DNA from: Methanocella paludicola SANAE
Lineage (GTDB): Archaea; Halobacteriota; Methanocellia; Methanocellales; Methanocellaceae
DNA: 64,000 bases
Assembly: GCF_000011005.1 (NCBI RefSeq)
Contig: NC_013665.1
Coordinates: 2,829,501 to 2,893,500 of the forward strand
Direction: 5' to 3'
In this document: positions 1-64,000 of the stretch, one piece after another
Layout of the letters: each line of letters opens with the position of its first letter
Numbering within the stretch: position 1 is the first letter of the stretch
Notes under the pieces: model-generated
Seen by the model: only the letters and a program-made list of their open reading frames with translations
Databases searched by the model: none
Told to the model about the DNA's origin: nothing
Translations under genes and position numbers: made by a program

Positions 1-510
1 GATATCGATAGTAGCGTTCATGCCGTTCTCGTACTTGCTGATGGCCCGCCGGGACACGGCGAGGTGTTTCGCCAATTCGCCCAGAGAAATGTTCTTCGAC
101 TCGCGGACCGCCTTGAGCGTGTCCCCGTCGATCTCGACGTACAGGCCGCCGGGCGCGGCGTACACTAGGGGCGGCACCTCCTCCAGGAAGTTGTCCTTGA
201 ACGTCTCGATGTTGACGCAGGGTATGCCGTAGCGCAGGTATACCGCCCCGCCCTCGAGCGGGTGGTCGTTGGTGTGCTCGCCGATCACGATGGGCGTGCC
301 GTTGAAGAGTACGGCCAGCCTCCGCATCTCCCGCGATGTATCCTCCCCGAGGCCCTCGATGTTGGAGAGCACCTTGATAAGGAGGAACGTTTTTCCCCTC
401 CGGGCCCCGACGTCGAAGCTCCTGGGCCGGATGTCGCACTTCTCGGAGATGATGAACTCGGCCTTTTGCAGGATACGGATGGCCTGGTCGAGCAGCGTTT
501 CTCGAGTCAT
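1..510 (-). CDS. Archaeal HTH-type (Cro/CI) transcriptional regulator, 3' part cut by window edge
   Basis: The frame reads from ATG at 510 down to base 1 and gives 170 residues with no stop, so the C-terminal half lies outside. The first ~125 residues form a nuclease-like alpha/beta region typical of the conserved archaeal HTH-type regulator family of about 320 residues. A Cro/CI helix-turn-helix follows at about residues 143-165 (SLGELAKHLAVSRRAISKYE). Targets cannot be inferred. A TATA-like stretch at 521-533 sits about 20-25 bp before the ATG, so the message is probably nearly leaderless. It is divergent from tiaS across a 64-bp spacer. Confidence 0.8.
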   Translation of the reverse strand, partial: MTRETLLDQAIRILQKAEFIISEKCDIRPRSFDVGARRGKTFLLIKVLSNIEGLGEDTSREMRRLAVLFNGTPIVIGEHTNDHPLEGGAVYLRYGIPCVNIETFKDNFLEEVPPLVYAAPGGLYVEIDGDTLKAVRESKNISLGELAKHLAVSRRAISKYENGMNATIDI

Positions 511-574
511 AATGGCGAAAGTATTATATGATAACATTCAACTGTCTTTTTTCTAATATTAAAACATTTTCATC

Positions 575-1831
575 ATGCTGTACGTGGGAATTGACGATAC
601 CGACTCGAAATGTGGCATGTGTACGACGTACCTGGCGGCCGTGCTAGCGGGGCGCCTCGAGGCCTTTGGCCTTCACGGCTACCCGAGGCTGATCAGGCTC
701 AACCCTAACATCAAGTACAAGACCAGGGGTAATGCCGCCCTGTGCCTCGTCCTTGAGCGCGGGCCGGCCGATGAGGTGGAGCGTATCGTGGTCAGGGCCG
801 TGGAGGAGTACGCCCGGTTCGACGACGAGAACACGAACCCCGGCGTGGTCATCCACGAGGGCGAGATCCCCGAAGACGTGAGGGCGTTCGCCATCCGGGT
901 CGTCAGGGACGTGGTCGACATTCAGGAAGCGCTACTTTTGGCCAGGCGCCATGGCATGCGCGTGCACCGCTTCAAGAACGGCCGCGGCGTCATCGGCGCC
1001 CTCGCGTCCATCGGGCTCGACCTGTACGACCACACGTACGAGCTGCTCGCTTACCGCATGCCCGGGAACTACGAGAAGCCCCGGTGGCTGGACCGGGAAT
1101 CGGTCTACAGGATGGACGAGGCCACGTACCCGGACACCTGGGATAACGTCGACCTGCGGAACAAGGTCATCGTTTTTTCGCCCCACACCCCCGACCCCGT
1201 CCTCTACGGGATCAGGGGCAACAGCCCCGAAGTGCTCGTGGAAGCCCGGAAAATGCTCGTCACTGAGCCCGCGGAGCGCTCCCAGATATTCATCACCAAC
1301 CAGGGCACCGACATGCACCTCGTCGAGGCGAGAATCGCCGACGTCAGGAACGACCGCTCCTATATCTTAAAGGGCTTCGTCTGCGAGGAGCCCCGCGCCA
1401 TCGAGGGCGGCCACGTGTTCTTTAAGATGGAGCAGGCCGGGGCCTGCATCGAGTGCGCCGCCTTCGAGCCCACCAAGAACTTCCGGGAGATCGTGAAAAA
1501 ATTAATAAGAGGCGACGAAGTCCGCGTCTTCGGAAGCGTGAAGAACGGCACGGTGAACCTGGAAAAGCTCGAGATCGTAAAGCTCGCCGAGCTCGTTAAA
1601 ACCACGCCCCCGAAGTGCCCCGTTTGCGGCAAGAGCATGGAGTCCGTAGGTAAAGATAGGGGTTACCGGTGCCGGAAGTGCGGGGCAAAGCGGGCGCTTC
1701 CTGTTTTCGAAAGGGTAAAAAGGGATCTGGAGACGGGGCTGTACGAGGTGCCGCCGTCGGCGAGAAGGCACCTCGCGAAGCAAATTATAAGGATAAAGGA
1801 GCCCTGGTGCAGGACGCACCCGGGCCGGTAA
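575..1831 (+). CDS. tiaS: tRNA(Ile2) 2-agmatinylcytidine synthetase TiaS
   Basis: TiaS attaches agmatine to C34 of the CAU-anticodon tRNA-Ile, using ATP, so that the tRNA reads AUA; it is essential in most archaea. The 418 residues match the family length. The N-terminus carries GIDDTDS (residues 5-11), the hallmark of the catalytic domain. An OB-fold segment at about 270-345 (QIFITNQGTDMHLVEARI) should bind tRNA. A C-terminal zinc ribbon follows, CPVCGKS then CRKCGAK. The start is the first ATG after an AT-rich leader. Six bases separate its stop from the convergent CBS gene. Confidence 0.95.
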   Translation: MLYVGIDDTDSKCGMCTTYLAAVLAGRLEAFGLHGYPRLIRLNPNIKYKTRGNAALCLVLERGPADEVERIVVRAVEEYARFDDENTNPGVVIHEGEIPEDVRAFAIRVVRDVVDIQEALLLARRHGMRVHRFKNGRGVIGALASIGLDLYDHTYELLAYRMPGNYEKPRWLDRESVYRMDEATYPDTWDNVDLRNKVIVFSPHTPDPVLYGIRGNSPEVLVEARKMLVTEPAERSQIFITNQGTDMHLVEARIADVRNDRSYILKGFVCEEPRAIEGGHVFFKMEQAGACIECAAFEPTKNFREIVKKLIRGDEVRVFGSVKNGTVNLEKLEIVKLAELVKTTPPKCPVCGKSMESVGKDRGYRCRKCGAKRALPVFERVKRDLETGLYEVPPSARRHLAKQIIRIKEPWCRTHPGR

Positions 1832-1836
1832 AAAAA

Positions 1837-2691
1837 TTATTCCTGGTGCACGAGCACGGTCAGCAGGTCCCTGTCCAGTAAAAGCCCGTCCAGCTTATTG
1901 TCGGCCGTAATGACCGGCACCTGCTCGATGCGGTTCCGGCGCATCTTCTTGGCGCAGTCGGACACGGGCGTCTTGTGGAAGGCGGTGATGACGTCCTTGA
2001 CCATGACGCTCTTCACCGGGACGTCGGGCAGCTTGATGCGCGACACGCCGTAGTAGAGCTGCATGGTGTCCCGCATGCTCTCCCAGGTCCACTTGTCCTC
2101 GTCGCTGGCGGATGACATGTCGGACCTCTCCACGGAGTCCTCGATGCGGCTCATGTTGATGAGGTCGGTGATCGTTATGATGCCGGTGAGCTCGCCCTTG
2201 CTGTTGAGCACTGGCAGCGCGTCGTGCTTGGAAAGCCTGATTATTTCGCTCACCACGCTGACGGGGGTGTCCTCCCAGACCGCGACGATGCCGTTCTTGA
2301 CGTACGCCTTGATGGGCGCAGTGATGTCCATCTGGCCGATGGCCCCGACGATGTCGGCCACGGTCACGATGCCGACCAGCTTGTTCTTCACGACCACGGG
2401 TAATCGTCTTAATCCGGTCATCAGCAGGATTCTGGCTGCCTCGGAGAGCGGCGCGTCCGGGGTGATGGTCACCGGGTCCCGGGTCATCAGGAGAGCGATC
2501 TGCTCTTCGGTCGGATGCTTCAGCAGGTCGATACGGGTGACGATGCCGAGAAGAGTCCCCTCCTTTACGACGGGTACTGCGGAGATACGCTCCTTCTGCA
2601 TGAGATCGAGCACCTCGTCCCGGGAGCCCGGGATCTCGATGCTCTTGACGTTCTTGATCATGATGTCGTCGACGGTCAGAATTTGCTTCAT
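1837..2691 (-). CDS. Four-CBS-domain protein
   Basis: The 284-residue protein is built almost wholly of four CBS motifs (about 13-65, 75-130, 136-190, 220-284), so it should form two Bateman modules that bind adenine nucleotides. No catalytic or DNA-binding domain is present; its partner is unknown. An ATG at 2715 is in frame, but it overlaps a TATA-like stretch at 2715-2727. Transcription would start near 2697, and a GAGGGATG ribosome site lies just before the ATG at 2691, so I take 2691. It lies 47 bp downstream of the UspA gene on the same strand, a common pairing of nucleotide-sensing proteins. Confidence 0.85.
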   Translation of the reverse strand: MKQILTVDDIMIKNVKSIEIPGSRDEVLDLMQKERISAVPVVKEGTLLGIVTRIDLLKHPTEEQIALLMTRDPVTITPDAPLSEAARILLMTGLRRLPVVVKNKLVGIVTVADIVGAIGQMDITAPIKAYVKNGIVAVWEDTPVSVVSEIIRLSKHDALPVLNSKGELTGIITITDLINMSRIEDSVERSDMSSASDEDKWTWESMRDTMQLYYGVSRIKLPDVPVKSVMVKDVITAFHKTPVSDCAKKMRRNRIEQVPVITADNKLDGLLLDRDLLTVLVHQE

Positions 2692-2738
2692 AACATCCCT
2701 CGAAGATAATTTCATATTATTTAAATATTATTAGCGTC

Positions 2739-3185
2739 TCATTTTTTTTCGCTCTTGATCACGAGCACGGGGCAGTGGGCGATGCGTATGACCTTCTCGG
2801 CCGTGCTGCCCAGCAGGATCCTATCGATGCCGCTCTTGCCCAGCGTTCCCATCACGATCAGGTCGACCCCGTTATCGGCCGCGAACTTCGTGATCTCCAC
2901 GGCGGGGTTGCCCTCGAGCACTTTCGTCTCCACTTCCACGCCGGCCGGGGCCTGGTCCTTGACGGCCTTAACAGCATCCTCGCCCTCGTCCTTCAGGAGC
3001 TGGTACATGTTCTCCCAGGTGACGTCCATGGGTATGGAGGTGAACGTGACGGTGTCGACCACGTACACCGCGTACACCTTCGAGCCGCGTTCCTTGGCGA
3101 TATTAAGCCCCATCTCGACGGCGTTCTGCGTGCGCTTCGAGCCGTCGGTCGCTATCAGGATCTTCTTGAATAGTTGTTCCGCCAT
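2739..3185 (-). CDS. Universal stress protein (UspA family)
   Basis: A 148-residue single-domain Usp. It has the N-terminal strand ILIATDGS, the central IVMGTLG and the ATP-binding signature G-x2-G-x9-GS (GTLGKSGIDRILLGS), so it is probably an ATP-binding Usp. The role is stress-related in the family, with no specific substrate. Its 5' end overlaps the 3' end of the upstream amidohydrolase gene by 31 bp in another frame, which implies co-transcription. The CBS gene follows. Confidence 0.9.
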   Translation of the reverse strand: MAEQLFKKILIATDGSKRTQNAVEMGLNIAKERGSKVYAVYVVDTVTFTSIPMDVTWENMYQLLKDEGEDAVKAVKDQAPAGVEVETKVLEGNPAVEITKFAADNGVDLIVMGTLGKSGIDRILLGSTAEKVIRIAHCPVLVIKSEKK

Positions 3186-4240
3186 GCTTTACCCTCATAG
3201 ATAAAATAGCCGATGTCGTCCGGGCCTGCCCGCCTGACTACGGTGCTTAAGAGATTCTGCGAGGACTTAAAAGTATCGGACTTCAGGTCGAACACGAGGA
3301 AGTCGGCGTCCTTTCCTGGAAGGATAGACCCCTTGTTAAGCCGGGCGATCTTGGCCCCGTTGAGCGTGGCCATCCTGAGCACGAACTCATCGTCGTGGAG
3401 GAAGAGCTTGTCAGCCCACTCCATCTCCCTGAACATATCGGGCGAGTTGAGCATGACGTTGTCCGTCCCCAGGGCCAGGGTGGCGCCCGCCTCGCGCATC
3501 TCCTTCAGCGGGGGCAGCCCCGCGCCGGTAATGGCGTTTGACCTGGGGCACGTGACCACTGGTATGCCATTATCGGCCGCCCGCTTCATGTCCTTAGCCG
3601 CCGCATGAGTCATATGCACTAAAAAGCCAGGCATGATATCTATCGCAGTATCTATATCGTCTCTATTTAACTCGCCCGCGTGAATACCGATTATTTTGCC
3701 CGTTTTTTTCGTCTTTTCGGCGATGTCCTCCGCGGCGCCCGGAGGAAGGTCCCTCGTGCTGCTGATGCCCGTGCCGTCTGCCTCTGCCAGCACGGACTCG
3801 ATGGTGTCCCCGGGGGCCGGGCGCCCCAGGACCGTGGCCCGCGGGCCCGCGATGCGCTTCAGCAGGCGTGCCCCGGCCGCCCCGTTCTCCCTGAAGTCGA
3901 CGCAGTGGCATGTGCCAGTTCGCCCCATGACGCCCAGCGAGGAGCGGATGCCTTCGGCGACCTCTGCGGGCGAGGCCGCGTTCAGCACCCGGTGCTTCAG
4001 GCCGTCCGGGGGCGCCACCAGGTCCACGAGAGGCATGAAGGGCGGGTCCTTCACGATGGCGTCGCCTAAGTGGGTGTGGGCGTTGACGAAGGCCGGGCAT
4101 ATCAGGCCCCGGATATCGGAGTCGCACCGCTCGAAGCCTACTTCCCTGATCTTCGGGCCGGAGACGACCACGTAGCCCTCGCGGGCCTCGAACTCGTCCC
4201 CGTAGAGGATGGTCCCCGATACGACGTATTCCCCGGACAT
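3155..4240 (-). CDS. Amidohydrolase-family metal-dependent hydrolase (cytosine deaminase / chlorohydrolase-like)
   Basis: The 361 residues have the TIM-barrel amidohydrolase ligands in order: HTH at about 55-57 in FVNAHTHLGD, a second-half His in GIHAGE, LVHMTH, and the catalytic Asp in LGTDNVM. The N- and C-terminal strands form the small beta sandwich of the family (ending GKDADFLVFDL). Family members deaminate or hydrolyse purine, pyrimidine or aminofutalosine-type substrates; the substrate here cannot be read from sequence. It is the first gene of a probable amidohydrolase-UspA-CBS unit, divergent from the Sec61 beta gene. Confidence 0.85.
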   Translation of the reverse strand: MSGEYVVSGTILYGDEFEAREGYVVVSGPKIREVGFERCDSDIRGLICPAFVNAHTHLGDAIVKDPPFMPLVDLVAPPDGLKHRVLNAASPAEVAEGIRSSLGVMGRTGTCHCVDFRENGAAGARLLKRIAGPRATVLGRPAPGDTIESVLAEADGTGISSTRDLPPGAAEDIAEKTKKTGKIIGIHAGELNRDDIDTAIDIMPGFLVHMTHAAAKDMKRAADNGIPVVTCPRSNAITGAGLPPLKEMREAGATLALGTDNVMLNSPDMFREMEWADKLFLHDDEFVLRMATLNGAKIARLNKGSILPGKDADFLVFDLKSDTFKSSQNLLSTVVRRAGPDDIGYFIYEGKAWRNNYSRRS

Positions 4241-4385
4241 TGTACGAGTAAATCGCCCCCTGATTTAATAAAACTTCTCGGAGCACCGATAAAAATGCGG
4301 CCGAATCCCGACGCATTGGGGAGGCGGACGCAGCAACATATTTATCATACTTCGTGTAATGGATATAACAACTGGAGGACACACT

Positions 4386-4550
4386 ATGGCGAAAAAAGAC
4401 ACGAGTGGATTAATGTCGTCGGCCGGTATCATGCGATACTTCGAGGCCGAGGAGTCGGCCATCAAGATCGACCCCCTGTTCGTTATCGCCGGCGCCGTCG
4501 CATTCGGGGCGCTCATCTGGGGGCTCAACGTATACTTTAGCATGGCATAA
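4386..4550 (+). CDS. Preprotein translocase subunit Sec61 beta (archaeal SecG)
   Basis: A 54-residue tail-anchored protein with a polar N-terminus (KKDTSGLMSSAG) and one C-terminal membrane helix starting at PLFVIAGAVAFG. It is the third subunit of the SecYE-beta channel. An in-frame ATG at 4359 is less likely, because GGAGG lies a few bases before the ATG at 4386 and a TATA-like CATATTTATC near 4337-4347 would start transcription near 4365. Length and layout fit the archaeal family. Confidence 0.93.
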   Translation: MAKKDTSGLMSSAGIMRYFEAEESAIKIDPLFVIAGAVAFGALIWGLNVYFSMA

Positions 4551-4553
4551 AGG

Positions 4554-4712
4554 CTAAAGATCTTTTACTTTTACGGGCGCACCGCCCTCTTTTCCCCGCT
4601 TCGGCTCCGTCCTCTCGGGGGACTCGACGACCGTCTTCTTCTCCTCAGGGGGCACGTACTGTATGGGCGCGTCCTCCGTCTTCCGCCTGCCCGGGCCTGT
4701 CCTGCACGTCAT
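4554..4712 (-). CDS. Possible small charged protein, 52 aa
   Basis: This short frame runs ATG 4712 to TAG 4554 and encodes a Lys/Glu/Pro-rich, probably unstructured protein (VPPEEKKTVVESPERTEP in the middle). Codons are GC-rich like the neighbours, and it fills an otherwise empty gap between convergent Sec61 beta and divergent engB. There is no clear ribosome site and I recognise no family, so it may be spurious. Confidence 0.35.
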   Translation of the reverse strand: MTCRTGPGRRKTEDAPIQYVPPEEKKTVVESPERTEPKRGKEGGAPVKVKDL

Positions 4713-4787
4713 CACATGAATAAAAGCGGCCGGGGATAAAAACCAGCCCCGATAACTTTACATGTTCCGGCGGCCCTATACGATTTG

Positions 4788-5426
4788 ATGTCCCTGGAAG
4801 AGTATACGTCGTTCGAGCATGTCGAGGCGAAGCACGAGGTCGTCTTCATCGGCCGCTCTAACGTGGGTAAGTCTACGCTGATGCGCCAACTAATAGGCCT
4901 GAAAGTGAGGGTTGGTAAGCGTCCCGGCGTCACCCAGCGCCCAAACTATTACCAGTTCGGGGATTTGTTGGTTACGGACATGCCCGGCTACGGGTATATG
5001 AAGGGCGTCGACTACCGCAAGCAGCATAAGCTCCGGGACCTCATCGTCAAGTACTTCGAGGACAACGCCCCGAGGATCGTGTGCGCCGTCCAGGTGGTGG
5101 ACGCAAAATCCTTTTCGGAGGTCGTGGACCGGTGGGACGGCCGGGGCGAGGTGCCCATCGACCTGGAGCTGTTCGCCTTTTTAAGGGACCTCAACATCCC
5201 TGTCATCGTGGCGGTCAACAAGATGGACAACATCTACGATAGAGAAAAAAACATGGTGCTGGACGACATCGCCCTGCGCCTGGGGTTCAGCCCCCCGTGG
5301 AGCGGCTGGATGGACCGGATCGCCCCGATATCGGCGAAAAAGGGCGACGTTGACCACCTGCGAAAGCTCCTGAAGGATAAGCTACGTTCCATCAAGCGCC
5401 CTGACCTGGCGTCCTGCTTCTCATAA
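4788..5426 (+). CDS. engB: GTP-binding protein EngB (YsxC family)
   Basis: A small TRAFAC GTPase of 212 residues. The G motifs are visible in order: GRSNVGKST (G1), RPGVTQRP (G2), DMPGYGY (G3), NKMD (G4) and SAKKGD (G5). Bacterial EngB acts in large ribosomal subunit assembly; the archaeal role is assumed to be similar. A TTG sits directly before the ATG at 4788, and the ATG is preferred. It is monocistronic, with an AT-rich gap before purT. Confidence 0.92.
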   Translation: MSLEEYTSFEHVEAKHEVVFIGRSNVGKSTLMRQLIGLKVRVGKRPGVTQRPNYYQFGDLLVTDMPGYGYMKGVDYRKQHKLRDLIVKYFEDNAPRIVCAVQVVDAKSFSEVVDRWDGRGEVPIDLELFAFLRDLNIPVIVAVNKMDNIYDREKNMVLDDIALRLGFSPPWSGWMDRIAPISAKKGDVDHLRKLLKDKLRSIKRPDLASCFS

Positions 5427-5514
5427 CGCCTCACTCCGACCGCTTTTTAAGCGATAGTCAATCTTTTTAAACTATACCGCCGTTAATATAATGACAAACC
5501 TTGAGGTCCTTGTT

Positions 5515-6795
5515 ATGAGTTTGAAGCTGAGGAGGATTCTGGGCACGCCCTGTGCGAACGGGGCGAAGCTGCTGTTTCTGGGAGCGGGAGAGCTTGGTAA
5601 GGAGACGATGATCGAGGCCCAGCGAATGGGCATCGAGGTCGTGGCGGTGGACAGGTACGCCAACTCGCCGGGCATGCAGGTGGCACACCGTTCATATCCG
5701 ATCAACATGAAGAGCGAGCGGGCGCTGATGGCCATCGTGGCGAGGGAGAGGCCGGACGCCATCATCCCCGAGATCGAGGCCATCAACATCGACACGCTCT
5801 TCAAACTGGAGAAGGAGGGCTACTTCGTGGCGCCGTGCGCCAAGGCGGTGTGGACCGCCATGCACCGGGAGCGCCTCAGGGAGGCCATCGCCTCGACCGG
5901 GGCCCGTACCTCGAAGTACGAGTACGCCACCGACCTGGAGAGCTTCAGGAAGGCCTGCGACAAGATCGGGTTCCCCTGTGTTTCGAAGCCCATCCAGTCG
6001 TCCAGCGGCAAAGGCTCATACTTATTGAAGAGCAAGAAGGACGTCGAGAAGGCCTTCAAGGAGGCCGAGAAGGCCCGGGGCTCGGCGGCCAAGATAATCG
6101 TCGAGGAGTTCATCGACTTCGACGTGGAGATCACCGAACTATCGGTAAAGTACGTGAACGAGAAGGGCAGGGACGAGAGCAAGTTCGTCCGGCCGCTCGG
6201 CCACTACCAGATCGAGGGCGACTACCACTCCTCGTGGCACCCCTGGATCGAGGACGGCGACGAGAAGATGGTTAAAAAGATCGAGAAGCAAATATACGAT
6301 TACTCGCAGCGCATCATGGACAACCTGGGCGGTTATGGGTTGTATGCTCACGAGATGTTCATCGACCTGAAGAATGGCAAGGTGTACGCCAACGAGACGG
6401 CGTGCAGGCCGCACGACACGGGCCTGGTGACCATGGCCTCGATGCCGCTGGGATATTCGCAGTTCGCGCTGCACGCGAAAGCTGTTCTGGGCATTCCCAT
6501 CCAGTGGCATGACAGGGTCATCGAGCCCCGGAGCAGCGCGGCGTCCCACGTCATCATCTCCCACACCGAGGGCTGGTACCCGCAGTATAACGTAACGGGC
6601 GCCTACGACGACGACACGAACGTCCTCATCTTCGGCAAGCCCGAAACGTATGCGGAACGCCGGATGGGCGTGGTGCTCTCGTGCGGGAAGACCGTAGAGC
6701 AGGCCCGCCGCAAGGCCCAGGCCAGCGCCCACAAAGTGAAGATCGACGCCGGCCAAGGATGGAAAGGACAAGAGATCACCGAAAAGCACTATTAG
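5515..6795 (+). CDS. purT: Formate-dependent phosphoribosylglycinamide formyltransferase PurT
   Basis: PurT makes formyl-GAR from GAR, formate and ATP (step 3 of purine synthesis), the folate-independent route that suits methanogens. The ~426-residue protein shows the N-terminal LLFLGAGELGKE, an ATP-grasp core (CVSKPIQSSSGKGS, IIVEEFIDFD) and the metal-binding YANETACRPHDTG. An ATG at 5491 is in frame, but a TATA-like TTTTTAAAC at 5463-5472 puts transcription start near 5493. GAGGT precedes the ATG at 5515, so the shorter start is chosen. The ferredoxin gene starts 37 bp after its stop. Confidence 0.93.
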   Translation: MSLKLRRILGTPCANGAKLLFLGAGELGKETMIEAQRMGIEVVAVDRYANSPGMQVAHRSYPINMKSERALMAIVARERPDAIIPEIEAINIDTLFKLEKEGYFVAPCAKAVWTAMHRERLREAIASTGARTSKYEYATDLESFRKACDKIGFPCVSKPIQSSSGKGSYLLKSKKDVEKAFKEAEKARGSAAKIIVEEFIDFDVEITELSVKYVNEKGRDESKFVRPLGHYQIEGDYHSSWHPWIEDGDEKMVKKIEKQIYDYSQRIMDNLGGYGLYAHEMFIDLKNGKVYANETACRPHDTGLVTMASMPLGYSQFALHAKAVLGIPIQWHDRVIEPRSSAASHVIISHTEGWYPQYNVTGAYDDDTNVLIFGKPETYAERRMGVVLSCGKTVEQARRKAQASAHKVKIDAGQGWKGQEITEKHY

Positions 6796-6832
6796 GAGAA
6801 GTGCCATTAAAAACGCAAAACAGAGGGATAGG

Positions 6833-6994
6833 TTGAGGATCACTCAGGCGTGCGTGGGCTGCGGCCACTGTAAGGTGTTCTGCCCGGCCGGTGCCATCGA
6901 GACGTGCGGCGTCAGCCGTATAAACGATAAGTGCATCGAGTGCGGCAAGTGTAAGGGCTATTGTGCCCTGGGCGCCATCACGGAGGAGCCATGA
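6833..6994 (+). CDS. Small 2[4Fe-4S] ferredoxin, 53 aa
   Basis: The frame reads from TTG 6833 to TGA 6994. It has two complete C-x2-C-x2-C-x3-C motifs (CVGCGHCKVFC then CIECGKCKGYC), so it should carry two [4Fe-4S] clusters as a soluble low-potential carrier. TTG is the only standard start codon before the first motif, preceded by AGAGGGAT. The stop overlaps the next gene's ATG (ATGA), so it is translationally coupled to the FAD oxidoreductase, its likely redox partner. Confidence 0.88.
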   Translation: MRITQACVGCGHCKVFCPAGAIETCGVSRINDKCIECGKCKGYCALGAITEEP

Positions 6995-8241
6995 GGCCCT
7001 CAGGACCCCTGAGGGTCTCCATCATCGGCGCCGGTCTGGGCGGGCTGTTAGCGGGCGCCGCCCTGTCGAAGGAGCACGACGTCGATATCTACGAGCGCCT
7101 GGACATTTACGGCGGTCGGTTCACCAATTTACCTTATGAGGGCTTCCAGCTTACCACGGGCGCCCTCCACATGATACCCCACGGGCCCACCGGCCCTCTG
7201 GCCGCGCTCCTGGACCGTGTCGGCGCGGGCGTGAAGATCGTCCGGACCAGCCCCATGGGCTGCTTCATGACGAAGGATAACCGGCAGATCTCTTTCTTTA
7301 ACTTCAGGGAGCTTTTATCGGCCCGTGCCCAGGCCCGGATACCGGCCCTTATGGCGAAGATGCTCGTCCAGAAAAAGGGCACCGTCGCCGACATGGTGTG
7401 GGACGATCCCGAGTGGCTCCAGCTATCGGACAGCTGCTGCGGCTGGGCGCTCTCGACGCTTTCGAGGGACACGCCCGGGGAGGAGGCCGCGGCCATCATC
7501 AGGCACGTCGTGGGCGGCGGCCCGGGCAAGTATAACACGCCGGGCGTTCCCATGGGCGGCTGCGGGGCAGTCGTGGACGCGCTGGCCCGGAAGCTCGAGG
7601 AGAACGGCGGCAGGATCCACCTGGGCGAGAAGGTCGACTCGGTGATCGTGGAGGACGGGAAGGCGAAGGGCGTCGCCGTGGGCGGCGAGAGGCACGAGGC
7701 CGACATGGTGATATCGGACATCGGGCACCGCCTGACATCCGCTCTGTACGACGCAAGATATTCTAACCCCAAGTACGCGGACGTGCTCCAGAAGCTCAGG
7801 CCCTCGGCCGGCGTCAAGATATGCCTGGCCGCGGAGGAGCCGCTGGTCGGCCATCCCGGAGTGCTCTTCACCCCCTATGCGCAGCGCGTCAACGGCATGA
7901 ACGAGGTCACCCACATCGACCCGTCGCTGGCCCCGGAGGGCATGCACCTCACGATGTCCCACCAGGCGCTTCGCTCTAACGATATACAGCAGGAGATAAA
8001 GCTGGGGCTTCAGGACCTCAGGAACATGTTCCCGGGCAAGAAGTACTCCGTGCTTTTAGTGCAGACCTACAGGGACGACTGGCCCGTGAACCGCATCTCG
8101 TCGGGGTTCGACCTCGGCAACCTGACGCCGGTAAAAGGCCTGTACGTCGTGGGCGACGGAGCCAAGGGCAAGGGCTACATGGAGGTCGAGGGCGTGGCCT
8201 CCGGCGTGGCGAACCTGCTGGATACGCTGAAGGCTAATTAA
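6991..8241 (+). CDS. FAD-dependent oxidoreductase (phytoene desaturase / amine oxidase-like)
   Basis: The 416 residues begin with the Rossmann dinucleotide motif IIGAGLGGLLAGAAL, then YERLDIYGGRF typical of the carotenoid desaturase / NAD(P)-binding_8 group. They end with the FAD-contacting LYVVGDGAKGKGYMEVEG. Substrate is unknown; candidates are isoprenoid lipids (geranylgeranyl saturation) or quinone-like carriers. The ATG at 6991 overlaps the ferredoxin stop, which suggests that the ferredoxin supplies or accepts electrons. The DUF5946 gene follows with a 1-bp overlap. Confidence 0.82.
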   Translation: MRPSGPLRVSIIGAGLGGLLAGAALSKEHDVDIYERLDIYGGRFTNLPYEGFQLTTGALHMIPHGPTGPLAALLDRVGAGVKIVRTSPMGCFMTKDNRQISFFNFRELLSARAQARIPALMAKMLVQKKGTVADMVWDDPEWLQLSDSCCGWALSTLSRDTPGEEAAAIIRHVVGGGPGKYNTPGVPMGGCGAVVDALARKLEENGGRIHLGEKVDSVIVEDGKAKGVAVGGERHEADMVISDIGHRLTSALYDARYSNPKYADVLQKLRPSAGVKICLAAEEPLVGHPGVLFTPYAQRVNGMNEVTHIDPSLAPEGMHLTMSHQALRSNDIQQEIKLGLQDLRNMFPGKKYSVLLVQTYRDDWPVNRISSGFDLGNLTPVKGLYVVGDGAKGKGYMEVEGVASGVANLLDTLKAN

Positions 8242-8648
8242 TGCCGGACGTCTGCCCCGAGTGCGGCGCCGCGGGGTGCCGCGAGAAGTTCGAGTCCATG
8301 CTGGCCCTGGAGTTCGAGGACCCCGAGGTCTTCGGCGCCGTGCATCACATCACGGTCATCTGTTTTAACCTTCAGCACCCCTCGGCGTTCTCGGAGGAGG
8401 CGCTCGCCTGGATGCGCTCTACGCTCCGGGCCATCGTGGAGGAGGGCTTAACGCCTGCAGAGCTCAGGGAGCGCTCGAAGAAGCAGTTCAACGGCCGGGT
8501 CAGCGTGCTTAGCAAGGAACAGAAGGCGCCACAGAAGGTCAGCTGGTCCATGACCGTCATGGACGTCCGCACCGACGGCCCCGAGACTTATGCCGAAGAT
8601 GTCAGGGCATGGGCCAGGGCAATTTTAAAGGACACCGAGGCCCCCTGA
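8241..8648 (+). CDS. DUF5946-like protein
   Basis: A 135-residue protein with an N-terminal CPECGAAGC, then FESMLALEFEDP, VHHITVICFNLQHP and a helical C-terminus. This matches my memory of DUF5946 (Cys pair, E/H residues, invariant VH-x(8,10)-QHP block), which suggests a metal site. Function is unknown. It overlaps the oxidoreductase stop by one base, so it belongs to the same unit. Its stop abuts the convergent membrane gene. Confidence 0.72.
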   Translation: MPDVCPECGAAGCREKFESMLALEFEDPEVFGAVHHITVICFNLQHPSAFSEEALAWMRSTLRAIVEEGLTPAELRERSKKQFNGRVSVLSKEQKAPQKVSWSMTVMDVRTDGPETYAEDVRAWARAILKDTEAP

Positions 8649-10247
8649 TCAGGACCGCTGGACCTGGAACGGCGCGATGTGGAAGCCCTGTATGGGATAG
8701 ATAACGAACTTATCGTAATGCATGGCCTCCGAGGCGTTCAGGCTGGCTGCCAGGGCACCTACGACCTCCCTTCCGGTGTCGCTGATCGTGCTGTTGTCCA
8801 CGAGTATGAAGGAGTTATCGGGGGTCGACTGGTACCACCTCTCGCATGAGTGCCACATCCATGGCTTGATGTCGTTCCGGTAGAATACAGCCTTCCGGAC
8901 GATGACGTCCTCCCCTGAGAGGTATGTGACGATGTTCGCCGACCAGTACCCGCCGTAGCCGAACGTCTGGTTATTTTCCTTCAGGTACGATATCAGCCCG
9001 TACTCCGCGGCGTTGGGCTGCTGGAGGTCTCCCATCTGGAGCGCGCCAAAAACGGCCGATATGAGGAGCAGCGCCAGGGCCAGCGCGCCGTAGATCCTGT
9101 AGTCGGGCCTGAAGCACATGGCGATGAGCATGAACACGGTGATGGCGGTGAAGGTGAGGTAGCGCGTGCTGGCGATATCGATGGTGTAGTCCGATACCAT
9201 CCACATGGCGAACATCGTGGCGGCGGAGGCGAGGAGGACGCCGTAGAAGAGCCTGTTCTTCTTGTCCTCCAGGGCGCCCTTCAAGGCGAGAGCGGCGAGC
9301 GCCAGGAATGCCAGGAGCGAGGCGACCTCCAGTATGCCAAAGTCCTTGAAACCCTGTGCTATGCCATACAACCCCTGGTTTAGCAGGGCCGCAAGTGCCG
9401 TGAAGTAGAGCCCGACCGTCGAGGGCACGTCCGCGGCGGCGCTGGACGACAGCACGTCCTGGACCACCCAGTTGTATATGAAATACGTCTTGAAAATGTA
9501 GACGATGACCGATACTGCCGCCATGGCCGCGACGGCGACGTTCATCGTGTTGCTTTTGTTCTTCACGAAGAGCAGGTAGACCAGGATGAACGGGACGATG
9601 AGCCAGGGCAGGACAATGGTGTCGGAGAGGACGGTCAGGGCCGTGAGGACGGTGAGCGCTATTAAGGGCGCCCACAATATTTTTGTGGAGCGCACCTTCT
9701 TGCCCTTTTTCGTCTTTTGCGCCTCCCCTTCGACCTTTTTGTCCACGTAGATGAGGAGGGCCAGGATTAGCCCCAGGAATATCACTGTGCCCGTGTGCGA
9801 GGTCGGGAGCGCGAAGTACTGGTATCCCTCTGCGGGCACGTTGGCCATCAGGGCCCCGAACAGGAGCGAGTGGAGCGCCTCGCCGGTCACCATGTATATG
9901 ACGTAACCGAGCACGCCCACTCCCAGTACAAACTCGACGAAGGTCATCAGCTTCAATGCTGTTGGATCATAGTTGGTAAGGATCTGCGGGATGAGCTGGA
10001 ACGGTATGAGCTCGGTGAAGAGGAATGTGTCCTGGGACGGGAGGTAATAGCCGCTGAGGAAGTAGTTCTGGTGCTTCCAAATTTCCATGGCCTCGATGCC
10101 TTCGCCCACCATATCGCTGTTGAGGCCCATGTTCAATGACATTACCAGCTTCGTGCCCAGCCCGAACAGTATGAAAATGATTAGCGCGGCCGCGAACGCG
10201 GTCCTCCAGTCTAGCCTGACATTTTTAATATCCAGTTGCTGCTCCAA
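8649..10247 (-). CDS. Polytopic membrane protein, possibly a GT-C glycosyltransferase
   Basis: The 532-residue protein has about eleven hydrophobic helices, a short cytoplasmic N-terminus and a long polar first loop (NSDMVGEGIEAMEIWKHQNY). A basic cytoplasmic loop lies near residues 172-188, and a soluble C-terminal ~110 residues includes YGGYWSANIVTYLSGEDV. An acidic residue in the first external loop plus a C-terminal soluble domain is the layout of GT-C lipid-linked sugar transferases, but I recognise no specific family. It is monocistronic, with its promoter side facing the tRNA gene. Confidence 0.6.
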   Translation of the reverse strand: MEQQLDIKNVRLDWRTAFAAALIIFILFGLGTKLVMSLNMGLNSDMVGEGIEAMEIWKHQNYFLSGYYLPSQDTFLFTELIPFQLIPQILTNYDPTALKLMTFVEFVLGVGVLGYVIYMVTGEALHSLLFGALMANVPAEGYQYFALPTSHTGTVIFLGLILALLIYVDKKVEGEAQKTKKGKKVRSTKILWAPLIALTVLTALTVLSDTIVLPWLIVPFILVYLLFVKNKSNTMNVAVAAMAAVSVIVYIFKTYFIYNWVVQDVLSSSAAADVPSTVGLYFTALAALLNQGLYGIAQGFKDFGILEVASLLAFLALAALALKGALEDKKNRLFYGVLLASAATMFAMWMVSDYTIDIASTRYLTFTAITVFMLIAMCFRPDYRIYGALALALLLISAVFGALQMGDLQQPNAAEYGLISYLKENNQTFGYGGYWSANIVTYLSGEDVIVRKAVFYRNDIKPWMWHSCERWYQSTPDNSFILVDNSTISDTGREVVGALAASLNASEAMHYDKFVIYPIQGFHIAPFQVQRS

Positions 10248-10355
10248 CCTCGACCCACCGGTTTCTAAAGTCTATATCCTTAATGATAATGAAGCTTTCT
10301 GGAAAAGCAAAGCTCAAAGTTTATATCTAAGATAGTCTATCTGTATTCGTCAGGT

Positions 10356-10427
10356 GCCCCTGTAGGGTAGTGGATATCCTTGGAGCCTCCGGAGCTCTAG
10401 ACCGGGGTTCGAATCCCCGCGGGGGCG
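10356..10427 (+). tRNA. tRNA-Arg (anticodon CCG)
   Basis: This 72-nt cloverleaf has acceptor GCCCCTG / CGGGGGC, D arm with AGTGGATA loop, anticodon stem GGAGC / GCTCT with loop CTCCGGA (anticodon CCG at 10389-10391), a four-base variable loop, and T arm CGGGG-TTCGAAT-CCCCG. The discriminator is G and CCA is not encoded. No intron is present. T-rich sequence at 10449-10462 may terminate it. Confidence 0.95.
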
Positions 10428-10688
10428 CTCTAAACCAACGTTAGGCTCTTTTATTTTTTTAATTATTTACCCCCATCATCATATTCTGATACGTTTTCAA
10501 ACATTTTTAACCGCCCCAAAAATTAGTACAATCCCATATATAATAAGCTTTTACTTTCGGCATACAGAAAGCTTGTCAATGGTTATGACTACCGGGATTG
10601 ATAAAACATCACTCCATGGACACGATTATTTTTTTTAGCGGATATCTATAAGGCAATGATATCTGGTTGTTAGTGTGGGGATGATGCA

Positions 10689-11180
10689 TTGAAGAAAGTC
10701 ATGGCCGTAATGGCATTAGCCACTCTGGTAACGTGTTTGTCGGTTCCTGCGTTCGCGCAGCAAATGCAAATGGATAAGAACATCGTGCAGGTGGCCACGG
10801 ATGCGGGATCGTTCAAGACGCTTCTGGCGGCTGCGAAGGCCGCGAACCTCGACGGCACGCTGTCCACCGGCGGGCCGTACACGGTGTTTGCGCCGACGGA
10901 TGACGCGTTCAATAAGCTGCCCGCGGGGACGGTGCAGTCGCTGTTGAAGGACAAGCCGAAGCTGACCGCGGTGTTGAAGAACCACGTCGTGTCGGGTAAA
11001 TACACGGCGGATGACCTGGTACGGATGGGCACGGTCAAAACGCTGGACGGCAAGACGCTGAAGATCACAAAAGCCAGCGACGGCTCGGTCATGGTCGACG
11101 GTGCCAAGGTCATCAAGTCCAACGTGATGGCGAGTAACGGTGAAATACAGGTCATTGACTCCGTGCTCGTGCCGAAATAA
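10689..11180 (+). CDS. Secreted fasciclin (FAS1) domain protein
   Basis: A single FAS1 domain follows a Sec signal peptide (MKKVMAVMALATLVTCLSV, cleavage after AFA). The two FAS1 blocks are present: YTVFAPTDDAFNKLP (H1) and NHVVSGKYTADDL, then the terminal QVIDSVLVPK. FAS1 proteins act in surface adhesion or matrix. The start is TTG 10689 after GGGATGATG; the upstream ATGs run into a stop. A second FAS1 gene follows after 22 bp, so they are probably one transcript. The 5' region has TATA-like CATATATAATAA near 10533. Confidence 0.88.
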   Translation: MKKVMAVMALATLVTCLSVPAFAQQMQMDKNIVQVATDAGSFKTLLAAAKAANLDGTLSTGGPYTVFAPTDDAFNKLPAGTVQSLLKDKPKLTAVLKNHVVSGKYTADDLVRMGTVKTLDGKTLKITKASDGSVMVDGAKVIKSNVMASNGEIQVIDSVLVPK

Positions 11181-11202
11181 GACGGTATATGGAGGATGAA
11201 AA

Positions 11203-11673
11203 ATGAATAACGTATGGACAGCGTACAACGTATTGCAGGCGGCCGCACCTACGGCGCCCGAACAAAAAATGAAAGACATCGTGGATACCGCAGTCAGCGC
11301 CGGGGGCTTCAACACCCTAGTGACGGCGGTGAAGGCCGCCGGCCTGGTCGACGCGCTAAAAGGGGCGGGCCCTTTTACGGTATTTGCCCCGAACGACGCC
11401 GCGTTCAAGAAGCTGCCGGCGGGGACTCTCGATGCGGTGCTGAAGGACAAGAATAAGCTGACGGACATTCTCACGTATCACGTCGTCCCGGGCAAGATGC
11501 CGGCATCGGACGTCGCGAAACAGAGATCGCTTAAAACGCTCGAGGGAAAGCCCCTGTCCGTGGATGCTTCCGGCGGGAATGTAATGATCAACGATGCCCG
11601 GGTGATTCAAGCCGATATTATGTGCAACAACGGCGTCATCCACGTTATCGATAGCGTACTCTTGCCCAAATGA
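11203..11673 (+). CDS. Fasciclin (FAS1) domain protein lacking a signal peptide
   Basis: The 156-residue protein is one FAS1 domain: [32 protein letters not shown], and [12 protein letters not shown] at the end. Unlike its neighbours it begins directly with a polar stretch ([15 protein letters not shown]) and has no signal peptide. It is either cytosolic, exported another way, or had its leader lost after tandem duplication. GGAGG lies about 7 bases before the ATG. A hairpin with a T-run follows 8 bp after the stop. Confidence 0.85.
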
Positions 11674-11680
11674 CGCCAAT

Positions 11681-11708
11681 ACCAGATGTACCATCTGGTC
11701 ATTTTTTT
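11681..11708 (+). terminator. Hairpin plus T-run terminator after the FAS1 pair
   Basis: Perfect 8-bp stem ACCAGATG / CATCTGGT with a 3-base loop, followed by CA and T7. It lies 8 bp after the FAS1 stop codon. Confidence 0.8.
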
Positions 11709-11905
11709 AGTCCCCGATTGTAATTTTTTAGACCGCCTGAAGGCTTCGAATGTTCCGTGAAGCTGGTCGTCGGCTGGAAATCGAAACCCGCTGCCGGCTC
11801 GTAGGGGCACATACGGAGGTATTCTCTTGCAGCTTCAGGCTCACGAATGCTTGCCCTTCCACTACATTAACCTACAACGGATGCGACAACATGGAAACCT
11901 ACGGA

Positions 11906-12469
11906 TCATATCTCGACCATGATCTCGTTGTGTCGCATGAACCCGGGTATCCATGGCGGGTTAAACTGCGCCATAATAAAATTGGACATCGGCTCCAGGT
12001 GATTATTACGCAGCCATTGCTTGAGCTCTTCGATTTTCTTCTCCGCCAGTTCTTCCTTCATGCGTCCCGAGAACTTGATGACGGCCGCCCGATGTGGCGG
12101 CACCTGCCTGAAGGTAATACTCTTATCTTTAGGCTCGGGGAGCGTTTCCATGCTGTAATTCGAGGGCATGACGAAGGAAATCACGTAAAGGTCGTTCGAG
12201 GATCTCTCGGTAGTTACGGGCGCGGTCATGGGTATCTTTTCAGACGCGGAGACCTGCTCCTCGGTCACCGGTATGGTCATCAGGATCTTCGCCTTATTCG
12301 TGTTATTGCCCGAGATATAATTGAAGAGCTTCATAAAACCGGAGTACGTGGCACCTTTCATGTCCGAAGAGGCCTCGACCTGCGCCAAAATGTAGCTGCC
12401 ATATTGTCGGAGTTCGATATCGCCGTCCTGCTTTAAAATATCGTATCCCAGAGTTTCTGTCAAATCCAA
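11906..12469 (-). CDS. SOUL-family heme-binding protein
   Basis: The 187 residues fit the SOUL/HBP fold: an early ELRQYGSYILAQV strand, FMKLFNYISGNN, KILMTIPVT and KIPMTAPVT repeats, FVMPSNYSMETLP, and the closing FNPPWIPGFMRHNEIMVEI. Family members bind heme or other tetrapyrroles without a fixed axial ligand. Start codon is TTG 12469, with the strong TATA box TTTTTATAAATATCC at 12488-12502 giving a very short leader. About 200 bases of non-coding sequence separate it from the convergent FAS1 pair. Confidence 0.92.
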   Translation of the reverse strand: MDLTETLGYDILKQDGDIELRQYGSYILAQVEASSDMKGATYSGFMKLFNYISGNNTNKAKILMTIPVTEEQVSASEKIPMTAPVTTERSSNDLYVISFVMPSNYSMETLPEPKDKSITFRQVPPHRAAVIKFSGRMKEELAEKKIEELKQWLRNNHLEPMSNFIMAQFNPPWIPGFMRHNEIMVEI

Positions 12470-12572
12470 CCCAATAAAAATCTAGGCTGGATATTTATAA
12501 AAAGAAATGGACAAAAAACGATGGGTACTGGCATATAAGGTTTTTAAATAGGTAATACCGCCCTGTATAGAA

Positions 12573-12711
12573 TCACATAGGGTAAATGGAAATCGTGACA
12601 TCATGACCAATGGCAAATTCATTAACATTCCTGTGGCAGACCGGGCATTTCTCATCTTTTCCCGATGATTTAATCGTAATGATGCGGCAACCAGTGAAAC
12701 CGTGAATCTTG
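12573..12711 (-). pseudogene. Decayed copy of the adjacent zinc-ribbon gene
   Basis: Read on the minus strand to TGA at 12573, this frame ends EKCPVCHRNVNEFAI then GHDVTISIYPM. That aligns without gaps with the end of the gene at 12814-12969 (NECPGCHRDVKECVI, DKDVTSSVYPM); 13 of 26 residues match. No ATG, GTG or TTG opens the frame, a stop lies in the tandem repeat, and the first CxxC pair is lost, so it is probably a degraded, inverted duplicate. An ATT start cannot be excluded. Confidence 0.5.
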
Positions 12712-12779
12712 CGCTCATACCCGCGAATCGCTCATACGCGCGAATCGCTCATACGCGCGAATCGCTCATACGCGCGAAT
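12712..12779. repeat. Tandem repeat, 4 x 17 bp
   Basis: Four head-to-tail copies of CGCTCATACGCGCGAAT at 12712, 12729, 12746 and 12763; the first differs at one base (C for G), the others are identical. The array lies between the zinc-ribbon gene and its inverted decayed copy, ending 34 bp before the former's start. A period of 17 bp does not keep helical phase, so a multi-site operator is less natural than slippage expansion, but regulation remains possible. Confidence 0.95.
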
Positions 12780-12813
12780 TATCCTTTTATGCAGGCAGCG
12801 TGAAGGAGTTTTG

Positions 12814-12969
12814 GTGATTCGATTGGAGAAAGCAGCAGCCTGTCCTACCTGTCAGCATTGTGGCGCCGAGATTAAATTGGATGTGGATAACGAATGTCCG
12901 GGATGTCACCGGGACGTCAAAGAGTGTGTCATCGATAAGGACGTTACCAGTTCCGTGTACCCAATGTAA
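12814..12969 (+). CDS. Small zinc-ribbon protein, 51 aa
   Basis: GTG at 12814 follows AAGGAG (12803-12808) at good spacing and gives 51 residues; the longer frame upstream runs through the tandem repeat and is not used. Cysteines lie in CPTCQHCG and CPGCH, enough for one Zn site or more. The tail DVTSSVYPM is shared with the decayed copy on the other strand. I recognise no named family. A strong hairpin overlaps its stop codon. Confidence 0.7.
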   Translation: MIRLEKAAACPTCQHCGAEIKLDVDNECPGCHRDVKECVIDKDVTSSVYPM

Positions 12970-13007
12970 CATTCCGAATATTACATATTCCGGATGTTAC
13001 TTTTTTT
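12966..13007 (+). terminator. Hairpin terminator overlapping the zinc-ribbon stop
   Basis: Near-perfect 16-bp stem from GTAACATTCCGAATAT (12966) to ATATTCCGGATGTTAC (ending 13000), with one mismatch and one G-T pair, followed directly by T7. Confidence 0.82.
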
Positions 13008-13259
13008 AATCGTTTGCCCGCCATCCGTGTCGCCACCTGTTCCCGGTCCTTTCGATGAATTGGTCGACAATACAAAGGTCATCGCTGCAGACATACAGAC
13101 AAGAAACGGCGTATTTCACTGATCAACGCGGCCTTAACTCCAGCATAATTGCGGTGATATCCCATTTAAACGATTTTTTACAATTTGGATCGCGCTACCG
13201 GATGCTTTTTCATGGCATTAATGATTTGGAAATTACCGGAGTGTATTTCTTGAACCGAT

Positions 13260-14225
13260 ATGCGTAGATTTCCCCGGCCCAGGATCGTCGTCAGTGCCTG
13301 TCTGGAGTTCGATGAAGTGAGGTACGACGGGAAAGTTGTGCCGTGCCCGGTCGTGAAAGAGCTAAAGCCCTACGTTGACTTCCTAAAGATCTGTCCCGAA
13401 TACGAGATAGGCCTCGGTGTGCCCCGCGACCCGTTGCGGATCGTCAGTATCGGAGGCCGGGAGCGCCTCATACAGCCCCGGACGGGCCGTGACATCACCG
13501 ACCCGATGGACGTGTTCACGGACCGGTTGATCGTTTCGCTGCCGCCGGTCGACGGATTCCTCTTCAAGTCGGGTTCCCCGACCATCGGCTTCTACAACAT
13601 CAAGGTGTACGACAAACCGGTCGGGGCCGGAGTTGCCGGCCGGACCAGCGGGCTATTCGCACGAAAAATATTGCGCCGTTACCATGATTATCCACTCGAG
13701 GACGATTTGAGGATGAAAAACGGAAAAATACGCGATGAATTCCTCACGAAAATTTTTGCCTTCGCCGGATTCCGAGAGGCCGCCGAGGCGGGTGATCCGG
13801 ACCAAGTGAGGGACTTCCACGATCGCAACCGTTACCTGTTCATGTGCTATGACACTGACGCCGAGTCCATGCTCGACGGCGCGCTGGCACGTGGAAACTC
13901 CGAGTATTTCAACGAGATGCGGCGACTACTATCCAAACACCGGACATCCGAAGGGTATGCCGGCGTTGCGATGCGTATCTTCGAGCTCTACGGCGATCGG
14001 CTATCTTCCGGAGAGAAGGCCTGGTTCCGCGCGCTGGTCGCGAAGTACCTGAAGAACAAGGTCAGCCGGGACGCGCTGCTTGATACGCTCGAGCTCTTCG
14101 CGGTCCGAATGTCCGACTGGAAGACCGCCGATCAGACGGTGTTCGCACCTTACCCGCAGGAGCTCGTCCCGGACGTCGATCAGCGGCTGGACCGGGACTA
14201 CTGGAAAGCGGTGAGCATCCAATGA
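13260..14225 (+). CDS. DUF523 (TudS-like) - DUF1722 (YbgA) fusion protein, cluster Cys missing
   Basis: The 321 residues join a DUF523 domain (about 8-155) to a DUF1722 domain (about 190-310). DUF523 includes the thiouracil desulfurase TudS, which holds a [4Fe-4S] cluster on three Cys. Here two are seen, SACLEF (Cys14) and KICPEYEIGLGVPRDP (Cys45), but the usual SPSCG reads SPTIG (106-110), so the third Cys is an Ile. The rest of that block (KVY...GLFARKI) is intact. It may be inactive as a desulfurase or use Cys29 instead. It is monocistronic, with a TTTAAAC box near 13165. Confidence 0.85.
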   Translation: MRRFPRPRIVVSACLEFDEVRYDGKVVPCPVVKELKPYVDFLKICPEYEIGLGVPRDPLRIVSIGGRERLIQPRTGRDITDPMDVFTDRLIVSLPPVDGFLFKSGSPTIGFYNIKVYDKPVGAGVAGRTSGLFARKILRRYHDYPLEDDLRMKNGKIRDEFLTKIFAFAGFREAAEAGDPDQVRDFHDRNRYLFMCYDTDAESMLDGALARGNSEYFNEMRRLLSKHRTSEGYAGVAMRIFELYGDRLSSGEKAWFRALVAKYLKNKVSRDALLDTLELFAVRMSDWKTADQTVFAPYPQELVPDVDQRLDRDYWKAVSIQ

Positions 14226-14512
14226 ATACACGGCGGGTTTGCGGCTATACTCCACATCTGTATGTTTTTTCGGCCCGTTGATGCACTGGGTATTGTCGAT
14301 TCCCTTTCAAACTTATATCATCGCCATGGGCATGCGGTCTAATGGTGAATTTCCTGAGAGAAGAAAAGAGTAAATCCGGAAGCTCGCCAGGCAAGCACTG
14401 AACGCTCCCGCACCAGGAAAGAACGGCCGAAAACAAGTAAGAAAAGTTCTGGGCGATAAATCCACCCTTTTTACGGGAGCGGGGATTTTTCGAGGCTATA
14501 GAAAAGAAATAA

Positions 14513-15001
14513 TCAGAGGGCGGCCATGGCGGGCATTTTAAGCGACCTCGCGAACTCGGCGGCCTTCGATTTATAGTCCCCGCAGGCAATTTCCCCGCTC
14601 AAGAACTGCCCGGAGCCCACGAACTCCATGCCCTTCGCTTCAAGCTTTCCCTTAATATCATTTATGACATCCTCGAAGCCGCACTTTCCTGCGGTGGCCA
14701 TCACGGCGAACTTTTTGCCCCTCACGTTCTTTAGGCCCGCGAGGTACTCGTTCACCGCCGGAGGCGGCAGCCAGGCCCAGACGGGCGTCGCGACCACGAG
14801 AAGGTCATACCTGCCCAAATCCTGCTCGCAAGGCTTGATCCTTGCTCGATCCTGCACCCATTCGCTCATGCACTTCATATCCCAGTTGGGGGCATCCACG
14901 GTGTCTATTCGCGTTATGTCGGCTCCCAGGATGTCCCTGACCTCCCCGGCGATCTTCCACGTGTTACCGGTTAAGGAATAGCATGCGACCAGCACTTTCA
15001 T
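14513..15001 (-). CDS. Flavodoxin
   Basis: The 162-residue protein has the FMN phosphate loop YSLTGNTWKIA, the 60s-loop region VVATPVWAW and a late GKKFAVMATAG strand; it is a long-chain-like soluble FMN electron carrier or WrbA-type relative. The start ATG 15001 follows a good GGGTGATAG ribosome site. It stands alone. The 287 bases between it and the DUF523 gene hold no gene or repeat I can support. Confidence 0.88.
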   Translation of the reverse strand: MKVLVACYSLTGNTWKIAGEVRDILGADITRIDTVDAPNWDMKCMSEWVQDRARIKPCEQDLGRYDLLVVATPVWAWLPPPAVNEYLAGLKNVRGKKFAVMATAGKCGFEDVINDIKGKLEAKGMEFVGSGQFLSGEIACGDYKSKAAEFARSLKMPAMAAL

Positions 15002-15256
15002 CCTATCACCCTACAGTTATTTAAAACAGGTTTTTTTAAAACTTTATGTCAATTTATAATCACTTATGGATGCTCCGACCACTCAATTAACATAATAAAA
15101 TGTGGGAAGCGAAGGCGGCATTGAAGCTCGATAAAGGCCGCAGATTTCTTATCCAGATAGGCTTTTTATCTTCCGCTAAAAGCGGGATTTCTATTTCCTT
15201 TGCCCATCATCTTATATTGGGTTTATATTTGTATTTTCCAGGTGTTGATAGATCGG

Positions 15257-15907
15257 ATGGACTGGAAATATTTTATTATCGCCATAATCATGGTCCTTTT
15301 GGGATGTGCGGCCATACTAGTTCCCCCGTTGTCCCGGGGAAGCGGAACTGAAGCGCCAGCGCTTCGGGTCTTAAAAGGAAATGGAACGATCGAGATCGCG
15401 GATCATCAAGGTTATGGGAGCGCCCAGTCATCACATCGCGAGATCGTCAGGCTTCCGGCCATGTCCGCCGATGAGGTGGAACGGCTCCTCGGGTCGCAGA
15501 AGATCTGCCGCATGGCGCTCAACGATACCCCCCAGCCCTACATCATAGCAATGGACTACATCTACCTCGATGGCAGGCTGTATTTCCACTTTGCGGACTA
15601 TGGGCGCAAGATGGATCTGATACGGAGCGACCCACACGTCACGGTAGAGATCGATAACTTCTGCGAAGGCACCCGCGACCTCTACACGATAACGCTCATG
15701 GGACAACTGGAGAAAGTGACTGATAAAATGGAGGGCGCGAGGGTGGCAAGAGCGCTGGTCGACAGCGCGAAAACCCGGGGCGGGGTTAAGAACGTGGCCG
15801 CCCGACACGGCCTCAGATCGCTGGACACGGGCGGGCTCATGTCGGAGCCCTCGACGATGTACCGGCTGATCGTGAGCGATTCCATCGGGCTCAAGTCCCC
15901 CGGCTGA
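15257..15907 (+). CDS. Membrane-anchored pyridoxamine 5'-phosphate oxidase-like (split-barrel FMN) protein
   Basis: One N-terminal membrane helix (YFIIAIIMVLLGCAAILV) is followed by a ~60-residue linker and a PPOX split barrel (LPAMSADEVERLLGSQKICR, YIIAMDYIYLDGRLYFH, GRKMDLIRSDPHVTVEI). The fold binds FMN, F420 or heme; the substrate is unknown. I favour ATG 15257, which begins with the helix, over the ATG at 15200; GTG 15242 is also possible. The helix would place the flavin domain outside the cell or tether it, which is uncommon in the family. It lies next to FAS1 and flavodoxin genes. Confidence 0.75.
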   Translation: MDWKYFIIAIIMVLLGCAAILVPPLSRGSGTEAPALRVLKGNGTIEIADHQGYGSAQSSHREIVRLPAMSADEVERLLGSQKICRMALNDTPQPYIIAMDYIYLDGRLYFHFADYGRKMDLIRSDPHVTVEIDNFCEGTRDLYTITLMGQLEKVTDKMEGARVARALVDSAKTRGGVKNVAARHGLRSLDTGGLMSEPSTMYRLIVSDSIGLKSPG

Positions 15908-16028
15908 AAATCACATTTTTGCTGTACTTTCGATAGGTCCATCCCTTTTCTACCTTCATCCCGGATTTCATCTTTTTTACGTTCGGTCCTCGCCTAGTAT
16001 TACATCCAGTGGTTTAAATCATCGGTTA

Positions 16029-16571
16029 TTGTATAAAACCGTGATTTTTGTTTTAGTTTTGGTAGGAGATGATTTAGTTGAAAAAATTTTAGCCACGATG
16101 TTACTGGCGGCTTTTCTCTTGTGCGTGTCGACGCCAGCGTTCGCCCGGACGGTGCAGACGCAGGGGAACATCTTACAAACCGCCAGTAAGGATGGTTCTC
16201 TGAAAACGTTCGTGGGGGCGGTAGATCAGGCAGGATTGAGGGATACGCTGAGCAGCGGCGGCCCATACACGGTCTTTGCGCCGAACGATAATGCCTTCAA
16301 CAGGCTGCCATCGGATAAAGTGAACGCCCTCCTGGCCGATAAGCCGAAGTTGGCCGGCGTCCTGAAGTACCACGTAGTGCAGGGCCGATACACGAGCGCG
16401 GACCTGGCTAAAAAGGGCGTTGTCACTGCCCTGGATGGAAACCAGTTGAAGATCACGTCCAGCGACCATGCCATTGCAGTGAACGGCGCAAAGATCGTGA
16501 AGCCGGACATCCCGGCGGGGAACGGCATCATTCACATCGTCGACACGGTTATCATGCCAAGCAATCTTTAA
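16029..16571 (+). CDS. Secreted fasciclin (FAS1) protein with a likely frameshift at its start
   Basis: One FAS1 domain (YTVFAPNDNAFNRLP, KYHVVQGRYTSADL, IIHIVDTVIMPSNL) preceded by a signal peptide (ILATMLLAAFLLCVSTPAFA). The coding frame has no good start: ATG 16029 would add a second hydrophobic stretch, and the TATA-like TTTAAATC at 16012-16019 would start transcription downstream of it. A TTG at 16078, after GGAGATGATTTAG, matches the first FAS1 gene's start, but six A's (16081-16086) follow where seven are needed to stay in frame. Either one A was lost, or this is a sequence error, or TTG 16059 is used. Confidence 0.78.
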   Translation: MYKTVIFVLVLVGDDLVEKILATMLLAAFLLCVSTPAFARTVQTQGNILQTASKDGSLKTFVGAVDQAGLRDTLSSGGPYTVFAPNDNAFNRLPSDKVNALLADKPKLAGVLKYHVVQGRYTSADLAKKGVVTALDGNQLKITSSDHAIAVNGAKIVKPDIPAGNGIIHIVDTVIMPSNL

Positions 16572-16735
16572 TCGAACAATGGCAGGATGTGCGGCCGTAA
16601 AATATCCGGCAGCCTGCCGGAGTGGCCTTTCCACGCCCTGTGATCCTGCGGTATGCTGTGGACGGGGATCACTGCGAGCCCGGCCCCGGCATCCTCGATG
16701 TTCAGCTTAACGCCGTTCACCTCAACGATGCTCAT
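16568..16735 (-). pseudogene. Alpha/beta-hydrolase N-terminal remnant, 55 codons
   Basis: ATG 16735 opens a frame beginning MSIVEVNGVKLNIEDAGAGL then AVIPVHSIPQDHRAWKGHSG. This is the standard start of an alpha/beta hydrolase: first strand, the oxyanion HG position (here HS), then DHRxW. It ends after 55 residues, with no nucleophile elbow, acid or catalytic His. It is therefore a truncated remnant. Its last bases overlap the FAS1 stop codon. Confidence 0.6.
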
Positions 16736-16877
16736 GGTGACGCCTTGAAAACGATGTATTTACCCAAAGGTAATACCCGTTAGATATTCGTGAAAATAAA
16801 ACTTATAAAAACATAAATATTTGCCTGTCAATAGCCTGTACGCCGGGTAGTTTTGCTAAAGCGGTCACGGTCAGCGT

Positions 16878-17009
16878 CTACCCGTGCTCGTAAGGCGGCG
16901 GCCCCGGCTTATCCGAGTTCGAGCCCTTAACGAGCCCGGCGCGCCCCATGACTTTCTTGACCACCGGCGTATCTTTCTTCTTTTTCCCTTGCGGCTTCTC
17001 TTCGGCCAT
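16878..17009 (-). CDS. Small basic protein, 43 aa
   Basis: ATG 17009 to TAG 16878 encodes a Lys-rich start (MAEEKPQGKKKKDTP) followed by VVKKVMGRAGLVKGSN and a Pro-rich end (PGPPPYEHG). Codon use is GC-rich like real genes here and GTGACC precedes the ATG. It has no recognisable domain; it is likely disordered or nucleic-acid binding. Its 5' end faces the MarR operon's promoter region. Confidence 0.45.
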   Translation of the reverse strand: MAEEKPQGKKKKDTPVVKKVMGRAGLVKGSNSDKPGPPPYEHG

Positions 17010-17118
17010 TTCGGGTCACTTTCCGTTCAAAGTATTTTCGTGGCGGGGCTTATACTTTCATGCCGGGCGTAGTGGTTTTAGCCGTGCGCTTACTGTCCTT
17101 ATTCAGCCCTGAGCTCAA

Positions 17119-17196
17119 CAGGTAATATGTTACCTGAACGAAACCCTTATATACTTTGGTAATATATTACCAATCGTTCAGGTAATATGTTACCTG
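17119..17196 (+). promoter_or_regulatory. Three palindromic operators around the MarR operon promoter
   Basis: Two identical 18-bp near-palindromes, CAGGTAATATGTTACCTG, lie at 17119-17136 and 17179-17196, and a perfect variant, TTGGTAATATATTACCAA, lies at 17156-17173. The shared core is GGTAAT-AT-N-TTACC. A TATA-like TTATATAC at 17148-17155 sits between the first two, so the second and third copies cover the predicted start of transcription. This fits autorepression by the MarR protein encoded in the operon. Confidence 0.85.
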
Positions 17197-17210
17197 TTGA
17201 AGGGAAACAA

Positions 17211-18020
17211 ATGGATAAGAGGATCATAATCATCGCTTCGGCCCTCATCGCCGTGCTCGCCATCGTGGCGTCCGGCGCCGGGCTGTTCATGAACGGTTTG
17301 TATAAGAACGACACGAAGTCAGGGGCGGCCCAGGAGCAGGGCAACGACCTGGTGACGCTGGTGCTGTGCGTGCCGCTTTTAGCAGTGTCGACGTATTACG
17401 CCGCCAGAGGCTCGCTGAGAGGCAGGCTCGTATGGACCGGCATGGTGTTCTACTTCCTGTACGTATACGCCATGATGTCGTTCCTGTCCGCCTACAACCA
17501 GCTCTTCCTCGTGTACGTGGCGGCGTTCTCGCTATCGCTCTACACGTTCGCCTACAGCGTGCTGACGCTGGACGTGAACGCGGTGAAGGAGAGCTTTTCG
17601 GGGGCCCCGACGAAAGCCGCAGCAGGGTTCATGTTCTTGATAGCGATCGCCGTATCGGCGATGTGGCTGGGCATGATCGTACCGTCCCTTTTAACGGGAG
17701 AGAGGCCGGTTGCGCTGGAGACGTACACGACACTGGTCGTCCAGGCGCTCGACCTCGGCGTCATCGTGCCCTTGAGCCTGATCGCGGGCGTGCTGCTGCT
17801 GCAGAAGAAGGCATGGGGCTACGCGCTGGCGTCGCTCATATTCGTCAAGGGCATAACCCTGGGCACTGCGGTGCTCTCCATGGCGCTGTTCATGAGCCTG
17901 AACGGCGTGGAGGTAGTGCTGCCGCAGGTCGCCATATTCGTCCTGCTGGTGCTGGGTGCCCTGGCGCTGGCCATCATATTCTACGGTAAGATGAAAGTGC
18001 CGGCCGCATCGGCCGCATAA
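17211..18020 (+). CDS. Polytopic membrane protein, first gene of MarR-regulated operon
   Basis: The 269 residues form about seven or eight membrane helices with short loops (first IIIIASALIAVLAIVASGAG, last VAIFVLLVLGALALAIIFYG). No conserved charged motif or named family was recognised. The start is ATG 17211, after GAAGGG and directly below the third operator; an in-frame GTT/TTG upstream would fall inside that operator. The next gene begins 14 bp later, so it is co-transcribed with redox proteins. Confidence 0.75.
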   Translation: MDKRIIIIASALIAVLAIVASGAGLFMNGLYKNDTKSGAAQEQGNDLVTLVLCVPLLAVSTYYAARGSLRGRLVWTGMVFYFLYVYAMMSFLSAYNQLFLVYVAAFSLSLYTFAYSVLTLDVNAVKESFSGAPTKAAAGFMFLIAIAVSAMWLGMIVPSLLTGERPVALETYTTLVVQALDLGVIVPLSLIAGVLLLQKKAWGYALASLIFVKGITLGTAVLSMALFMSLNGVEVVLPQVAIFVLLVLGALALAIIFYGKMKVPAASAA

Positions 18021-18034
18021 TGGAGGTAAAAGCA

Positions 18035-18451
18035 ATGGTTAGCGTACTATACTATTCGATGACCGGGAGCACGAAGAAGATGGCCACGGCCATCGCGGAA
18101 GAGCTGGGCGTGGAGGCCCTGGATGTGAAAAAGGCGGCGTCCGTCCCGCAGGACGGGGTCCTGTTCATGGGCTCCGGGTGCTACGGCGACAAGCCGGGAG
18201 ATGACATGGCGAAGTTCATCGCCGCCCACGACTTCGCGGGCAGGAAGGTCGCCCTGTTCGGCACGTCCGGCGCCGGCGCCGGCAGGGAGGTGGATGCCAT
18301 GGCGGAAGCGTTGAAAAACAAGGGCGCTACGGTCCTCGGAACCTACCACAGCAAGGGCAGGGCGTTCGTCCTGGTCAACATCGGTCACCCGAGCAAGGAT
18401 GAGCTGGACGGCGCCCGGAAGTTCGCGGCGGAGATGGCGAAGCTTGGATGA
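18035..18451 (+). CDS. Short flavodoxin-family protein
   Basis: The 138-residue protein has the FMN phosphate loop YSMTGSTKKMA, then VLFMGSGCYGDKPGD and KVALFGTSGAGAG, typical of flavodoxin-like domains used as electron carriers or small flavin reductases. ATG 18035 is chosen because an earlier ATG at 18020 is itself part of the ribosome site ATGGAGGT. Its last 8 bases overlap the TTG start of the MarR gene, so translation is coupled. Confidence 0.85.
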   Translation: MVSVLYYSMTGSTKKMATAIAEELGVEALDVKKAASVPQDGVLFMGSGCYGDKPGDDMAKFIAAHDFAGRKVALFGTSGAGAGREVDAMAEALKNKGATVLGTYHSKGRAFVLVNIGHPSKDELDGARKFAAEMAKLG

Positions 18452-18959
18452 CATCGAGCAGACGAAAGCGGCGTTCGCCTCCAGCCGCATCGACATGGCG
18501 AAGTTCATCCTGGTCATGGTGTTCCTGATCGAGCAGCGGTGGAGCTACTACATCGGGAAGGATCTGGAGGAGGACGGGATCACCACGAAGCAATGGCTCA
18601 TGGCCCTGGTCATCGCCAACGGGTTCAAGCATGCCCCGTCCATCCAGGAGGTGGCGGACGCGATGAGCACGACCCACCAGAACGTGAAGCAGATCGCGTC
18701 GGGCATGGAGCGCCAGGGGCTCATGAGGCTGGAGCGGGACGAGAAAAACAAGCGTATCATCCGGCTAAGGGTCACTGAGCATTGCTTCCGGCTGTTCAAA
18801 AGCCGCGAGGAGGGCGACGTGAGGGCGGTGCTGAGCATGTTCGAGAATATCTCGGACGATGAGCTGAGGGCGCTGTTCAACGTCATCGCAAAGATGGAGC
18901 ACAGGGCCGACGAGCTCTACGAGGGCGCTAAGGCCATGAGAAAGGCGAAGGAGTGTTAA
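18444..18959 (+). CDS. MarR-family transcriptional regulator
   Basis: The 171-residue protein has long N-terminal dimerisation helices, a winged helix at about 52-115 (PSIQEVADAMSTTHQNVKQI as recognition helix region, then DEKNKRIIRLRVTE as wing) and a C-terminal helix pair. Start is TTG 18444, inside the flavodoxin 3' end; a longer upstream frame is out of place. It lies inside the operon it probably represses through the three GGTAAT palindromes at 17119-17196. Two unpaired Cys are present (C-terminal EC and HC), so redox sensing is possible but unproven. Confidence 0.88.
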   Translation: MDDIEQTKAAFASSRIDMAKFILVMVFLIEQRWSYYIGKDLEEDGITTKQWLMALVIANGFKHAPSIQEVADAMSTTHQNVKQIASGMERQGLMRLERDEKNKRIIRLRVTEHCFRLFKSREEGDVRAVLSMFENISDDELRALFNVIAKMEHRADELYEGAKAMRKAKEC

Positions 18960-18960
18960 A

Positions 18961-19527
18961 ATGAGATTGAAGGATATCGTTGTAGCTGTAGTGGCCATCC
19001 TGGTGCTTGCCGTGCTGGCGGCGTTCGCGGCCATGGGGTTCGTGCTCATGGACGGCATGAGCTATACGGCCACGGGCCACGAGACGCTGAGCCCGGCAGG
19101 GGCTGAGTCGGGGAGGGCGCTGGTAGTTTATGATCCGGGCATCACGGGCCGGGCGAAGGACGCCGCGGCCACAATAGCGGGCGACCTGCAGGCTAAGGGA
19201 TATGCGGTGGACCTGTGCGGCATCAGGAGCGCCGGGGCCTGGAGGACGTCCGGCTACGACGTCATCGTCGCGGGCGGCCCCGTGTACGTGGGGAACGCCA
19301 GCGGCTCGGTCAGGTCATACCTGAGCACGCTGAAGGCCGACGAGGGCACGAGGCTCGGAGTGTTCGGCACGGGCGGCACGGACCTGGGGAGCGATGATCC
19401 GGCGATCGTCCGGAAAGACGTGGCCTCGGTCGATACATCGCTCGAGATCAAGGCGGCCATGAAGCTTCTGGAGTATGATGATGCCGATGAGAAATGTGCG
19501 GTGTTCGTCGAGGAGCTTCTGAGGTAG
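18961..19527 (+). CDS. Membrane-anchored flavodoxin-like protein
   Basis: An N-terminal membrane helix (IVVAVVAILVLAVLAAFAAM) is followed by a flavodoxin-like fold: ALVVYDPGITGRAKDAA at the phosphate-loop position, DVIVAGGPVYVGNASGSV, and RLGVFGTGGTDLGS. The phosphate loop lacks the usual T-x-T/S-G-N/S-T, so FMN binding may be altered. It begins 1 base after the MarR stop. It is probably a tethered partner of the soluble flavodoxin two genes upstream. Confidence 0.78.
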   Translation: MRLKDIVVAVVAILVLAVLAAFAAMGFVLMDGMSYTATGHETLSPAGAESGRALVVYDPGITGRAKDAAATIAGDLQAKGYAVDLCGIRSAGAWRTSGYDVIVAGGPVYVGNASGSVRSYLSTLKADEGTRLGVFGTGGTDLGSDDPAIVRKDVASVDTSLEIKAAMKLLEYDDADEKCAVFVEELLR

Positions 19528-19538
19528 GGATTCGAGAG

Positions 19539-20132
19539 ATGAGCTTTCTGTACGCGCTCAAGCCCGAAAAGGACCGACTGATGTGCCCCTTCTGCCGGGC
19601 GCTCGGGTCCGCGGGCGTGACTCCGAACATGGTCACGGCGGCCGGCCTGCTGCTCTCGATAGTTTCGGGGTTGCTCGCCGCATCCGGCGAGCTACACTGG
19701 GCTATCCTCGTCTTCCTGGCGGGCGCCGCACTGGACGCCCTCGACGGCTCCCTGGCCCGTGCCTGCGGCATGGGCTCCGAGTTCGGCCGGTACTTCGACA
19801 GCTTTGCGGACCGGGCTTCCGAGTTGTTTTTCGTCGTCGGGGCGGTCCTCGGCGGCGTACCTGCTACGGCCTTCCTGGTCGTGCTGGGATCGTTCGTCCT
19901 GCTTGGGGCAAGAGTATACAACCACAGGAAGGGCCTGAGCTCCAACGCCGCAATGTTCGGGCGGCCCGAAAGGCTGGCGCTATTGGTCGCGGGCCTGCTG
20001 TGCCAGGCGCCGTTCGACACGGCGTTCTTCGCTGCGGCATTTGTGCTCTGCCTTGTATCCTCGGCCCAGGCCCTGGCCTCGGGCAACATACAGAAACTAA
20101 TGCAAAAAATAGATCGATATATCAGTCGGTAA
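19539..20132 (+). CDS. CDP-alcohol phosphatidyltransferase
   Basis: A 197-residue membrane enzyme with the full signature D-G-x2-A-R-x8-G-x3-D-x3-D (DGSLARACGMGSEFGRYFDS, then FAD). It transfers a lipid-phosphate from CDP-lipid to an alcohol such as serine, glycerol phosphate or inositol phosphate. Which alcohol cannot be told. It starts at ATG 19539, 11 bp after the previous stop, and closes the MarR operon, linking it to polar lipid synthesis or membrane repair. It converges on the PPOX gene with a 5-bp gap. Confidence 0.88.
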   Translation: MSFLYALKPEKDRLMCPFCRALGSAGVTPNMVTAAGLLLSIVSGLLAASGELHWAILVFLAGAALDALDGSLARACGMGSEFGRYFDSFADRASELFFVVGAVLGGVPATAFLVVLGSFVLLGARVYNHRKGLSSNAAMFGRPERLALLVAGLLCQAPFDTAFFAAAFVLCLVSSAQALASGNIQKLMQKIDRYISR

Positions 20133-20137
20133 AAAGC

Positions 20138-20587
20138 TCAATACTCCAGTACGTGCCTTACCCCGAGGCCCCGGGCCTTGAGAGTAGTGTCGAGGTACTC
20201 TATTTTCTGAGGCGTCACTTTCAGGATGCTCATGAACTCCGGAATGCTGACGCCCTTGAGCCTCCGCCGAGTTTTATAGGCCTCCACGCCCTCATCGAAG
20301 ATCTTAGACCCGGCCTTGCCTATTTCGGCCGTGCCGGTGATCTGAACGCCCTTGATGCTGTCCCAGCCGGTGAACTGGGTATGGATGGCCACCGAGACGA
20401 CGGGATTGGCGGAGATGTTGGCGAGTTTCTGGCCGCCCTCCGTGAGTATATAAAGGATGGTGCCTGAAGGAAAATACTCCACAGCGGACGCCCGTGGCAC
20501 GTTGCCGGAGCACGTCGCCAGCACACACATGCCATGAGCCTTCAGGAATCCCGAGATAAGGCGTTCGAGTTCTTTATCGCTGATCAT
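20138..20587 (-). CDS. Pyridoxamine 5'-phosphate oxidase-family protein
   Basis: A 149-residue split-barrel protein (GMCVLATCSGNVPRASAVEY, GTILYILTEGGQKLANI, NPVVSVAIHTQF, then GVQITGTAEI). These small PPOX proteins bind FMN or F420; many are flavin reductases of unknown substrate. Start ATG 20587 follows GGCGGTAAC; longer in-frame starts extend past the family's usual N-terminus. It is transcribed alone, opposite the MarR operon. Confidence 0.82.
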   Translation of the reverse strand: MISDKELERLISGFLKAHGMCVLATCSGNVPRASAVEYFPSGTILYILTEGGQKLANISANPVVSVAIHTQFTGWDSIKGVQITGTAEIGKAGSKIFDEGVEAYKTRRRLKGVSIPEFMSILKVTPQKIEYLDTTLKARGLGVRHVLEY

Positions 20588-20860
20588 GTTACCGCCCGTT
20601 TTTATTCTACAAGGAGTTGTGTTTCCCACCTGACATATATAATGTTTACTGATAAGTAGCAAGATATCCCCATATGCCTACGTTTAAAGCCATATTGAGC
20701 GGAATAGCTGGAGTAATCGCCGTTCTGCAAGTCCGCCTCGCCACCCCGGCATAGAAAAATAAGAAAATATATAATGAAAAAACATTAATAATGACAAAAA
20801 GCCTCATATAGGCCTATAGATATAATTTGGATGATAGATTCATCGATTTTAGTGATGGTC

Positions 20861-21739
20861 ATGGTGGAGCTAACGGTAATACAGCGGGAGATACTTTCCG
20901 CGCTAATCAACTTATTCCGGGAGAAGGGCCGGGCCGTGAAAGGGGAGGAGATCTCCGAGCGGATCGACCGGAACCCCGGCACGGTCAGGAACCAGATGCA
21001 GTCGCTCAAGGCGCTGGGCCTGGTGGAGGGCGTGCCAGGGCCCAAGGGCGGATACAAGGCCACCAGCACGGCCTACCAGGCGCTGAACCTGACGCACATG
21101 GACAGGGAGGCCGAAGTGGCCGTCTACCGGAACGGCGAGCGGATCATGAACGCCAACGTGGCCGAGATCGACCTGAACACGGTCCGCCACCCCGAGCTCT
21201 GCCGGGCCAGCGTAAAGATACTGGGAGATGCCCGCGTATTCAATATAGGCGACAGCATCCAGGTCGGCCCCACCCCGGTGAACAAGCTCGTCATAAGGGG
21301 AGAGGTCGTTGGCAGGGACGACATCAACAGCGTCATCCTGTGCAGCATCAACGAGATGATCTCGCTTCCCAAGAAGCCCGTGCGGGACTACATCAACCAC
21401 CGGCTCATCACCATACCCTCCGGGGCCACGGTGAAGGACGCCCTCGTGGTGCTGGCGAAGCACGACATCCACGGCGCGCCCGTGGAGAAGGACGGGAGCA
21501 TCGTGGGCATGGTCACCTATACCGACATCGGCCGGGCCATCTCGAGCGATAAGACCGATGATAAGGTGACCGAGATCATGACCCCGAACGTCATCTCCAT
21601 CGACCAGGAGAAGCCCATGTACGAGGCCGTGTCCGTCATGAACCAGAATAAGATCGGCCGCCTTCTCGTTACCGGCGAGGGCAAGCCTAAGGGCATGATC
21701 ACCCGGATGGACGTCATCAGCCGGCTGACCACTTATTGA
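20861..21739 (+). CDS. Transcriptional regulator: winged HTH plus C-terminal CBS pair
   Basis: The 292 residues start with a winged helix (VIQREILSALINLFREKGRA, then GEEISERIDRNPGTVRNQM). A middle domain (about 75-165, RNGERIMNANVAEIDL) follows, then two CBS motifs (about 172-290, MTPNVISIDQEKPMYE). It is the archaeal HTH-CBS regulator type, likely responding to adenylate or SAM-like ligands. ATG 20861 or 20855 fits the homologous N-terminus better than 20831; GTGATGG precedes them. It converges on the aldolase gene across a terminator. Confidence 0.82.
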   Translation: MVELTVIQREILSALINLFREKGRAVKGEEISERIDRNPGTVRNQMQSLKALGLVEGVPGPKGGYKATSTAYQALNLTHMDREAEVAVYRNGERIMNANVAEIDLNTVRHPELCRASVKILGDARVFNIGDSIQVGPTPVNKLVIRGEVVGRDDINSVILCSINEMISLPKKPVRDYINHRLITIPSGATVKDALVVLAKHDIHGAPVEKDGSIVGMVTYTDIGRAISSDKTDDKVTEIMTPNVISIDQEKPMYEAVSVMNQNKIGRLLVTGEGKPKGMITRMDVISRLTTY

Positions 21740-21744
21740 AAAAG

Positions 21745-21762
21745 AGGCACCTTAAGGTGCCT
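21745..21762. terminator. Bidirectional terminator between HTH-CBS and aldolase genes
   Basis: Perfect 18-bp palindrome AGGCACCTTAAGGTGCCT placed in the 26-bp gap between the two convergent stops, with an A-run on one side and T-rich sequence on the other. Confidence 0.8.
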
Positions 21763-21765
21763 TAC

Positions 21766-22566
21766 TTATTTTAGCGCTTCTTCGACGGACTTGTTATCGA
21801 AGATGATCTTCTCCAGCGCTCTGGATACCTTGTCCGGGTCGTCGCTCTGCCAGACATTGCGGCCCACGGCCACCCCGGCCGCTCCGACGTCCAGGATATC
21901 CCTGGTCTGCTTGAGGAACACGTTGAGGTCCGACTTAAGGCCCCCGGCGCAGAGTACTTTCGCCCTGCCGGCCATGTCCGTGACCTTCTTGAAGGTCTCC
22001 TTCGAGCCGGTATACTTGACCTTTAGCAGGTCGCAGCCTAGCTCCAGGCCCACGCGGGCCCCGTAGGCGACGATATTGGGGTCGACATCGTTCGTCACGT
22101 ACTTGCCCCGCGGGTACATCCAGCCTACCACGGGCAGGCCATAGTCCCGGGCCTTCTCCTGCACCTCGCGGAAGTCCTTCATCGCCTCCGCCTCGATGGG
22201 CGAGCCGACGTAGAGGGTGTATCCGACGGCGTCGGCGCCGAGCTTCACGGCGTAGTCCACGGAGCAGACCACCGGCGAATAGGGCGCCTCTTCGGCCTGC
22301 GCCTTCGCGATGTTATCCTTGCCGTTCACCTTGACGATGAGGGGCACCCTGCCCGAGTAGTTCTCGCGATACTTCTCGGCGAGGCCCTTGTGGAAGATGA
22401 GCCCCGTGTACTTGTTCCTCAGCGCGATATCGATGATGTACTCGGGGTTATAGTTCTTATCGTTAAAATCCTTGGGGCCGTGTTCCAGCCCCTGGTCGTA
22501 GGCCAGGAACATGGCCCTTCCGTCCTTGAATAACCGGGACATATACTTCTGGGAAGGTTCGAGCAT
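21766..22566 (-). CDS. fba: Archaeal class I fructose-bisphosphate aldolase
   Basis: The 266-residue DhnA-type aldolase has the signature AMFLAYDQGLEHGP near residue 18, the Schiff-base lysine region DLLKVKYTGS and the phosphate site AAGVAVGRNVW. The other methanogen homologue, ADH synthase of aromatic biosynthesis, begins with an MDHG motif; YDQGLEHGP favours true FBP aldolase. It works with the TIM gene 2 kb away in gluconeogenesis. It stands just downstream of the HhH-GPD gene on the same strand (23-bp gap). Confidence 0.88.
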   Translation of the reverse strand: MLEPSQKYMSRLFKDGRAMFLAYDQGLEHGPKDFNDKNYNPEYIIDIALRNKYTGLIFHKGLAEKYRENYSGRVPLIVKVNGKDNIAKAQAEEAPYSPVVCSVDYAVKLGADAVGYTLYVGSPIEAEAMKDFREVQEKARDYGLPVVGWMYPRGKYVTNDVDPNIVAYGARVGLELGCDLLKVKYTGSKETFKKVTDMAGRAKVLCAGGLKSDLNVFLKQTRDILDVGAAGVAVGRNVWQSDDPDKVSRALEKIIFDNKSVEEALK

Positions 22567-22589
22567 AATATAATATTAGCTCTTTAATA

Positions 22590-23360
22590 TTATTTATTTT
22601 GCCTGCGCTTGAGGCTCTTGAGGATGTCCCCGTAGTTCCAGAACAGTATGGCATCGAGCTCGGACGGCTTCACGCCCAGCTCCGGGCATATCTCCTCTCT
22701 GAAGACCGCCTCGAAGTCCATGTAGTCCCGCGGCGTGCTGATCCGCCGGTCGAAGTCCCTGTTGAACAGGAGCGTGAAGGCACGCTTTAGCCGGGAGTCG
22801 AAGGCCAGGTAGCCCTGCGAGTAGCCCGTTTCGGTCAGAAATTCGCTTGCCGACTTCATGCCGTAGCCGTGGACCGTGTCCATGAGATAGAAGCGGGGGT
22901 CCGGGGCTTTTCGCATGTTCCTGATGAGCACGAGTTCGTTGCCGTTCACGATGGCGGGCTCGTTCAGGTTGTTCACCATGGCCTGAGCCTTGAGGGACGT
23001 CTCCTTTCCGGGGCTGCAGTATCGCACGTTATATTTCGTTAAGGCCGAGTGTGTCCGCTTTATCAGCGCATCGGGGCCGCTACATTCCTGGAAGGCTTTC
23101 ATGGAGCGGATCGTCAGCAGGTCGAAATCAGGGGACTCGATGAGCCGATAAGATGGGGCGGAGCGGCCCATGGCCACGATGATGCGCACCAGGTGCTTCC
23201 ACAGCTCCTCGCCGCCCATGGCGCGCCAGGCGCCCGGGACGGGCATACGCTCTCTGGTGGAGTCGTAGTACTTCGAGACGAAGCCGCCCAGGATGTCCAT
23301 CTGCCCTTTGTTGAAGTCGAAAGGCCGGTTGAAGCGCACGGGTTCCACTCGCTCCGGCAC
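22590..23360 (-). CDS. HhH-GPD-type DNA glycosylase, Ogg2/AGOG-like
   Basis: A 256-residue protein whose C-terminal half has the helix-hairpin-helix element HGYGMKSASEFLTETGYSQ, with the catalytic-Lys position in MKS and the Asp in LAFDSRLKR. This matches archaeal Ogg2-type glycosylase/AP lyases. The expected role is removal of oxidised bases; the substrate is not certain, and the N-terminal 120 residues are unfamiliar. GTG 23360 is chosen; the longer frame to 23441 would add a hydrophobic stretch and overlap the divergent gene's promoter. Confidence 0.65.
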   Translation of the reverse strand: MPERVEPVRFNRPFDFNKGQMDILGGFVSKYYDSTRERMPVPGAWRAMGGEELWKHLVRIIVAMGRSAPSYRLIESPDFDLLTIRSMKAFQECSGPDALIKRTHSALTKYNVRYCSPGKETSLKAQAMVNNLNEPAIVNGNELVLIRNMRKAPDPRFYLMDTVHGYGMKSASEFLTETGYSQGYLAFDSRLKRAFTLLFNRDFDRRISTPRDYMDFEAVFREEICPELGVKPSELDAILFWNYGDILKSLKRRQNK

Positions 23361-23423
23361 GCTAAATATTTTCCCTGCACAAAGGATAAGCACTACAAGC
23401 GCTATTTTATATGGGGATGGAAA

Positions 23424-23900
23424 ATGAACAGGCCGGGCCATTTTGGCGGGGCCATGCTATTGTTCTTCGGCATCATGTACTTCCTGCCGAAGGGCGACAC
23501 GCTCCAGACGCTGGCGCTATCGGTGACCGCTGCGGGCATAGCGGCCGCCATGTCCATGAAGCCGGACTTGGATAAAAAGTTCTTCTGGGGCATCTTTCAC
23601 AGGTGCTGGATCACGCACAGCCTGACCACCGTGGTCATCGTGACCGCAGGCACTTTCGCGCTGTTCAATTACGTCCTGCACGAGGGGCCGCTGTCGTACT
23701 ACGCGGCGCTGGCCGCCTTCTGCGCCATCTTTTCCCACGTCGTCCTGGACTCCTTCACGAAGATGGGCGTGCCCCTGCTCGGGCCGTTCGACCAGAAGAT
23801 GCGGGGGCTGCGATGGTTCAAGGGCTCGAACCCGCTGCTGAACTACGGCCTGATGGCCGCGGGCGGGCTCATGATGCTCGCCTACTACCGGGTCTTCTAA
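23424..23900 (+). CDS. DUF457 membrane metal-dependent hydrolase (YdjM-like)
   Basis: The 158 residues have four membrane helices and the conserved FHRCWITHSL and FSHVVLDSFTKMGVPLLGP blocks of the YdjM/DUF457 family, whose His/Asp residues suggest a metal site. Bacterial members are linked to membrane or DNA-damage responses; the reaction is unknown. ATG 23424 is preceded by GGGGATGG and a TTTTATATGG box. It is divergent from the glycosylase gene. A long inverted repeat begins 24 bp after its stop. Confidence 0.8.
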   Translation: MNRPGHFGGAMLLFFGIMYFLPKGDTLQTLALSVTAAGIAAAMSMKPDLDKKFFWGIFHRCWITHSLTTVVIVTAGTFALFNYVLHEGPLSYYAALAAFCAIFSHVVLDSFTKMGVPLLGPFDQKMRGLRWFKGSNPLLNYGLMAAGGLMMLAYYRVF

Positions 23901-23924
23901 TAGTGTACCGAGTTTTTCTTTTTA

Positions 23925-24267
23925 CGTTATGCCATCTTAGGCGTGTCCTTAACCACAGGGGCGCAGAGCCCACGGAGTTTCACAGAGCTTACTTTTTATA
24001 ATTTGAGTCACAGAGACCACGGAGCCCGGTTTATTGGCTTACCTTTGGCTGATGCCAATTCGAGCGGGGCACAGAGTTAATTGAGGCACGGTTGGCCAAT
24101 AAACAACTATCTGGTTTATCCTCGCCAGTGCCTCTTTTCACTCTGTGCCTCAGGATAGTTATAAACACGTCCTCCGTGCACTCAGTGACCTCCTTATTTA
24201 AAAAATCTCTGTGCGTCTCCCATGCACTCGGTGCCTCTGTGGTTGGAACACGCTGAGATGGCATAAC
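23925..24267. repeat. Long inverted repeat, family 1, copy A (about 340 bp)
   Basis: The ends are CGTTATGCCATCT (23925) and its partner AGATGGCATAACG (to 24267). Moving inward, the arms keep pairing imperfectly: AACCACAGGGGC with GCCTCTGTGGTT, then ACGGAG / CACAGAG-type blocks, and near the centre CGGTTTATTGG and TTGGCCAATAAAC. No open frame of note is inside. It fills the gap between the convergent DUF457 and TIM genes and shares sequence with the element at 56020-56338. Confidence 0.88.
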
Positions 24268-24314
24268 GGGCAGTCTATATAAATAATTTAAAATAAAATG
24301 GCGCTATCGGTGCT

Positions 24315-24971
24315 TTAATAGGTGACCAGGTCCCGCAGCGCCGCCTTCGGGTCCTTCGCCTTCACGACACCCGAGGCCAGCAGCACGCCGACGGTGCCCA
24401 GCTCCAGGGCCGCCTTCACGTCCTCGCCCTTCGAGATGCCGGCGCCGCACAGTACCTTCACGTTCGGGTCGGTGACCGCTTTTACGGAGTTCCGCACGAT
24501 GCCCGGGTCGGCCTTCGACACAGGGATGCCGCTGCCGATGAGCTCCGGCGGCTCGATGGCGACGTAGTCCGGCTTGAACTGCGAGACCTCCTTCACCTTC
24601 TCGATGCTCTCGGCACACACGACGGAGGTCATGCCGTGCTTCCGGAGCACTTCGACGCACTTCTTGATCTCCTCCAGGGGCCGGCGGTCCTCAGAGTGGT
24701 TGATGAGCGAGCCGGTGACCCCGCAGAACTGGAGCGACTGCGGCAGGACGTGTCCCGTGTGGCTGCCGGGCTCGATGGGGTCGACGTGCTGCGCAAAGAC
24801 CTCTATGCCATAGCCTTTGTGATGGAATAGCTCGGGCGTCTGGGGGCAGACGATGATGCGTATGCCGGTCTCCTGCATGACGTCCCTTGCGTCCCAGGTG
24901 AGCTGGCGGCCTTTATCTCCAGAGCTCTCCAGGTAGGTCTTATAATTGAGGATGATGATGGGCTTCTGCAT
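24315..24971 (-). CDS. tpiA: Triosephosphate isomerase (archaeal type)
   Basis: The short 218-residue archaeal TIM has the substrate loop NYKTYLES, the catalytic His in LINHSEDRR, the catalytic Glu in AIEPPELIGSG and phosphate-binding GAGISKGEDV and GVLLASGVV. It interconverts DHAP and glyceraldehyde 3-phosphate. ATG 24971 (MQKPIIIL) is taken over the ATG nine bases upstream. Aldolase and Fae-Hps are nearby, a small carbon-metabolism neighbourhood. Confidence 0.95.
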   Translation of the reverse strand: MQKPIIILNYKTYLESSGDKGRQLTWDARDVMQETGIRIIVCPQTPELFHHKGYGIEVFAQHVDPIEPGSHTGHVLPQSLQFCGVTGSLINHSEDRRPLEEIKKCVEVLRKHGMTSVVCAESIEKVKEVSQFKPDYVAIEPPELIGSGIPVSKADPGIVRNSVKAVTDPNVKVLCGAGISKGEDVKAALELGTVGVLLASGVVKAKDPKAALRDLVTY

Positions 24972-25030
24972 GAATATCAAAATAATATCGGCAGTTACAA
25001 TAATAATAATTTACTACGCTATATTCGATC

Positions 25031-25588
25031 ATGGATAAAAAGCTGAAGGTGCTCGGCGTCGCGGGGAGCCTGCGGAAAGGGTCGTATAATAAGGCTCTAC
25101 TGCGTGCCGCCCTGGAGGAATCGCCGGAGGACGTGGAGCTCGAGGTCTTCGACCTCGAAGGGATACCGCCCTACAACCAGGACCTGGATAATGACATGCC
25201 GGCAAAAGTGAAGGAGTTCAAGAGTAAGATCAAGGCGGCCGATGCCATTTTAATTGCTACTCCCGAGTACAACTACTCGGTGCCGGGCGTCCTGAAGAAC
25301 GCCATCGACTGGGCCTCCCGCCCCCCGGGCGATAACTCCTGGGACGACAAGCCCGTGGCCATCATGAGCGCCTCCATCGGCATGCTGGCCGGCGCCCGGG
25401 CGCAGTACCACCTGAGGCAGACGTTCGTCTACATCAACATGCATCCCGTCAACCGCCCTGAGATCATGGTTCCCTTCGCCGCCGATAAGGTGGACGCGAA
25501 CGGAAGGGTGACCGACGAAAAGACACGGCGTAAGATAAAAGAGCTACTGGAAAGCCTGGCCTCGTGGACGAGACGCCTTAAGAGATAA
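25031..25588 (+). CDS. NADPH-dependent FMN reductase-family protein
   Basis: The 185-residue flavodoxin-fold enzyme has GSLRKGSYNKAL (FMN phosphate site), ILIATPEYNYSVPGVLKNAI with DWASRP, and SIGMLAGARAQYHLRQ. These are hallmarks of the NADPH-dependent FMN / chromate / azo reductase group (ArsH/ChrR type). In vivo substrate is unknown. It is monocistronic, divergent from tpiA and convergent to fae-hps across a hairpin. Confidence 0.9.
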   Translation: MDKKLKVLGVAGSLRKGSYNKALLRAALEESPEDVELEVFDLEGIPPYNQDLDNDMPAKVKEFKSKIKAADAILIATPEYNYSVPGVLKNAIDWASRPPGDNSWDDKPVAIMSASIGMLAGARAQYHLRQTFVYINMHPVNRPEIMVPFAADKVDANGRVTDEKTRRKIKELLESLASWTRRLKR

Positions 25589-25598
25589 ATAGAAAGGG

Positions 25599-25617
25599 GG
25601 ATGGCCTTCTGCCATCC
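25599..25617. terminator. Hairpin between convergent FMN reductase and fae-hps genes
   Basis: A 7-bp stem GGATGGC / GCCATCC with a 5-base loop in the 31-bp gap between two convergent stops. It has no long T-run, so termination is inferred from position. Confidence 0.6.
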
Positions 25618-25619
25618 GC

Positions 25620-26810
25620 TTAGAAGTCCGTCATTATTCTATACTGGTCGATCTCGTCCTTGTGCATGGCCCTGAGGAACGCCCTGGTGGCTCCCTCGAT
25701 ATCCTTTGCGTTGGTGATGGCCCTGCCCACGACGAGTATGTCCGCGCCGCCCTTCATGGCGACCTCGACGTTCTCGACCTTCACGCCGCCTGCAACCGCG
25801 ACGAGCAGCTTCTTGCCGCCCGCGGCCTTTTTAATTCCGGCGATGTTCCCCCAGGCGTGCTCCGCCTTCTGGCCCTCGGTATCGATGCCTCTGTGGAGCT
25901 CGACGATGTCCGGCTTGTGCTTGAGCGCCTCGACCACCTTCGCGGGGTTGTCGACGTTGAGCATGTCGATGATGGAGTAGATGCCCACCTTGCGGGCCTC
26001 CTCGCAGAACTTCTCGATGGTCTCCAGTGGCGCCAGGCCCGAGCACACGACCGCGTCCGCCGTGGCATCCGCCGCCATGCGGGCCTCCAGGTTGCCCGTA
26101 TCTAAAGTCTTCAGGTCGGCCACGATGAAGGCGTCCTTCTTGATGGCCCTGATCTTGCTGATGACCTCGAGGCCATAGCGCTTGATGAGCGGAGTGCCGG
26201 CCTCGATAATGATGTGGTCGTTCTTCGGGGCCTGCATTAATACTCGCTCGACGACTCCCAGGTCGGGGGCGTCGATGGCGATCTGCAGGTACGGCGGGTC
26301 CCAGAGCCGCATGATCTTGTAGCCCATGATGGCGTGGGTGCCCCGGTCCTTCTCGAACGTGACCTTGTCCACGGGCGGGAAGCTCTCCATTGCCCTTACC
26401 AGCGCCAGCCTGGTTGCGCCGTAGTTGTACTTGTAAATGCGGGTGTAGTCCTTTGCCGCGGGGTGAACGAAAACCGAGACGATGATGACGATGCTCTCGA
26501 CCTGGTCCTTCGGGATGATGCCCTCCTCGACGGCGTCCGCCACGGCCTTGGCGACTGCCGCCTGGGCGGGTCCGAAGATCTGGGCTGCCTGCTCCAGGTT
26601 CTTGACCGTTACTTTGGGCACGATGAGCGTCGCGGGCTTGGGTATGAGGTTGGGCCTGACCACCGCGAGCAGGGGCGTGTGCCCCGCTGACATGTTGGTC
26701 ATGCCATTGGCGAAGGCCATTCCGACCGGGCCGGCCTTGTCCCCGACTAACAGATCGATGTGGGCGACCTCGTTGCCCTCGCCGATCAATGCTTCTCCGA
26801 CTAGATACAC
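25620..26810 (-). CDS. fae-hps: Bifunctional formaldehyde-activating enzyme / 3-hexulose-6-phosphate synthase
   Basis: Residues 1-165 are Fae, which joins formaldehyde to tetrahydromethanopterin (catalytic His in [18 protein letters not shown]; also [14 protein letters not shown]). Residues ~180-396 are Hps ([40 protein letters not shown]), which splits hexulose-6-phosphate into ribulose-5-phosphate and formaldehyde. The fusion is typical of Methanosarcina and relatives, where it supplies pentoses for nucleotides while the formaldehyde is captured as methylene-H4MPT. A family 2 inverted repeat lies upstream. Confidence 0.96.
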
Positions 26811-26870
26811 GATTCCTACCTCATGACGCCTTAATACCCTGATACGTTATAAATTTTGGCGTTATCAAGG

Positions 26871-27050
26871 CCCTCTAAGAATAATAAGAATGCACGAAGA
26901 CTTTTTCACCCACGAAGCCACTCGAAGCAGACCTGAAGCGACACGAAGACATTAATAGATCTTTTAAAAAGTCTTTGAGGACTTTGAGCCAGCTTTGTGT
27001 CGCTTTGAGGCTGAAAAGGTCTTCGTGCATTCTTATTGAGTTTAGTGAGG
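26871..27050. repeat. Long inverted repeat, family 2, copy 1 (about 180 bp)
   Basis: The core arms are AATAAGAATGCACGAAGACT (26883) and its partner, ending GTCTTCGTGCATTCTTATT at 27037. Further pairing includes CAGACCTGAAGCGACACGAAG with the CTTTGTGTCGCTTTGAGGCTG side. Outer CCTCTAAG / TAGTGAGG extend it. It sits between the 3' end of the regulator at 27052 and the start of fae-hps. It is related to copies at 55878-56492 and 60521-60714. Confidence 0.88.
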
Positions 27051-27051
27051 C

Positions 27052-27894
27052 TTATTCTTTCATGAGGCCCGGACACTGGTAATTGCGGGGCATGAGCCGG
27101 ATGAGCGGCTCCTTCGCGCCCTGGCTGATGTAATAGAGCTTATTCTTGCCTTCCCACTCGCAGGTGACGATGCCGTCGTCCAGGAGCTTCTGCATGTACC
27201 GGAAGACTAAACTTTTTTCCATGCCCAGCATGTCCGAGAGCTTCTGGTTGCTGATGCCGGGGGTGTCCATGATGGCGCCCAGGATCTTGCGGCTGGAATC
27301 GCTCCGCAGGTGAGAGGCGATGAGCTTCTCCCGGTCATTGTAGGTGTGGGAGTTCACGAAGATCCGGGTGTACTTGCCGATCTTCTGGAGGACGATCCGG
27401 CCCTCGTTTTGGAGTCGCTGGATATGGTAGCGCGCGGTGCCAATGTTCAAGCCCCTGCCCCTGGCCACCTCGGGGGCGGTGCACCCCGGGTTGTCCGTTA
27501 TGTATGTGTACGCTCCGAGCTTATTTGCGTTATCGATCTTTCGTGAGCGGCGCACCACGAACACGCCCGCGGCGGCCGCGGCTATGACGCCGACGATGAG
27601 CCCCGGGAGGGCGTATAACTGGATCCACAGCGGCAGCTCCCAGAATGAGACGGCCCTGTCGGCGCCGCCGGTATCGGCCTGGGCCATCTGCTCGGGAGTG
27701 AGGTTCGCCTCGCTCGCGGGCATGACGACGTAGCCTCCCTCGTAGACGATGGAGCCGGGCGGTAGGCCGCTGGGGGCGGGGTCCACGACCCTGGCGTCGT
27801 GGGGCCAGACGAAGAGCGAATAGTAGGCTAAAACCAGCGCTGCGACTAGCAATATGCCTGCGGCGGCAAGCACGATACCCCTTTTACCGGCCAT
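27052..27894 (-). CDS. Membrane-anchored winged-helix regulator
   Basis: The 280 residues have an N-terminal helix (IVLAAAGILLVAALVLAYYS), a ~60-residue external segment, a second helix (LPGLIVGVIAAAAAGVFVV) and RRSRK. Two winged-helix domains follow (TAPEVARGRGLNIGTARYHI and SNQKLSDMLGMEKSLVFRYM). It should bind DNA from the membrane and sense an outside or membrane signal. ATG 27894 is preferred to TTG 27921, because the AAATATT TATA element at 27919-27928 would start transcription near 27899. Targets are unknown; this two-wHTH layout is common in methanogens. Confidence 0.82.
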   Translation of the reverse strand: MAGKRGIVLAAAGILLVAALVLAYYSLFVWPHDARVVDPAPSGLPPGSIVYEGGYVVMPASEANLTPEQMAQADTGGADRAVSFWELPLWIQLYALPGLIVGVIAAAAAGVFVVRRSRKIDNANKLGAYTYITDNPGCTAPEVARGRGLNIGTARYHIQRLQNEGRIVLQKIGKYTRIFVNSHTYNDREKLIASHLRSDSSRKILGAIMDTPGISNQKLSDMLGMEKSLVFRYMQKLLDDGIVTCEWEGKNKLYYISQGAKEPLIRLMPRNYQCPGLMKE

Positions 27895-28101
27895 ATAATC
27901 GAGATACTTTAAAAAAGGCAATATTTAAGCCTTATCAAGTTGACCGGCAGTATTTATATAAAACGCTGGGCAAGGCCTTGGAAAAGAATCCAAATTTATC
28001 CATTGTTATTACTAATGTACCAATTATAATTCGAATAAATATATATCAAGCCGTTTTATCGTGAGGACAAGCATAATAACCTGCTTATAATTTTATAAAT
28101 T

Positions 28102-28539
28102 ATGAAAAATATTATTCGGCAGTGGGGCCGCATGCTGGCCAGGCTATGCTCCGGGGACGCCCGGTCGGTCATCGACAAGACGGTGACCACGGACACGATC
28201 TCCAGGAACATCGGGGCTGAAATGCCCGAGAGGCCTGCAAAGCCTGGGTGCCAGTGGTACCGGGTCGAGAAGGCGAGCCATGACATCAACCTGGGGGTGC
28301 ACGACGACGCGCTCGTGCCCGTGCAGTACAGGTGCATGATCTGCGGCCATGCCTACGTGGTGCCCGTGAAGGCCTGGAAGATCCGGAGCTGCCTGTACGT
28401 AGCGTCTCCCTGTAAGAAGTGTAACACGTTCCAGACCATCGACATGGCGGAGCTTCGCTCGGAGTACAGAGCGCGCGCCCAGCAGCATGGCGGCGGGCTG
28501 CAGTACGTAGCCGTCACTTCGTTATATCAGGACCGGTAG
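28102..28539 (+). CDS. Zinc-ribbon protein of unknown function
   Basis: A 145-residue protein with one possible zinc ribbon: CMICGHAYVVPVKAW, then CLYVASPCKKCNTFQ (CxxC ... CxxC). The first 65 residues are polar and unfamiliar. A TATA element TTTTATAAAT at 28089-28098 lies almost at the first ATG, so ATG 28132 is also a plausible start. Its last 26 bases overlap the 3' end of trpA on the other strand. No function can be assigned. Confidence 0.65.
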   Translation: MKNIIRQWGRMLARLCSGDARSVIDKTVTTDTISRNIGAEMPERPAKPGCQWYRVEKASHDINLGVHDDALVPVQYRCMICGHAYVVPVKAWKIRSCLYVASPCKKCNTFQTIDMAELRSEYRARAQQHGGGLQYVAVTSLYQDR

Positions 28540-29344
28540 AAGGAGCGCAACAGGTCGCCTGCGCCCTTGCGCCGGCCTTCAGCCCGTCCACGAACTTCAG
28601 GACCTCTGCCATTCCGGCCCCTTTTGCGGCCATGCCCACGATGGCGCTCCCGACGATGGCGCCTTCGGCGCCCATGTTGAGGACGCCCCTTACGTGCTCG
28701 GGCGCGGAGATCCCGAACCCCACGGCCACGGGGGTGCCGTTCGAGCACTCGACCGCGCGGGCCACGGTTTCGGCCAGGCCCCCCGCCAGGTCCCTCCGCG
28801 CGCCGGTGACGCCCATGCTGGAGACCAGGTAAACGAATCCCGAGGCGTCCTCGAGTATCATGCGCATGCGGGCAGCTGGCGTGTTGGGCGTGACGATGTG
28901 GATGTAGTCGACGCCGCTCTCCCTGCAGGCTCTACGTAGAAAACCGCTCTCCTCGAACGGGAGGTCGGCCACGATGAGCCCGCTCACGCCGGAATCCCTG
29001 CAGTCCCTTGCGAATTTCTCTACACCGCGCTGGAGCACGATGTTGTAGTACGTGAGGTACACGACGGGCACTTTTTTGTCGAGCCGCCCCGTTAAGCGGA
29101 AGGCCAGGTCCGTGTTCATGCCCGCCTTCAGCGCCCTGTCCACGGCGGCCTGTATCACGGGGCCGTCCGCGATGGGGTCCGAGAACGGGACGCCAAGCTC
29201 GAGCACGTCCACGCTGCCCGAGTCGATGAGGGACTGAGCCAGCATGAACGACTCTTCAGGCGACGGGTCGCCCAGCGTAATATATGCGATGAGCGCGCCC
29301 TCTCCCCTTTTCTTTAACTCCTCGAACTTCTCCGTGAGCCTCAC
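28514..29344 (-). CDS. trpA: Tryptophan synthase alpha chain
   Basis: It cleaves indole-3-glycerol phosphate to indole and G3P. The 276 residues include the catalytic Glu in [15 protein letters not shown], the Asp in [24 protein letters not shown] and the phosphate-binding GFGIS and GAIVGSAIV. Last gene of the trp operon; its start overlaps the trpB stop by 4 bp. The 3' end overlaps the convergent zinc-ribbon gene by 26 bp. Confidence 0.96.
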
Positions 29345-30519
29345 AGGGACACCCCCATGTGCCTGGCCACCGTTTCCACGTCCTTATCTCCCCTGCCCGA
29401 GAGGTTGATGACCACTATGGAGTTCTTGTGGAAACTCGCCCTGTTCTTCATGACCCAGGCCACGGCGTGGGAAGACTCGAGCGCCGGCAGTATGCCCTCC
29501 ACCATGCCCAGCTCCTGGAACGCGTCGAGCGCTTCAGCATCCGTCGCATAATCGTACTCAGCCCGGCCGATGTCACGGAGCAGCGCGTGCTCGGGGCCCA
29601 CGGCCGCGTAGTCCAGCCCGGCCGAGACGCTGTGCGTGTCCAGTATCTGGCCGTAGCGGTCCTGGAGGACGTACGTGTATGAGCCGTGGAGCACGCCCTT
29701 CTTTCCCGTCTGGAACCGGGCCGCGTGCTTTTTGGTGTCTATGCCGCATCCGCCCGCCTCGACCCCGACGAGCCGGACGCCTTCATCGTTAAGGAACCCG
29801 GAGAAGATGCCGATGGCGTTGCTCCCGCCTCCCACGCAGGCCACCACCGCGTCGGGGAGCCGGCCCTCCTTCCGTAATATCTGCTCCCGGGCCTCCCGGC
29901 CGATGACGCTCTGGAAGTCCTTAACGATGGCGGGGTAGGGGTGGGGGCCGTAGGCCGTGCCGAACAAATAGTGAGTATCGTCCAGGCAGGTGACCCAGGA
30001 GCGCATGGCCTCGCTGATGGCGTCCTTGAGCGTGCGGGTGCCGTTCCTGACGGCGACGACCTCGGCCCCCAGGAGCCTCATGCGGAACACGTTCATTTTC
30101 TGGCGCTCGATGTCCACCTCGCCCATGTAGATGGTGCACTCCATCCCCAGCGCCCTGGCGGCGGTGGCCGTGGCCACGCCGTGCTGCCCGGCGCCCGTCT
30201 CCGCGATGAGCCTCGTCTTGCCCATCCGCTTCGCTAAAAGAGCCTGTCCCATGGTGTTGTTGATCTTGTGGGCGCCGGTGAACGCCTGGTCCTCCCGCTT
30301 CAGGTAAATGCTGAAGCCGTACCTGGCGCTCATGTTCTTCGCCGGCGTGAGAGGCGTGGGCCTGCCCACGTACTCCTTCAGATATGCGTCCAGCTCCCCC
30401 CTGAACGAAGGGTCGTCACTGAACTTGAGGTAGGCCGCCTCCACTTCCTGCAGGGCGGGCACCAGCATCTCGGGCACGTAGGTGCCCCCGTACTCGCCGT
30501 ACCGGCTACTTATGGCCAT
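29341..30519 (-). CDS. trpB: Tryptophan synthase beta chain
   Basis: The PLP enzyme condenses indole with serine. The 392 residues have the PLP lysine in [20 protein letters not shown], the catalytic Glu in [11 protein letters not shown] and the PLP phosphate loop [10 protein letters not shown]. The length and the GAGQHG motif fit TrpB1, the partner of TrpA. It overlaps trpF by 14 bp upstream and trpA by 4 bp downstream. Confidence 0.97.
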
Positions 30520-31150
30520 TCGACGCCTCCCTCGCGTTCGCGATGAACGCCTTCACGAGCTCAAGGTCCTTGACCCGGCCCTCTCCCTCGACGCCGCTCG
30601 CCACGTCCACCGCGTATGGCCCGACCTCCCGGACGGCGGCTGCAACGTTATCCGGGTTGAGCCCCCCGGCAAGAATGACGGGCTTCCTGACGGATGCGAC
30701 GATCGACTTAGAGATGTTCCAGTCGTGCGTGGTGCCGCTGCCCCCGCGGTTCGGGGACATGGTGTCGAGCAGGATGGCATCGGCCACCTTCTCGTACTCC
30801 ATCGCCTTTTCCAGCTCGCGGCCCTCTCCCACGTGGATCGCCTTGACGATGCACGTCCCGGGCAGCGCCCTCTTTATTTCCGCCACCATCCCCGGCGGCT
30901 CATCGCCCTGGAGCTGGATAGCGCCGGGCTGAATGGCATGCGCCGCCTCCACTGCCTCATCCACAGTGGACGGCATCATCACGATGACCGGCCTGACCGA
31001 GGGAGGCAGCGTTTTCGCTATCGCCTTCGCCTGCTCTATGGTGATGCGCCTGGGGGACCGGGCCAGGAGCATACCGACGGCGTCGGCGCCGGCCTCAACG
31101 CACTTAAGGGCATCCCCGGGAGTGCGCACGCCGCAGATCTTGACCTTCAC
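30506..31150 (-). CDS. trpF: Phosphoribosylanthranilate isomerase
   Basis: The 214-residue TIM barrel starts [20 protein letters not shown] (catalytic Cys in the CGVR motif) and includes VQLQGDEPP-like [10 protein letters not shown], the acid in [28 protein letters not shown] and [15 protein letters not shown]. It converts PRA to CdRP. Its start overlaps trpD by 4 bp. Confidence 0.96.
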
Positions 31151-32190
31151 GGGCAGGCCCCCGGGCGGGAACGTTCGATATATTCCATCAGCTTATCGTA
31201 TGCGGCTCCGGAGATGACCTTTTCGGCGGCAACGTCCAGGGCCTCCTGCAGCGTCAGCGTGCCCCCGCCCACGTAAATGCCGCACGCCGCGTTGAGGAGC
31301 ACGATGTCGAGCTTCGGCCCCCGGGCCCCTTTTAGTATTTCGAGCGTGAGGGCGGCGTTGGCCTTCGCGTCCCCTCCCCGGAGGTCTTCCACGCTCGCCC
31401 TTTTGAGGCCCAGGCTCTCCGGGGTCAGCGTGTACTGGCTTATCGAGCCGTCTCTCAGCTCGCAAACGTACGTCGGCCCGAAAGTGGAGGCCTCGTCCAG
31501 GCCCCCGGCGCCGTGTACCACGAGCGCCCTTTCGACGCCCAAATTCCCGAGCACTTTAGCGGCGGGCGCGACCAGGCCCCGGTCGTATACGCCCATGACC
31601 TGGGCCTGCGCCGACGCCGGGTTCGTCAGGGGCCCGAGCAGGTTGAACACGGTCCGGATGCCGATCTCCTTCCTCGGGGCCAGGGCGTGCCTCATCGCCC
31701 CGTGGAACACGGGGGCGAACATGAACCCGAAACCTATGTCCTCGATCATGCGCTCCACGGCCTCCGGCCCCAGGTCGATCCGGGCGCCCAGGGCCTCGAG
31801 TACGTCGGCGCTCCCCGACTTCGACGTGACGGACCGGTTCCCGTGCTTGGCGACGGGCACGCCCGCTGCGGACACCACGAACGAGGCCGCGGTGCTGATG
31901 TTGAAGGTCTTGACGGCATCGCCCCCGGTGCCGCACATGTCCACGAGCGGCCGGCCCACTGCAGGCTTTATATGGTGGGCGAACGCCCGCATACCCCGGG
32001 CGAACGCGGTCACTTCCTCCACGGAGACTCCCTTCATGCGCATGGCCGTGAGGAACCCCCCGATCTGGGACTGAGTAGCCCTGCCCGACATGATGTGGCG
32101 CATGGCCTCCTCGGCCTCCTCGTGTGGCAGGTCGTGCCCGTCCACCAGCCTCCCGATAAAGTAGCCCATATCGTGGGCGGTCACCTGCAT
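31147..32190 (-). CDS. trpD: Anthranilate phosphoribosyltransferase
   Basis: It transfers the phosphoribosyl group from PRPP to anthranilate. The 347 residues contain the PRPP loop VDMCGTGGDAVKTFNIST, KHGNRSVTSKSGSADVLE, and the metal region VHGAGGLDEAST. It is a separate chain rather than a TrpG-TrpD fusion. It begins immediately after the trpG stop with no spacer. Confidence 0.96.
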   Translation of the reverse strand: MQVTAHDMGYFIGRLVDGHDLPHEEAEEAMRHIMSGRATQSQIGGFLTAMRMKGVSVEEVTAFARGMRAFAHHIKPAVGRPLVDMCGTGGDAVKTFNISTAASFVVSAAGVPVAKHGNRSVTSKSGSADVLEALGARIDLGPEAVERMIEDIGFGFMFAPVFHGAMRHALAPRKEIGIRTVFNLLGPLTNPASAQAQVMGVYDRGLVAPAAKVLGNLGVERALVVHGAGGLDEASTFGPTYVCELRDGSISQYTLTPESLGLKRASVEDLRGGDAKANAALTLEILKGARGPKLDIVLLNAACGIYVGGGTLTLQEALDVAAEKVISGAAYDKLMEYIERSRPGACP

Positions 32191-32760
32191 TTAGATCCCC
32201 CTGTAAAGAAAGTTCTTAAGCAGTACCTTGCCGTAGTCCGTGAGGATGGACTCGGGGTGGAACTGTACGCCTTCGATGGGGTACTCCCGGTGCCGTATGC
32301 CCATGATCTCCCCGTCATCGCTCTTCGCCGTGATCATCAGGCAGTCCGGAAGGCCCTGCTGTTTGACCGTCAGCGAATGGTATCGTGCGGCGGTGATGGA
32401 GTCCCTGATGCCGGCGTAGATGCCCTTGCCGTCGTGCCGGATGCTGCTGGACTTGCCGTGGAGGGGCGAGAACGCCCGGGATACGACTCCGCCGAAGGCG
32501 ATGCCGATGGCCTGGTGGCCCAGGCAGACGCCCATGATGGGGATGCTGGGCCCGACCTTTTTAATTATATCCACGCAGCTCCCGGAGTCCTCGGGCTTGC
32601 CCGGGCCGGGGCTCAGGATGATGCGGTCGGGCGCCCTCTCGAGCACCTCGTCCACGGTGATAGTATTGGGGACCACCTCGGGCTCGCCGCCCAGCTCACC
32701 CACGTACTGGTACAGGTTGTACACGAACGAGTCGACGTTGTCGACGATCAGAACTTTCAT
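32191..32760 (-). CDS. trpG: Anthranilate synthase glutamine amidotransferase component
   Basis: Class I amidotransferase of 189 residues that supplies ammonia to TrpE. The nucleophile Cys lies in MGVCLGHQAIG, the oxyanion region is ILSPGPGKPED and the His-Glu pair lies in GVQFHPESIL. ATG 32760 (MKVLIVDNVDSF) is chosen; it begins one base after the trpE stop. The upstream alternatives lie inside trpE. Confidence 0.95.
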   Translation of the reverse strand: MKVLIVDNVDSFVYNLYQYVGELGGEPEVVPNTITVDEVLERAPDRIILSPGPGKPEDSGSCVDIIKKVGPSIPIMGVCLGHQAIGIAFGGVVSRAFSPLHGKSSSIRHDGKGIYAGIRDSITAARYHSLTVKQQGLPDCLMITAKSDDGEIMGIRHREYPIEGVQFHPESILTDYGKVLLKNFLYRGI

Positions 32761-32761
32761 A

Positions 32762-34243
32762 CTATTTACCACTCCTTCTCACGGAGCGACCCAGTGCATT
32801 GAGCATGGCGGCTCCTTTGTTCATCGATTCTAAATGCTCCTTCTCCGGCACGGAGTCCATGACGATGCCGGCGCCGGCCTGGACGTATGCCTTACCGTTC
32901 TTCAGGAGGATGGTACGGATGGCGATGGCCAGGTCGGAGTTCGAGTTGAAGCAGAAGTACCCCACGCAGCCCGCGTAAAGGCCCCTCCTGCGTCCCTCGA
33001 GCTCTTCGATTATTTGCATGGCCCTGGTCTTGGGGGCGCCCGACACGGTGCCGGCCGGGAACGTGGCCGTGAGCACGTCAACGGCGTCCATATCATCTCT
33101 TAGATCGCCCACCACGTTGGACACGATGTGCTGGACGTGGGAGTACTTCTCCACGGACATGTAGTCGTCCACCCGGACGCTCCCGAACTTCGAGACCTTG
33201 CCCACGTCGTTCCTCCCCAGGTCGACGAGCATCACGTGCTCCGCGAGCTCCTTGGGGTCGGACAGCATTTCCGCCTCCATGGCCAGGTCCTCCTCCGGGG
33301 TCCTGCCCCGCTTTCGGGTGCCGGCGATGGGACGGACGATGACCTTCCTGTCCTCCACCTTGACAAGGATCTCGGGGCTGGAGCCCACGATCCCCGTGTC
33401 CCCGTACTCCAGGAAGTACATGTATGGAGAGGGGTTGATCTCCTTCAGGGCCTGGTACAGGGCCACCGGGTCGATGTCGGCCTCGGCCTCCGCCCGGAGG
33501 GAGAGCACGATCTGGAACGCGTCGCCGTCCAGAATGTACTCCTTCGCCCGCTCCACCATGCTCATGTAGCGCTCTTTCGAAGTGGGGTACCTCAGCTCGA
33601 GCTTTTCCGGCACGGGCAGGGGCGGCCTGGCAGACGCCCCGCTTCCCAGGGCCCGCCTCATGCGGGCTATGCGGGCCTTCGCCCCCTCGATATCCCCGGA
33701 AAAGTCGTTAGATATCAACAACAGCTTTTTCAGGCTGTGGTCGTACACGGCCAGGTCCTTCACGAAGGCCAGCCCGGCGTCGGGGCACCCGAGGTCGTCG
33801 CACGCTGTGCAGCCCACGTCGTCGAAGTACCGGATGAAGTCGTATGAGATGTAGCCGGCCAGGCCCCCGTAAAAGACGGGCATGGGCGCCTTTTCGCCGA
33901 CGAATACCGGCCTTGAGGGCCTGAACCCGGCCATCACGTCCTTGAGGAAGGCCACCGGGCCGCCGTTATAAAATACGGGCGTGCCATTAAGGAGGATGGA
34001 GCCGTCCTTGATTGTTATGGGCTCGCCGCCGGCCCCGATGAACGAGAACCGGGCCGACTTGCCGCCCGTCTCTGCCGACTCGAACAGGAATGAGCGGTCC
34101 TCGCGGCCTTTAAGGCGCAGGTACGCGTCCAGGGGCGGGACGGAAGTGTCGAGAGCCTCGACGACCGGCGTCACCTTCGCGGGCTTCCGGAGGCGCTCCC
34201 GTATCGAGGCCGGGCTGAGCAGGCCCTGGCCGTATTCGAGCAT
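32762..34243 (-). CDS. trpE: Anthranilate synthase component I
   Basis: The 493 residues form a chorismate-using enzyme: catalytic blocks VGSSPEILVKVEDRKVIVRP, IAGTRKRGRTPEED, LVDLGRNDVG and GTVSGAPKTRAMQIIEELE. The N-terminus has SFLFESAETGG, the counterpart of the LLES motif that binds tryptophan for feedback inhibition, so allosteric control is expected. It directly follows trpC without a spacer. Confidence 0.96.
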   Translation of the reverse strand: MLEYGQGLLSPASIRERLRKPAKVTPVVEALDTSVPPLDAYLRLKGREDRSFLFESAETGGKSARFSFIGAGGEPITIKDGSILLNGTPVFYNGGPVAFLKDVMAGFRPSRPVFVGEKAPMPVFYGGLAGYISYDFIRYFDDVGCTACDDLGCPDAGLAFVKDLAVYDHSLKKLLLISNDFSGDIEGAKARIARMRRALGSGASARPPLPVPEKLELRYPTSKERYMSMVERAKEYILDGDAFQIVLSLRAEAEADIDPVALYQALKEINPSPYMYFLEYGDTGIVGSSPEILVKVEDRKVIVRPIAGTRKRGRTPEEDLAMEAEMLSDPKELAEHVMLVDLGRNDVGKVSKFGSVRVDDYMSVEKYSHVQHIVSNVVGDLRDDMDAVDVLTATFPAGTVSGAPKTRAMQIIEELEGRRRGLYAGCVGYFCFNSNSDLAIAIRTILLKNGKAYVQAGAGIVMDSVPEKEHLESMNKGAAMLNALGRSVRRSGK

Positions 34244-35005
34244 CTAGGGCCTCCCATAAACGAGCGAGCGCAGGGCCTCTCCGGGGTCCGGGGCCCTCAT
34301 AAGTGCTCCCCCGATGAGGGCCGCGTCGCAATAGCTCAGCGCTTCCGCCAATTGTCCGGCCGTCTCGATGCCCGACGCGCTGACCACGGTGCCGTCGATG
34401 AGCGGGGCCAGCCTTGCCGTCCTCCCCAGGTCGACCTCGAGCGTGTCCTTGTCCCGGTTATTCACGGCATACAGCGAGGCGCCCGCGGACTCCGCGCGCT
34501 CGATGTCGCCCTCGGAGTGCACCTCCACCAGGGGCTCCATGCCATAGGACCTGGACCCGGCGATCATGCCGGCGAGAGAGTCCGTGGAAAAGAAGGAGGA
34601 GATCAAAAGAAGGCTGTCGGCGCCGAGGGCGTACGACTCTTTGATCTGGGCGGGGTGAAAGAGGAAGTCTTTCCGCAGCACGGGCAGGCCGCACCGGGCC
34701 TTCTCCAGGCTCTCGACGGAGCCCCCGAAGAACCGGGGCTCTGTCAATACCGATATGCCGCATGCGCCGTTTTCTTTAAAGGAGCGTGCCAGGGGCTCGA
34801 TATCGTCTATGCGCCTCAGGCGCCCTGCGGTGGGCGAGGCGGGCTTTATCTCGGCGATGACCGGCCAGCGTCCATCCTTCGCTGCCCTGTCGATGAAATC
34901 GGCGAGGCTGAGTGGCCGCCTGCCCGGGCGGGCATCGCCTTCGAACGGTACGTAATCGCGCTTACAGGCCTGAAGGATGTCCGTGAAGTTCAATCGTTTC
35001 ACCAT
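34244..35005 (-). CDS. trpC: Indole-3-glycerol-phosphate synthase
   Basis: The 253-residue barrel closes the indole ring of CdRP. Visible are VIAEIKPASPTAG (catalytic Lys), LPVLRKDFLFHPAQIKES, LVEVHSEGDI, YAVNNRD and VVSASGIETAGQ. It is the first gene of trpCEGDFBA. ATG 35005 (MVKRLNF) is chosen because in-frame codons further up lie in the operator/promoter. Confidence 0.95.
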   Translation of the reverse strand: MVKRLNFTDILQACKRDYVPFEGDARPGRRPLSLADFIDRAAKDGRWPVIAEIKPASPTAGRLRRIDDIEPLARSFKENGACGISVLTEPRFFGGSVESLEKARCGLPVLRKDFLFHPAQIKESYALGADSLLLISSFFSTDSLAGMIAGSRSYGMEPLVEVHSEGDIERAESAGASLYAVNNRDKDTLEVDLGRTARLAPLIDGTVVSASGIETAGQLAEALSYCDAALIGGALMRAPDPGEALRSLVYGRP

Positions 35006-35062
35006 GTACAAAGTTATACTTTGATGTATAAAAACATACATAGTGTCGCATATTTATACTTT
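35005..35062 (-). promoter_or_regulatory. trp operon promoter with palindromic operators
   Basis: On the minus strand a TATA box (TATAAATA, 35051-35058) would start transcription near 35030. Over that start lie ATGTAT-N6-ATACAT (35024-35041) and AAAGT-TAT-ACTTT (35010-35022). A TGTACA at 35005-35010 overlaps the start codon. TGTACA is the core of the TRP box bound by TrpY in Methanothermobacter, so a TrpY-like repressor is a fair guess; none is encoded here. The spacer to the MMPL gene stop holds nothing else. Confidence 0.7.
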
Positions 35063-35123
35063 ACGCACAGCTGACGAAAATTGATAATAAAAAAGGAGCG
35101 TGGGAGCCTCGAGGGCCCGACGC

Positions 35124-38100
35124 TTACTTGGGCTTCTGCATCTCGGGGATCACGGCTAGCTGGGCCTGCTCGTCCTTGACGAACGGCATCCACCAGTTGT
35201 ACTTTTTGAGCAGGACCATGATGGCCGGCACGATCACAAGGCGCATCAGCGTCGCGTCCAGGATGATGGCCAAACATAGCACGAAGCCGAACTCCTTCAG
35301 CATGACGGTGCTCGAGATCATCATCGACCCGAAGGCGGCGGCCATCACGGCGCCGCACAGCGTGATGATCGTGCCCGTGGACTCCACGGCCTGCTCGATG
35401 GCCTCCTCCTCGCTGCGGCCCTTGTAGACCTCCTCCCGTATCCGGGTCACCAGGAAGATATCGTAGTCCACTCCCAGGCCCATGAGCACGCAGAACAGGA
35501 TGATGGGCAGGATCCAGTACACCGAGGCCTGCAGCCAGACCTGGAAGACCAGGATGAACGCGGCCATCGTCCAGGCGATGCTCATGAGGAGCGTCATGAC
35601 CAGCCGGGCCGGGGTGAATATGGACCGGAGCAGCACCACGAGGACGAGGAATATGCCGATCAGCACCACCGGGATGACGATGGAGTACTTGTCCGTGCAC
35701 AGCTTCTGGTACTCGTAGACGCCCACCGAGCTGCCGCCCAGCAGGAGCGTCGTGCCGGCGTTCCCGGACTCATACGACTTCATCTTTTCTTTGATGGCCT
35801 CGGTAGCTCTCTGGGCCTCCTGGGAGAACGGCGATCCTTCGTACGCCACGTATATGAGCGTGGTCCGCCCGTCCAGGCCGGTGTTATTGTCCATGTAGTT
35901 CTGGTAGAACTCCTTTTCGACGCCCTTGTAGGCTGACAGGTTATCGTACTCGATGGTCACGCCCTCCGGGCGGGTCATGGAGTAGACCTTATCGATGCCG
36001 GGCACGGACGCCATCAATGCGGACATGTCCTCCACCCGGTCGAGGGCCTCCGCCGAATAATTCCCGTCGGGGCCTTTGAGGCTTTCGGGCAGCGTGGCCA
36101 CGATCATGCCCTTCTCCAGGGCGCCGCTCCCGAACTCGCTGTTCAGGAGATCGTAGCCGGCCTTGCTCTCGATGTTGTCGGGCATCATGTCGACGAAGTC
36201 GTTACCCAGCTGCAGGTTCGAGAAGATATAGACGGCCGGAACGGTGATCAGGAGCGCGATGACGAAGATCGCCTTCGAGTGTTTCAGGACCCGGTGGGTG
36301 ATGCCGCGCCAGAGCCTGCCCGTCATGGTCGGCCCGGACATGTAGAGCTTCCGGGGCCAGAAGAGCCGGTCTCCGGCGAGCGTTAGTACTGCGGGCACGA
36401 GTGTCAGCGCCACGAGCATGGAGAAGAGCACGCATACGGCGGTCCCGATGCCAATGGACCGGAAGATGCCCTGGTCGATGAGCATGAGGGAGCCGAAGCC
36501 GATCATGGCCGTGGTACCGCTGGAGGCGATGCTCTTGCCGGCATGCTCCACCGCCGATACGACCGAAGCCCTGATCTCCGCGCCCTTCGAGCGCTCCTCG
36601 GCGTACCTGGACAGCATGAACACGCAGTAGTCGGTGCCCGCTCCCAGCATGATGACGCCCATGAAGGTCATCACCAGGTAGAACACGTCGATCTGCGTGC
36701 TGATGATGCCCATGAAGCCGAACGCGGCCACGACGGCCACGCCGATGATGAGTAGCGGGACGAACGGCGTGAGGAACGAGCGGAAGTAAAGGCCGAGGAT
36801 GACGAGCACCAGGATGACGGTGATCTTATCGATGTTGTTCACGTCGTCCATGGCCGAGAACTCCGTGTCCATGGACATGGCCGTCGTTCCGGTGACGTAT
36901 GCCTGGATGCCCTCGTAGCGCGGGTCCTGGCGCATCTCCGCCACCAGCGCCCTGAGCGCATCTACCGAGGCCTGAGCGCTCTCGGACTCCTCGAAGTCGC
37001 TCGTGGTGAGCGCATATAAAGTCACACTGCCCGCGGCCAGGTTGCTGACGACCGAGTCAGGGAGGATCTTCGGGTCGTCGTACCCGTGCGACATCTCCCA
37101 GTCCCGGGCGAATGTTTTTAATTCCTCATCCGTCATGTTCCCCGGGAGGTCGAGCAGGGCCAGGAAGTACGTGTTGTTCGAGGTCAGGTTCATCTCGCTG
37201 AGCGTCTTTGAGATGATGTAGCCCTTGATGGTCTCGTTGCTCGCGTTCCTTCCCAGCGCGTAGATCTCGGCGAGCGTCCTGTTCTCGGACTCGTTCATGT
37301 CCTTGCCCGCCTCGCGTAACACGTAGGCGCTGACGATGGTATCGTTCGGATCAGGGCCCCAGCTAAAGATCTCGCGTACGGTCGCCTTCCCGGTCGCGTT
37401 GAGGTCCTTGCCGGCCTTCGTCAGGACGTAGTTGTCGAAGTCCTGCTTCGTCGCCGAGGGGCCCATGTTCCAGGCGTCCTGCATAACGTCGGTCGCGTTC
37501 TTGAGGTCCGACTCGGTCATGTTCCGGCCCTCGTCGGAGTCCTTCAGTGCTTTGACGGCCTTGTCCACCAGGTAGTTGCCGATAGCGCCGCTGGAAGGGT
37601 TCCGGCCCAGGTAATAAATGTCCTCGATGGCCTTCCTGTCGGCGCCGGAGGACGACGCCGCGCTCAGCACCAGGTTATCGATGGCGGCCGATGACGGCGA
37701 CGGCCCCAGGTCGTAGGCTGCGTAGAGCTGCTGCTTCTGGGACTCGTCGGCGATGCTTTGCATGCCGGCCACCGTGTTCACGCAGGCGGCGCGAAGCTGT
37801 GCCGGGTCGTTATATGCGCCCAGGCTGAGCGAGCCCAGCACGGCGAGCATCATCTGTTGCTGCTGCCCGGCCGGGACATTCGAAGTAATGAACGTTTGCG
37901 CCCGGGTGTCGATGGTATGCTGGGCCCTGGCGACGGGGTCGGAGATGGCGGCCTGGGTGCGCCAGTAGCCGTCGAAGTCCGCCAGGTATCCCTGGGCCAG
38001 CGGGCGGCTGTCGGCAGGTATGCCGGGTATGACGTTGGAATTCACGTAGCCGAGGGCGGCATCGTCGAGCTGCGTGTCGTTCAGCGAGGGGTCCGCGGTC

Positions 38101-38777
38101 CGGGTCTGCGACCAGGCGTTCGCATAGGCCAGCGGTATCCCGAACTCCAGGTCGGCGACGCCCTTCACCTGGTAAAGGCCGCCGTGCGCCGCGACCATCT
38201 GGTCCCGGGCCGCATAGAGCTGGGCGCTGGAGTCGACGATCGTCTTGCGGGCCTTGTAGAACTCGCTGTTGGCCCCGGTGATGTTATCCCAGAGCCAGTA
38301 GAGGCCGTTGCTGCTGTCCCGCACAGTATCCGTGGCGTTATACAGCTCCCGGTTGCCGTCGCTGACGTTATCGAACGCGTCGTTCAGCTCATGGTACAGG
38401 TCGGGCGTCATGTTGACGACCGCGTCCCGCTGGATGTTGTAGATGGAGGACCGGTCCGTGATGTTCTTTATCGATGCGTTTGCGGCAATCCGCCCGTCCA
38501 GATCGTCGATGTAGCGCATGGCGTCCGTCTTATTATCGGACCCGACGACGACCAGTATCTGGTTCTTATAATCGCCGGGGAACTGCTCGTCGTACTTGTC
38601 CTTCGCCACGAAGGCGCCGAGGTCCTTGGGCACGAACTTCTCGGTATCGTACTGGAGGTTACTCGTGAAAACGCTAACCAGCGGAAGCGAGACGAGGAGC
38701 ACGATGACCCAGACGGCGACGAACGCCCAGGGGTGCTTCGTGATCATTTCGCCCAGCGTCTTGAAAATGGAAACCAT
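35124..38777 (-). CDS. MMPL/RND-family transporter with repeat-bearing external loop
   Basis: The 1217-residue exporter has the RND layout: helix 1 (about 17-38), a very large external loop (about 40-640), five helices including GAGTDYCVFMLSRYAEE, a second half starting near 840 with its own loop, and GLGVDYDIFLVTRIREE near 1120. The first loop holds five degenerate ~35-residue repeats (about 350-520), each opening with a [YF]-x-[LW/M]-G-[PR]-[NDS] motif, and many N-x-S/T sequons. The substrate is unknown, with lipids, drugs or solutes possible. It follows the TetR gene by 12 bp. Confidence 0.88.
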   Translation of the reverse strand: MVSIFKTLGEMITKHPWAFVAVWVIVLLVSLPLVSVFTSNLQYDTEKFVPKDLGAFVAKDKYDEQFPGDYKNQILVVVGSDNKTDAMRYIDDLDGRIAANASIKNITDRSSIYNIQRDAVVNMTPDLYHELNDAFDNVSDGNRELYNATDTVRDSSNGLYWLWDNITGANSEFYKARKTIVDSSAQLYAARDQMVAAHGGLYQVKGVADLEFGIPLAYANAWSQTRTADPSLNDTQLDDAALGYVNSNVIPGIPADSRPLAQGYLADFDGYWRTQAAISDPVARAQHTIDTRAQTFITSNVPAGQQQQMMLAVLGSLSLGAYNDPAQLRAACVNTVAGMQSIADESQKQQLYAAYDLGPSPSSAAIDNLVLSAASSSGADRKAIEDIYYLGRNPSSGAIGNYLVDKAVKALKDSDEGRNMTESDLKNATDVMQDAWNMGPSATKQDFDNYVLTKAGKDLNATGKATVREIFSWGPDPNDTIVSAYVLREAGKDMNESENRTLAEIYALGRNASNETIKGYIISKTLSEMNLTSNNTYFLALLDLPGNMTDEELKTFARDWEMSHGYDDPKILPDSVVSNLAAGSVTLYALTTSDFEESESAQASVDALRALVAEMRQDPRYEGIQAYVTGTTAMSMDTEFSAMDDVNNIDKITVILVLVILGLYFRSFLTPFVPLLIIGVAVVAAFGFMGIISTQIDVFYLVMTFMGVIMLGAGTDYCVFMLSRYAEERSKGAEIRASVVSAVEHAGKSIASSGTTAMIGFGSLMLIDQGIFRSIGIGTAVCVLFSMLVALTLVPAVLTLAGDRLFWPRKLYMSGPTMTGRLWRGITHRVLKHSKAIFVIALLITVPAVYIFSNLQLGNDFVDMMPDNIESKAGYDLLNSEFGSGALEKGMIVATLPESLKGPDGNYSAEALDRVEDMSALMASVPGIDKVYSMTRPEGVTIEYDNLSAYKGVEKEFYQNYMDNNTGLDGRTTLIYVAYEGSPFSQEAQRATEAIKEKMKSYESGNAGTTLLLGGSSVGVYEYQKLCTDKYSIVIPVVLIGIFLVLVVLLRSIFTPARLVMTLLMSIAWTMAAFILVFQVWLQASVYWILPIILFCVLMGLGVDYDIFLVTRIREEVYKGRSEEEAIEQAVESTGTIITLCGAVMAAAFGSMMISSTVMLKEFGFVLCLAIILDATLMRLVIVPAIMVLLKKYNWWMPFVKDEQAQLAVIPEMQKPK

Positions 38778-38789
38778 GATGATGCCTCG

Positions 38790-39404
38790 TTATACTTTGA
38801 TCGTGATGCGCTTTTCCTTCAGGCCGAGTACCTTGACCGCGATGTCCTCGGCCGCCTTGAACTTCCGGTCGTAGTCCTCCCCCGGCGCCGAAAGCGTGGC
38901 GGCGTCGTGGAGGTAAGCGAACATGACCAGCAGCAGCTCGACCGTCTCCCTGGGATAGGGCACATTGAACATGCCCTCCTCTGTGCCCTGCTCCAGCAGG
39001 TGGGTGACCAGCGGGACAAAGGTGTCCCGGACCTTGACCATGTACTTCTGGTGGGAGACCATGTTCTTATCCGCGTGCAGGAACTCGATGATCTTCTTCT
39101 CGCCCATCTGGAAACGGAGGGTCTCGTCGATGATAATCTGGAGCTTCTGCCGGGGGTCGAGGGTCACGTCCTCCAGAATGCGCTTCACCGTCGGCTCCAT
39201 GTGGTCCTTCAGGTAATGGTCGAGGACGGCATCCAGGATGTCGTCCTTCGACTCGAAATAGTAATAGAACGTCCCCTGGGCGACGCCGACCTTCCGGACG
39301 ATGTCGCTCACGGACGTTTCCTCGCAGCCGTTTTCCCTGAAGAGCTCCTCCGCCGCGTCGATGAGCTCCTTTCGCCTCACTTCGGGGTCCTTGGTCACGC
39401 GCAT
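38790..39404 (-). CDS. TetR/AcrR-family repressor
   Basis: The 204-residue protein opens with a TetR helix-turn-helix (RRKELIDAAEELFRENGCEE, then VSDIVRKVGVAQGTFYYYF) and a helical ligand domain. It is upstream of and probably represses the MMPL exporter, in one operon with it. ATG 39404 is used; a GTG lies nine bases earlier. A perfect operator-like palindrome lies 22-38 bp upstream. Confidence 0.9.
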   Translation of the reverse strand: MRVTKDPEVRRKELIDAAEELFRENGCEETSVSDIVRKVGVAQGTFYYYFESKDDILDAVLDHYLKDHMEPTVKRILEDVTLDPRQKLQIIIDETLRFQMGEKKIIEFLHADKNMVSHQKYMVKVRDTFVPLVTHLLEQGTEEGMFNVPYPRETVELLLVMFAYLHDAATLSAPGEDYDRKFKAAEDIAVKVLGLKEKRITIKV

Positions 39405-39422
39405 AATGAACACTACGGTGTA

Positions 39423-39445
39423 TTGACTGACAGTAAGTCAGTTAA
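39423..39445 (-). promoter_or_regulatory. Probable TetR operator
   Basis: Perfect inverted repeat ACTGAC-N5-GTCAGT (39426-39442), with flanking TTG / TAA extending the symmetry. It lies just upstream of the tetR-mmpl operon, in the 83-bp gap before the neighbouring cbiZ stop, and has the size and shape of TetR-family sites. Confidence 0.75.
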
Positions 39446-39487
39446 CATCGCTTTAAGTATTTAAGGGTTGCCCGGAACAATAAGCGC

Positions 39488-40396
39488 TTAATGGAGGGAC
39501 CGTAGTTTTTCCGTGGTCGCGTCGGGGTGCCTGGCCAGGTAATCCACGGCCTTTTTCCTGTGCAATAAAGTGCAGTCCTTGCACGTCCACACCGGGTAGC
39601 CCCGCCTGCTTTTTATCCACTCGCCCAGCTCCGGGTCCTCGCAGGGATAGAGAGGGCAATAGCAATACGTGCAGTCCTGGCCCTCGAAGTGGCACGGGTA
39701 GTACGGGCACCTGCCCTTGCCGCATTCCTCCCGCGGGTACTCGATCCAGTAGGGGCCCTTCTCGTCCGAGATGGCGTAGACGAACAGGCGGCTCCGATGG
39801 TTGCCATTTATTAGCGCGTGCTGCCGCTTGATGCCCTCCTCGACGCCCTTCTTCACGCACCGGTAAATGCTCTGGCCGATGTCCGTGCCCGTGCCCGAGT
39901 ACTCGAAGAAGACGGGGCCGCAGACGTCGGTCTTGAGCTCCTCGCTCAGGACGGCCACGGCGTCCGTGGTCGTGCCCGTGAAGTCGAACCCCATCTCGAA
40001 AAGGGCTTTCGCCTTGGCCTCGGTCGTTGTTATTACGGCGCTCGCCAGGGCGCCCTCGGACATCCGGCCGTGGACCACCAGTATTACGTTGACCGTGCCG
40101 GGGACCTGGCACGGGTTGCTCACGCCCGCCGTCACGAAGGCGGTCACCTGCTGGTCCCTCACCACGCACAAATTCTCCATGTAGACCGCCGTTAAAAAGT
40201 AAAAGCACGGGCATTCGACGGCCAGCTTCGAGGCCACTCCGTCCATGTACGCGGCGGGGTCCGCGTGGTCGAAGTCCTTGCCGACCTCGTGGTTGAGGAT
40301 GGCGCTCACCCTCCGGCGGCCGCCGTTTATCCCGGTGCTCAGGCCGTCGAAGTCGCCTTTTACGACCAGGGTCTTATCCTTCACGTAGTACCTCAA
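39488..40396 (-). CDS. cbiZ: Adenosylcobinamide amidohydrolase CbiZ with C-terminal Cys-rich domain
   Basis: The N-terminal ~215 residues are CbiZ (VTAGVSNPCQVPGTVNVILV, ITTTEAKAKALFEMGFDFTG, GTTTDAVAV). It removes the aminopropanol tail of adenosylcobinamide to give adenosylcobyric acid for salvage. The last ~80 residues are a Cys-rich small domain (CPYYPCHFEGQDC, CYCPLYPC, CKDC), found fused to archaeal CbiZ and likely metal binding. The start codon is TTG 40396, after GAGGTG. It is divergent from a BtuF-like gene, which fits corrinoid salvage. Confidence 0.9.
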   Translation of the reverse strand: MRYYVKDKTLVVKGDFDGLSTGINGGRRRVSAILNHEVGKDFDHADPAAYMDGVASKLAVECPCFYFLTAVYMENLCVVRDQQVTAFVTAGVSNPCQVPGTVNVILVVHGRMSEGALASAVITTTEAKAKALFEMGFDFTGTTTDAVAVLSEELKTDVCGPVFFEYSGTGTDIGQSIYRCVKKGVEEGIKRQHALINGNHRSRLFVYAISDEKGPYWIEYPREECGKGRCPYYPCHFEGQDCTYCYCPLYPCEDPELGEWIKSRRGYPVWTCKDCTLLHRKKAVDYLARHPDATTEKLRSLH

Positions 40397-40512
40397 AGCT
40401 GCCGCACCTCGAAACGCTAAAGGCCATTATATCACGGCCGACCTCAAATAGTTAATCGCGCCGTCGAGAGTAATTATTTATATGGAGAGCGCATACTTAA
40501 TCAAGAAAATTT

Positions 40513-40532
40513 AACTTAACTCAAATTAAGTT
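40513..40532 (+). promoter_or_regulatory. Palindromic operator upstream of the BtuF-like gene
   Basis: Perfect inverted repeat AACTTAA-N6-TTAAGTT lying 11 bp before the start codon. TATTTATATGG at about 40475-40485 is a TATA candidate for the same gene, so the palindrome covers the start of transcription. The regulator is unknown; corrinoid control is inferred from context. Confidence 0.65.
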
Positions 40533-40543
40533 GAGGTATCTAC

Positions 40544-41500
40544 ATGGTCTCGAACAAGAACCTTACCATTATAGTATCGATAGCGTTGATCGTGGCCGCC
40601 CTGGCGCTGGGCGGATGCACGAGCCCGTCGGCACAGCCCACGGCGACTCCCGCGGCGTCGGCCAATTACCCCATGAACGTCACGGACGACAAGGACAGGA
40701 CAGTGGTCATACAGGAGATGCCCGAGCGCATCGTATCGCTCTCGCCCAAGAACACGGAGATGCTCTACGCGCTGGGCCTGGGCGATAAAGTGGTCGGCGT
40801 CACCGACTACTGCAACTACCCGGCGGAGGCCGCGAACAAGACGAAGGTCGGCGGCATCACCAACGTCAACGTGGAGCAGGTGGGGGCGCTCAACCCCGAC
40901 GTGGTGTTCGCGGACTCGCTCACCAAGAAGGAAGCGGCCGAGAAGATCGAGTCAATGGGGTACCCGGTCATCGTGAACGACCCCAGGAACGTGAGCGATA
41001 TCGAGCGCAGCATCCTCCGCATGGGCAAGGTCTGCGGTGCCGGGGATAACGCCACCCGGCTGGCCGCCGATATCAACGCCAGCATCAAGGCCATCACCGA
41101 CAAGACGGCCACGCTCAACGAAAGCCAGAGGCCGAAGGTGCTCATGTTGCTCGACACGTACGACTTCTACGTGGCCGGCTCCGACTGCTACGGGAACGAT
41201 TTAATAATATTGGCGGGCGGGCAGAACGTGGCGTACGAGCTGACCGACTACAAGGCGATGAGCAAGGAGGCCGTCATCGAGGCGGACCCGGACATCATCA
41301 TCATGCCCGTGGATGTGTACAGCCAGCCCGACTTCGAGAAGCTCAGGAACGGCACCGAGGACTGGATGCAGCAGCTCTCCGCCGTGAGGAACGGCAAGGT
41401 CTACGCCGTGGCGTCCGACCCCATATTCCGGCCGGGCCCCAGGGTGGTCGATGCCGCGCAGGCCATGGCGAAGATCATCCACCCCGAGCTCTTCAGTTAA
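40544..41500 (+). CDS. ABC transporter substrate-binding lipoprotein, BtuF-like
   Basis: The 318-residue protein has a lipobox (LALGGC, Cys at about 25), then a Thr/Pro/Ala linker. A class III binding fold follows (RIVSLSPKNTEMLYALGLGD, VVGVTDYCNYP, NPDVVFADSLTKKE, VVDAAQAMAKIIHPELF), as in cobalamin and ferric-siderophore binders. Next to cbiZ, corrinoid is the likely ligand. No permease or ATPase gene is beside it, so the BtuCD partners must be elsewhere. A hairpin follows the stop. Confidence 0.85.
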   Translation: MVSNKNLTIIVSIALIVAALALGGCTSPSAQPTATPAASANYPMNVTDDKDRTVVIQEMPERIVSLSPKNTEMLYALGLGDKVVGVTDYCNYPAEAANKTKVGGITNVNVEQVGALNPDVVFADSLTKKEAAEKIESMGYPVIVNDPRNVSDIERSILRMGKVCGAGDNATRLAADINASIKAITDKTATLNESQRPKVLMLLDTYDFYVAGSDCYGNDLIILAGGQNVAYELTDYKAMSKEAVIEADPDIIIMPVDVYSQPDFEKLRNGTEDWMQQLSAVRNGKVYAVASDPIFRPGPRVVDAAQAMAKIIHPELFS

Positions 41501-41518
41501 GGGGGCCACGAAGCCCCC
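41501..41518 (+). terminator. Hairpin terminator after the BtuF-like gene
   Basis: GGGGGC / GCCCCC stem with a 6-base loop starting at the base after the stop codon, followed by AT-rich AATAATATTTTA. Confidence 0.8.
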
Positions 41519-41668
41519 AATAATATTTTAGCCTATTTATCATTATTTTTCATTGAAGTTATAGCAAACGTTATTTATCATAAGCGTTAATCTCTGCTAG
41601 AAAATTCCTCCGGTAATGTTGCAAGGATGACATATTAACGCGAAAACAACTTTCAGGTATGGAGCTAC

Positions 41669-43759
41669 ATGTTGGAGAAGATGTTTAACCCGGAAAGCGT
41701 CGCGGTCATAGGCGCTTCGCACGTCAAAGGGAAAGTAGGGAGGGCGGTGCTGGACAACCTCCTGAACGGCTACGAAGGAAAAATCTATCCCATTAACCCG
41801 AAATCGCTGGAGATCGAGGGGCTCAAGTGCTACAAGACGGTGCTCGAAGTGCCCGGCCCCATCGACCTGGCCGTCATCGTCATTCCGTCAAAGCTCGTGC
41901 CCCAGGCGGTGCGGGAGTGCGGCGAGAAGGGGATCAAGTACCTCGTCATCATTTCTGCAGGGTTCAAGGAAGTGGGCGTCGAGGGCGCCCGGCTCGAGAA
42001 CGAGGTCAAGGACATCGCGCGCTCGTTTAACATGCGCATCGTCGGCCCCAACTGTCTGGGGATCCTGAACACCCATACGAAGTGCAACGCCTCCTTCGCC
42101 AAGAAGATGCCGCCCGCGGGCAACGTCTCCATCATCACCCAGTCGGGCGCCCTGGGCACCGCCATCCTTGACTGGTCCGACGCCACCGACGTGGGCTTCG
42201 ACTGTTTCGTAAGTTTGGGCAACAAGTCCGACCTGAACGAGATCGACTTCATGGAGGCCTGGAAGAACGACGACAACACGAAGGTCATTTTAGCGTACCT
42301 GGAGGGCATCACCGACGGCCGGCGATTCATCGATGTGGCCCGGGAAGTGTCGAAGACCAAGCCCGTCATCGTGGTCAAGAGCGGCCGGACGAGCGCGGGC
42401 GCCCGCGCGGTGTCCTCGCACACGGGCAGCCTGGCAGGCTCGGACGCCGCATACGATTCGGCGTTCATGCAGTCCGGCGTGATAAGGGCCGAGACCATGA
42501 GCGAGTTCTACGACATGGCCGGCGGCTTCTGCTGCCAGCCCGTGCCCCGGGGCGACCGCGTCGCCATAATAACGAACGCCGGCGGCCCCGGCATCATGGC
42601 CACCGACGCCTGCGAGCGGTTCGGGCTCCGCCTGGCCACCCTGTCCAAGGAGACCGTGGACGCGCTCAAGACCACGCTGCCGCCCGCGGCGAGCTTCTAC
42701 AACCCGGTGGACGTGCTGGGGGACGCGAGCCCCCACCTCTACAAGTTCGCGCTGGAGACGGTCCTCAAGGACGAGGGCGTGGACGGCATCCTGGTGCTCG
42801 CCACCCCGCAGGCGATGACCGACCCCGTGGCCATCGCCGAGGTGATAGGCGAGGCCAAGAAGACCACGGATAAGCCCATACTGCCCTGTTTCGTGGGCGG
42901 CCTGGTCATGGACGAGGGCGTGGCCGTCCTGAAGCGCCACGGCATCTACAATTACGACGACCCCTCCAGGGTCGCCTACACCATGCGGATGATGACCCGA
43001 TACCAGAAGATCAGGCAGCGGGTTTACGTCGAGCCCCGGCGGTTCGACGTCGACAGGGAAAAAGTCCGCAAGATCATCGACAACTCCAGGAACATGGGCA
43101 TCACGGTGCTCGGCCTGGAAGCGCTGCCGGTGCTCGAGGCCTACGGCATACCGACATTAAAGTACAGGATCGCCACGAGCGTGAACGACGCCATGCAGGC
43201 GGCCCGGGAGATCGGCTACCCGATCGTGATGAAGATCGTCTCCCCTGATATCATCCACAAGTCGGACGTGGGAGGCGTTAAAGTAGGAATAAGTAACGAT
43301 GAGGAGCTGGAGAACGCCTATAACAAGATGATGAAGGACGTGACCCTTGCGGCTCCCCGGTGCCGGATCAGCGGCGTCTTAATTCAGCAGATGGCCACGG
43401 GCGGCAAGGAAGTCATTTTAGGCATGAACAAGGACCCCCAGTTCGGCCCTCTCATCATGTTCGGCCTGGGCGGCATCTACGTGGAGGTGCTGAAGGACGT
43501 GCAGTTCCGCATCGCCCCGCTGAACGAGAAGGACGCTTACGGCATGATCTACGGCATCAAGACCCACCAGATGCTCGAGGGCACGAGGGGCGAGAAGCCC
43601 TCCGACATCGAAAAGCTGGTGGAGTTCCTCGAGCGGCTCTCGCAGCTCGTCACCGACTTCCCGGACATCCTGGAGATGGACATCAACCCCGTCAAGGTGT
43701 ACGAGAAGGGCCGTGGCTGCTTAGCGCTGGATGTGCGGCTCGCGATATCTCCAAAATAG
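41669..43759 (+). CDS. acd: ADP-forming acetyl/acyl-CoA synthetase (fused alpha-beta)
   Basis: The 696 residues join the CoA-binding and ligase halves (about 1-460: SVAVIGASHVKGKVGRAVLD, GPNCLGILNTHT, ITQSGALGTA, SSHTGSLAGSD with the phosphohistidine) to an ATP-grasp half (about 475-696: YPIVMKIVSPDIIHKSDVGG, GVLIQQMATGGKEVILGM). The enzyme turns acyl-CoA, ADP and Pi into acid, CoA and ATP; in archaea it conserves energy from peptide or acetate metabolism. ATG 41669 follows GGAG. It is monocistronic. Confidence 0.92.
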   Translation: MLEKMFNPESVAVIGASHVKGKVGRAVLDNLLNGYEGKIYPINPKSLEIEGLKCYKTVLEVPGPIDLAVIVIPSKLVPQAVRECGEKGIKYLVIISAGFKEVGVEGARLENEVKDIARSFNMRIVGPNCLGILNTHTKCNASFAKKMPPAGNVSIITQSGALGTAILDWSDATDVGFDCFVSLGNKSDLNEIDFMEAWKNDDNTKVILAYLEGITDGRRFIDVAREVSKTKPVIVVKSGRTSAGARAVSSHTGSLAGSDAAYDSAFMQSGVIRAETMSEFYDMAGGFCCQPVPRGDRVAIITNAGGPGIMATDACERFGLRLATLSKETVDALKTTLPPAASFYNPVDVLGDASPHLYKFALETVLKDEGVDGILVLATPQAMTDPVAIAEVIGEAKKTTDKPILPCFVGGLVMDEGVAVLKRHGIYNYDDPSRVAYTMRMMTRYQKIRQRVYVEPRRFDVDREKVRKIIDNSRNMGITVLGLEALPVLEAYGIPTLKYRIATSVNDAMQAAREIGYPIVMKIVSPDIIHKSDVGGVKVGISNDEELENAYNKMMKDVTLAAPRCRISGVLIQQMATGGKEVILGMNKDPQFGPLIMFGLGGIYVEVLKDVQFRIAPLNEKDAYGMIYGIKTHQMLEGTRGEKPSDIEKLVEFLERLSQLVTDFPDILEMDINPVKVYEKGRGCLALDVRLAISPK

Positions 43760-43827
43760 CCTTTTTTTCTTTCGGTCACGAATAAAGATTTATCCTTTGT
43801 ACGGCAATAGCTGACATTGGGGATGGG

Positions 43828-44568
43828 ATGTCGCTTAAATCTCGATTCCGTTACATGTTAGTGTCCATGCTCGTAGTTGTAGTCATGGCCCTCATCCTTA
43901 TCATACCTTTTTTCAACTCGTCCCTGAGCATCTACGTGTCCGTCCTGGCCATCGGCCTTTCGTTAGCGCTACAGAAGTACATGGCCAGCTTCGCCGGGTA
44001 CTTCGTCATCAAGTCCTCGAACATCTTCGACGTGGGCGACCGCATCCGCATCGGCAGCATGAAGGGCGACGTCAAGCACATCGGGCTCTTCCACGTCATA
44101 CTTGACGAGGTGGGCGAGGACGAGAAGATGGGCGGGGAGCTTACCGGCCGCATCGTCCACGTGCCCAACCTGGTCGTGCTCGACCAGCCCGTGCTCAACT
44201 TCTCCAAGGACTATTCCATCAAGGAGGAGCTCATCTCGTGCGGGTACATCTTCGACGAGATCCGCATCCCGCTCAGGCCCGGGAGCGACGTCAGGAAGGC
44301 GGCCGGGATACTCGAGGAGCTGCTGAAGGTCGAGAACAATGCGGTCATGAAGGACGCGAAGGCCGCCTTCACGGACGGCCTGCCGAACTTCATAAGCGAC
44401 CTGGAGAACGGGCCCCGCATCACCGTGCATATCGAGGAGAAGGTGGTCTGGATCAAGGGGCGGTTCGTCACCGCCATCGCCGGGAGGAACGTGGTGAAGA
44501 CCAGGATATCGATGGCGTTCCTGGACCGGGTCAAGGGCGACCCGGACATCGTCGTCGGCGAGAAATGA
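43828..44568 (+). CDS. Small MscS-family mechanosensitive channel
   Basis: A 246-residue protein with two N-terminal helices (VSMLVVVVMALILIIPFF; IYVSVLAIGLSLALQKYMAS). The second matches the pore-lining TM3, followed by the MscS beta domain (FDVGDRIRIGSMKGDVKHIG, RIVHVPNLVVLDQPVLNFSK). It lacks the usual first sensor helix and has a shortened C-terminal part. It probably forms a minimal osmotic-release channel. It converges on rdgB with no gap. Confidence 0.82.
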   Translation: MSLKSRFRYMLVSMLVVVVMALILIIPFFNSSLSIYVSVLAIGLSLALQKYMASFAGYFVIKSSNIFDVGDRIRIGSMKGDVKHIGLFHVILDEVGEDEKMGGELTGRIVHVPNLVVLDQPVLNFSKDYSIKEELISCGYIFDEIRIPLRPGSDVRKAAGILEELLKVENNAVMKDAKAAFTDGLPNFISDLENGPRITVHIEEKVVWIKGRFVTAIAGRNVVKTRISMAFLDRVKGDPDIVVGEK

Positions 44569-45129
44569 TCACTTTATCCTGCTAAGGTACCAGTCCCGGA
44601 ACTGTATCATCGAGCGCCGCCGGTGGCTGACCTCGTTCTTCTGCTCGACGGTCATCTCGCCCACCGGGAACTTTCGATATGAAAAGATGGGGTCGTACCC
44701 GAAGCCGCCGGTGCCGGTCTCCTGGTGAAGGATATCGCCCCACCAGATGCCCGTGAAGGTGGTAGGCTCCTCCCCCGGGGCACAGTAGCCCACGACGGAG
44801 CGGAACTCGGCACGCCGGCCCTCCACGCCCTCCATTAATTTTAAAATGCCCTTATTGCCCAGCGTCTTCTGCACGAACGACGAGTAGGGGCCCGGAAAGC
44901 CCTTGAGGGCATCGACGAACAGGCCCGAGTCCTCCACGATGACCTCCCGGTTCAGGGAGTCGGCGCAGTACCGGGCGCCGTACGCGGCGATCTTGCTCAG
45001 GTCGTCCTCCTGGAGCTCGGGATACGTGGTGTTGACCTGCTCCACCTCGAAGTAGTCCTTGAATAAGTCCTTTGCCTCGCGGAGCTTGCCCGCGTTCGTG
45101 GTGACGAAGTACAGGGTGGGCCTCTGCAT
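44569..45129 (-). CDS. rdgB: XTP/dITP pyrophosphatase (RdgB/HAM1)
   Basis: The 186 residues have YFVTTNAGKLREAKDLF, VIVEDSGLFVDALKGFPGPY, GGFGYDPIF and NEVSHRRRSM, all hallmark Ham1 motifs. It cleans deaminated purine nucleotides (ITP, XTP) from the pool. It is divergent from fprA, whose promoter region (AAAATATATGAC, TATAAATAAAAT) fills the 106-bp gap. Confidence 0.95.
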   Translation of the reverse strand: MQRPTLYFVTTNAGKLREAKDLFKDYFEVEQVNTTYPELQEDDLSKIAAYGARYCADSLNREVIVEDSGLFVDALKGFPGPYSSFVQKTLGNKGILKLMEGVEGRRAEFRSVVGYCAPGEEPTTFTGIWWGDILHQETGTGGFGYDPIFSYRKFPVGEMTVEQKNEVSHRRRSMIQFRDWYLSRIK

Positions 45130-45235
45130 GGTAAAATAAAGTACTCGCGGGCAAAAAAACGTTTCTCAAAGCCAAAATATATGACAGTATAAATAAAATA
45201 TCTTGTAACGAGAAAAACGTCCAGGGAGCAATAGC

Positions 45236-46429
45236 ATGAAGTGCGAGGTCAGGAACGGCATATACTGGGTCGGCGCCATCGACTGGAACATGAGGGATTT
45301 CCACGGCTACGATACGCCCAAGGGGACGAGCTATAACGCTTACCTCATAGTGGACGAGAAGGTCGCGCTCGTGGACACGGTCAAGGGAGGGTTCTCGGAG
45401 GAGATGTTCATGGGCATCCGGGAGCACGTCGACCCTTCGAAGATCGACTACGTCATCGTGAACCACCTGGAGAAGGACCACTCAGGGGCCCTCGAAGACG
45501 TCATGGCGGTCGCGAAGAACGCGAAGGTCTATTGCTCTACCCGGGCGAGGGCCGGCCTCGTCGACAAGTACGGGGAGAGGTGGCCCATGACCGCCGTCAA
45601 GACCGGAGACACGCTGAAGCTGGGCAAAAAGACGCTGAGGTTCATCGAGGTGCCCATGGTCCACTGGCCCGACAGCATGTTCACATACGCCGAGGAGGAT
45701 AAGGTCCTCTTATCGAACGACGCGTTCGGCCAGCACATCGCGACCTCCCAGCGGTTCGAGGACCAGGTCCGGGCCAACATCATGTACGACGCCCGCGCCT
45801 ACTACGCTAACATCTTAATGCCGCTGTCCTCCATCATCGCCGGGACGCTCGAGAAGCTGCCGGCGCTCAACCTCTCGCCCGATATCATCGCCCCCTCGCA
45901 CGGGCTCATCTGGAGGAGGGACCCGGGCAGGATCGTGAACGCCTATACGGCATGGTCGAGCTTCCGCCCGAAAGAGGAGGCGGTCATCGCCTACAGCACC
46001 ATGTGGGGCCTCACCGACATGATGGCCAGGCTCATCGCCTTCGGCATCATGGACGAGGGGGTCGACGTGCGGCTCTACGATCTCCATGAGTCCACGCTGG
46101 CCTCGGTCATGACCGACCTGCTCGAGGCGAGAGCCGTTATCGTGGGCTCCTCGACCCAGAACAACATCATGCTCCACGGCACGGCCGAGCTCATGGCCTA
46201 CCTGAAGGGGCTGCGGCCGAAGAACAAGATAGCCGCGGCCTTCGGCGCCTACGGGTGGGCAGGCGGGGCCGTGAAGGAGATCGACGACGGGCTCAGGGCG
46301 ATCGGCCTGGAGACAGTGGAGCCGCTGGCTTTCAAGCATATCATGACGACGCTCAGCGAGGACGACAAGAAGAAGTGCATCGAGTTCGGGCGCAGCATCG
46401 CCCGCAGGATAAAAGGAGGACAGGCATGA
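45236..46429 (+). CDS. fprA: A-type flavoprotein FprA (probable F420H2 oxidase)
   Basis: The N-terminal ~250 residues are a metallo-beta-lactamase fold with diiron ligands in VIVNHLEKDHSGALED (HxExDH) and later His in VPMVHWPDS and APSHGLIWRRDP. The C-terminal ~145 residues are a flavodoxin domain (YSTMWGLTDMMA, GSSTQNN, AFGAYGWAGGA). In methanogens the enzyme reduces O2 to water with F420H2. The rubredoxin gene overlaps its stop by 4 bp (ATGA). Confidence 0.94.
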   Translation: MKCEVRNGIYWVGAIDWNMRDFHGYDTPKGTSYNAYLIVDEKVALVDTVKGGFSEEMFMGIREHVDPSKIDYVIVNHLEKDHSGALEDVMAVAKNAKVYCSTRARAGLVDKYGERWPMTAVKTGDTLKLGKKTLRFIEVPMVHWPDSMFTYAEEDKVLLSNDAFGQHIATSQRFEDQVRANIMYDARAYYANILMPLSSIIAGTLEKLPALNLSPDIIAPSHGLIWRRDPGRIVNAYTAWSSFRPKEEAVIAYSTMWGLTDMMARLIAFGIMDEGVDVRLYDLHESTLASVMTDLLEARAVIVGSSTQNNIMLHGTAELMAYLKGLRPKNKIAAAFGAYGWAGGAVKEIDDGLRAIGLETVEPLAFKHIMTTLSEDDKKKCIEFGRSIARRIKGGQA

Positions 46430-46536
46430 CGAAGTGGATGTGCAGGGTGTGCGGGTACATACACGAGGGCGAGGAGCCGCCCGAGGAGTGCCCGCTCTGC
46501 GGGGCCCCGAAGTCGGAGTTCGAGAAGGTGCCCTAG
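46426..46536 (+). CDS. Rubredoxin-like protein, 36 aa
   Basis: The very short Fe(Cys)4 protein MTKWMCRVCGYIHEG...CPLCGAPKSEF has both C-x2-C-G knuckles and the short spacer seen in rubrerythrin C-terminal rubredoxins. GGAGG precedes the ATG, which overlaps the fprA stop. It probably exchanges electrons with FprA or acts in oxygen defence. It converges on the HEAT gene with a 4-bp overlap. Confidence 0.93.
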   Translation: MTKWMCRVCGYIHEGEEPPEECPLCGAPKSEFEKVP

Positions 46537-47300
46537 CTCTTTTTATGTTTCATGGCGGCCACGATCATGTTCATGACCCGGGGGTCGCCTATTTTTCCGA
46601 GCGACGCCATGGCCTCGTTCCTTACGGCCTCGTCGTCGTCATTCAGGGCCGCGGACAGGGCGCCCACGGCACGGCGGTCGCCGGCCTTCCCCAGCGCCTC
46701 CGCGGCACGGAGCCTGATCGCCGGGTCCTTATCAAGTAGAGCTTCTGCGAGCATGTCGACGGCCCGCTTATCGTTGACCTTCCGCAGCGATTCTGCAGCC
46801 TCGAACCGCACGGGATAATAGGGGTCCCTGACGCACAAGGATACGAGAGCTTCGGAAGCCCGCTCGTCCCCGACCTCCCCAAGCGCCGAGACGGCATTGA
46901 GGCGGATGTAGGGGTCGTCGCTGGACGCGGCCCTGACCAGGCCGTCGACGTCCGGCCCGACCTTCAGGCTGTGCACGTGGCTGATCAGCATTTTCTGGGC
47001 CAGGGAGCGTATGGCCGGGTCCCCGTCCTTCAGCGCCCCGGATAGCACTTCCATGGCGCGGGGGTCCGGAACCTTGCCGAGGGCATGCACTGCGTCCATC
47101 CGCACTCGTGCGTCCCCGTCATTCAGGGCCCCGCCCAGGGCGCCCACGACCCGCCCGTCGAAAATATCGCCCAGCGCCAGCAATGCCTCCGAGCGGACGC
47201 AGGGGTCCTTGCCGTACCTCGATGCACGAATAAGGCCCTCGATATCGCGGCCCGCCTTAAGCTTCTCGACGTTTGGCTTTACCATGTCCGCAAGCGCCAT
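46533..47300 (-). CDS. HEAT-repeat (PBS lyase-like) protein
   Basis: The 255 residues are about eight ~31-residue HEAT-like repeats of the form DPxIRLRAAEALGKAGDRRAV, with the ADP-R/V-R pattern repeated throughout. It is a protein-binding scaffold; in archaea such proteins often have no known partner. It lies upstream of hemD by 63 bp but its function there is not evident. Confidence 0.9.
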   Translation of the reverse strand: MALADMVKPNVEKLKAGRDIEGLIRASRYGKDPCVRSEALLALGDIFDGRVVGALGGALNDGDARVRMDAVHALGKVPDPRAMEVLSGALKDGDPAIRSLAQKMLISHVHSLKVGPDVDGLVRAASSDDPYIRLNAVSALGEVGDERASEALVSLCVRDPYYPVRFEAAESLRKVNDKRAVDMLAEALLDKDPAIRLRAAEALGKAGDRRAVGALSAALNDDDEAVRNEAMASLGKIGDPRVMNMIVAAMKHKKS

Positions 47301-47363
47301 CTCAGCAGCCCCTTAGTCTACTAACTTTTGTCCGGGGAATATATAAATTTGTTTAATATGGGC

Positions 47364-48149
47364 TTAAAGCGCCTTTGCCAGGTCGTCGATCATTTCCTCG
47401 AAGGTGAAGTTACGGGGCACCACGTCGACGCGAACGCCGTTCTCTCTTAAGAATTCGGCAGTCGGGGTGCCGATGACAGCCACGGCCTTAGCATTCATCG
47501 CGGATTTAAGCTCCGGCAGGACGCCCATGGACTCGGCCGTCATGAAAAGGCTCCTCGCCGTCATGGTGCTGGTGAATGTGAAGGCGTCGATGCTGCCCGC
47601 AAGGGCCTCCCGGACGAAGGCCTCCTGCGCCTCGCCCTTCAGAGGCACGATGTCGTACAGGATGGTCTCGTGCACGATGGCCCCGCCTGCCTCCAGCCCC
47701 TTGATCAGTACGGGGTTGCCGTGGTCGCTCCTGAGGACTTCCACGTGCTTCCTGGGGAAGGAGAACTCTTTGACGATGCCCTCGCTCGAATAGGTGGACG
47801 GGACCATCTTCGCCCAGATGGCGTGGGCCTCCAGCGCCTTCTTCGTCTTCGGGCCGATGGCGAGCACGCGCACGCCCTCGACGAGGCCTAAAAAGTGCTC
47901 GACATCATCGCCAAGCCGCTCCAGAAGAAATAAAAAGCCGTTCTGGCTTGTCAGTATTATTACGTCCACCTGGCCGGCGCTCAGCCGCTCCAGGAAGGCA
48001 TCGACGTCCCCGTTCTTCCTGGGGACCATCTCCATCATGGGCACTGGCACGGCCTCCATGCCCTTCGACCGGAGGTACTCGACCGCCGCCGGGAGGAACT
48101 TCGCGGGGCGGGTGACGGCCACCCGCTTTGTCAGGGCCACCCGCTTCAT
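47364..48149 (-). CDS. hemD: Uroporphyrinogen-III synthase
   Basis: The 261-residue protein has two alternating domains typical of HemD (VAVTRPAKFLPAAVEYLRSK, IILTSQNGFLFLLERLG, VLAIGPKTKKALE, FTFTSTMTARSLF, VAVIGTPTAEFLRENG). It closes hydroxymethylbilane with ring D inversion. ATG 48149 is used since it overlaps the cobA stop by 4 bp; upstream frame lies inside cobA. Sequence conservation in this family is low, but position at the end of the tetrapyrrole operon confirms it. Confidence 0.9.
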   Translation of the reverse strand: MKRVALTKRVAVTRPAKFLPAAVEYLRSKGMEAVPVPMMEMVPRKNGDVDAFLERLSAGQVDVIILTSQNGFLFLLERLGDDVEHFLGLVEGVRVLAIGPKTKKALEAHAIWAKMVPSTYSSEGIVKEFSFPRKHVEVLRSDHGNPVLIKGLEAGGAIVHETILYDIVPLKGEAQEAFVREALAGSIDAFTFTSTMTARSLFMTAESMGVLPELKSAMNAKAVAVIGTPTAEFLRENGVRVDVVPRNFTFEEMIDDLAKAL

Positions 48150-48886
48150 TTTAACATGCCCCTCAGCCGCACGACCTCTCCCACGACGATAATGGCAGGG
48201 GAGCGCACTTCCCTCAATTCGGCCAGGCCCACGATGTTGCCCAGCGTGCCTGCCGTGACCCGTTCCTTTTCCGTGGTGCCCCGCTCGATGATGGCCACCG
48301 GCGTGTCCCGGGGCTTTCCGTTGGCGAGCAGCGCCTCGACGTTCTCCCGCAGGCGGCTCACGCCCATTAAAATGACGATGGTGCCCCTCATCTGCGCCAG
48401 CGCCTTGAAATTCAGCGCCGGCTCCCCCTTCGCCGGGTCCTCGTGGCCGGTGATGAAAGTGACCGCTGAGGCGCATCCCCGGTGCGTGACCGGTATGCCC
48501 GCGTGCTCCGGCACGGCGATGGCCGACGTGATGCCCGGCACCACCTCGACCTCTATTCCCGCTTTCCTCAGCGCCTCGGCCTCCTCCCCGCCCCGGCCGA
48601 ACACGTACGGGTCGCCTCCCTTGAGCCGGACCACCGTCTTATACTCCGACGCCGTGGCGATGAGCATCCGGTTGATCTCTTCCTGGGGATACGTGTGGTC
48701 GTCCGCCCGCTTACCGACGTCCACGAGCTTCGCTCCCGGCGGGAACAGCCTCTTTATGCCCTCTCCCACGAGGGCGTCGAACAGGATGATGTCCGCCTCT
48801 TTCATAAGGCGCTCCGCCTTCCTCGTCAAAAGCTCCGGGTCGCCGGGCCCCGCACCGACCAGGTACACCTTGCCTTTATCGCTCAT
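48146..48886 (-). CDS. cobA: Uroporphyrinogen-III C-methyltransferase
   Basis: SAM-dependent methylase of 246 residues making precorrin-2. It has the SUMT signatures VYLVGAGPGDPELLTRKAER, VRLKGGDPYVFGRGGEEAEA and GIPVTHRGCASAVTFITGHE. It overlaps both hemC and hemD by 4 bp, so the steps from porphobilinogen to precorrin-2 are encoded in one coupled run. Confidence 0.96.
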   Translation of the reverse strand: MSDKGKVYLVGAGPGDPELLTRKAERLMKEADIILFDALVGEGIKRLFPPGAKLVDVGKRADDHTYPQEEINRMLIATASEYKTVVRLKGGDPYVFGRGGEEAEALRKAGIEVEVVPGITSAIAVPEHAGIPVTHRGCASAVTFITGHEDPAKGEPALNFKALAQMRGTIVILMGVSRLRENVEALLANGKPRDTPVAIIERGTTEKERVTAGTLGNIVGLAELREVRSPAIIVVGEVVRLRGMLK

Positions 48887-49794
48887 CGCCGCAACTCCCT
48901 CTTCGCCTCTTCTACCAGGTCCCTGCCGCCGCAGGCGGCAAGCTTTTCGGCCAGCCTCAGCGCGTGGCGCTCATGATCTTTAACCGGTATGGTCTCCCTC
49001 ACCCGGGCCTGTCTCCTGCCGTCCAGGGAGAGCACCTCGCATACCACGTCCAGGCCGTCGCCCTCGAGCCTGGCGTACGCGCCCATGGGCGCCACGCATC
49101 CCCCGTCCAGCGCCGAGGCGATGGCCCGCTCCACGCCCGTCTCCAGCCAGGTATCATGGTCGTTCAGCGCGCTGACTGCGTCGAACTCCGGGGTGCCGGG
49201 CCTCGCCACGATGGCGATGACCCCCTGGTTAGCCGAGGGCACGAAATCGTAAGGGTCCAGCCGCTCTTTAATGATGTCCATGCCCAGCCTTATTAAGCCT
49301 GCCTCCGCCAGCAGGATGGCGTCGTACTCCCCCTCCCCGAGCTTCCTCAGCCGGGTGTCCACGTTCCCCCGGATGTTGTTCGTTCGCAGATGCGGGTAAT
49401 GTTTCTTGATGAGCGCCGCCCGGCGGGTGCTCGACGTGCCCACCACGGCGCCCTCCTCAAGCTCTGAAAGCTTCTTCCCTTCCCGCGTCACGGCCACGTC
49501 CAGGGCGGATTCCCGCTTCAGGACGGCGGCGGTCGCAAGCCCCTCGGGGCGCTTCGTGGGAACGTCCTTGAGGCTGTGCACGGCGATGTCCACCTCGCCG
49601 GCCAGGAGGCGGTCGTCGATCTCCCGCACGAACGCCCCTACGCCCTTCATCGCGTGCAGGGGCTCGCTCGTGTGGACGTCGCCCGATGTCTTGATGATGG
49701 CCGGGCTCGCCTCAACGCCCCTTTCAGAGAGCAGGCCGCACACCTTCCGGGCCTGTGCCATGGCGAGCCTGCTGCCCCGGGTCCCCACCCTCAT
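48883..49794 (-). CDS. hemC: Porphobilinogen deaminase (hydroxymethylbilane synthase)
   Basis: The 303 residues have [27 protein letters not shown], the substrate-binding [17 protein letters not shown] and the cofactor Cys in [16 protein letters not shown] 49794 ([10 protein letters not shown]) is chosen; the longer frame lies in hemL. It overlaps the hemL stop by 4 bp. Confidence 0.96.
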
Positions 49795-51065
49795 TTCAGC
49801 GCTCCGCAGGACTTGATGAACGCCCGGAGCGTGTCCTCGACGTCCCCCCTCTCGTGGGCCGTAGAGAGGAAGCACGTTTCGAACTGCGAGGGAGGGAGGA
49901 AGACGCCGTTCTCCAGCATATGCGACCAGAACTTGTCGTAGAGCGCCTTGTTGCAGCGCAGCGCCTGCTGGTAGTTCTCGGGCTTCGGGCCGAAGAACAC
50001 CTGGAACATGGAGGCCATGCCCGATACCGAGTAGTCCAGCTTCATGCGCTTTAATAACTCGGTAAGCGCCTGCCGGAGGGCCTCTCCCGACTCGTTGAGC
50101 TTGATGTGCGCCCGCTGCTTATCTAAGTAGTCTACCGTGGCCATGCCGGCCGTCAGGGAGAGAGGGTTGCCGTTGAAAGTGCCGGCCTGGTACACACCGC
50201 CCTGAGGGGCCACCTTCTCCATGATCTCCTTCTTGCCGCCGAAGATGCCGATGGGCAGGCCGCCGCCCGCGATCTTGCCCAGCGTGGTCATGTCCGGCTC
50301 GACGCCGAAGTACCCCTGGGCGCCGAACATGCCGACCCGGAAGCCCGTGACCACCTCGTCGAAGATGAGGACGACGCCGTGCTCCTTCGTGAGGTTGCGC
50401 ACCGCCCTCAGGTAGCCCTCCTTCGGAAGGATCGGGCCCATGTTGCACATCACGGGCTCCATGATCACGCAGGCTACCTGGTCCTTATTACTTTCGAGCG
50501 CCGCCTCCATGGCCCGTATATCGTTGAACGGCACCTGGAGGGTGTGCTTTGTGAAATCCTTCGGCACGCCTAAAGAGTCGGGCACGCCCATGGTGGCGGC
50601 CCCGGAGCCGGCCTTCACCAGGACCCCGTCGTGGGCCCCGTGGAAGCCCCCCTCGATCTTGACGACCTTGTCCCGGCCCGTGTATCCCCTCGCGGCCCGG
50701 ATGGCGCTCATGGTCGCCTCCCCGCCGGTGCTCACGAACCTCATCATCTGCATGCCGGGATAGTAATTTCTTATCTTCCGGGCGTACCGCACCTCGAGCT
50801 CGCACGGGGTGCCATACAGCCAGCCCTCGTCCAGCTGCTTCCCGATGGCATCCTTTACCGGCGCGGGCTGGTGGCCTAAGATGAGAGGGCCATAGCCCAT
50901 GCAAAAGTCGATGTAGCCGTTGCCGTCGGCGTCCGTGAGCCGGCATCCCTTCGCCGACTTCGTGTAGAATGGGAACGGCTTCGCGGCCCGGACGGGGCTT
51001 GAGACGCCCCCGGGCATCACCTGTAACGCTTCCTCAAAAAGCGCTCTGGAAGTGTCGAGCTTCAT
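49791..51065 (-). CDS. hemL: Glutamate-1-semialdehyde 2,1-aminomutase
   Basis: The 424-residue PLP aminotransferase makes 5-aminolevulinate. Visible are [52 protein letters not shown], the PLP lysine in [20 protein letters not shown] and [11 protein letters not shown]. It begins 6 bp after the hemB stop. Confidence 0.97.
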
Positions 51066-51071
51066 GGAACC

Positions 51072-52043
51072 TCACTTTATTAGCGTTGCGATGTCTTTTG
51101 CAAAATATGTTATGAGCATGTCCGCGCCGGCGCGCTTCATCGATATGAGCGCCTCCATGGCGGCCTTTTTCTCGTCCAGCCAGCCGTTTGCCGCGGCGGC
51201 CTTTATCATTGCATACTCGCCGCTCACGTTGTAGGCGGCCACGGGCGCCCGGAACTCGTGCTTGACCCGGTACACGACGTCCAAATAAGAGAGGGCGGGC
51301 TTCACCATCACGATGTCAGCTCCCTCATCCAGGTCGAGCGCCACCTCGCGCATGGCCTCGTCCGAGTTCCTGGGGTCCATCTGGTACGAGGAGCGGTCGA
51401 AGCCCGTGAACCCGGAGTCCGCCGCCTCCCTGAATGGGCCGTACATGGCCGAGGCGTACTTGGCCGCATAGGACATGATGGCCGTGTCCTTGAGGCCGTT
51501 GAAGTCCAGCTCGCTTCTAATTGCATGGACCATGCCGTCCATCATGCCCGAAGGGGCCACGATGTCGGCGCCCGCCCGGGCGTGGTTGACGGCCACCTTC
51601 GCGATGACGTCGAGCGTGGCGTCGTTGTCTACCGTGCCGCCCTTTATTGGGCCGCAGTGGCCGTGAGTGGTATATTCGCAGAGGCAGACGTCCGTAATGA
51701 CCAGCAGATCCCGGCGCTTCTTTTTAAGGCGCTTCACTGCGGCCTCGATGACGTTCCCGCCCTTGTGGGCGCAGCCCCCGGTCTCGTCCTTGAGGCCGGG
51801 AATGCCGAAGAGAAGCACGGCCGGGATGCCCAGCGCCTCGAGCGAGTCGGCCTCCTCCTCGACCTCGTCGAGCGGGAGCCTCTCCACTCCAGGCATGGAC
51901 TTTATCGGTGCCCGCTTCGTCGCCGTTTCGTCGATAAATATCGGATAGATCAGGTCCTTAACGCTTAAGGTGGCCTCCGCCGTGAGGTCCCTCAAAAGAG
52001 CGTTGCGCCTCAGGCGCCTAGGCCTTGTGACCGGATAGCCCAT
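51072..52043 (-). CDS. hemB: Delta-aminolevulinic acid dehydratase
   Basis: The 323 residues condense two ALA to porphobilinogen. A Zn site is seen in DVCLCEYTTHGHCG, Schiff-base lysines in the MVKPALSYLDVV and TAIMSYAAKYAS regions, and the N-terminal RPRRLRRNALLRDL arm. The ATG start overlaps the hemA 3' end by 26 bp in another frame, indicating coupled expression. Confidence 0.96.
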   Translation of the reverse strand: MGYPVTRPRRLRRNALLRDLTAEATLSVKDLIYPIFIDETATKRAPIKSMPGVERLPLDEVEEEADSLEALGIPAVLLFGIPGLKDETGGCAHKGGNVIEAAVKRLKKKRRDLLVITDVCLCEYTTHGHCGPIKGGTVDNDATLDVIAKVAVNHARAGADIVAPSGMMDGMVHAIRSELDFNGLKDTAIMSYAAKYASAMYGPFREAADSGFTGFDRSSYQMDPRNSDEAMREVALDLDEGADIVMVKPALSYLDVVYRVKHEFRAPVAAYNVSGEYAMIKAAAANGWLDEKKAAMEALISMKRAGADMLITYFAKDIATLIK

Positions 52044-53265
52044 CGTTATCCTCCAGGTCGAACAGTACTCGCGCGGTCCTTAAATATTCGTCGTCGCCCT
52101 TCTCCGCCGCCAGCCTCAGCCTCCTGGCGGGCGCCGCCAGGATCTTGCCCGTGAGGGCGCAGGAGAACTCGGACAGGATGTCCTTCTGGGCCTGGTTCAG
52201 GCCCCCGTGGGATGAGAGGCGGCATACGGCCCGGTCCAGCTCGGCCAGCCGGAGGCTGTCCGCGTGCAGGTAGAGCCCGCCTATGACGTGGTCGGCCCGC
52301 TGGCGGCCGTACGCCTTCTTCATCCGGGCCAGCTCCTCGGATATGATGCGCTCCACCTGGCCGACCTCGGCCCTGCGGCGCTCCAGGTTGGCCTCGTTGA
52401 TCCTGCGGAGGCTATCGATGTTGTGCAGGACGACGCCCGGCACCCGGGCCACGGCCTCATCCACGTTCCTGGGGTTGGTGATGTCTATGATGATGAGCGG
52501 TCTCCTCGCGCACGTCTCGACCATCTTTTTTGTTATAATAAGGTGGGGCGCCGCCGTGGCGCATATCAGGACGTCGGCGGCCGCAATGTAATTGCAGATG
52601 TCGTCGAGCCTGACCGCCACGCCGCCCAGGCTGGACGCCAGCTTTTGCGCCTGCTCAAAGGTACGATTGGCAACGTAGATGCCCTTCAGGTTCTTCTGGG
52701 CCAGGCCGTTGGCCACCAGCGAGCCCATCTCCCCGGCGCCCACGACCAGGATGGACCTGCCCTTCAGGTCCCCGGCCAGGGCTTCGGCCAGCTCCACGGC
52801 GGCCGAGCCGATGGACACGGACCCTTTGTTGATCCGGGTCTCCAGCCGGGCCCGCCTCCCGGCGTCGATGGCCCCGAGGACGGCCGTCGAGAGGATGCTG
52901 CCCATACAGCCGTTCTTTTCGGATAAGAGGTATGCGGACTTGAGCTGCCCGAGGATCTGGTCCTCGCCGATGATCATGGAATCCAGGCCGCCGGCCAGGC
53001 GTAATAAATGTAACAACGCGTCGTCGCCACACGCGTGCTCCAGCGGGGGCATGCCCTCTGCAACGGCGAACTTCCCGAGGACGTCAGGGTCCTCCGACAC
53101 GGCGTATATCTCGACCCGGTTGCAGGTCTGGAGGATCATGGCCTCGCTGGCGCCCGTCACCGTCAGCCTTTGTAGGGCCGCGTCGACGTTATCGAACCGG
53201 GCGGCCTCGATGCCGCCTATGGAAGCCCTGTGGTGGTTGACGGACGCGCTCGTTATGAAAGTCAT
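52018..53265 (-). CDS. hemA: Glutamyl-tRNA reductase
   Basis: The 415 residues start the C5 pathway by reducing Glu-tRNA(Glu) to glutamate semialdehyde. Seen are the N-terminal catalytic Cys in MILQTCNRVEIYAVSE, SMIIGEDQILGQLKSAYLLS, NADPH-binding VVGAGEMGSLVANGL and the C-terminal dimerisation helices. It stands 73 bp after the sirC stop; an AT-rich stretch (53281-53330) there might hold an extra promoter. Confidence 0.96.
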   Translation of the reverse strand: MTFITSASVNHHRASIGGIEAARFDNVDAALQRLTVTGASEAMILQTCNRVEIYAVSEDPDVLGKFAVAEGMPPLEHACGDDALLHLLRLAGGLDSMIIGEDQILGQLKSAYLLSEKNGCMGSILSTAVLGAIDAGRRARLETRINKGSVSIGSAAVELAEALAGDLKGRSILVVGAGEMGSLVANGLAQKNLKGIYVANRTFEQAQKLASSLGGVAVRLDDICNYIAAADVLICATAAPHLIITKKMVETCARRPLIIIDITNPRNVDEAVARVPGVVLHNIDSLRRINEANLERRRAEVGQVERIISEELARMKKAYGRQRADHVIGGLYLHADSLRLAELDRAVCRLSSHGGLNQAQKDILSEFSCALTGKILAAPARRLRLAAEKGDDEYLRTARVLFDLEDNDGLSGHKA

Positions 53266-53338
53266 GCTATCCCTTAAGACGTAGTAACACTTTAATTTAC
53301 AATATTAGCACTACTGCAAAATTATTATAGTTTGCGCA

Positions 53339-53968
53339 TCAGGAGCGAGCGTGGCGCAACGCCAGCTCTAACGCCCTGTCGTCCTCTTTTAAAGCGTCCC
53401 ATACGGCCGGGTCGTCCAGGATAGCCCATAATATCTTTTCCCTTGCTTTTTGATCCGGCAGCTGGCTTTTTAATCTCTCCCGCACCCGGTCCTGGAGCGC
53501 CGCCATCTTCTCCACGTCCTCGCCCAGCGCCGGCTCGAGCTTCAGCCTGAGGTACTTCGATAGGGCCGGGCTCCGGCCCCCGGTGGAGATGGCCACCATG
53601 ACGTCCCCCTTTTTTATGAGCGAGGGCACGACGACTGGCGACTCGCCCGTGGCGTTGTTGGCCAGGATGCCGGCCGCCTCTGCCGCCTGCGCTATCGACT
53701 CGTTGAGCTCCGCGTCGCCGGTGGCTGCCACCACCAGGAAGGCCCCCTCGACCAGGCCAGGGACGTCGCCGGGGACGACGGCACGGCGCTCAAGCTTCAC
53801 GAGGCCGTCGGCGCCCATGGCCTCCAGGCACTCCGTGAACGAAGGGCTTATGACAAAGACCTCGGCAGGTAAAAAATATCTGGCCTTCCGCTCTCCAACG
53901 GCGCCGCCGCCGAATATGATGACCTTCCGGCATGAAAAGTCCAGGAACAGCGGAAGGTAAGATGCCAC
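53339..53968 (-). CDS. sirC: Precorrin-2 dehydrogenase (siroheme synthase N-terminal type)
   Basis: The 209-residue protein has the NAD-binding VIIFGGGAVGERKARYFL, LVVAATGDAELNESIA and the family block GDVMVAISTGGRSPALSKYL. It oxidises precorrin-2 to sirohydrochlorin; ferrochelatase activity cannot be judged. It overlaps the DUF4013 gene by one base and leads the tetrapyrrole genes. Confidence 0.92.
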   Translation of the reverse strand: MASYLPLFLDFSCRKVIIFGGGAVGERKARYFLPAEVFVISPSFTECLEAMGADGLVKLERRAVVPGDVPGLVEGAFLVVAATGDAELNESIAQAAEAAGILANNATGESPVVVPSLIKKGDVMVAISTGGRSPALSKYLRLKLEPALGEDVEKMAALQDRVRERLKSQLPDQKAREKILWAILDDPAVWDALKEDDRALELALRHARS

Positions 53969-54651
53969 TATGATGCCCCCCGGAGGGTGTCCCTCGCGAG
54001 GGTGTCCCTCACGAGGGTCGTCTGGTAGTACTTCGAGTAGTTAAAGGAGATGGCCGAGAACGCGGCGAAGCCGACCCAGGGGATGATGACCACGAGCAGC
54101 GCCGAGACGGAGCCGATGGCGATGATGGCCACCGAGGCGATGAGCGTCGTCAGGTACCCTTTAGGGTCGAGCGATATGAGCCCCCTGATCCGGCCCGGCG
54201 TCAGCGCCACCCTGACGCTGTCGCACGTCGCATAAAGCACCCAGGAGGCGAAGAACACCACGCAGAACACGACCGCCGTGACGGCCATGGTGACCACGAG
54301 CGCGATGGTGCTCAGGAGCACCATGAAGGGCATGTTGAGCGCCTGGAAGATGAAGACCGACAGGGCCACGAGCGATATGACGACCAGATACGCCAGCGCG
54401 TAGGCCAGGAATACCACGACCATGCGGAGCCCGTCCCAGAACATGTCCACGATGTTGTTCCACTCGGGCAGGATGCCGTTGCCCCCGATGGCCTCTCGCA
54501 TGCACCGGGTGATGTACCCCAGGAAGAAGGGGAGGCCCACGGCGAAGGCGGAGAGGAAGAACACGATGCCCCCGACGAGGAGCGCCGAGATGTTGGAGGA
54601 CGCGTACTTGAGCGCGTCGGCGAATGTCTCCAGTAAGTCATTTCGGGGCAT
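53968..54651 (-). CDS. DUF4013 membrane protein
   Basis: A 227-residue protein with about five helices and the DUF4013 blocks GYITRCMREAIGGNGILPEW and FWDGLRMVVVFLAYALAYLV. The function is unknown. It is the first gene of the tetrapyrrole operon by position (1-bp overlap with sirC), but the family is widespread in archaea without that link, so a direct role there is uncertain. Confidence 0.82.
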   Translation of the reverse strand: MPRNDLLETFADALKYASSNISALLVGGIVFFLSAFAVGLPFFLGYITRCMREAIGGNGILPEWNNIVDMFWDGLRMVVVFLAYALAYLVVISLVALSVFIFQALNMPFMVLLSTIALVVTMAVTAVVFCVVFFASWVLYATCDSVRVALTPGRIRGLISLDPKGYLTTLIASVAIIAIGSVSALLVVIIPWVGFAAFSAISFNYSKYYQTTLVRDTLARDTLRGAS

Positions 54652-54742
54652 TATGTTACTAGCTATTGTTCAATGTGAAATATAGCTTTGGTGGTGATAT
54701 TAGCGGATACCATATATAGAATCAATTCTAACCACTCAGACG

Positions 54743-55873
54743 ATGCCCGATTTTAACACGCCCGCCGAGAGATATCTCCGGGACTTGATCTCCATGCCCT
54801 CTGTAACAGGCCGCGAGGGCCTCGTGAAGGACTATTTAGCCGACGCCTTCAGGAAGATGGGGCTCGGCGTGGAGCTCCAGAAAGTCGAAGGGGACCGCTG
54901 CAACGTCATCGGCAGGCTGGGAGAAGGCCCGATAAAATTAATGCTCTGCACCCACACGGACGTCATCCCGGCGCTGGACGAGTCGCTGTGGCATTCTCCG
55001 CCGTTCGAGGCCACCATGAGGAACGGCCGCATATACGGGCGGGGCTCGACGGACGCGAAGGGCTCGCTGGCAGCGGCCATGGAGGCCATGGGGAAGGCGG
55101 CCAAGCTTAAAAAATTCAACGGCTCGGTGGCGCTGGCGGCCGTCGTGGAGGAGGAGACGGGCCGGTCGCTGGGCGCGAGGAAGCTCATGGAAAAGTACAG
55201 GCCGGAGATGGGGCTCATCCTGGAGCCCACGGGGCTGAGGGTGGCAATCGCCCACAAGGGGGCCCTGAGGCCCGTCATTACTGTCCATGGCCAGGCCGCC
55301 CACTCGTCGAGCGCGGACATGGGCGTCAACGCCGTGTCCATCGCGGGGGAAGTGCTCCGGGACCTGGAGAGGTACCGCAACAGGGTCATGAACGTGGTCG
55401 ACCCCCTGCTCGGCCGCTCGTCCCTCGAGGTGACCATGATCCGGGGCGGGGAGCGCATCAACGTCATACCCGTGAAGTGCCACATATACGTGGACAGGCG
55501 GCTCACCTCGGGCGAGACCGTCGGGGGCGCCTTCGACGACCTGGCCCGGGTCGTGGAGAGGATCGGCGAGGAGACGGGGGCCCGGATGGACGTGGAGTTG
55601 TTATGCTCCTACCCTCCGTCGAGCGTGAGCGAGAAGGAGCCGGTGGTCGCGCTTATCAAGGATGTTCTGGCGAGGCACGGCCTGCCCTCGGCGCCCGTCG
55701 GCTTCCCGGCGGGGTGCGACATGTGGACGTTCCGCGCCAACGGCGTGCCGGCCGCCGTGCTCGGGCCCGGGTACATCGACCAGGCCCACGGCGTGGACGA
55801 GTACATCGACAGGGAGCAGCTGAAGCTCGCCGCGGACCTGTACGAGGACATCGTTAAAAAAGCGTTAATGTAA
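54743..55873 (+). CDS. M20-family metallopeptidase / deacylase (ArgE-DapE type)
   Basis: The 376 residues have the first metal site LMLCTHTDVIPA, a second Asp in YGRGSTDAKGSLAAAMEAM, the catalytic Glu-Glu in VVEEETGRSLG, dimerisation domain AAHSSSADMGVNAV and a closing His in GPGYIDQAHGVDEY. Members remove acyl groups from amino acids or hydrolyse dipeptides; the exact substrate (N-acetylornithine, succinyl-DAP, N-acetyl-lysine) cannot be set. A nested inverted repeat starts directly after its stop. Confidence 0.88.
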   Translation: MPDFNTPAERYLRDLISMPSVTGREGLVKDYLADAFRKMGLGVELQKVEGDRCNVIGRLGEGPIKLMLCTHTDVIPALDESLWHSPPFEATMRNGRIYGRGSTDAKGSLAAAMEAMGKAAKLKKFNGSVALAAVVEEETGRSLGARKLMEKYRPEMGLILEPTGLRVAIAHKGALRPVITVHGQAAHSSSADMGVNAVSIAGEVLRDLERYRNRVMNVVDPLLGRSSLEVTMIRGGERINVIPVKCHIYVDRRLTSGETVGGAFDDLARVVERIGEETGARMDVELLCSYPPSSVSEKEPVVALIKDVLARHGLPSAPVGFPAGCDMWTFRANGVPAAVLGPGYIDQAHGVDEYIDREQLKLAADLYEDIVKKALM

Positions 55874-55877
55874 AAGC

Positions 55878-56492
55878 GGCTCTAAGACTAATAAGAAAGC
55901 TCGAAGACTGTTTCAGCCACGAAGCGACACTAAGAGGGCCTGAAGCTACACGAAGACATAATAATATATTTTTGACTCTTCCGCGGTTTTGGGATGAATA
56001 TTTTTTTTATCCTTTTCTAGTTATGCCGTCGTTGAGTGGTCCAACCACAGAGGCACGGAGCGCACGGGAGTTTCACAGAGTTTTATTTTAATAATTTAAG
56101 ACTCAGAGGGCTCAGAGGCCGGTTTATTAGTTTGCCTGGGGCACAGAGTTTATTGAGGCTCGGTTGACCAATAAACAATAATGCGGGTTTATCCTCGGCA
56201 GTGCCTCTTTCAACTCCGTGCCCCGGGAATGTTATAAACCCGTACTCCGTGGCCTCTGAGCCTCCATTTATAAGAAAACTCCGTGAAACTCAGCGCTCTC
56301 CGTGCCCCTGTGGTTGGACCACTCAACGACGGCATAACATAAAAACGAGCGAAGGCATCAGCCAAAGCAATATATCATCCCAAAAACGCACAAGAACCAT
56401 AATTTTAAAAAATCTTAGAGTAGCTTAGAGCCGGCTTAGTGTCGCTTTGAGGCTGAAACAGTCTTCGTGCATTCTTAATAATAGCTTAGAGA
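55878..56492. repeat. Long inverted repeat, family 2, copy 2, interrupted by a family 1 element
   Basis: Outer arms: CTCTAAGACTAATAAGAAAG (from 55880) and CTCGAAGACTGTTTCAGCCA to the left; to the right their partners CTGAAACAGTCTTCGTGCAT and TCTTAATAATAGCTTAGAG. GCGACACTAAG / CTTAGTGTCGC pair exactly. Inside them a second stem, TTTTGGGATGA (55986) with TCATCCCAAAA (to about 56386), frames the family 1 element at 56020-56338. It occupies all of the gap between convergent M20 and moaB genes. Confidence 0.85.
56020..56338. repeat. Long inverted repeat, family 1, copy B (319 bp)
   Basis: The outer 41 bases of each arm pair with a single G-T-type difference: GTTATGCCGTCGTTGAGTGG, then TCCAACCACAGAGGCACGGAG, against the mirror at 56298-56338. 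Further in, the arms alternate CACAGAG / CGGAG motifs and the centre has CCGGTTTATTAG and GGTTGACCAATAAAC, as in copy A. Homologous to 23925-24267, nested in the family 2 repeat. Confidence 0.9.
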
Positions 56493-56496
56493 GGCT

Positions 56497-57045
56497 TTAG
56501 TTCCTTCTGATGTGCGAGATGACGTGTCCCAGCTCGGGGACGATCAGCTCTGAGACGGCGACCCTGGCGGCGTTGGGCGAGCCCGGTATGCAGAACACGG
56601 CGCGGTCCTCGATGACCCCCGCCATGGCCCGGGTAAGCATGCTCGCGGTCCCGACCTCCTCGTAACTTTTAATGCGGAATAGCTCGCCGAAGCCGGGGAT
56701 GGTCTTCTGCAGCATGGGCGTGACCGCCTCGATGGTGACGTCGCTCGCCGTCAGGCCCGTGCCCCCGCAAACGATGGCCGCGTCCGCGTCCGAGAGCATG
56801 TCCATCAGGCACCGCTCGATGTGTAGCCGGTCGTCCGGCAGCAGGCGGTAAGACGTCCTGTGGCCCGCCTTCGCCAGAAGGCCCACGATGATGCTGCCCG
56901 ACTCGTCCTCACAATCTGCCGGCGACGCCGAGTCCCCGTACTTAGCATATCGAGAACTACTGACAGTAATGACGGCACACTTATAAGACAGGCCTTTAGC
57001 CTTATCCTTATGCTTCTCGTGTGAAGGCTTTTCCAAGCTGCTCAC
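56497..57045 (-). CDS. moaB: Molybdenum cofactor biosynthesis protein MoaB
   Basis: The 182 residues have the MoaB/MogA fold: CAVITVSSSRYAKYGDSASP, ADAAIVCGGTGLTASDVTIE, IPGFGELFRIKSYEEVGTAS and AVFCIPGSPNAARVAV. It adenylylates or inserts metal into molybdopterin, used here for Mo or W enzymes such as formylmethanofuran dehydrogenase. It is divergent from polC. Confidence 0.95.
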   Translation of the reverse strand: MSSLEKPSHEKHKDKAKGLSYKCAVITVSSSRYAKYGDSASPADCEDESGSIIVGLLAKAGHRTSYRLLPDDRLHIERCLMDMLSDADAAIVCGGTGLTASDVTIEAVTPMLQKTIPGFGELFRIKSYEEVGTASMLTRAMAGVIEDRAVFCIPGSPNAARVAVSELIVPELGHVISHIRRN

Positions 57046-57127
57046 CTACAGTAAAATAATGGGCACAGGACTATAATGATTTTGCCACATTTTTCGACGC
57101 ATAATCTATTTCTCGAAGGGCAATAGT

Positions 57128-60100
57128 ATGTTAAGCGACATGGCAAAAACGAGCGAAGCGCAGGAGCGGTATTTCAAAAGCCTCGAGGGCGAGTTCGGCC
57201 GGTGCAGGGAGCTTGCGGGCCGGGCGCGCTCGCGGGGATTCGACCCCCAGCTCGAGGTGGAGGTGCCGTCGGCCAACGACCTGGCGGAGCGGGTGGAGGT
57301 CCTCATGGGGATCCCCGGGCTGGCGCCCCACATCAGGAAGTGCGAGGAGAAGATGTCCAGGGAGGAGGCCTCGCTGCAGGTGGCCGCCGACATCGCAGAG
57401 GGGCTCGTTGGCAGGTTCGATACGAAAGCGGACGCCATCCAGTGCGCCGTGCGGACCGCCGCCGCCATCATCACCGAGGGCGTGGTCGCCGCGCCGCTCG
57501 AAGGGATATCCCAGGTATCGATAGCGAAGAACGACGACGGCACCGAGTACATCAAGATCTACTTCGCCGGGCCCATCCGGAGCGCCGGGGGCACGGCTGA
57601 GGCGCTCTCCGTTCTAGCGGCAGACTACGTGCGCCGCAAGGTCGGGCTCGCCCCGTACAAGCCCCGGCCAGATGTCGTCGAGCGGTACGTGGAGGAGATC
57701 GCCCTCTACAAGTCCATCCAGCATTTACAGTATACTCCCACGGACGAGGAGATCCGGCTCATCGTGCGTAACCTGCCCGTCTGCGTGGACGGCGAGCCCA
57801 CCGAGGACGAGGAAGTGCAGGGGTACCGGGACGTCACCGGGGTCGACACGAACCGCGTCCGGGGAGGCATCGCGCTCGTTATAGCGGAGGGCCTCATCCT
57901 GAAGGCCCCCAAGGTCAAGAAGCACGTCGATAAGCTCAAGTTCGACGGCTGGGAGTTTTTGGACAAGGTCATCGCGGGCTCGAAGCCCGCGGACGAGAGC
58001 CACGACGAGAAGGTCAAGCCCAAGGATAAGTTTTTGGTCGACCTGATCGCCGGGAGGCCCGTGTTCGGCCACCCGTCCCGGGCGGGAGGCTTCCGCCTCC
58101 GCTATGGCAGGGGCAGGAACACGGGGTTCGCGGCCGCGGGCATACACCCGGCGTCCATGGTCATCATGGACGACTTCATCGCCACCGGCACCCAGCTCAA
58201 GGTCGAGCGGCCGGGCAAGGCCGCCGCCATGGTGCCCGTGGACAGCGTGGACGGCCCCACCGTGCGCCTCATGAACGGCGACGTGCTCTACATCGGCACG
58301 GTCGATCAGGCCCGGGCCATCAAGAAGGACGTCTCCGGGATACTCGACAACGGCGAGATACTCATCAACTACGGCGACTTTTTGGAGAATAACCACATCC
58401 TGATGCCCTCGCCCTACGTGCTGGAGTGGTGGGAGCAGGACCTGGCCCTGGCCACGAAGGAGAAAGTCCAGGTCCGGTCGGCCGGAGAGGCGTTCGATGT
58501 CTCCGAGAAGTACGGCGTGCCCCTGCACCCGAAGTACACGCTCATGTGGAAGGACGTCTCCACGGAGGACATATTGCAGTTAAGGGAGCACGTCGTGAAG
58601 ACGGGCAGGCTCGAGGACGGGCTCAGGATGCCCGTGGAGCCCCGGTCGAAGCGCACGCTGGAGCTGCTATTATTGCCCCATGAGGTGAGGAGCGGGGCCG
58701 TCATCCTCGACGCCGACCGGGCGGCGCTGCTGGTCCGCTGCCTTGGCCTGAACCCGGACCTCTCCCCGAAAGAAGCCGACGTCTCCGGCCTGGACCCGCT
58801 GGATGCGGTGAGCAAAATGTCGGGAGTCACGATAAAGGACCGGGCGCTGTCCAGGATCGGGGCCCGTATGGGCCGGCCCGAGAAGAGCAAGATGAGGGAA
58901 ATGAAGCCCCCGGTCCACGTCCTCTTCCCGGTGGGCGATGCTGGAGGCAACCGGCGCTCGCTCGAGGACGCGGCCGCGTTCACGAGGAACATGAACGATA
59001 GGGCCGGGCTCATCGAGGTGGAGATGGGCCGGAGGAAGTGCCCCGGCTGCGGCGCCGTCACATTCAGGAACCGCTGCGACTGTGGGGCCCACACGCTGCC
59101 CTACTATGGCTGCCCTGACTGTAAAATAGACAACATCACGGGCGCCTGCCCGAAGTGCGGCAAGCCCGCCACGCCGAACGTCCGCATGAAGGTCGACCTC
59201 AAAGGCCTGTATGCCGAAGCGCTTGAGAACCTGGGGGAGAGGGGCAACTACGAGATCCTCAAGGGCGTGCAGGGATTGATCTCGAGCGAGATGACGCCCG
59301 AGCCCCTGGAGAAGGGAGTGCTCCGGGCCAAGCACGGCGTGTACATGTTCAAGGACGGCACCGTCCGGTACGACCTGAGCGACGTGCCCCTCACCCACTT
59401 TAAGCCCCGGGAGATCGGGCTGTCTCTCGAAAAGCTAAAGCAGCTCGGCTACGAGAAGGACGTATACGGAAGGCCCCCCGAGTCGGGGGAGCAGGTCTTC
59501 GAGCTTAAGGTGCAGGATATCGTGCTGTCCCACGACTGCTCCACCTATCTTATAAAGACCGCCGGGTTCATCGACGACCTGCTCGAGAAGTTCTACGGGC
59601 TGCCCAGATACTATAACGTGAGCTCCGAAGAGGAGCTGATCGGCCACCTGGTGATCGGCCTGGCGCCCCACACGTCCGCCGGCGTGCTGGGCAGGATCCT
59701 GGGCTTCACGGGCGCCTCGGCGGGATACGCCCACCCGTTCTTCCACGCGGCCAAGCGCCGGAACTGCGACGGCGACGAGGACTGCGTCATGCTCCTCATG
59801 GACGGCCTCATCAATTTTTCCCGCTCATACCTTCCGGACCGCCGGGGAGGCAAGATGGACGCGCCCCTGGTGCTGTCCATGCGCATCGACCCGAAGGAGG
59901 TGGATAAGGAGTCCCACAACGTCGACGTCATGGCCAGGTATCCCAGGGAGTTCTACCTGGCGACGCTGGAGTATAAGTCGCCCAAGGACCTGGAGAAGAT
60001 GATGGATCTGGTGTCGAGGCGGCTGGGCACTCCGGCCCAGTACGAGGGGTTCATGTTCACCAACGACACGGGCGACATCGCCGCCGGCCCTACGAATTCC

Positions 60101-60517
60101 GCATACAAGACGTTAGGGTCGATGGAGGATAAGCTGAAAGCGCAGCTTGAGCTGGGAAGGCGGCTCCGGGCGGTGGACGAGAAGGACGTGGCCGAGCGGG
60201 TGATCAACTCCCACTTCCTGCCCGACCTGATCGGCAACCTCAGGGCTTTCTCGACCCAGCAGATGCGCTGCGTCAAGTGCGGCGCCCGGTACCGAAGGCC
60301 CCCGTTGTGCGGCACCTGCCCCAAGTGCGGGGGCCGGGTGATATTGACCGTGCACGAGGGCGCCGTGACCAAGTACATGGAAGTTTCTATTAACATCGCC
60401 CGGGAGTACGGCGTCTCCAGCTACACGCTCCAGCGGCTAGAACTTCTTGACCTCTCCATCAAGAGCCTCTTCGAGAACGATAAGTCCAAGCAGGTCATCC
60501 TTTCCGACTTTATGTGA
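57128..60517 (+). CDS. polC: DNA polymerase II (PolD) large subunit DP2
   Basis: The 1129-residue catalytic subunit of replicative PolD. The active-site block [20 protein letters not shown] (about 877-896), then [17 protein letters not shown], is intact, with its two metal-binding Asp. There are zinc ribbons at about 638-680 (CPGCG, CDCG, CPDC, CPKCG) and about 1048-1075 ([17 protein letters not shown]). The N-terminus ([12 protein letters not shown]) fits homologues. The intein seen in some archaea at the CDGDED site is absent. It is unique to archaea (Euryarchaeota and others); DP1 must be elsewhere. Confidence 0.97.
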
Positions 60518-60520
60518 GAA

Positions 60521-60714
60521 GCTAAGCTCCTCGAAAATTTATTAAGAATGCTCTAAGACTATTTCAGCCACGAAGTTACACAAAGCAGGCCTGAAACTGC
60601 ACAAAGGTATTAATAAAATATTTTTAAAAGTCTTAGAGTTTCTTCAGCAAGCTTCGTGTCGCTTCGCGGCTGAAACCGTTTTCGTGCAGCTTATTATTTT
60701 TTCGAGGGGCTTGC
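60521..60714. repeat. Long inverted repeat, family 2, copy 3 (about 195 bp)
   Basis: Left arm AAGCTCCTCGAAAATTTATT (60523) then ACTATTTCAGCCACGAAG; right arm ends GCGGCTGAAACCG, TTTTCGTGCAGC and TTCGAGGGGCTTGC (60714). Central AT-rich loop is TTAATAAAATATTTTTAAAA. It lies between the polC stop and the hydrogenase promoter. Confidence 0.87.
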
Positions 60715-60778
60715 ATAAGGGAAAAAGATTTAGTGGCCGGAGCCTATGGGGGTATAACTATTACCGGTGGACGAGGGT

Positions 60779-61894
60779 ATGGACGAGGGTAAAAACGACC
60801 TCAGATTGACGAGAAGGAGCTTTTTGGCCGCGGCAGGCGTCGTGGGCGCAGCGCTATTCCTCAAGGCCAACGCGCCAGCTGTGGCCGCAGCCATCGCCGG
60901 GTCAGATAAAAAGCTCGTCTGGCTAAGGGGCTCGGGGTGTGGAGGGTGCACCGCATCGATGCTCAACGGCGGGGACCCGGACGTGCTATCCGCCCTGGAG
61001 AAGGTCGGGCTGGAGCCGGAATACCACGACGAGTTCATGCTCCAGCAGGGCGTGTTCGTGGACGGCAGCCTCTCGGGCAGCTCGGACCACAACTCCCGCA
61101 TACGGCTGAGCGAGCTGCTGGCCGGCGGGGACTACGTCCTCGTCGTGGAGGGCGCCATACCCGACGGCCCGGAGGGCAGCGGCCGGTACTGCATGTCAGG
61201 GGCCATGCCCTTCAAGCAGCTATTCACCGAGGCCGCTCCGGGGGCCTCCTGCATCGTCGCCGCGGGCACCTGTGCCTCGTACGGGGGCGTCTCCAGGCTG
61301 TTCAGAGCCGCCGACGCGGCGGGCGTGGCCTTCGGCGGGACGTCCCGCCTCAAGGGGGCCATGAGCCGCTACGGCGTCGATAATAAGGTCATCAACGTGC
61401 CCGGATGCCCCACGCATCCCGAGTGGCTGCTGCTCGTCCTGGCGGACGTGCTCTCGGGCCGGGACGTGGCGCTCGACATGTACGGCCGCCCGGTGGCGTT
61501 ATTCGGGGCTACCGTACACGATTCCTGCCCCAGGAGGGGCGCATATGACAGGGGCGACAGGGATAACGAGTTCTCCGGGGGCAACTGCCTTTACTCGCTG
61601 GGATGCAAGGGCCCCCTGGCGTACGCCGACTGCCCGACCCGGCGCTGGAACGGCGCCTCGAGCATGTGCACCCGGGCAGGAGGCCCGTGCGTCGCCTGCG
61701 TCGAGCCGGCTTTCCCGGACGCGTTCATGCCGTTCTTCGGGAAGTCAGAGAGTAAGGAACTTTTCGCCGACCTGGCGGTGGACGACATAGCCAAGGTCGT
61801 CATCGGCGCATCCGCCATCGGCGCCGGGATACACGCGGTGAAGCGGCTCGCAATCGGCGAGAGCGGCCGGGAAGAGAAGGGGGAGAAGAAATGA
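60779..61894 (+). CDS. vhtG: Exported [NiFe] hydrogenase small subunit (VhtG-like)
   Basis: The ~371-residue protein has a Tat signal (RRSFLAAAG, RR at 12-13, then a hydrophobic stretch), the proximal cluster site RGSGCGGCTASMLNG and further Cys in AGTCASYGG, VPGCPTHPEW, HDSCPRRGAY and CKGPLAYADCPTRRW for three clusters. A C-terminal helix (VVIGASAIGAGIHAVKRLAI) could anchor it. This is the group 1, membrane-facing type that passes electrons to a cytochrome b. A TATA-like GGTATAACT at 60751 puts transcription start near the ATG at 60779. GTG 60767 is also possible. Confidence 0.9.
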   Translation: MDEGKNDLRLTRRSFLAAAGVVGAALFLKANAPAVAAAIAGSDKKLVWLRGSGCGGCTASMLNGGDPDVLSALEKVGLEPEYHDEFMLQQGVFVDGSLSGSSDHNSRIRLSELLAGGDYVLVVEGAIPDGPEGSGRYCMSGAMPFKQLFTEAAPGASCIVAAGTCASYGGVSRLFRAADAAGVAFGGTSRLKGAMSRYGVDNKVINVPGCPTHPEWLLLVLADVLSGRDVALDMYGRPVALFGATVHDSCPRRGAYDRGDRDNEFSGGNCLYSLGCKGPLAYADCPTRRWNGASSMCTRAGGPCVACVEPAFPDAFMPFFGKSESKELFADLAVDDIAKVVIGASAIGAGIHAVKRLAIGESGREEKGEKK

Positions 61895-63630
61895 GGATCA
61901 CCATCGACCCGGTGACCCGCCTATCCAGCGGGCTGCGAGTCACCGCAGAGCTCACGGACGGCGCCATAACCAGCGCGAGCAGCTCGGGCATGATATACCG
62001 GGGGCTCGAGCAGATGCTGGCGGGAAGGTCCCCGGAGGACGCCCCGTACTTCACGCAGCGCATCTGCGGCATGTGCTCTGCATCCCACGCCACGGCGTCC
62101 GTGAACGCCATCGAGAGCGCCGCGGGCGCCGCGGGCCTCATACCCCGGGACGCGCTGCTCGTCCGGAACATCCTCAACGGCCTCGGGTGGCTGAAGAACC
62201 ACGTCGAGCACCTCTACATGGCGTTCATGCCCGACCTGGCCGACCCCGTGTACGGGGACGCGCTGAACTCCTCCAGCCTGGGTAATTTATTATGGCAGGA
62301 GCTCAAAGAGCGGTACGCGGTCTCGGGCGGCCAGGCCTACGGCGAGGCGCTCAGGTGCATCAGGGAGATAGGCAGGGCCGAGGGCGTTCTCGGGGGCCGC
62401 TCCCCGTGCTCGCCCGCCATCGTGCCGGGAGGCGTCACGGTGAGGCCCGCCAGGGGAGACATCGGCGCCCTGGAGACGTGCCTGGAGAACATCGACGGCT
62501 TCCTGCAGAAAAGGCTGGTCGGCGCCATGACCATAGGCGAGTGGCTGGCTAATACGCACGACCAGGACGCCGGGTTCGGGTACGACTACATCGAGCACCT
62601 CCCCATGGGCGACCTGTCGGCCTCGAAAGGCTGGGGGGACCTGCCCCTCTTCATGATGTTCTTCTCCAGGATGTTCGCCAGGGACGTGCTATCCCTCCCC
62701 GCATACATCGGGCTGGACGACGCGGGCGGCTATCCCCTCGACGACCAGCTCATCGGCTTCCTCAGCTACGGGTCCTTTTACAGGGTCAGGGACGAATCCG
62801 GCCGGCTCAAGGACGGGTACGGGACTGTCGAAGATGGCGCCTTCGAGATGCCCGCCGGGTTCACGCCCGGGGGCATGCAGAACATATACCTGGCCGCCGA
62901 CAGGGTCGACCCGAACCTCATCGTCGAGCACGTCGCGGCCTCGTTCTACGACTACAGCGAGGAGAGGCTGTCGGAGGCCCCGCTGGACGGGGAGACCGTG
63001 CCGGCCGGCAGGGCGAGCTCCATAGAGCTGGACGGCGCCCGGTACAGCTTCATCAAGGCCCCCAGGTACGGCCGCGTGCCGTGCGAGGTCGGGCCGCTGG
63101 CGAGGCAGATCAACTCCAGGGAAAGCCTGATCATCGACGCCATGCGCAGGCTGTACTCGCGCAACATGAGCGTCACTAATTACCCCATGGCCAGCGTATA
63201 CACCCGGACCATGGCCCGGATGCAGGAGACATTGCTCATCTCCCGCATGCTCCACGAGTGGCTCGACGATCTCCATGTCAGCGATGAGAGGCAGAAGTAT
63301 TGCGTGCCCGTGTCCGTGAAGCCTAACAGGACGGGGAGCGGGCTCATCGAGGCGCCCCGGGGCGCGCTCGGCCACTGGCTCAGGATAGGCAAGGACCAGA
63401 AGATCTCCAACTACCAGGTCGTGGCCCCGACCACGTGGAACGCCTCGCCCAGGTGCAGCGAGCAGAAGAGCGGCCCCATGGAGCTGGCCCTGCTCGGGTG
63501 CAGCACCACGCCCTCCGGGTACCTGCCCGGGTCGGAGTCGAACCCCGTGAGCATATACCACGTCATCCGGTCGTTCGATCCCTGCGCCGCCTGCGCCGTC
63601 CACACCGTGAAGAGGCGGGACATTGGATAG
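61891..63630 (+). CDS. vhtA: [NiFe] hydrogenase large subunit (VhtA-like)
   Basis: The 579-residue protein carries the four Ni-Fe ligands: RICGMCSASHATAS near residues 57-70 and DPCAACAVH near 562-570. Eight residues follow that His (TVKRRDIG) and should be cut off by a maturation protease. It overlaps the small subunit by 4 bp (ATGA). It is exported with the small subunit by the Tat signal of the partner, since it has none. Confidence 0.93.
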   Translation: MRITIDPVTRLSSGLRVTAELTDGAITSASSSGMIYRGLEQMLAGRSPEDAPYFTQRICGMCSASHATASVNAIESAAGAAGLIPRDALLVRNILNGLGWLKNHVEHLYMAFMPDLADPVYGDALNSSSLGNLLWQELKERYAVSGGQAYGEALRCIREIGRAEGVLGGRSPCSPAIVPGGVTVRPARGDIGALETCLENIDGFLQKRLVGAMTIGEWLANTHDQDAGFGYDYIEHLPMGDLSASKGWGDLPLFMMFFSRMFARDVLSLPAYIGLDDAGGYPLDDQLIGFLSYGSFYRVRDESGRLKDGYGTVEDGAFEMPAGFTPGGMQNIYLAADRVDPNLIVEHVAASFYDYSEERLSEAPLDGETVPAGRASSIELDGARYSFIKAPRYGRVPCEVGPLARQINSRESLIIDAMRRLYSRNMSVTNYPMASVYTRTMARMQETLLISRMLHEWLDDLHVSDERQKYCVPVSVKPNRTGSGLIEAPRGALGHWLRIGKDQKISNYQVVAPTTWNASPRCSEQKSGPMELALLGCSTTPSGYLPGSESNPVSIYHVIRSFDPCAACAVHTVKRRDIG

Positions 63631-64000
63631 GCTGATCGTGACCAGGCACACGACCCTGGAGCGGCTCTCCCACTATACGAACATCGCCTCGCTGGCGCTC
63701 CTGCTCGCCTCGGGCTTCTCCATGTACCTGGGCCTGCCGTACCTCTCGTACGGCGACTCCTATTCAATTCACATCATCTCCGCCGCCGCGTTCATCGCCA
63801 ACAACTGGATCGTGATGCCGTACACGGCCTTCATGAACAGGAGCCTGTCCAGCTACTTTTTCTGGCCCATGGACTTCCGGAGGCTGTGGGGCATAATTAA
63901 AAACTTCTTCACCGGCTCGGAGTATCCCCCCTATTCGGTCTACGACATCGGCAAAGGCCGGTTCGCCAATCGCCTCCACCCCGGCGCCAAGCTGCTCCTC
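63623..64000 (+). CDS. vhtC: Cytochrome b subunit of the hydrogenase (VhtC-like), cut by window edge
   Basis: A TTG at 63623, overlapping the large-subunit stop and preceded by GAGGCGGG, opens a frame that runs to the window end (126 residues). The N-terminus is the cytochrome b561 / NiFe hydrogenase type: LERLSHYTNIASLALLLASG with a probable heme His, then IHIISAAAFIANNW. GTG 63638 is an alternative start. It would pass electrons from the hydrogenase into a membrane carrier such as methanophenazine. Confidence 0.85.
   Translation, partial: MDRLIVTRHTTLERLSHYTNIASLALLLASGFSMYLGLPYLSYGDSYSIHIISAAAFIANNWIVMPYTAFMNRSLSSYFFWPMDFRRLWGIIKNFFTGSEYPPYSVYDIGKGRFANRLHPGAKLLL

Follow-up and report, generated by a model that had tools for sequence, protein, structure and literature searches.

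The locus and its promoter

The window, by which the whole analysed stretch of 64,000 nucleotides from Methanocella paludicola SANAE is meant, contains five ORFs that lie almost contiguously on one strand, behind a promoter region in which a palindromic core of 14 bp, GGTAAYATRTTACC, occurs in three copies around a TATA box. All five genes of the operon that had been put forward in a preliminary description are present, and the features, in window coordinates and with the evidence for each, are the following:

17119..17136, no strand assigned: operator 1, CAGGTAATATGTTACCTG (motif excess over shuffles; kept in four genomes)
17146..17154, + strand: TATA box, TATA-like CTTATATAC (sequence; three relatives have a similar element in the corresponding position, between sites 1 and 2)
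17156..17173, no strand assigned: operator 2, TTGGTAATATATTACCAA (motif excess over shuffles; kept in relatives)
17179..17196, no strand assigned: operator 3, CAGGTAATATGTTACCTG (motif excess over shuffles; kept in relatives)
17211..18020, + strand: mem1, polytopic membrane protein of 269 aa, about 8 helices, no Pfam family (profile searches, homologue alignment, locus comparison)
18035..18451, + strand: fld, soluble short flavodoxin with an intact phosphate loop, SMTGST (Pfam, NCBIfam, homologues)
18444..18959, + strand: marR, MarR-family regulator, TTG start likely (Pfam, orthologue alignment, MarR structures)
18961..19527, + strand: mfld, N-terminal TM helix and flavodoxin-like domain with an altered phosphate loop, YDPGITGRAK (Pfam, homologues)
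19539..20132, + strand: cdpOH, accessory CDP-alcohol phosphatidyltransferase with the full D-x2-DG-x2-AR-x8-G-x3-D-x3-D motif (Pfam, NCBIfam, motif)

The likely starts (17211, 18035, 18444 as TTG, 18961 and 19539) were set from homologues and ribosome-site context, those of fld (18035) and marR (the TTG at 18444) being probable assignments. The start of mem1 was placed at 17211 and not at an upstream ATG that sits within operator 3. The operon is flanked by a flavodoxin-like gene and two pyridoxamine-oxidase-type (PPOX) flavin/F420 proteins (14513-15001, - strand; 15200-15907, + strand; 20138-20587, - strand), and an HrcA-like winged-helix and CBS-domain protein is encoded further downstream (20831-21739, + strand).

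That three palindromes flank the TATA box had already been noticed, and the closer inspection bears this out: the BRE/TATA is closely preceded by operator 1, the TATA box is immediately followed by operator 2, and operator 3 lies beyond the predicted start site. Matches to the core with at most two mismatches, counted on both strands, are far above chance (6 observed, 0.28 expected in shuffles), and a genome-wide motif search of the 2,957,635-bp single-contig genome found exact or one-mismatch operators at the mem1 promoter only. Further two-mismatch sites in the M. paludicola genome were no commoner than those of a reversed-pattern control, and for this reason no wider regulon is claimed in this species.

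Footprint in related genomes and the MarR regulator

The triple operator stands upstream of mem1-fld-marR, always in this gene order, in all four Methanocella-group genomes compared (M. paludicola and its relatives). The sites follow a common layout, at about -90, -54 and -30 before mem1 with the TATA-like element between the first and the second, and their spacing hardly varies (37-39 bp for the first pair and 22-23 bp for the second, which is about 20 in G001), some sites in relatives G001 and G003 differing from the consensus by one mismatch. Beyond the mem1 promoters, the triple layout was found in one extra place, on contig C8 of G003, ahead of a DUF6544/DUF6920 gene (L154:7396-8352, that is, G003 C8:36395-37351). 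Such a recurrence is the behaviour to be expected of a real operator, and this second promoter is a putative extension of the candidate MarR regulon in that relative.

The product of the third gene matches Pfam MarR_2 (PF12802) at 3e-7, with 30.9 bits against a cut-off of 27, and MarR structures at up to 1.6e-10, which places it among the MarR winged-helix proteins. Its orthologues in the four genomes are 63-65% identical and share an invariant stretch, SIQEVADAMSTTHQNVKQ, the recognition-helix region being invariant; at E<=1e-12, orthologues are restricted to the four operator-bearing genomes out of 345 in the phylum. One Cys is also invariant in the four orthologues, at a position occupied by Gly in the aligned structure 3nqo, which, with four sequences, is only a lead towards thiol sensing.

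The palindromic operators thus lie at the regulator's own promoter, in three sites and in all four genomes, as in MarR-type transcriptional repressors, and this phylogenetic footprint lends strong support to the MarR control that had been predicted for the operon. Repression by occlusion, together with autoregulation, would follow from the operators' place over the TATA and start region and from the position of marR within the operon, and the autorepression of the operon by MarR can be regarded as well supported by this sequence evidence.

The membrane protein and its flavodoxin partner

The first gene has no relatives in Pfam, NCBIfam or PDB searches; weak matches to Spore_YabQ and Myelin_PLP appeared in distant homologues only and were dismissed as chance. 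AlphaFold2 models of mem1 (from a two-sequence alignment) and of mfld (from a single sequence) reached a pLDDT of about 49, too poor to be used. No His is invariant across the aligned mem1 homologues, which makes a haem-based electron transfer unlikely. The second gene is a more familiar protein: fld matches Pfam Flavodoxin_3 at 1.3e-11, three flavodoxin models score above cut-off, and its SMTGST loop fits the S/T-x-T-G-x-T pattern of the FMN phosphate loop, as in genuine flavodoxins.

Homologues of mem1 occur sporadically in Halobacteriota and are also found in a few bacteria and on plasmids of haloarchaea. Of the 29 loci examined, 14 have a flavodoxin gene within 350 bp of mem1 and with the same orientation, a count in which some of the flavodoxin queries come from these same loci and the flavodoxin identity rests on Pfam or on the record annotation; about one mem1 locus in two lacks an immediately adjoining flavodoxin. 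The haloarchaeal genomes checked encode one or two Flavodoxin_5 genes each, one of which adjoins mem1 in five of seven, so the adjacency in haloarchaea is not explained by chance. This recurrence across archaea supports the redox theme proposed from the sequence. A nitroreductase-like gene adjoins mem1 in two more loci, and it has a DUF6544 gene as neighbour in Deinococcus sp. NW-56 and at the haloarchaeal locus L091, independently of the G003 promoter. CPBP protease and LiaF-domain genes lie near mem1 in several haloarchaea, which makes an envelope-stress role plausible. The plasmid-borne homologues (L158-L171, haloarchaeal and bacterial) are often found near CPBP proteases, LiaF-domain, bactofilin-like and MFS genes.

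These partners also admit a reading without any stress system, in which mem1 with its flavodoxin would be a tetrapyrrole dehydrogenase of the HemG kind, or another biosynthetic redox pair, and MarR would sense a metabolite of the pathway. The haloarchaeal partners match Flavodoxin_5 at 1e-36 and two nearby flavodoxin copies are annotated hemG; nonetheless, the best matches of the Methanocella fld are Flavodoxin_3 and short flavodoxins instead of HemG, and MarR control without other operators in the genome would be unusual for a biosynthetic step, which leaves this reading unlikely.

The mem1-flavodoxin pair is a broader and more interesting discovery than the five-gene grouping. As a tentative proposal, to which we give somewhat less than even chances, both proteins may constitute a membrane redox unit not described before, horizontally mobile and sometimes accompanied by DUF6544, that is spread across methanogens and haloarchaea, in many cases on plasmids, that extends to bacteria through homologues of mem1, and that in Methanocella would be controlled by a three-operator MarR switch. 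It ties two families without known function, mem1 and DUF6544, to flavodoxins across archaea, and the function of the pair is testable in genetically tractable haloarchaea.

The mfld-cdpOH cassette

The tethered protein is a more divergent case, with 21.4 bits (3.5e-4) against Pfam Flavodoxin_5, below the cut-off of 27, even if a profile of its own family finds flavodoxins at 1e-4. Its phosphate loop is altered to Y-D/N/T-P-G-x-x-G in all eight homologues and departs from the FMN pattern, which makes FMN binding doubtful. It has one TM helix, and in most homologues the N-terminal flank of this helix is more positive than the C-terminal one, so that the domain may face outward, to judge from the flank charges. 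Almost all strong matches to mfld come from the Methanocella group.

The last gene, in turn, is a clear CDP-alcohol phosphatidyltransferase, with a match to CDP-OH_P_transf (PF01066) at 4.2e-21 and a complete catalytic motif, DxxDGxxAR(x8)GxxxDxxxD; the M. paludicola genome encodes five CDP-alcohol transferases in all, this one included.

As for the occurrence of the gene set in other archaea, mem1-fld-marR was found in all four genomes, whereas mfld-cdpOH follows marR in M. paludicola only; in the relatives it adjoins or nears TetR-type regulators instead, often with FMN-reductase-like flavoproteins. The combination, under a single repressor, of two flavodoxins with a lipid enzyme, which had been singled out as unusual, is therefore not conserved and, on gene order, is species-specific. 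The operon really comprises two modules, namely the conserved core mem1-fld-marR and a separate cassette, mfld-cdpOH, whose genes are linked in each of the six cassettes with cdpOH that were seen in genomes of the Methanocella group. A second copy exists in M. paludicola itself, adjoining TetR-type regulators (L034:5845-7549, C1:577-578 kb). Larger TetR-flanked clusters with several flavodoxin and FMN-reductase-like genes are also found in Methanocella-group genomes (L032:5199-10730 and L037).

This linkage favours regarding the locus as a membrane-lipid modification operon, in which cdpOH would attach the head group of a lipid and the flavodoxins would supply the electrons to reduce or tailor it. 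A phospholipid-methyltransferase-like (PEMT/ICMT-like) gene lies between mfld and cdpOH in L034, another PEMT-like gene lies near an mfld-like gene in L037, and cdpOH is an extra copy beside genes that more closely resemble the archaetidylinositol phosphate (AIP) synthase. However, the core does without a lipid enzyme in three relatives, and orthologues of cdpOH also occur in another family (f2), where the one locus examined (L123) has no flavodoxin neighbour, so the probability of this reading is low.

As mfld-cdpOH is not under the MarR operator in relatives, its co-function with mem1-fld may be incidental; the further step of supposing that MarR controls only mem1-fld and that the cassette, found after marR in just one genome of four, was inserted downstream without any functional tie is quite improbable, since a TetR-fld-mfld-cdpOH cassette of G003, only 2.6 kb from mem1-fld-marR, includes an orthologue of the soluble fld, and G002 pairs that flavodoxin with mfld (L036), which suggests a shared role.

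Proposed mechanism

The reading that we favour, and consider rather probable, is that of an autoregulated inducible operon in which an inducer frees a MarR-repressed membrane redox or envelope-stress module. MarR dimers on the three operators would wrap the promoter and block TBP, TFB and the RNA polymerase, until the regulator was released, either by a small compound of lipophilic or redox-active nature or by the oxidation of the single conserved Cys. Mem1 and the flavodoxin, once derepressed, would act as a redox pair that likely reduces or detoxifies a membrane-active compound or repairs envelope damage, and in M. paludicola, where the operon has gained mfld-cdpOH, the response would further include a flavodoxin-like protein anchored in the membrane and a change of lipid head group.

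The operators and their conservation, the co-directional gene order and both linkages (mem1-flavodoxin and mfld-cdpOH) are supported by the sequence and by the genome comparisons. Induction by a redox- or membrane-active compound would be in line with the established behaviour of MarR regulators (e.g., PMC8765430) and with the flavodoxin partners; the repression, the inducer, the substrate, the electron flow and the lipid product are inferred. The regulatory anatomy is convincing and the biochemical function is a reasoned guess. In any case, with the unusual clarity of its operator layout, the operon is a ready model for the study of MarR repression in archaea.

Comparison with known systems

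Literature searches found nothing on a mem1/flavodoxin/MarR/cdpOH gene set; the nearest known systems resemble it in part. In bilirubin utilisation (BilQ/BilS, NF045593/NF045594), MarR and a flavodoxin are also encoded together; BilQRS identity was rejected, with NCBIfam scores far below the cut-offs (26.9 of 125 and 37.6 of 155), and Pfam and NCBIfam profile searches of the five genes in the operon revealed no enzyme resembling BilR. The haloarchaeal mem1 partner does belong with the HemG-type flavodoxins (Flavodoxin_5), whereas in Methanocella fld has its nearer relatives among the short flavodoxins and a porphyrin substrate is without evidence.

Regarding the archaetidylinositol phosphate synthase and other CDP-alcohol phosphotransferases, cdpOH shares their superfamily and the complete catalytic motif, but represents a separate subfamily with an N-terminal MSxLYAxKPxKD. 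Its identity as an AIP synthase was rejected, given the 93.7 bits that it scores against NCBIfam NF040950 (cut-off 180) and the better candidates elsewhere in the genome, where two other CDP-alcohol transferases outscore it, the best paralogue with 154.

Among the regulators, MsvR is likewise found in methanogens and has a DNA binding modulated by cysteines (PMC3729527), in contrast to which the protein described here is of the MarR family and has a single invariant Cys, its redox sensing being hypothesised. MarR-family regulators are also known to control flavin-dependent quinone reductases, as RrpA/RrpB and MdaB of Campylobacter jejuni exemplify (PMC8765430). The Methanocella operon has in common with them the association of a MarR-family regulator with a flavin redox protein and the redox-stress logic, and differs in its archaeal promoter, in the three operators around the TATA box, and in the presence of a membrane partner, a tethered flavodoxin-like protein and a lipid enzyme.
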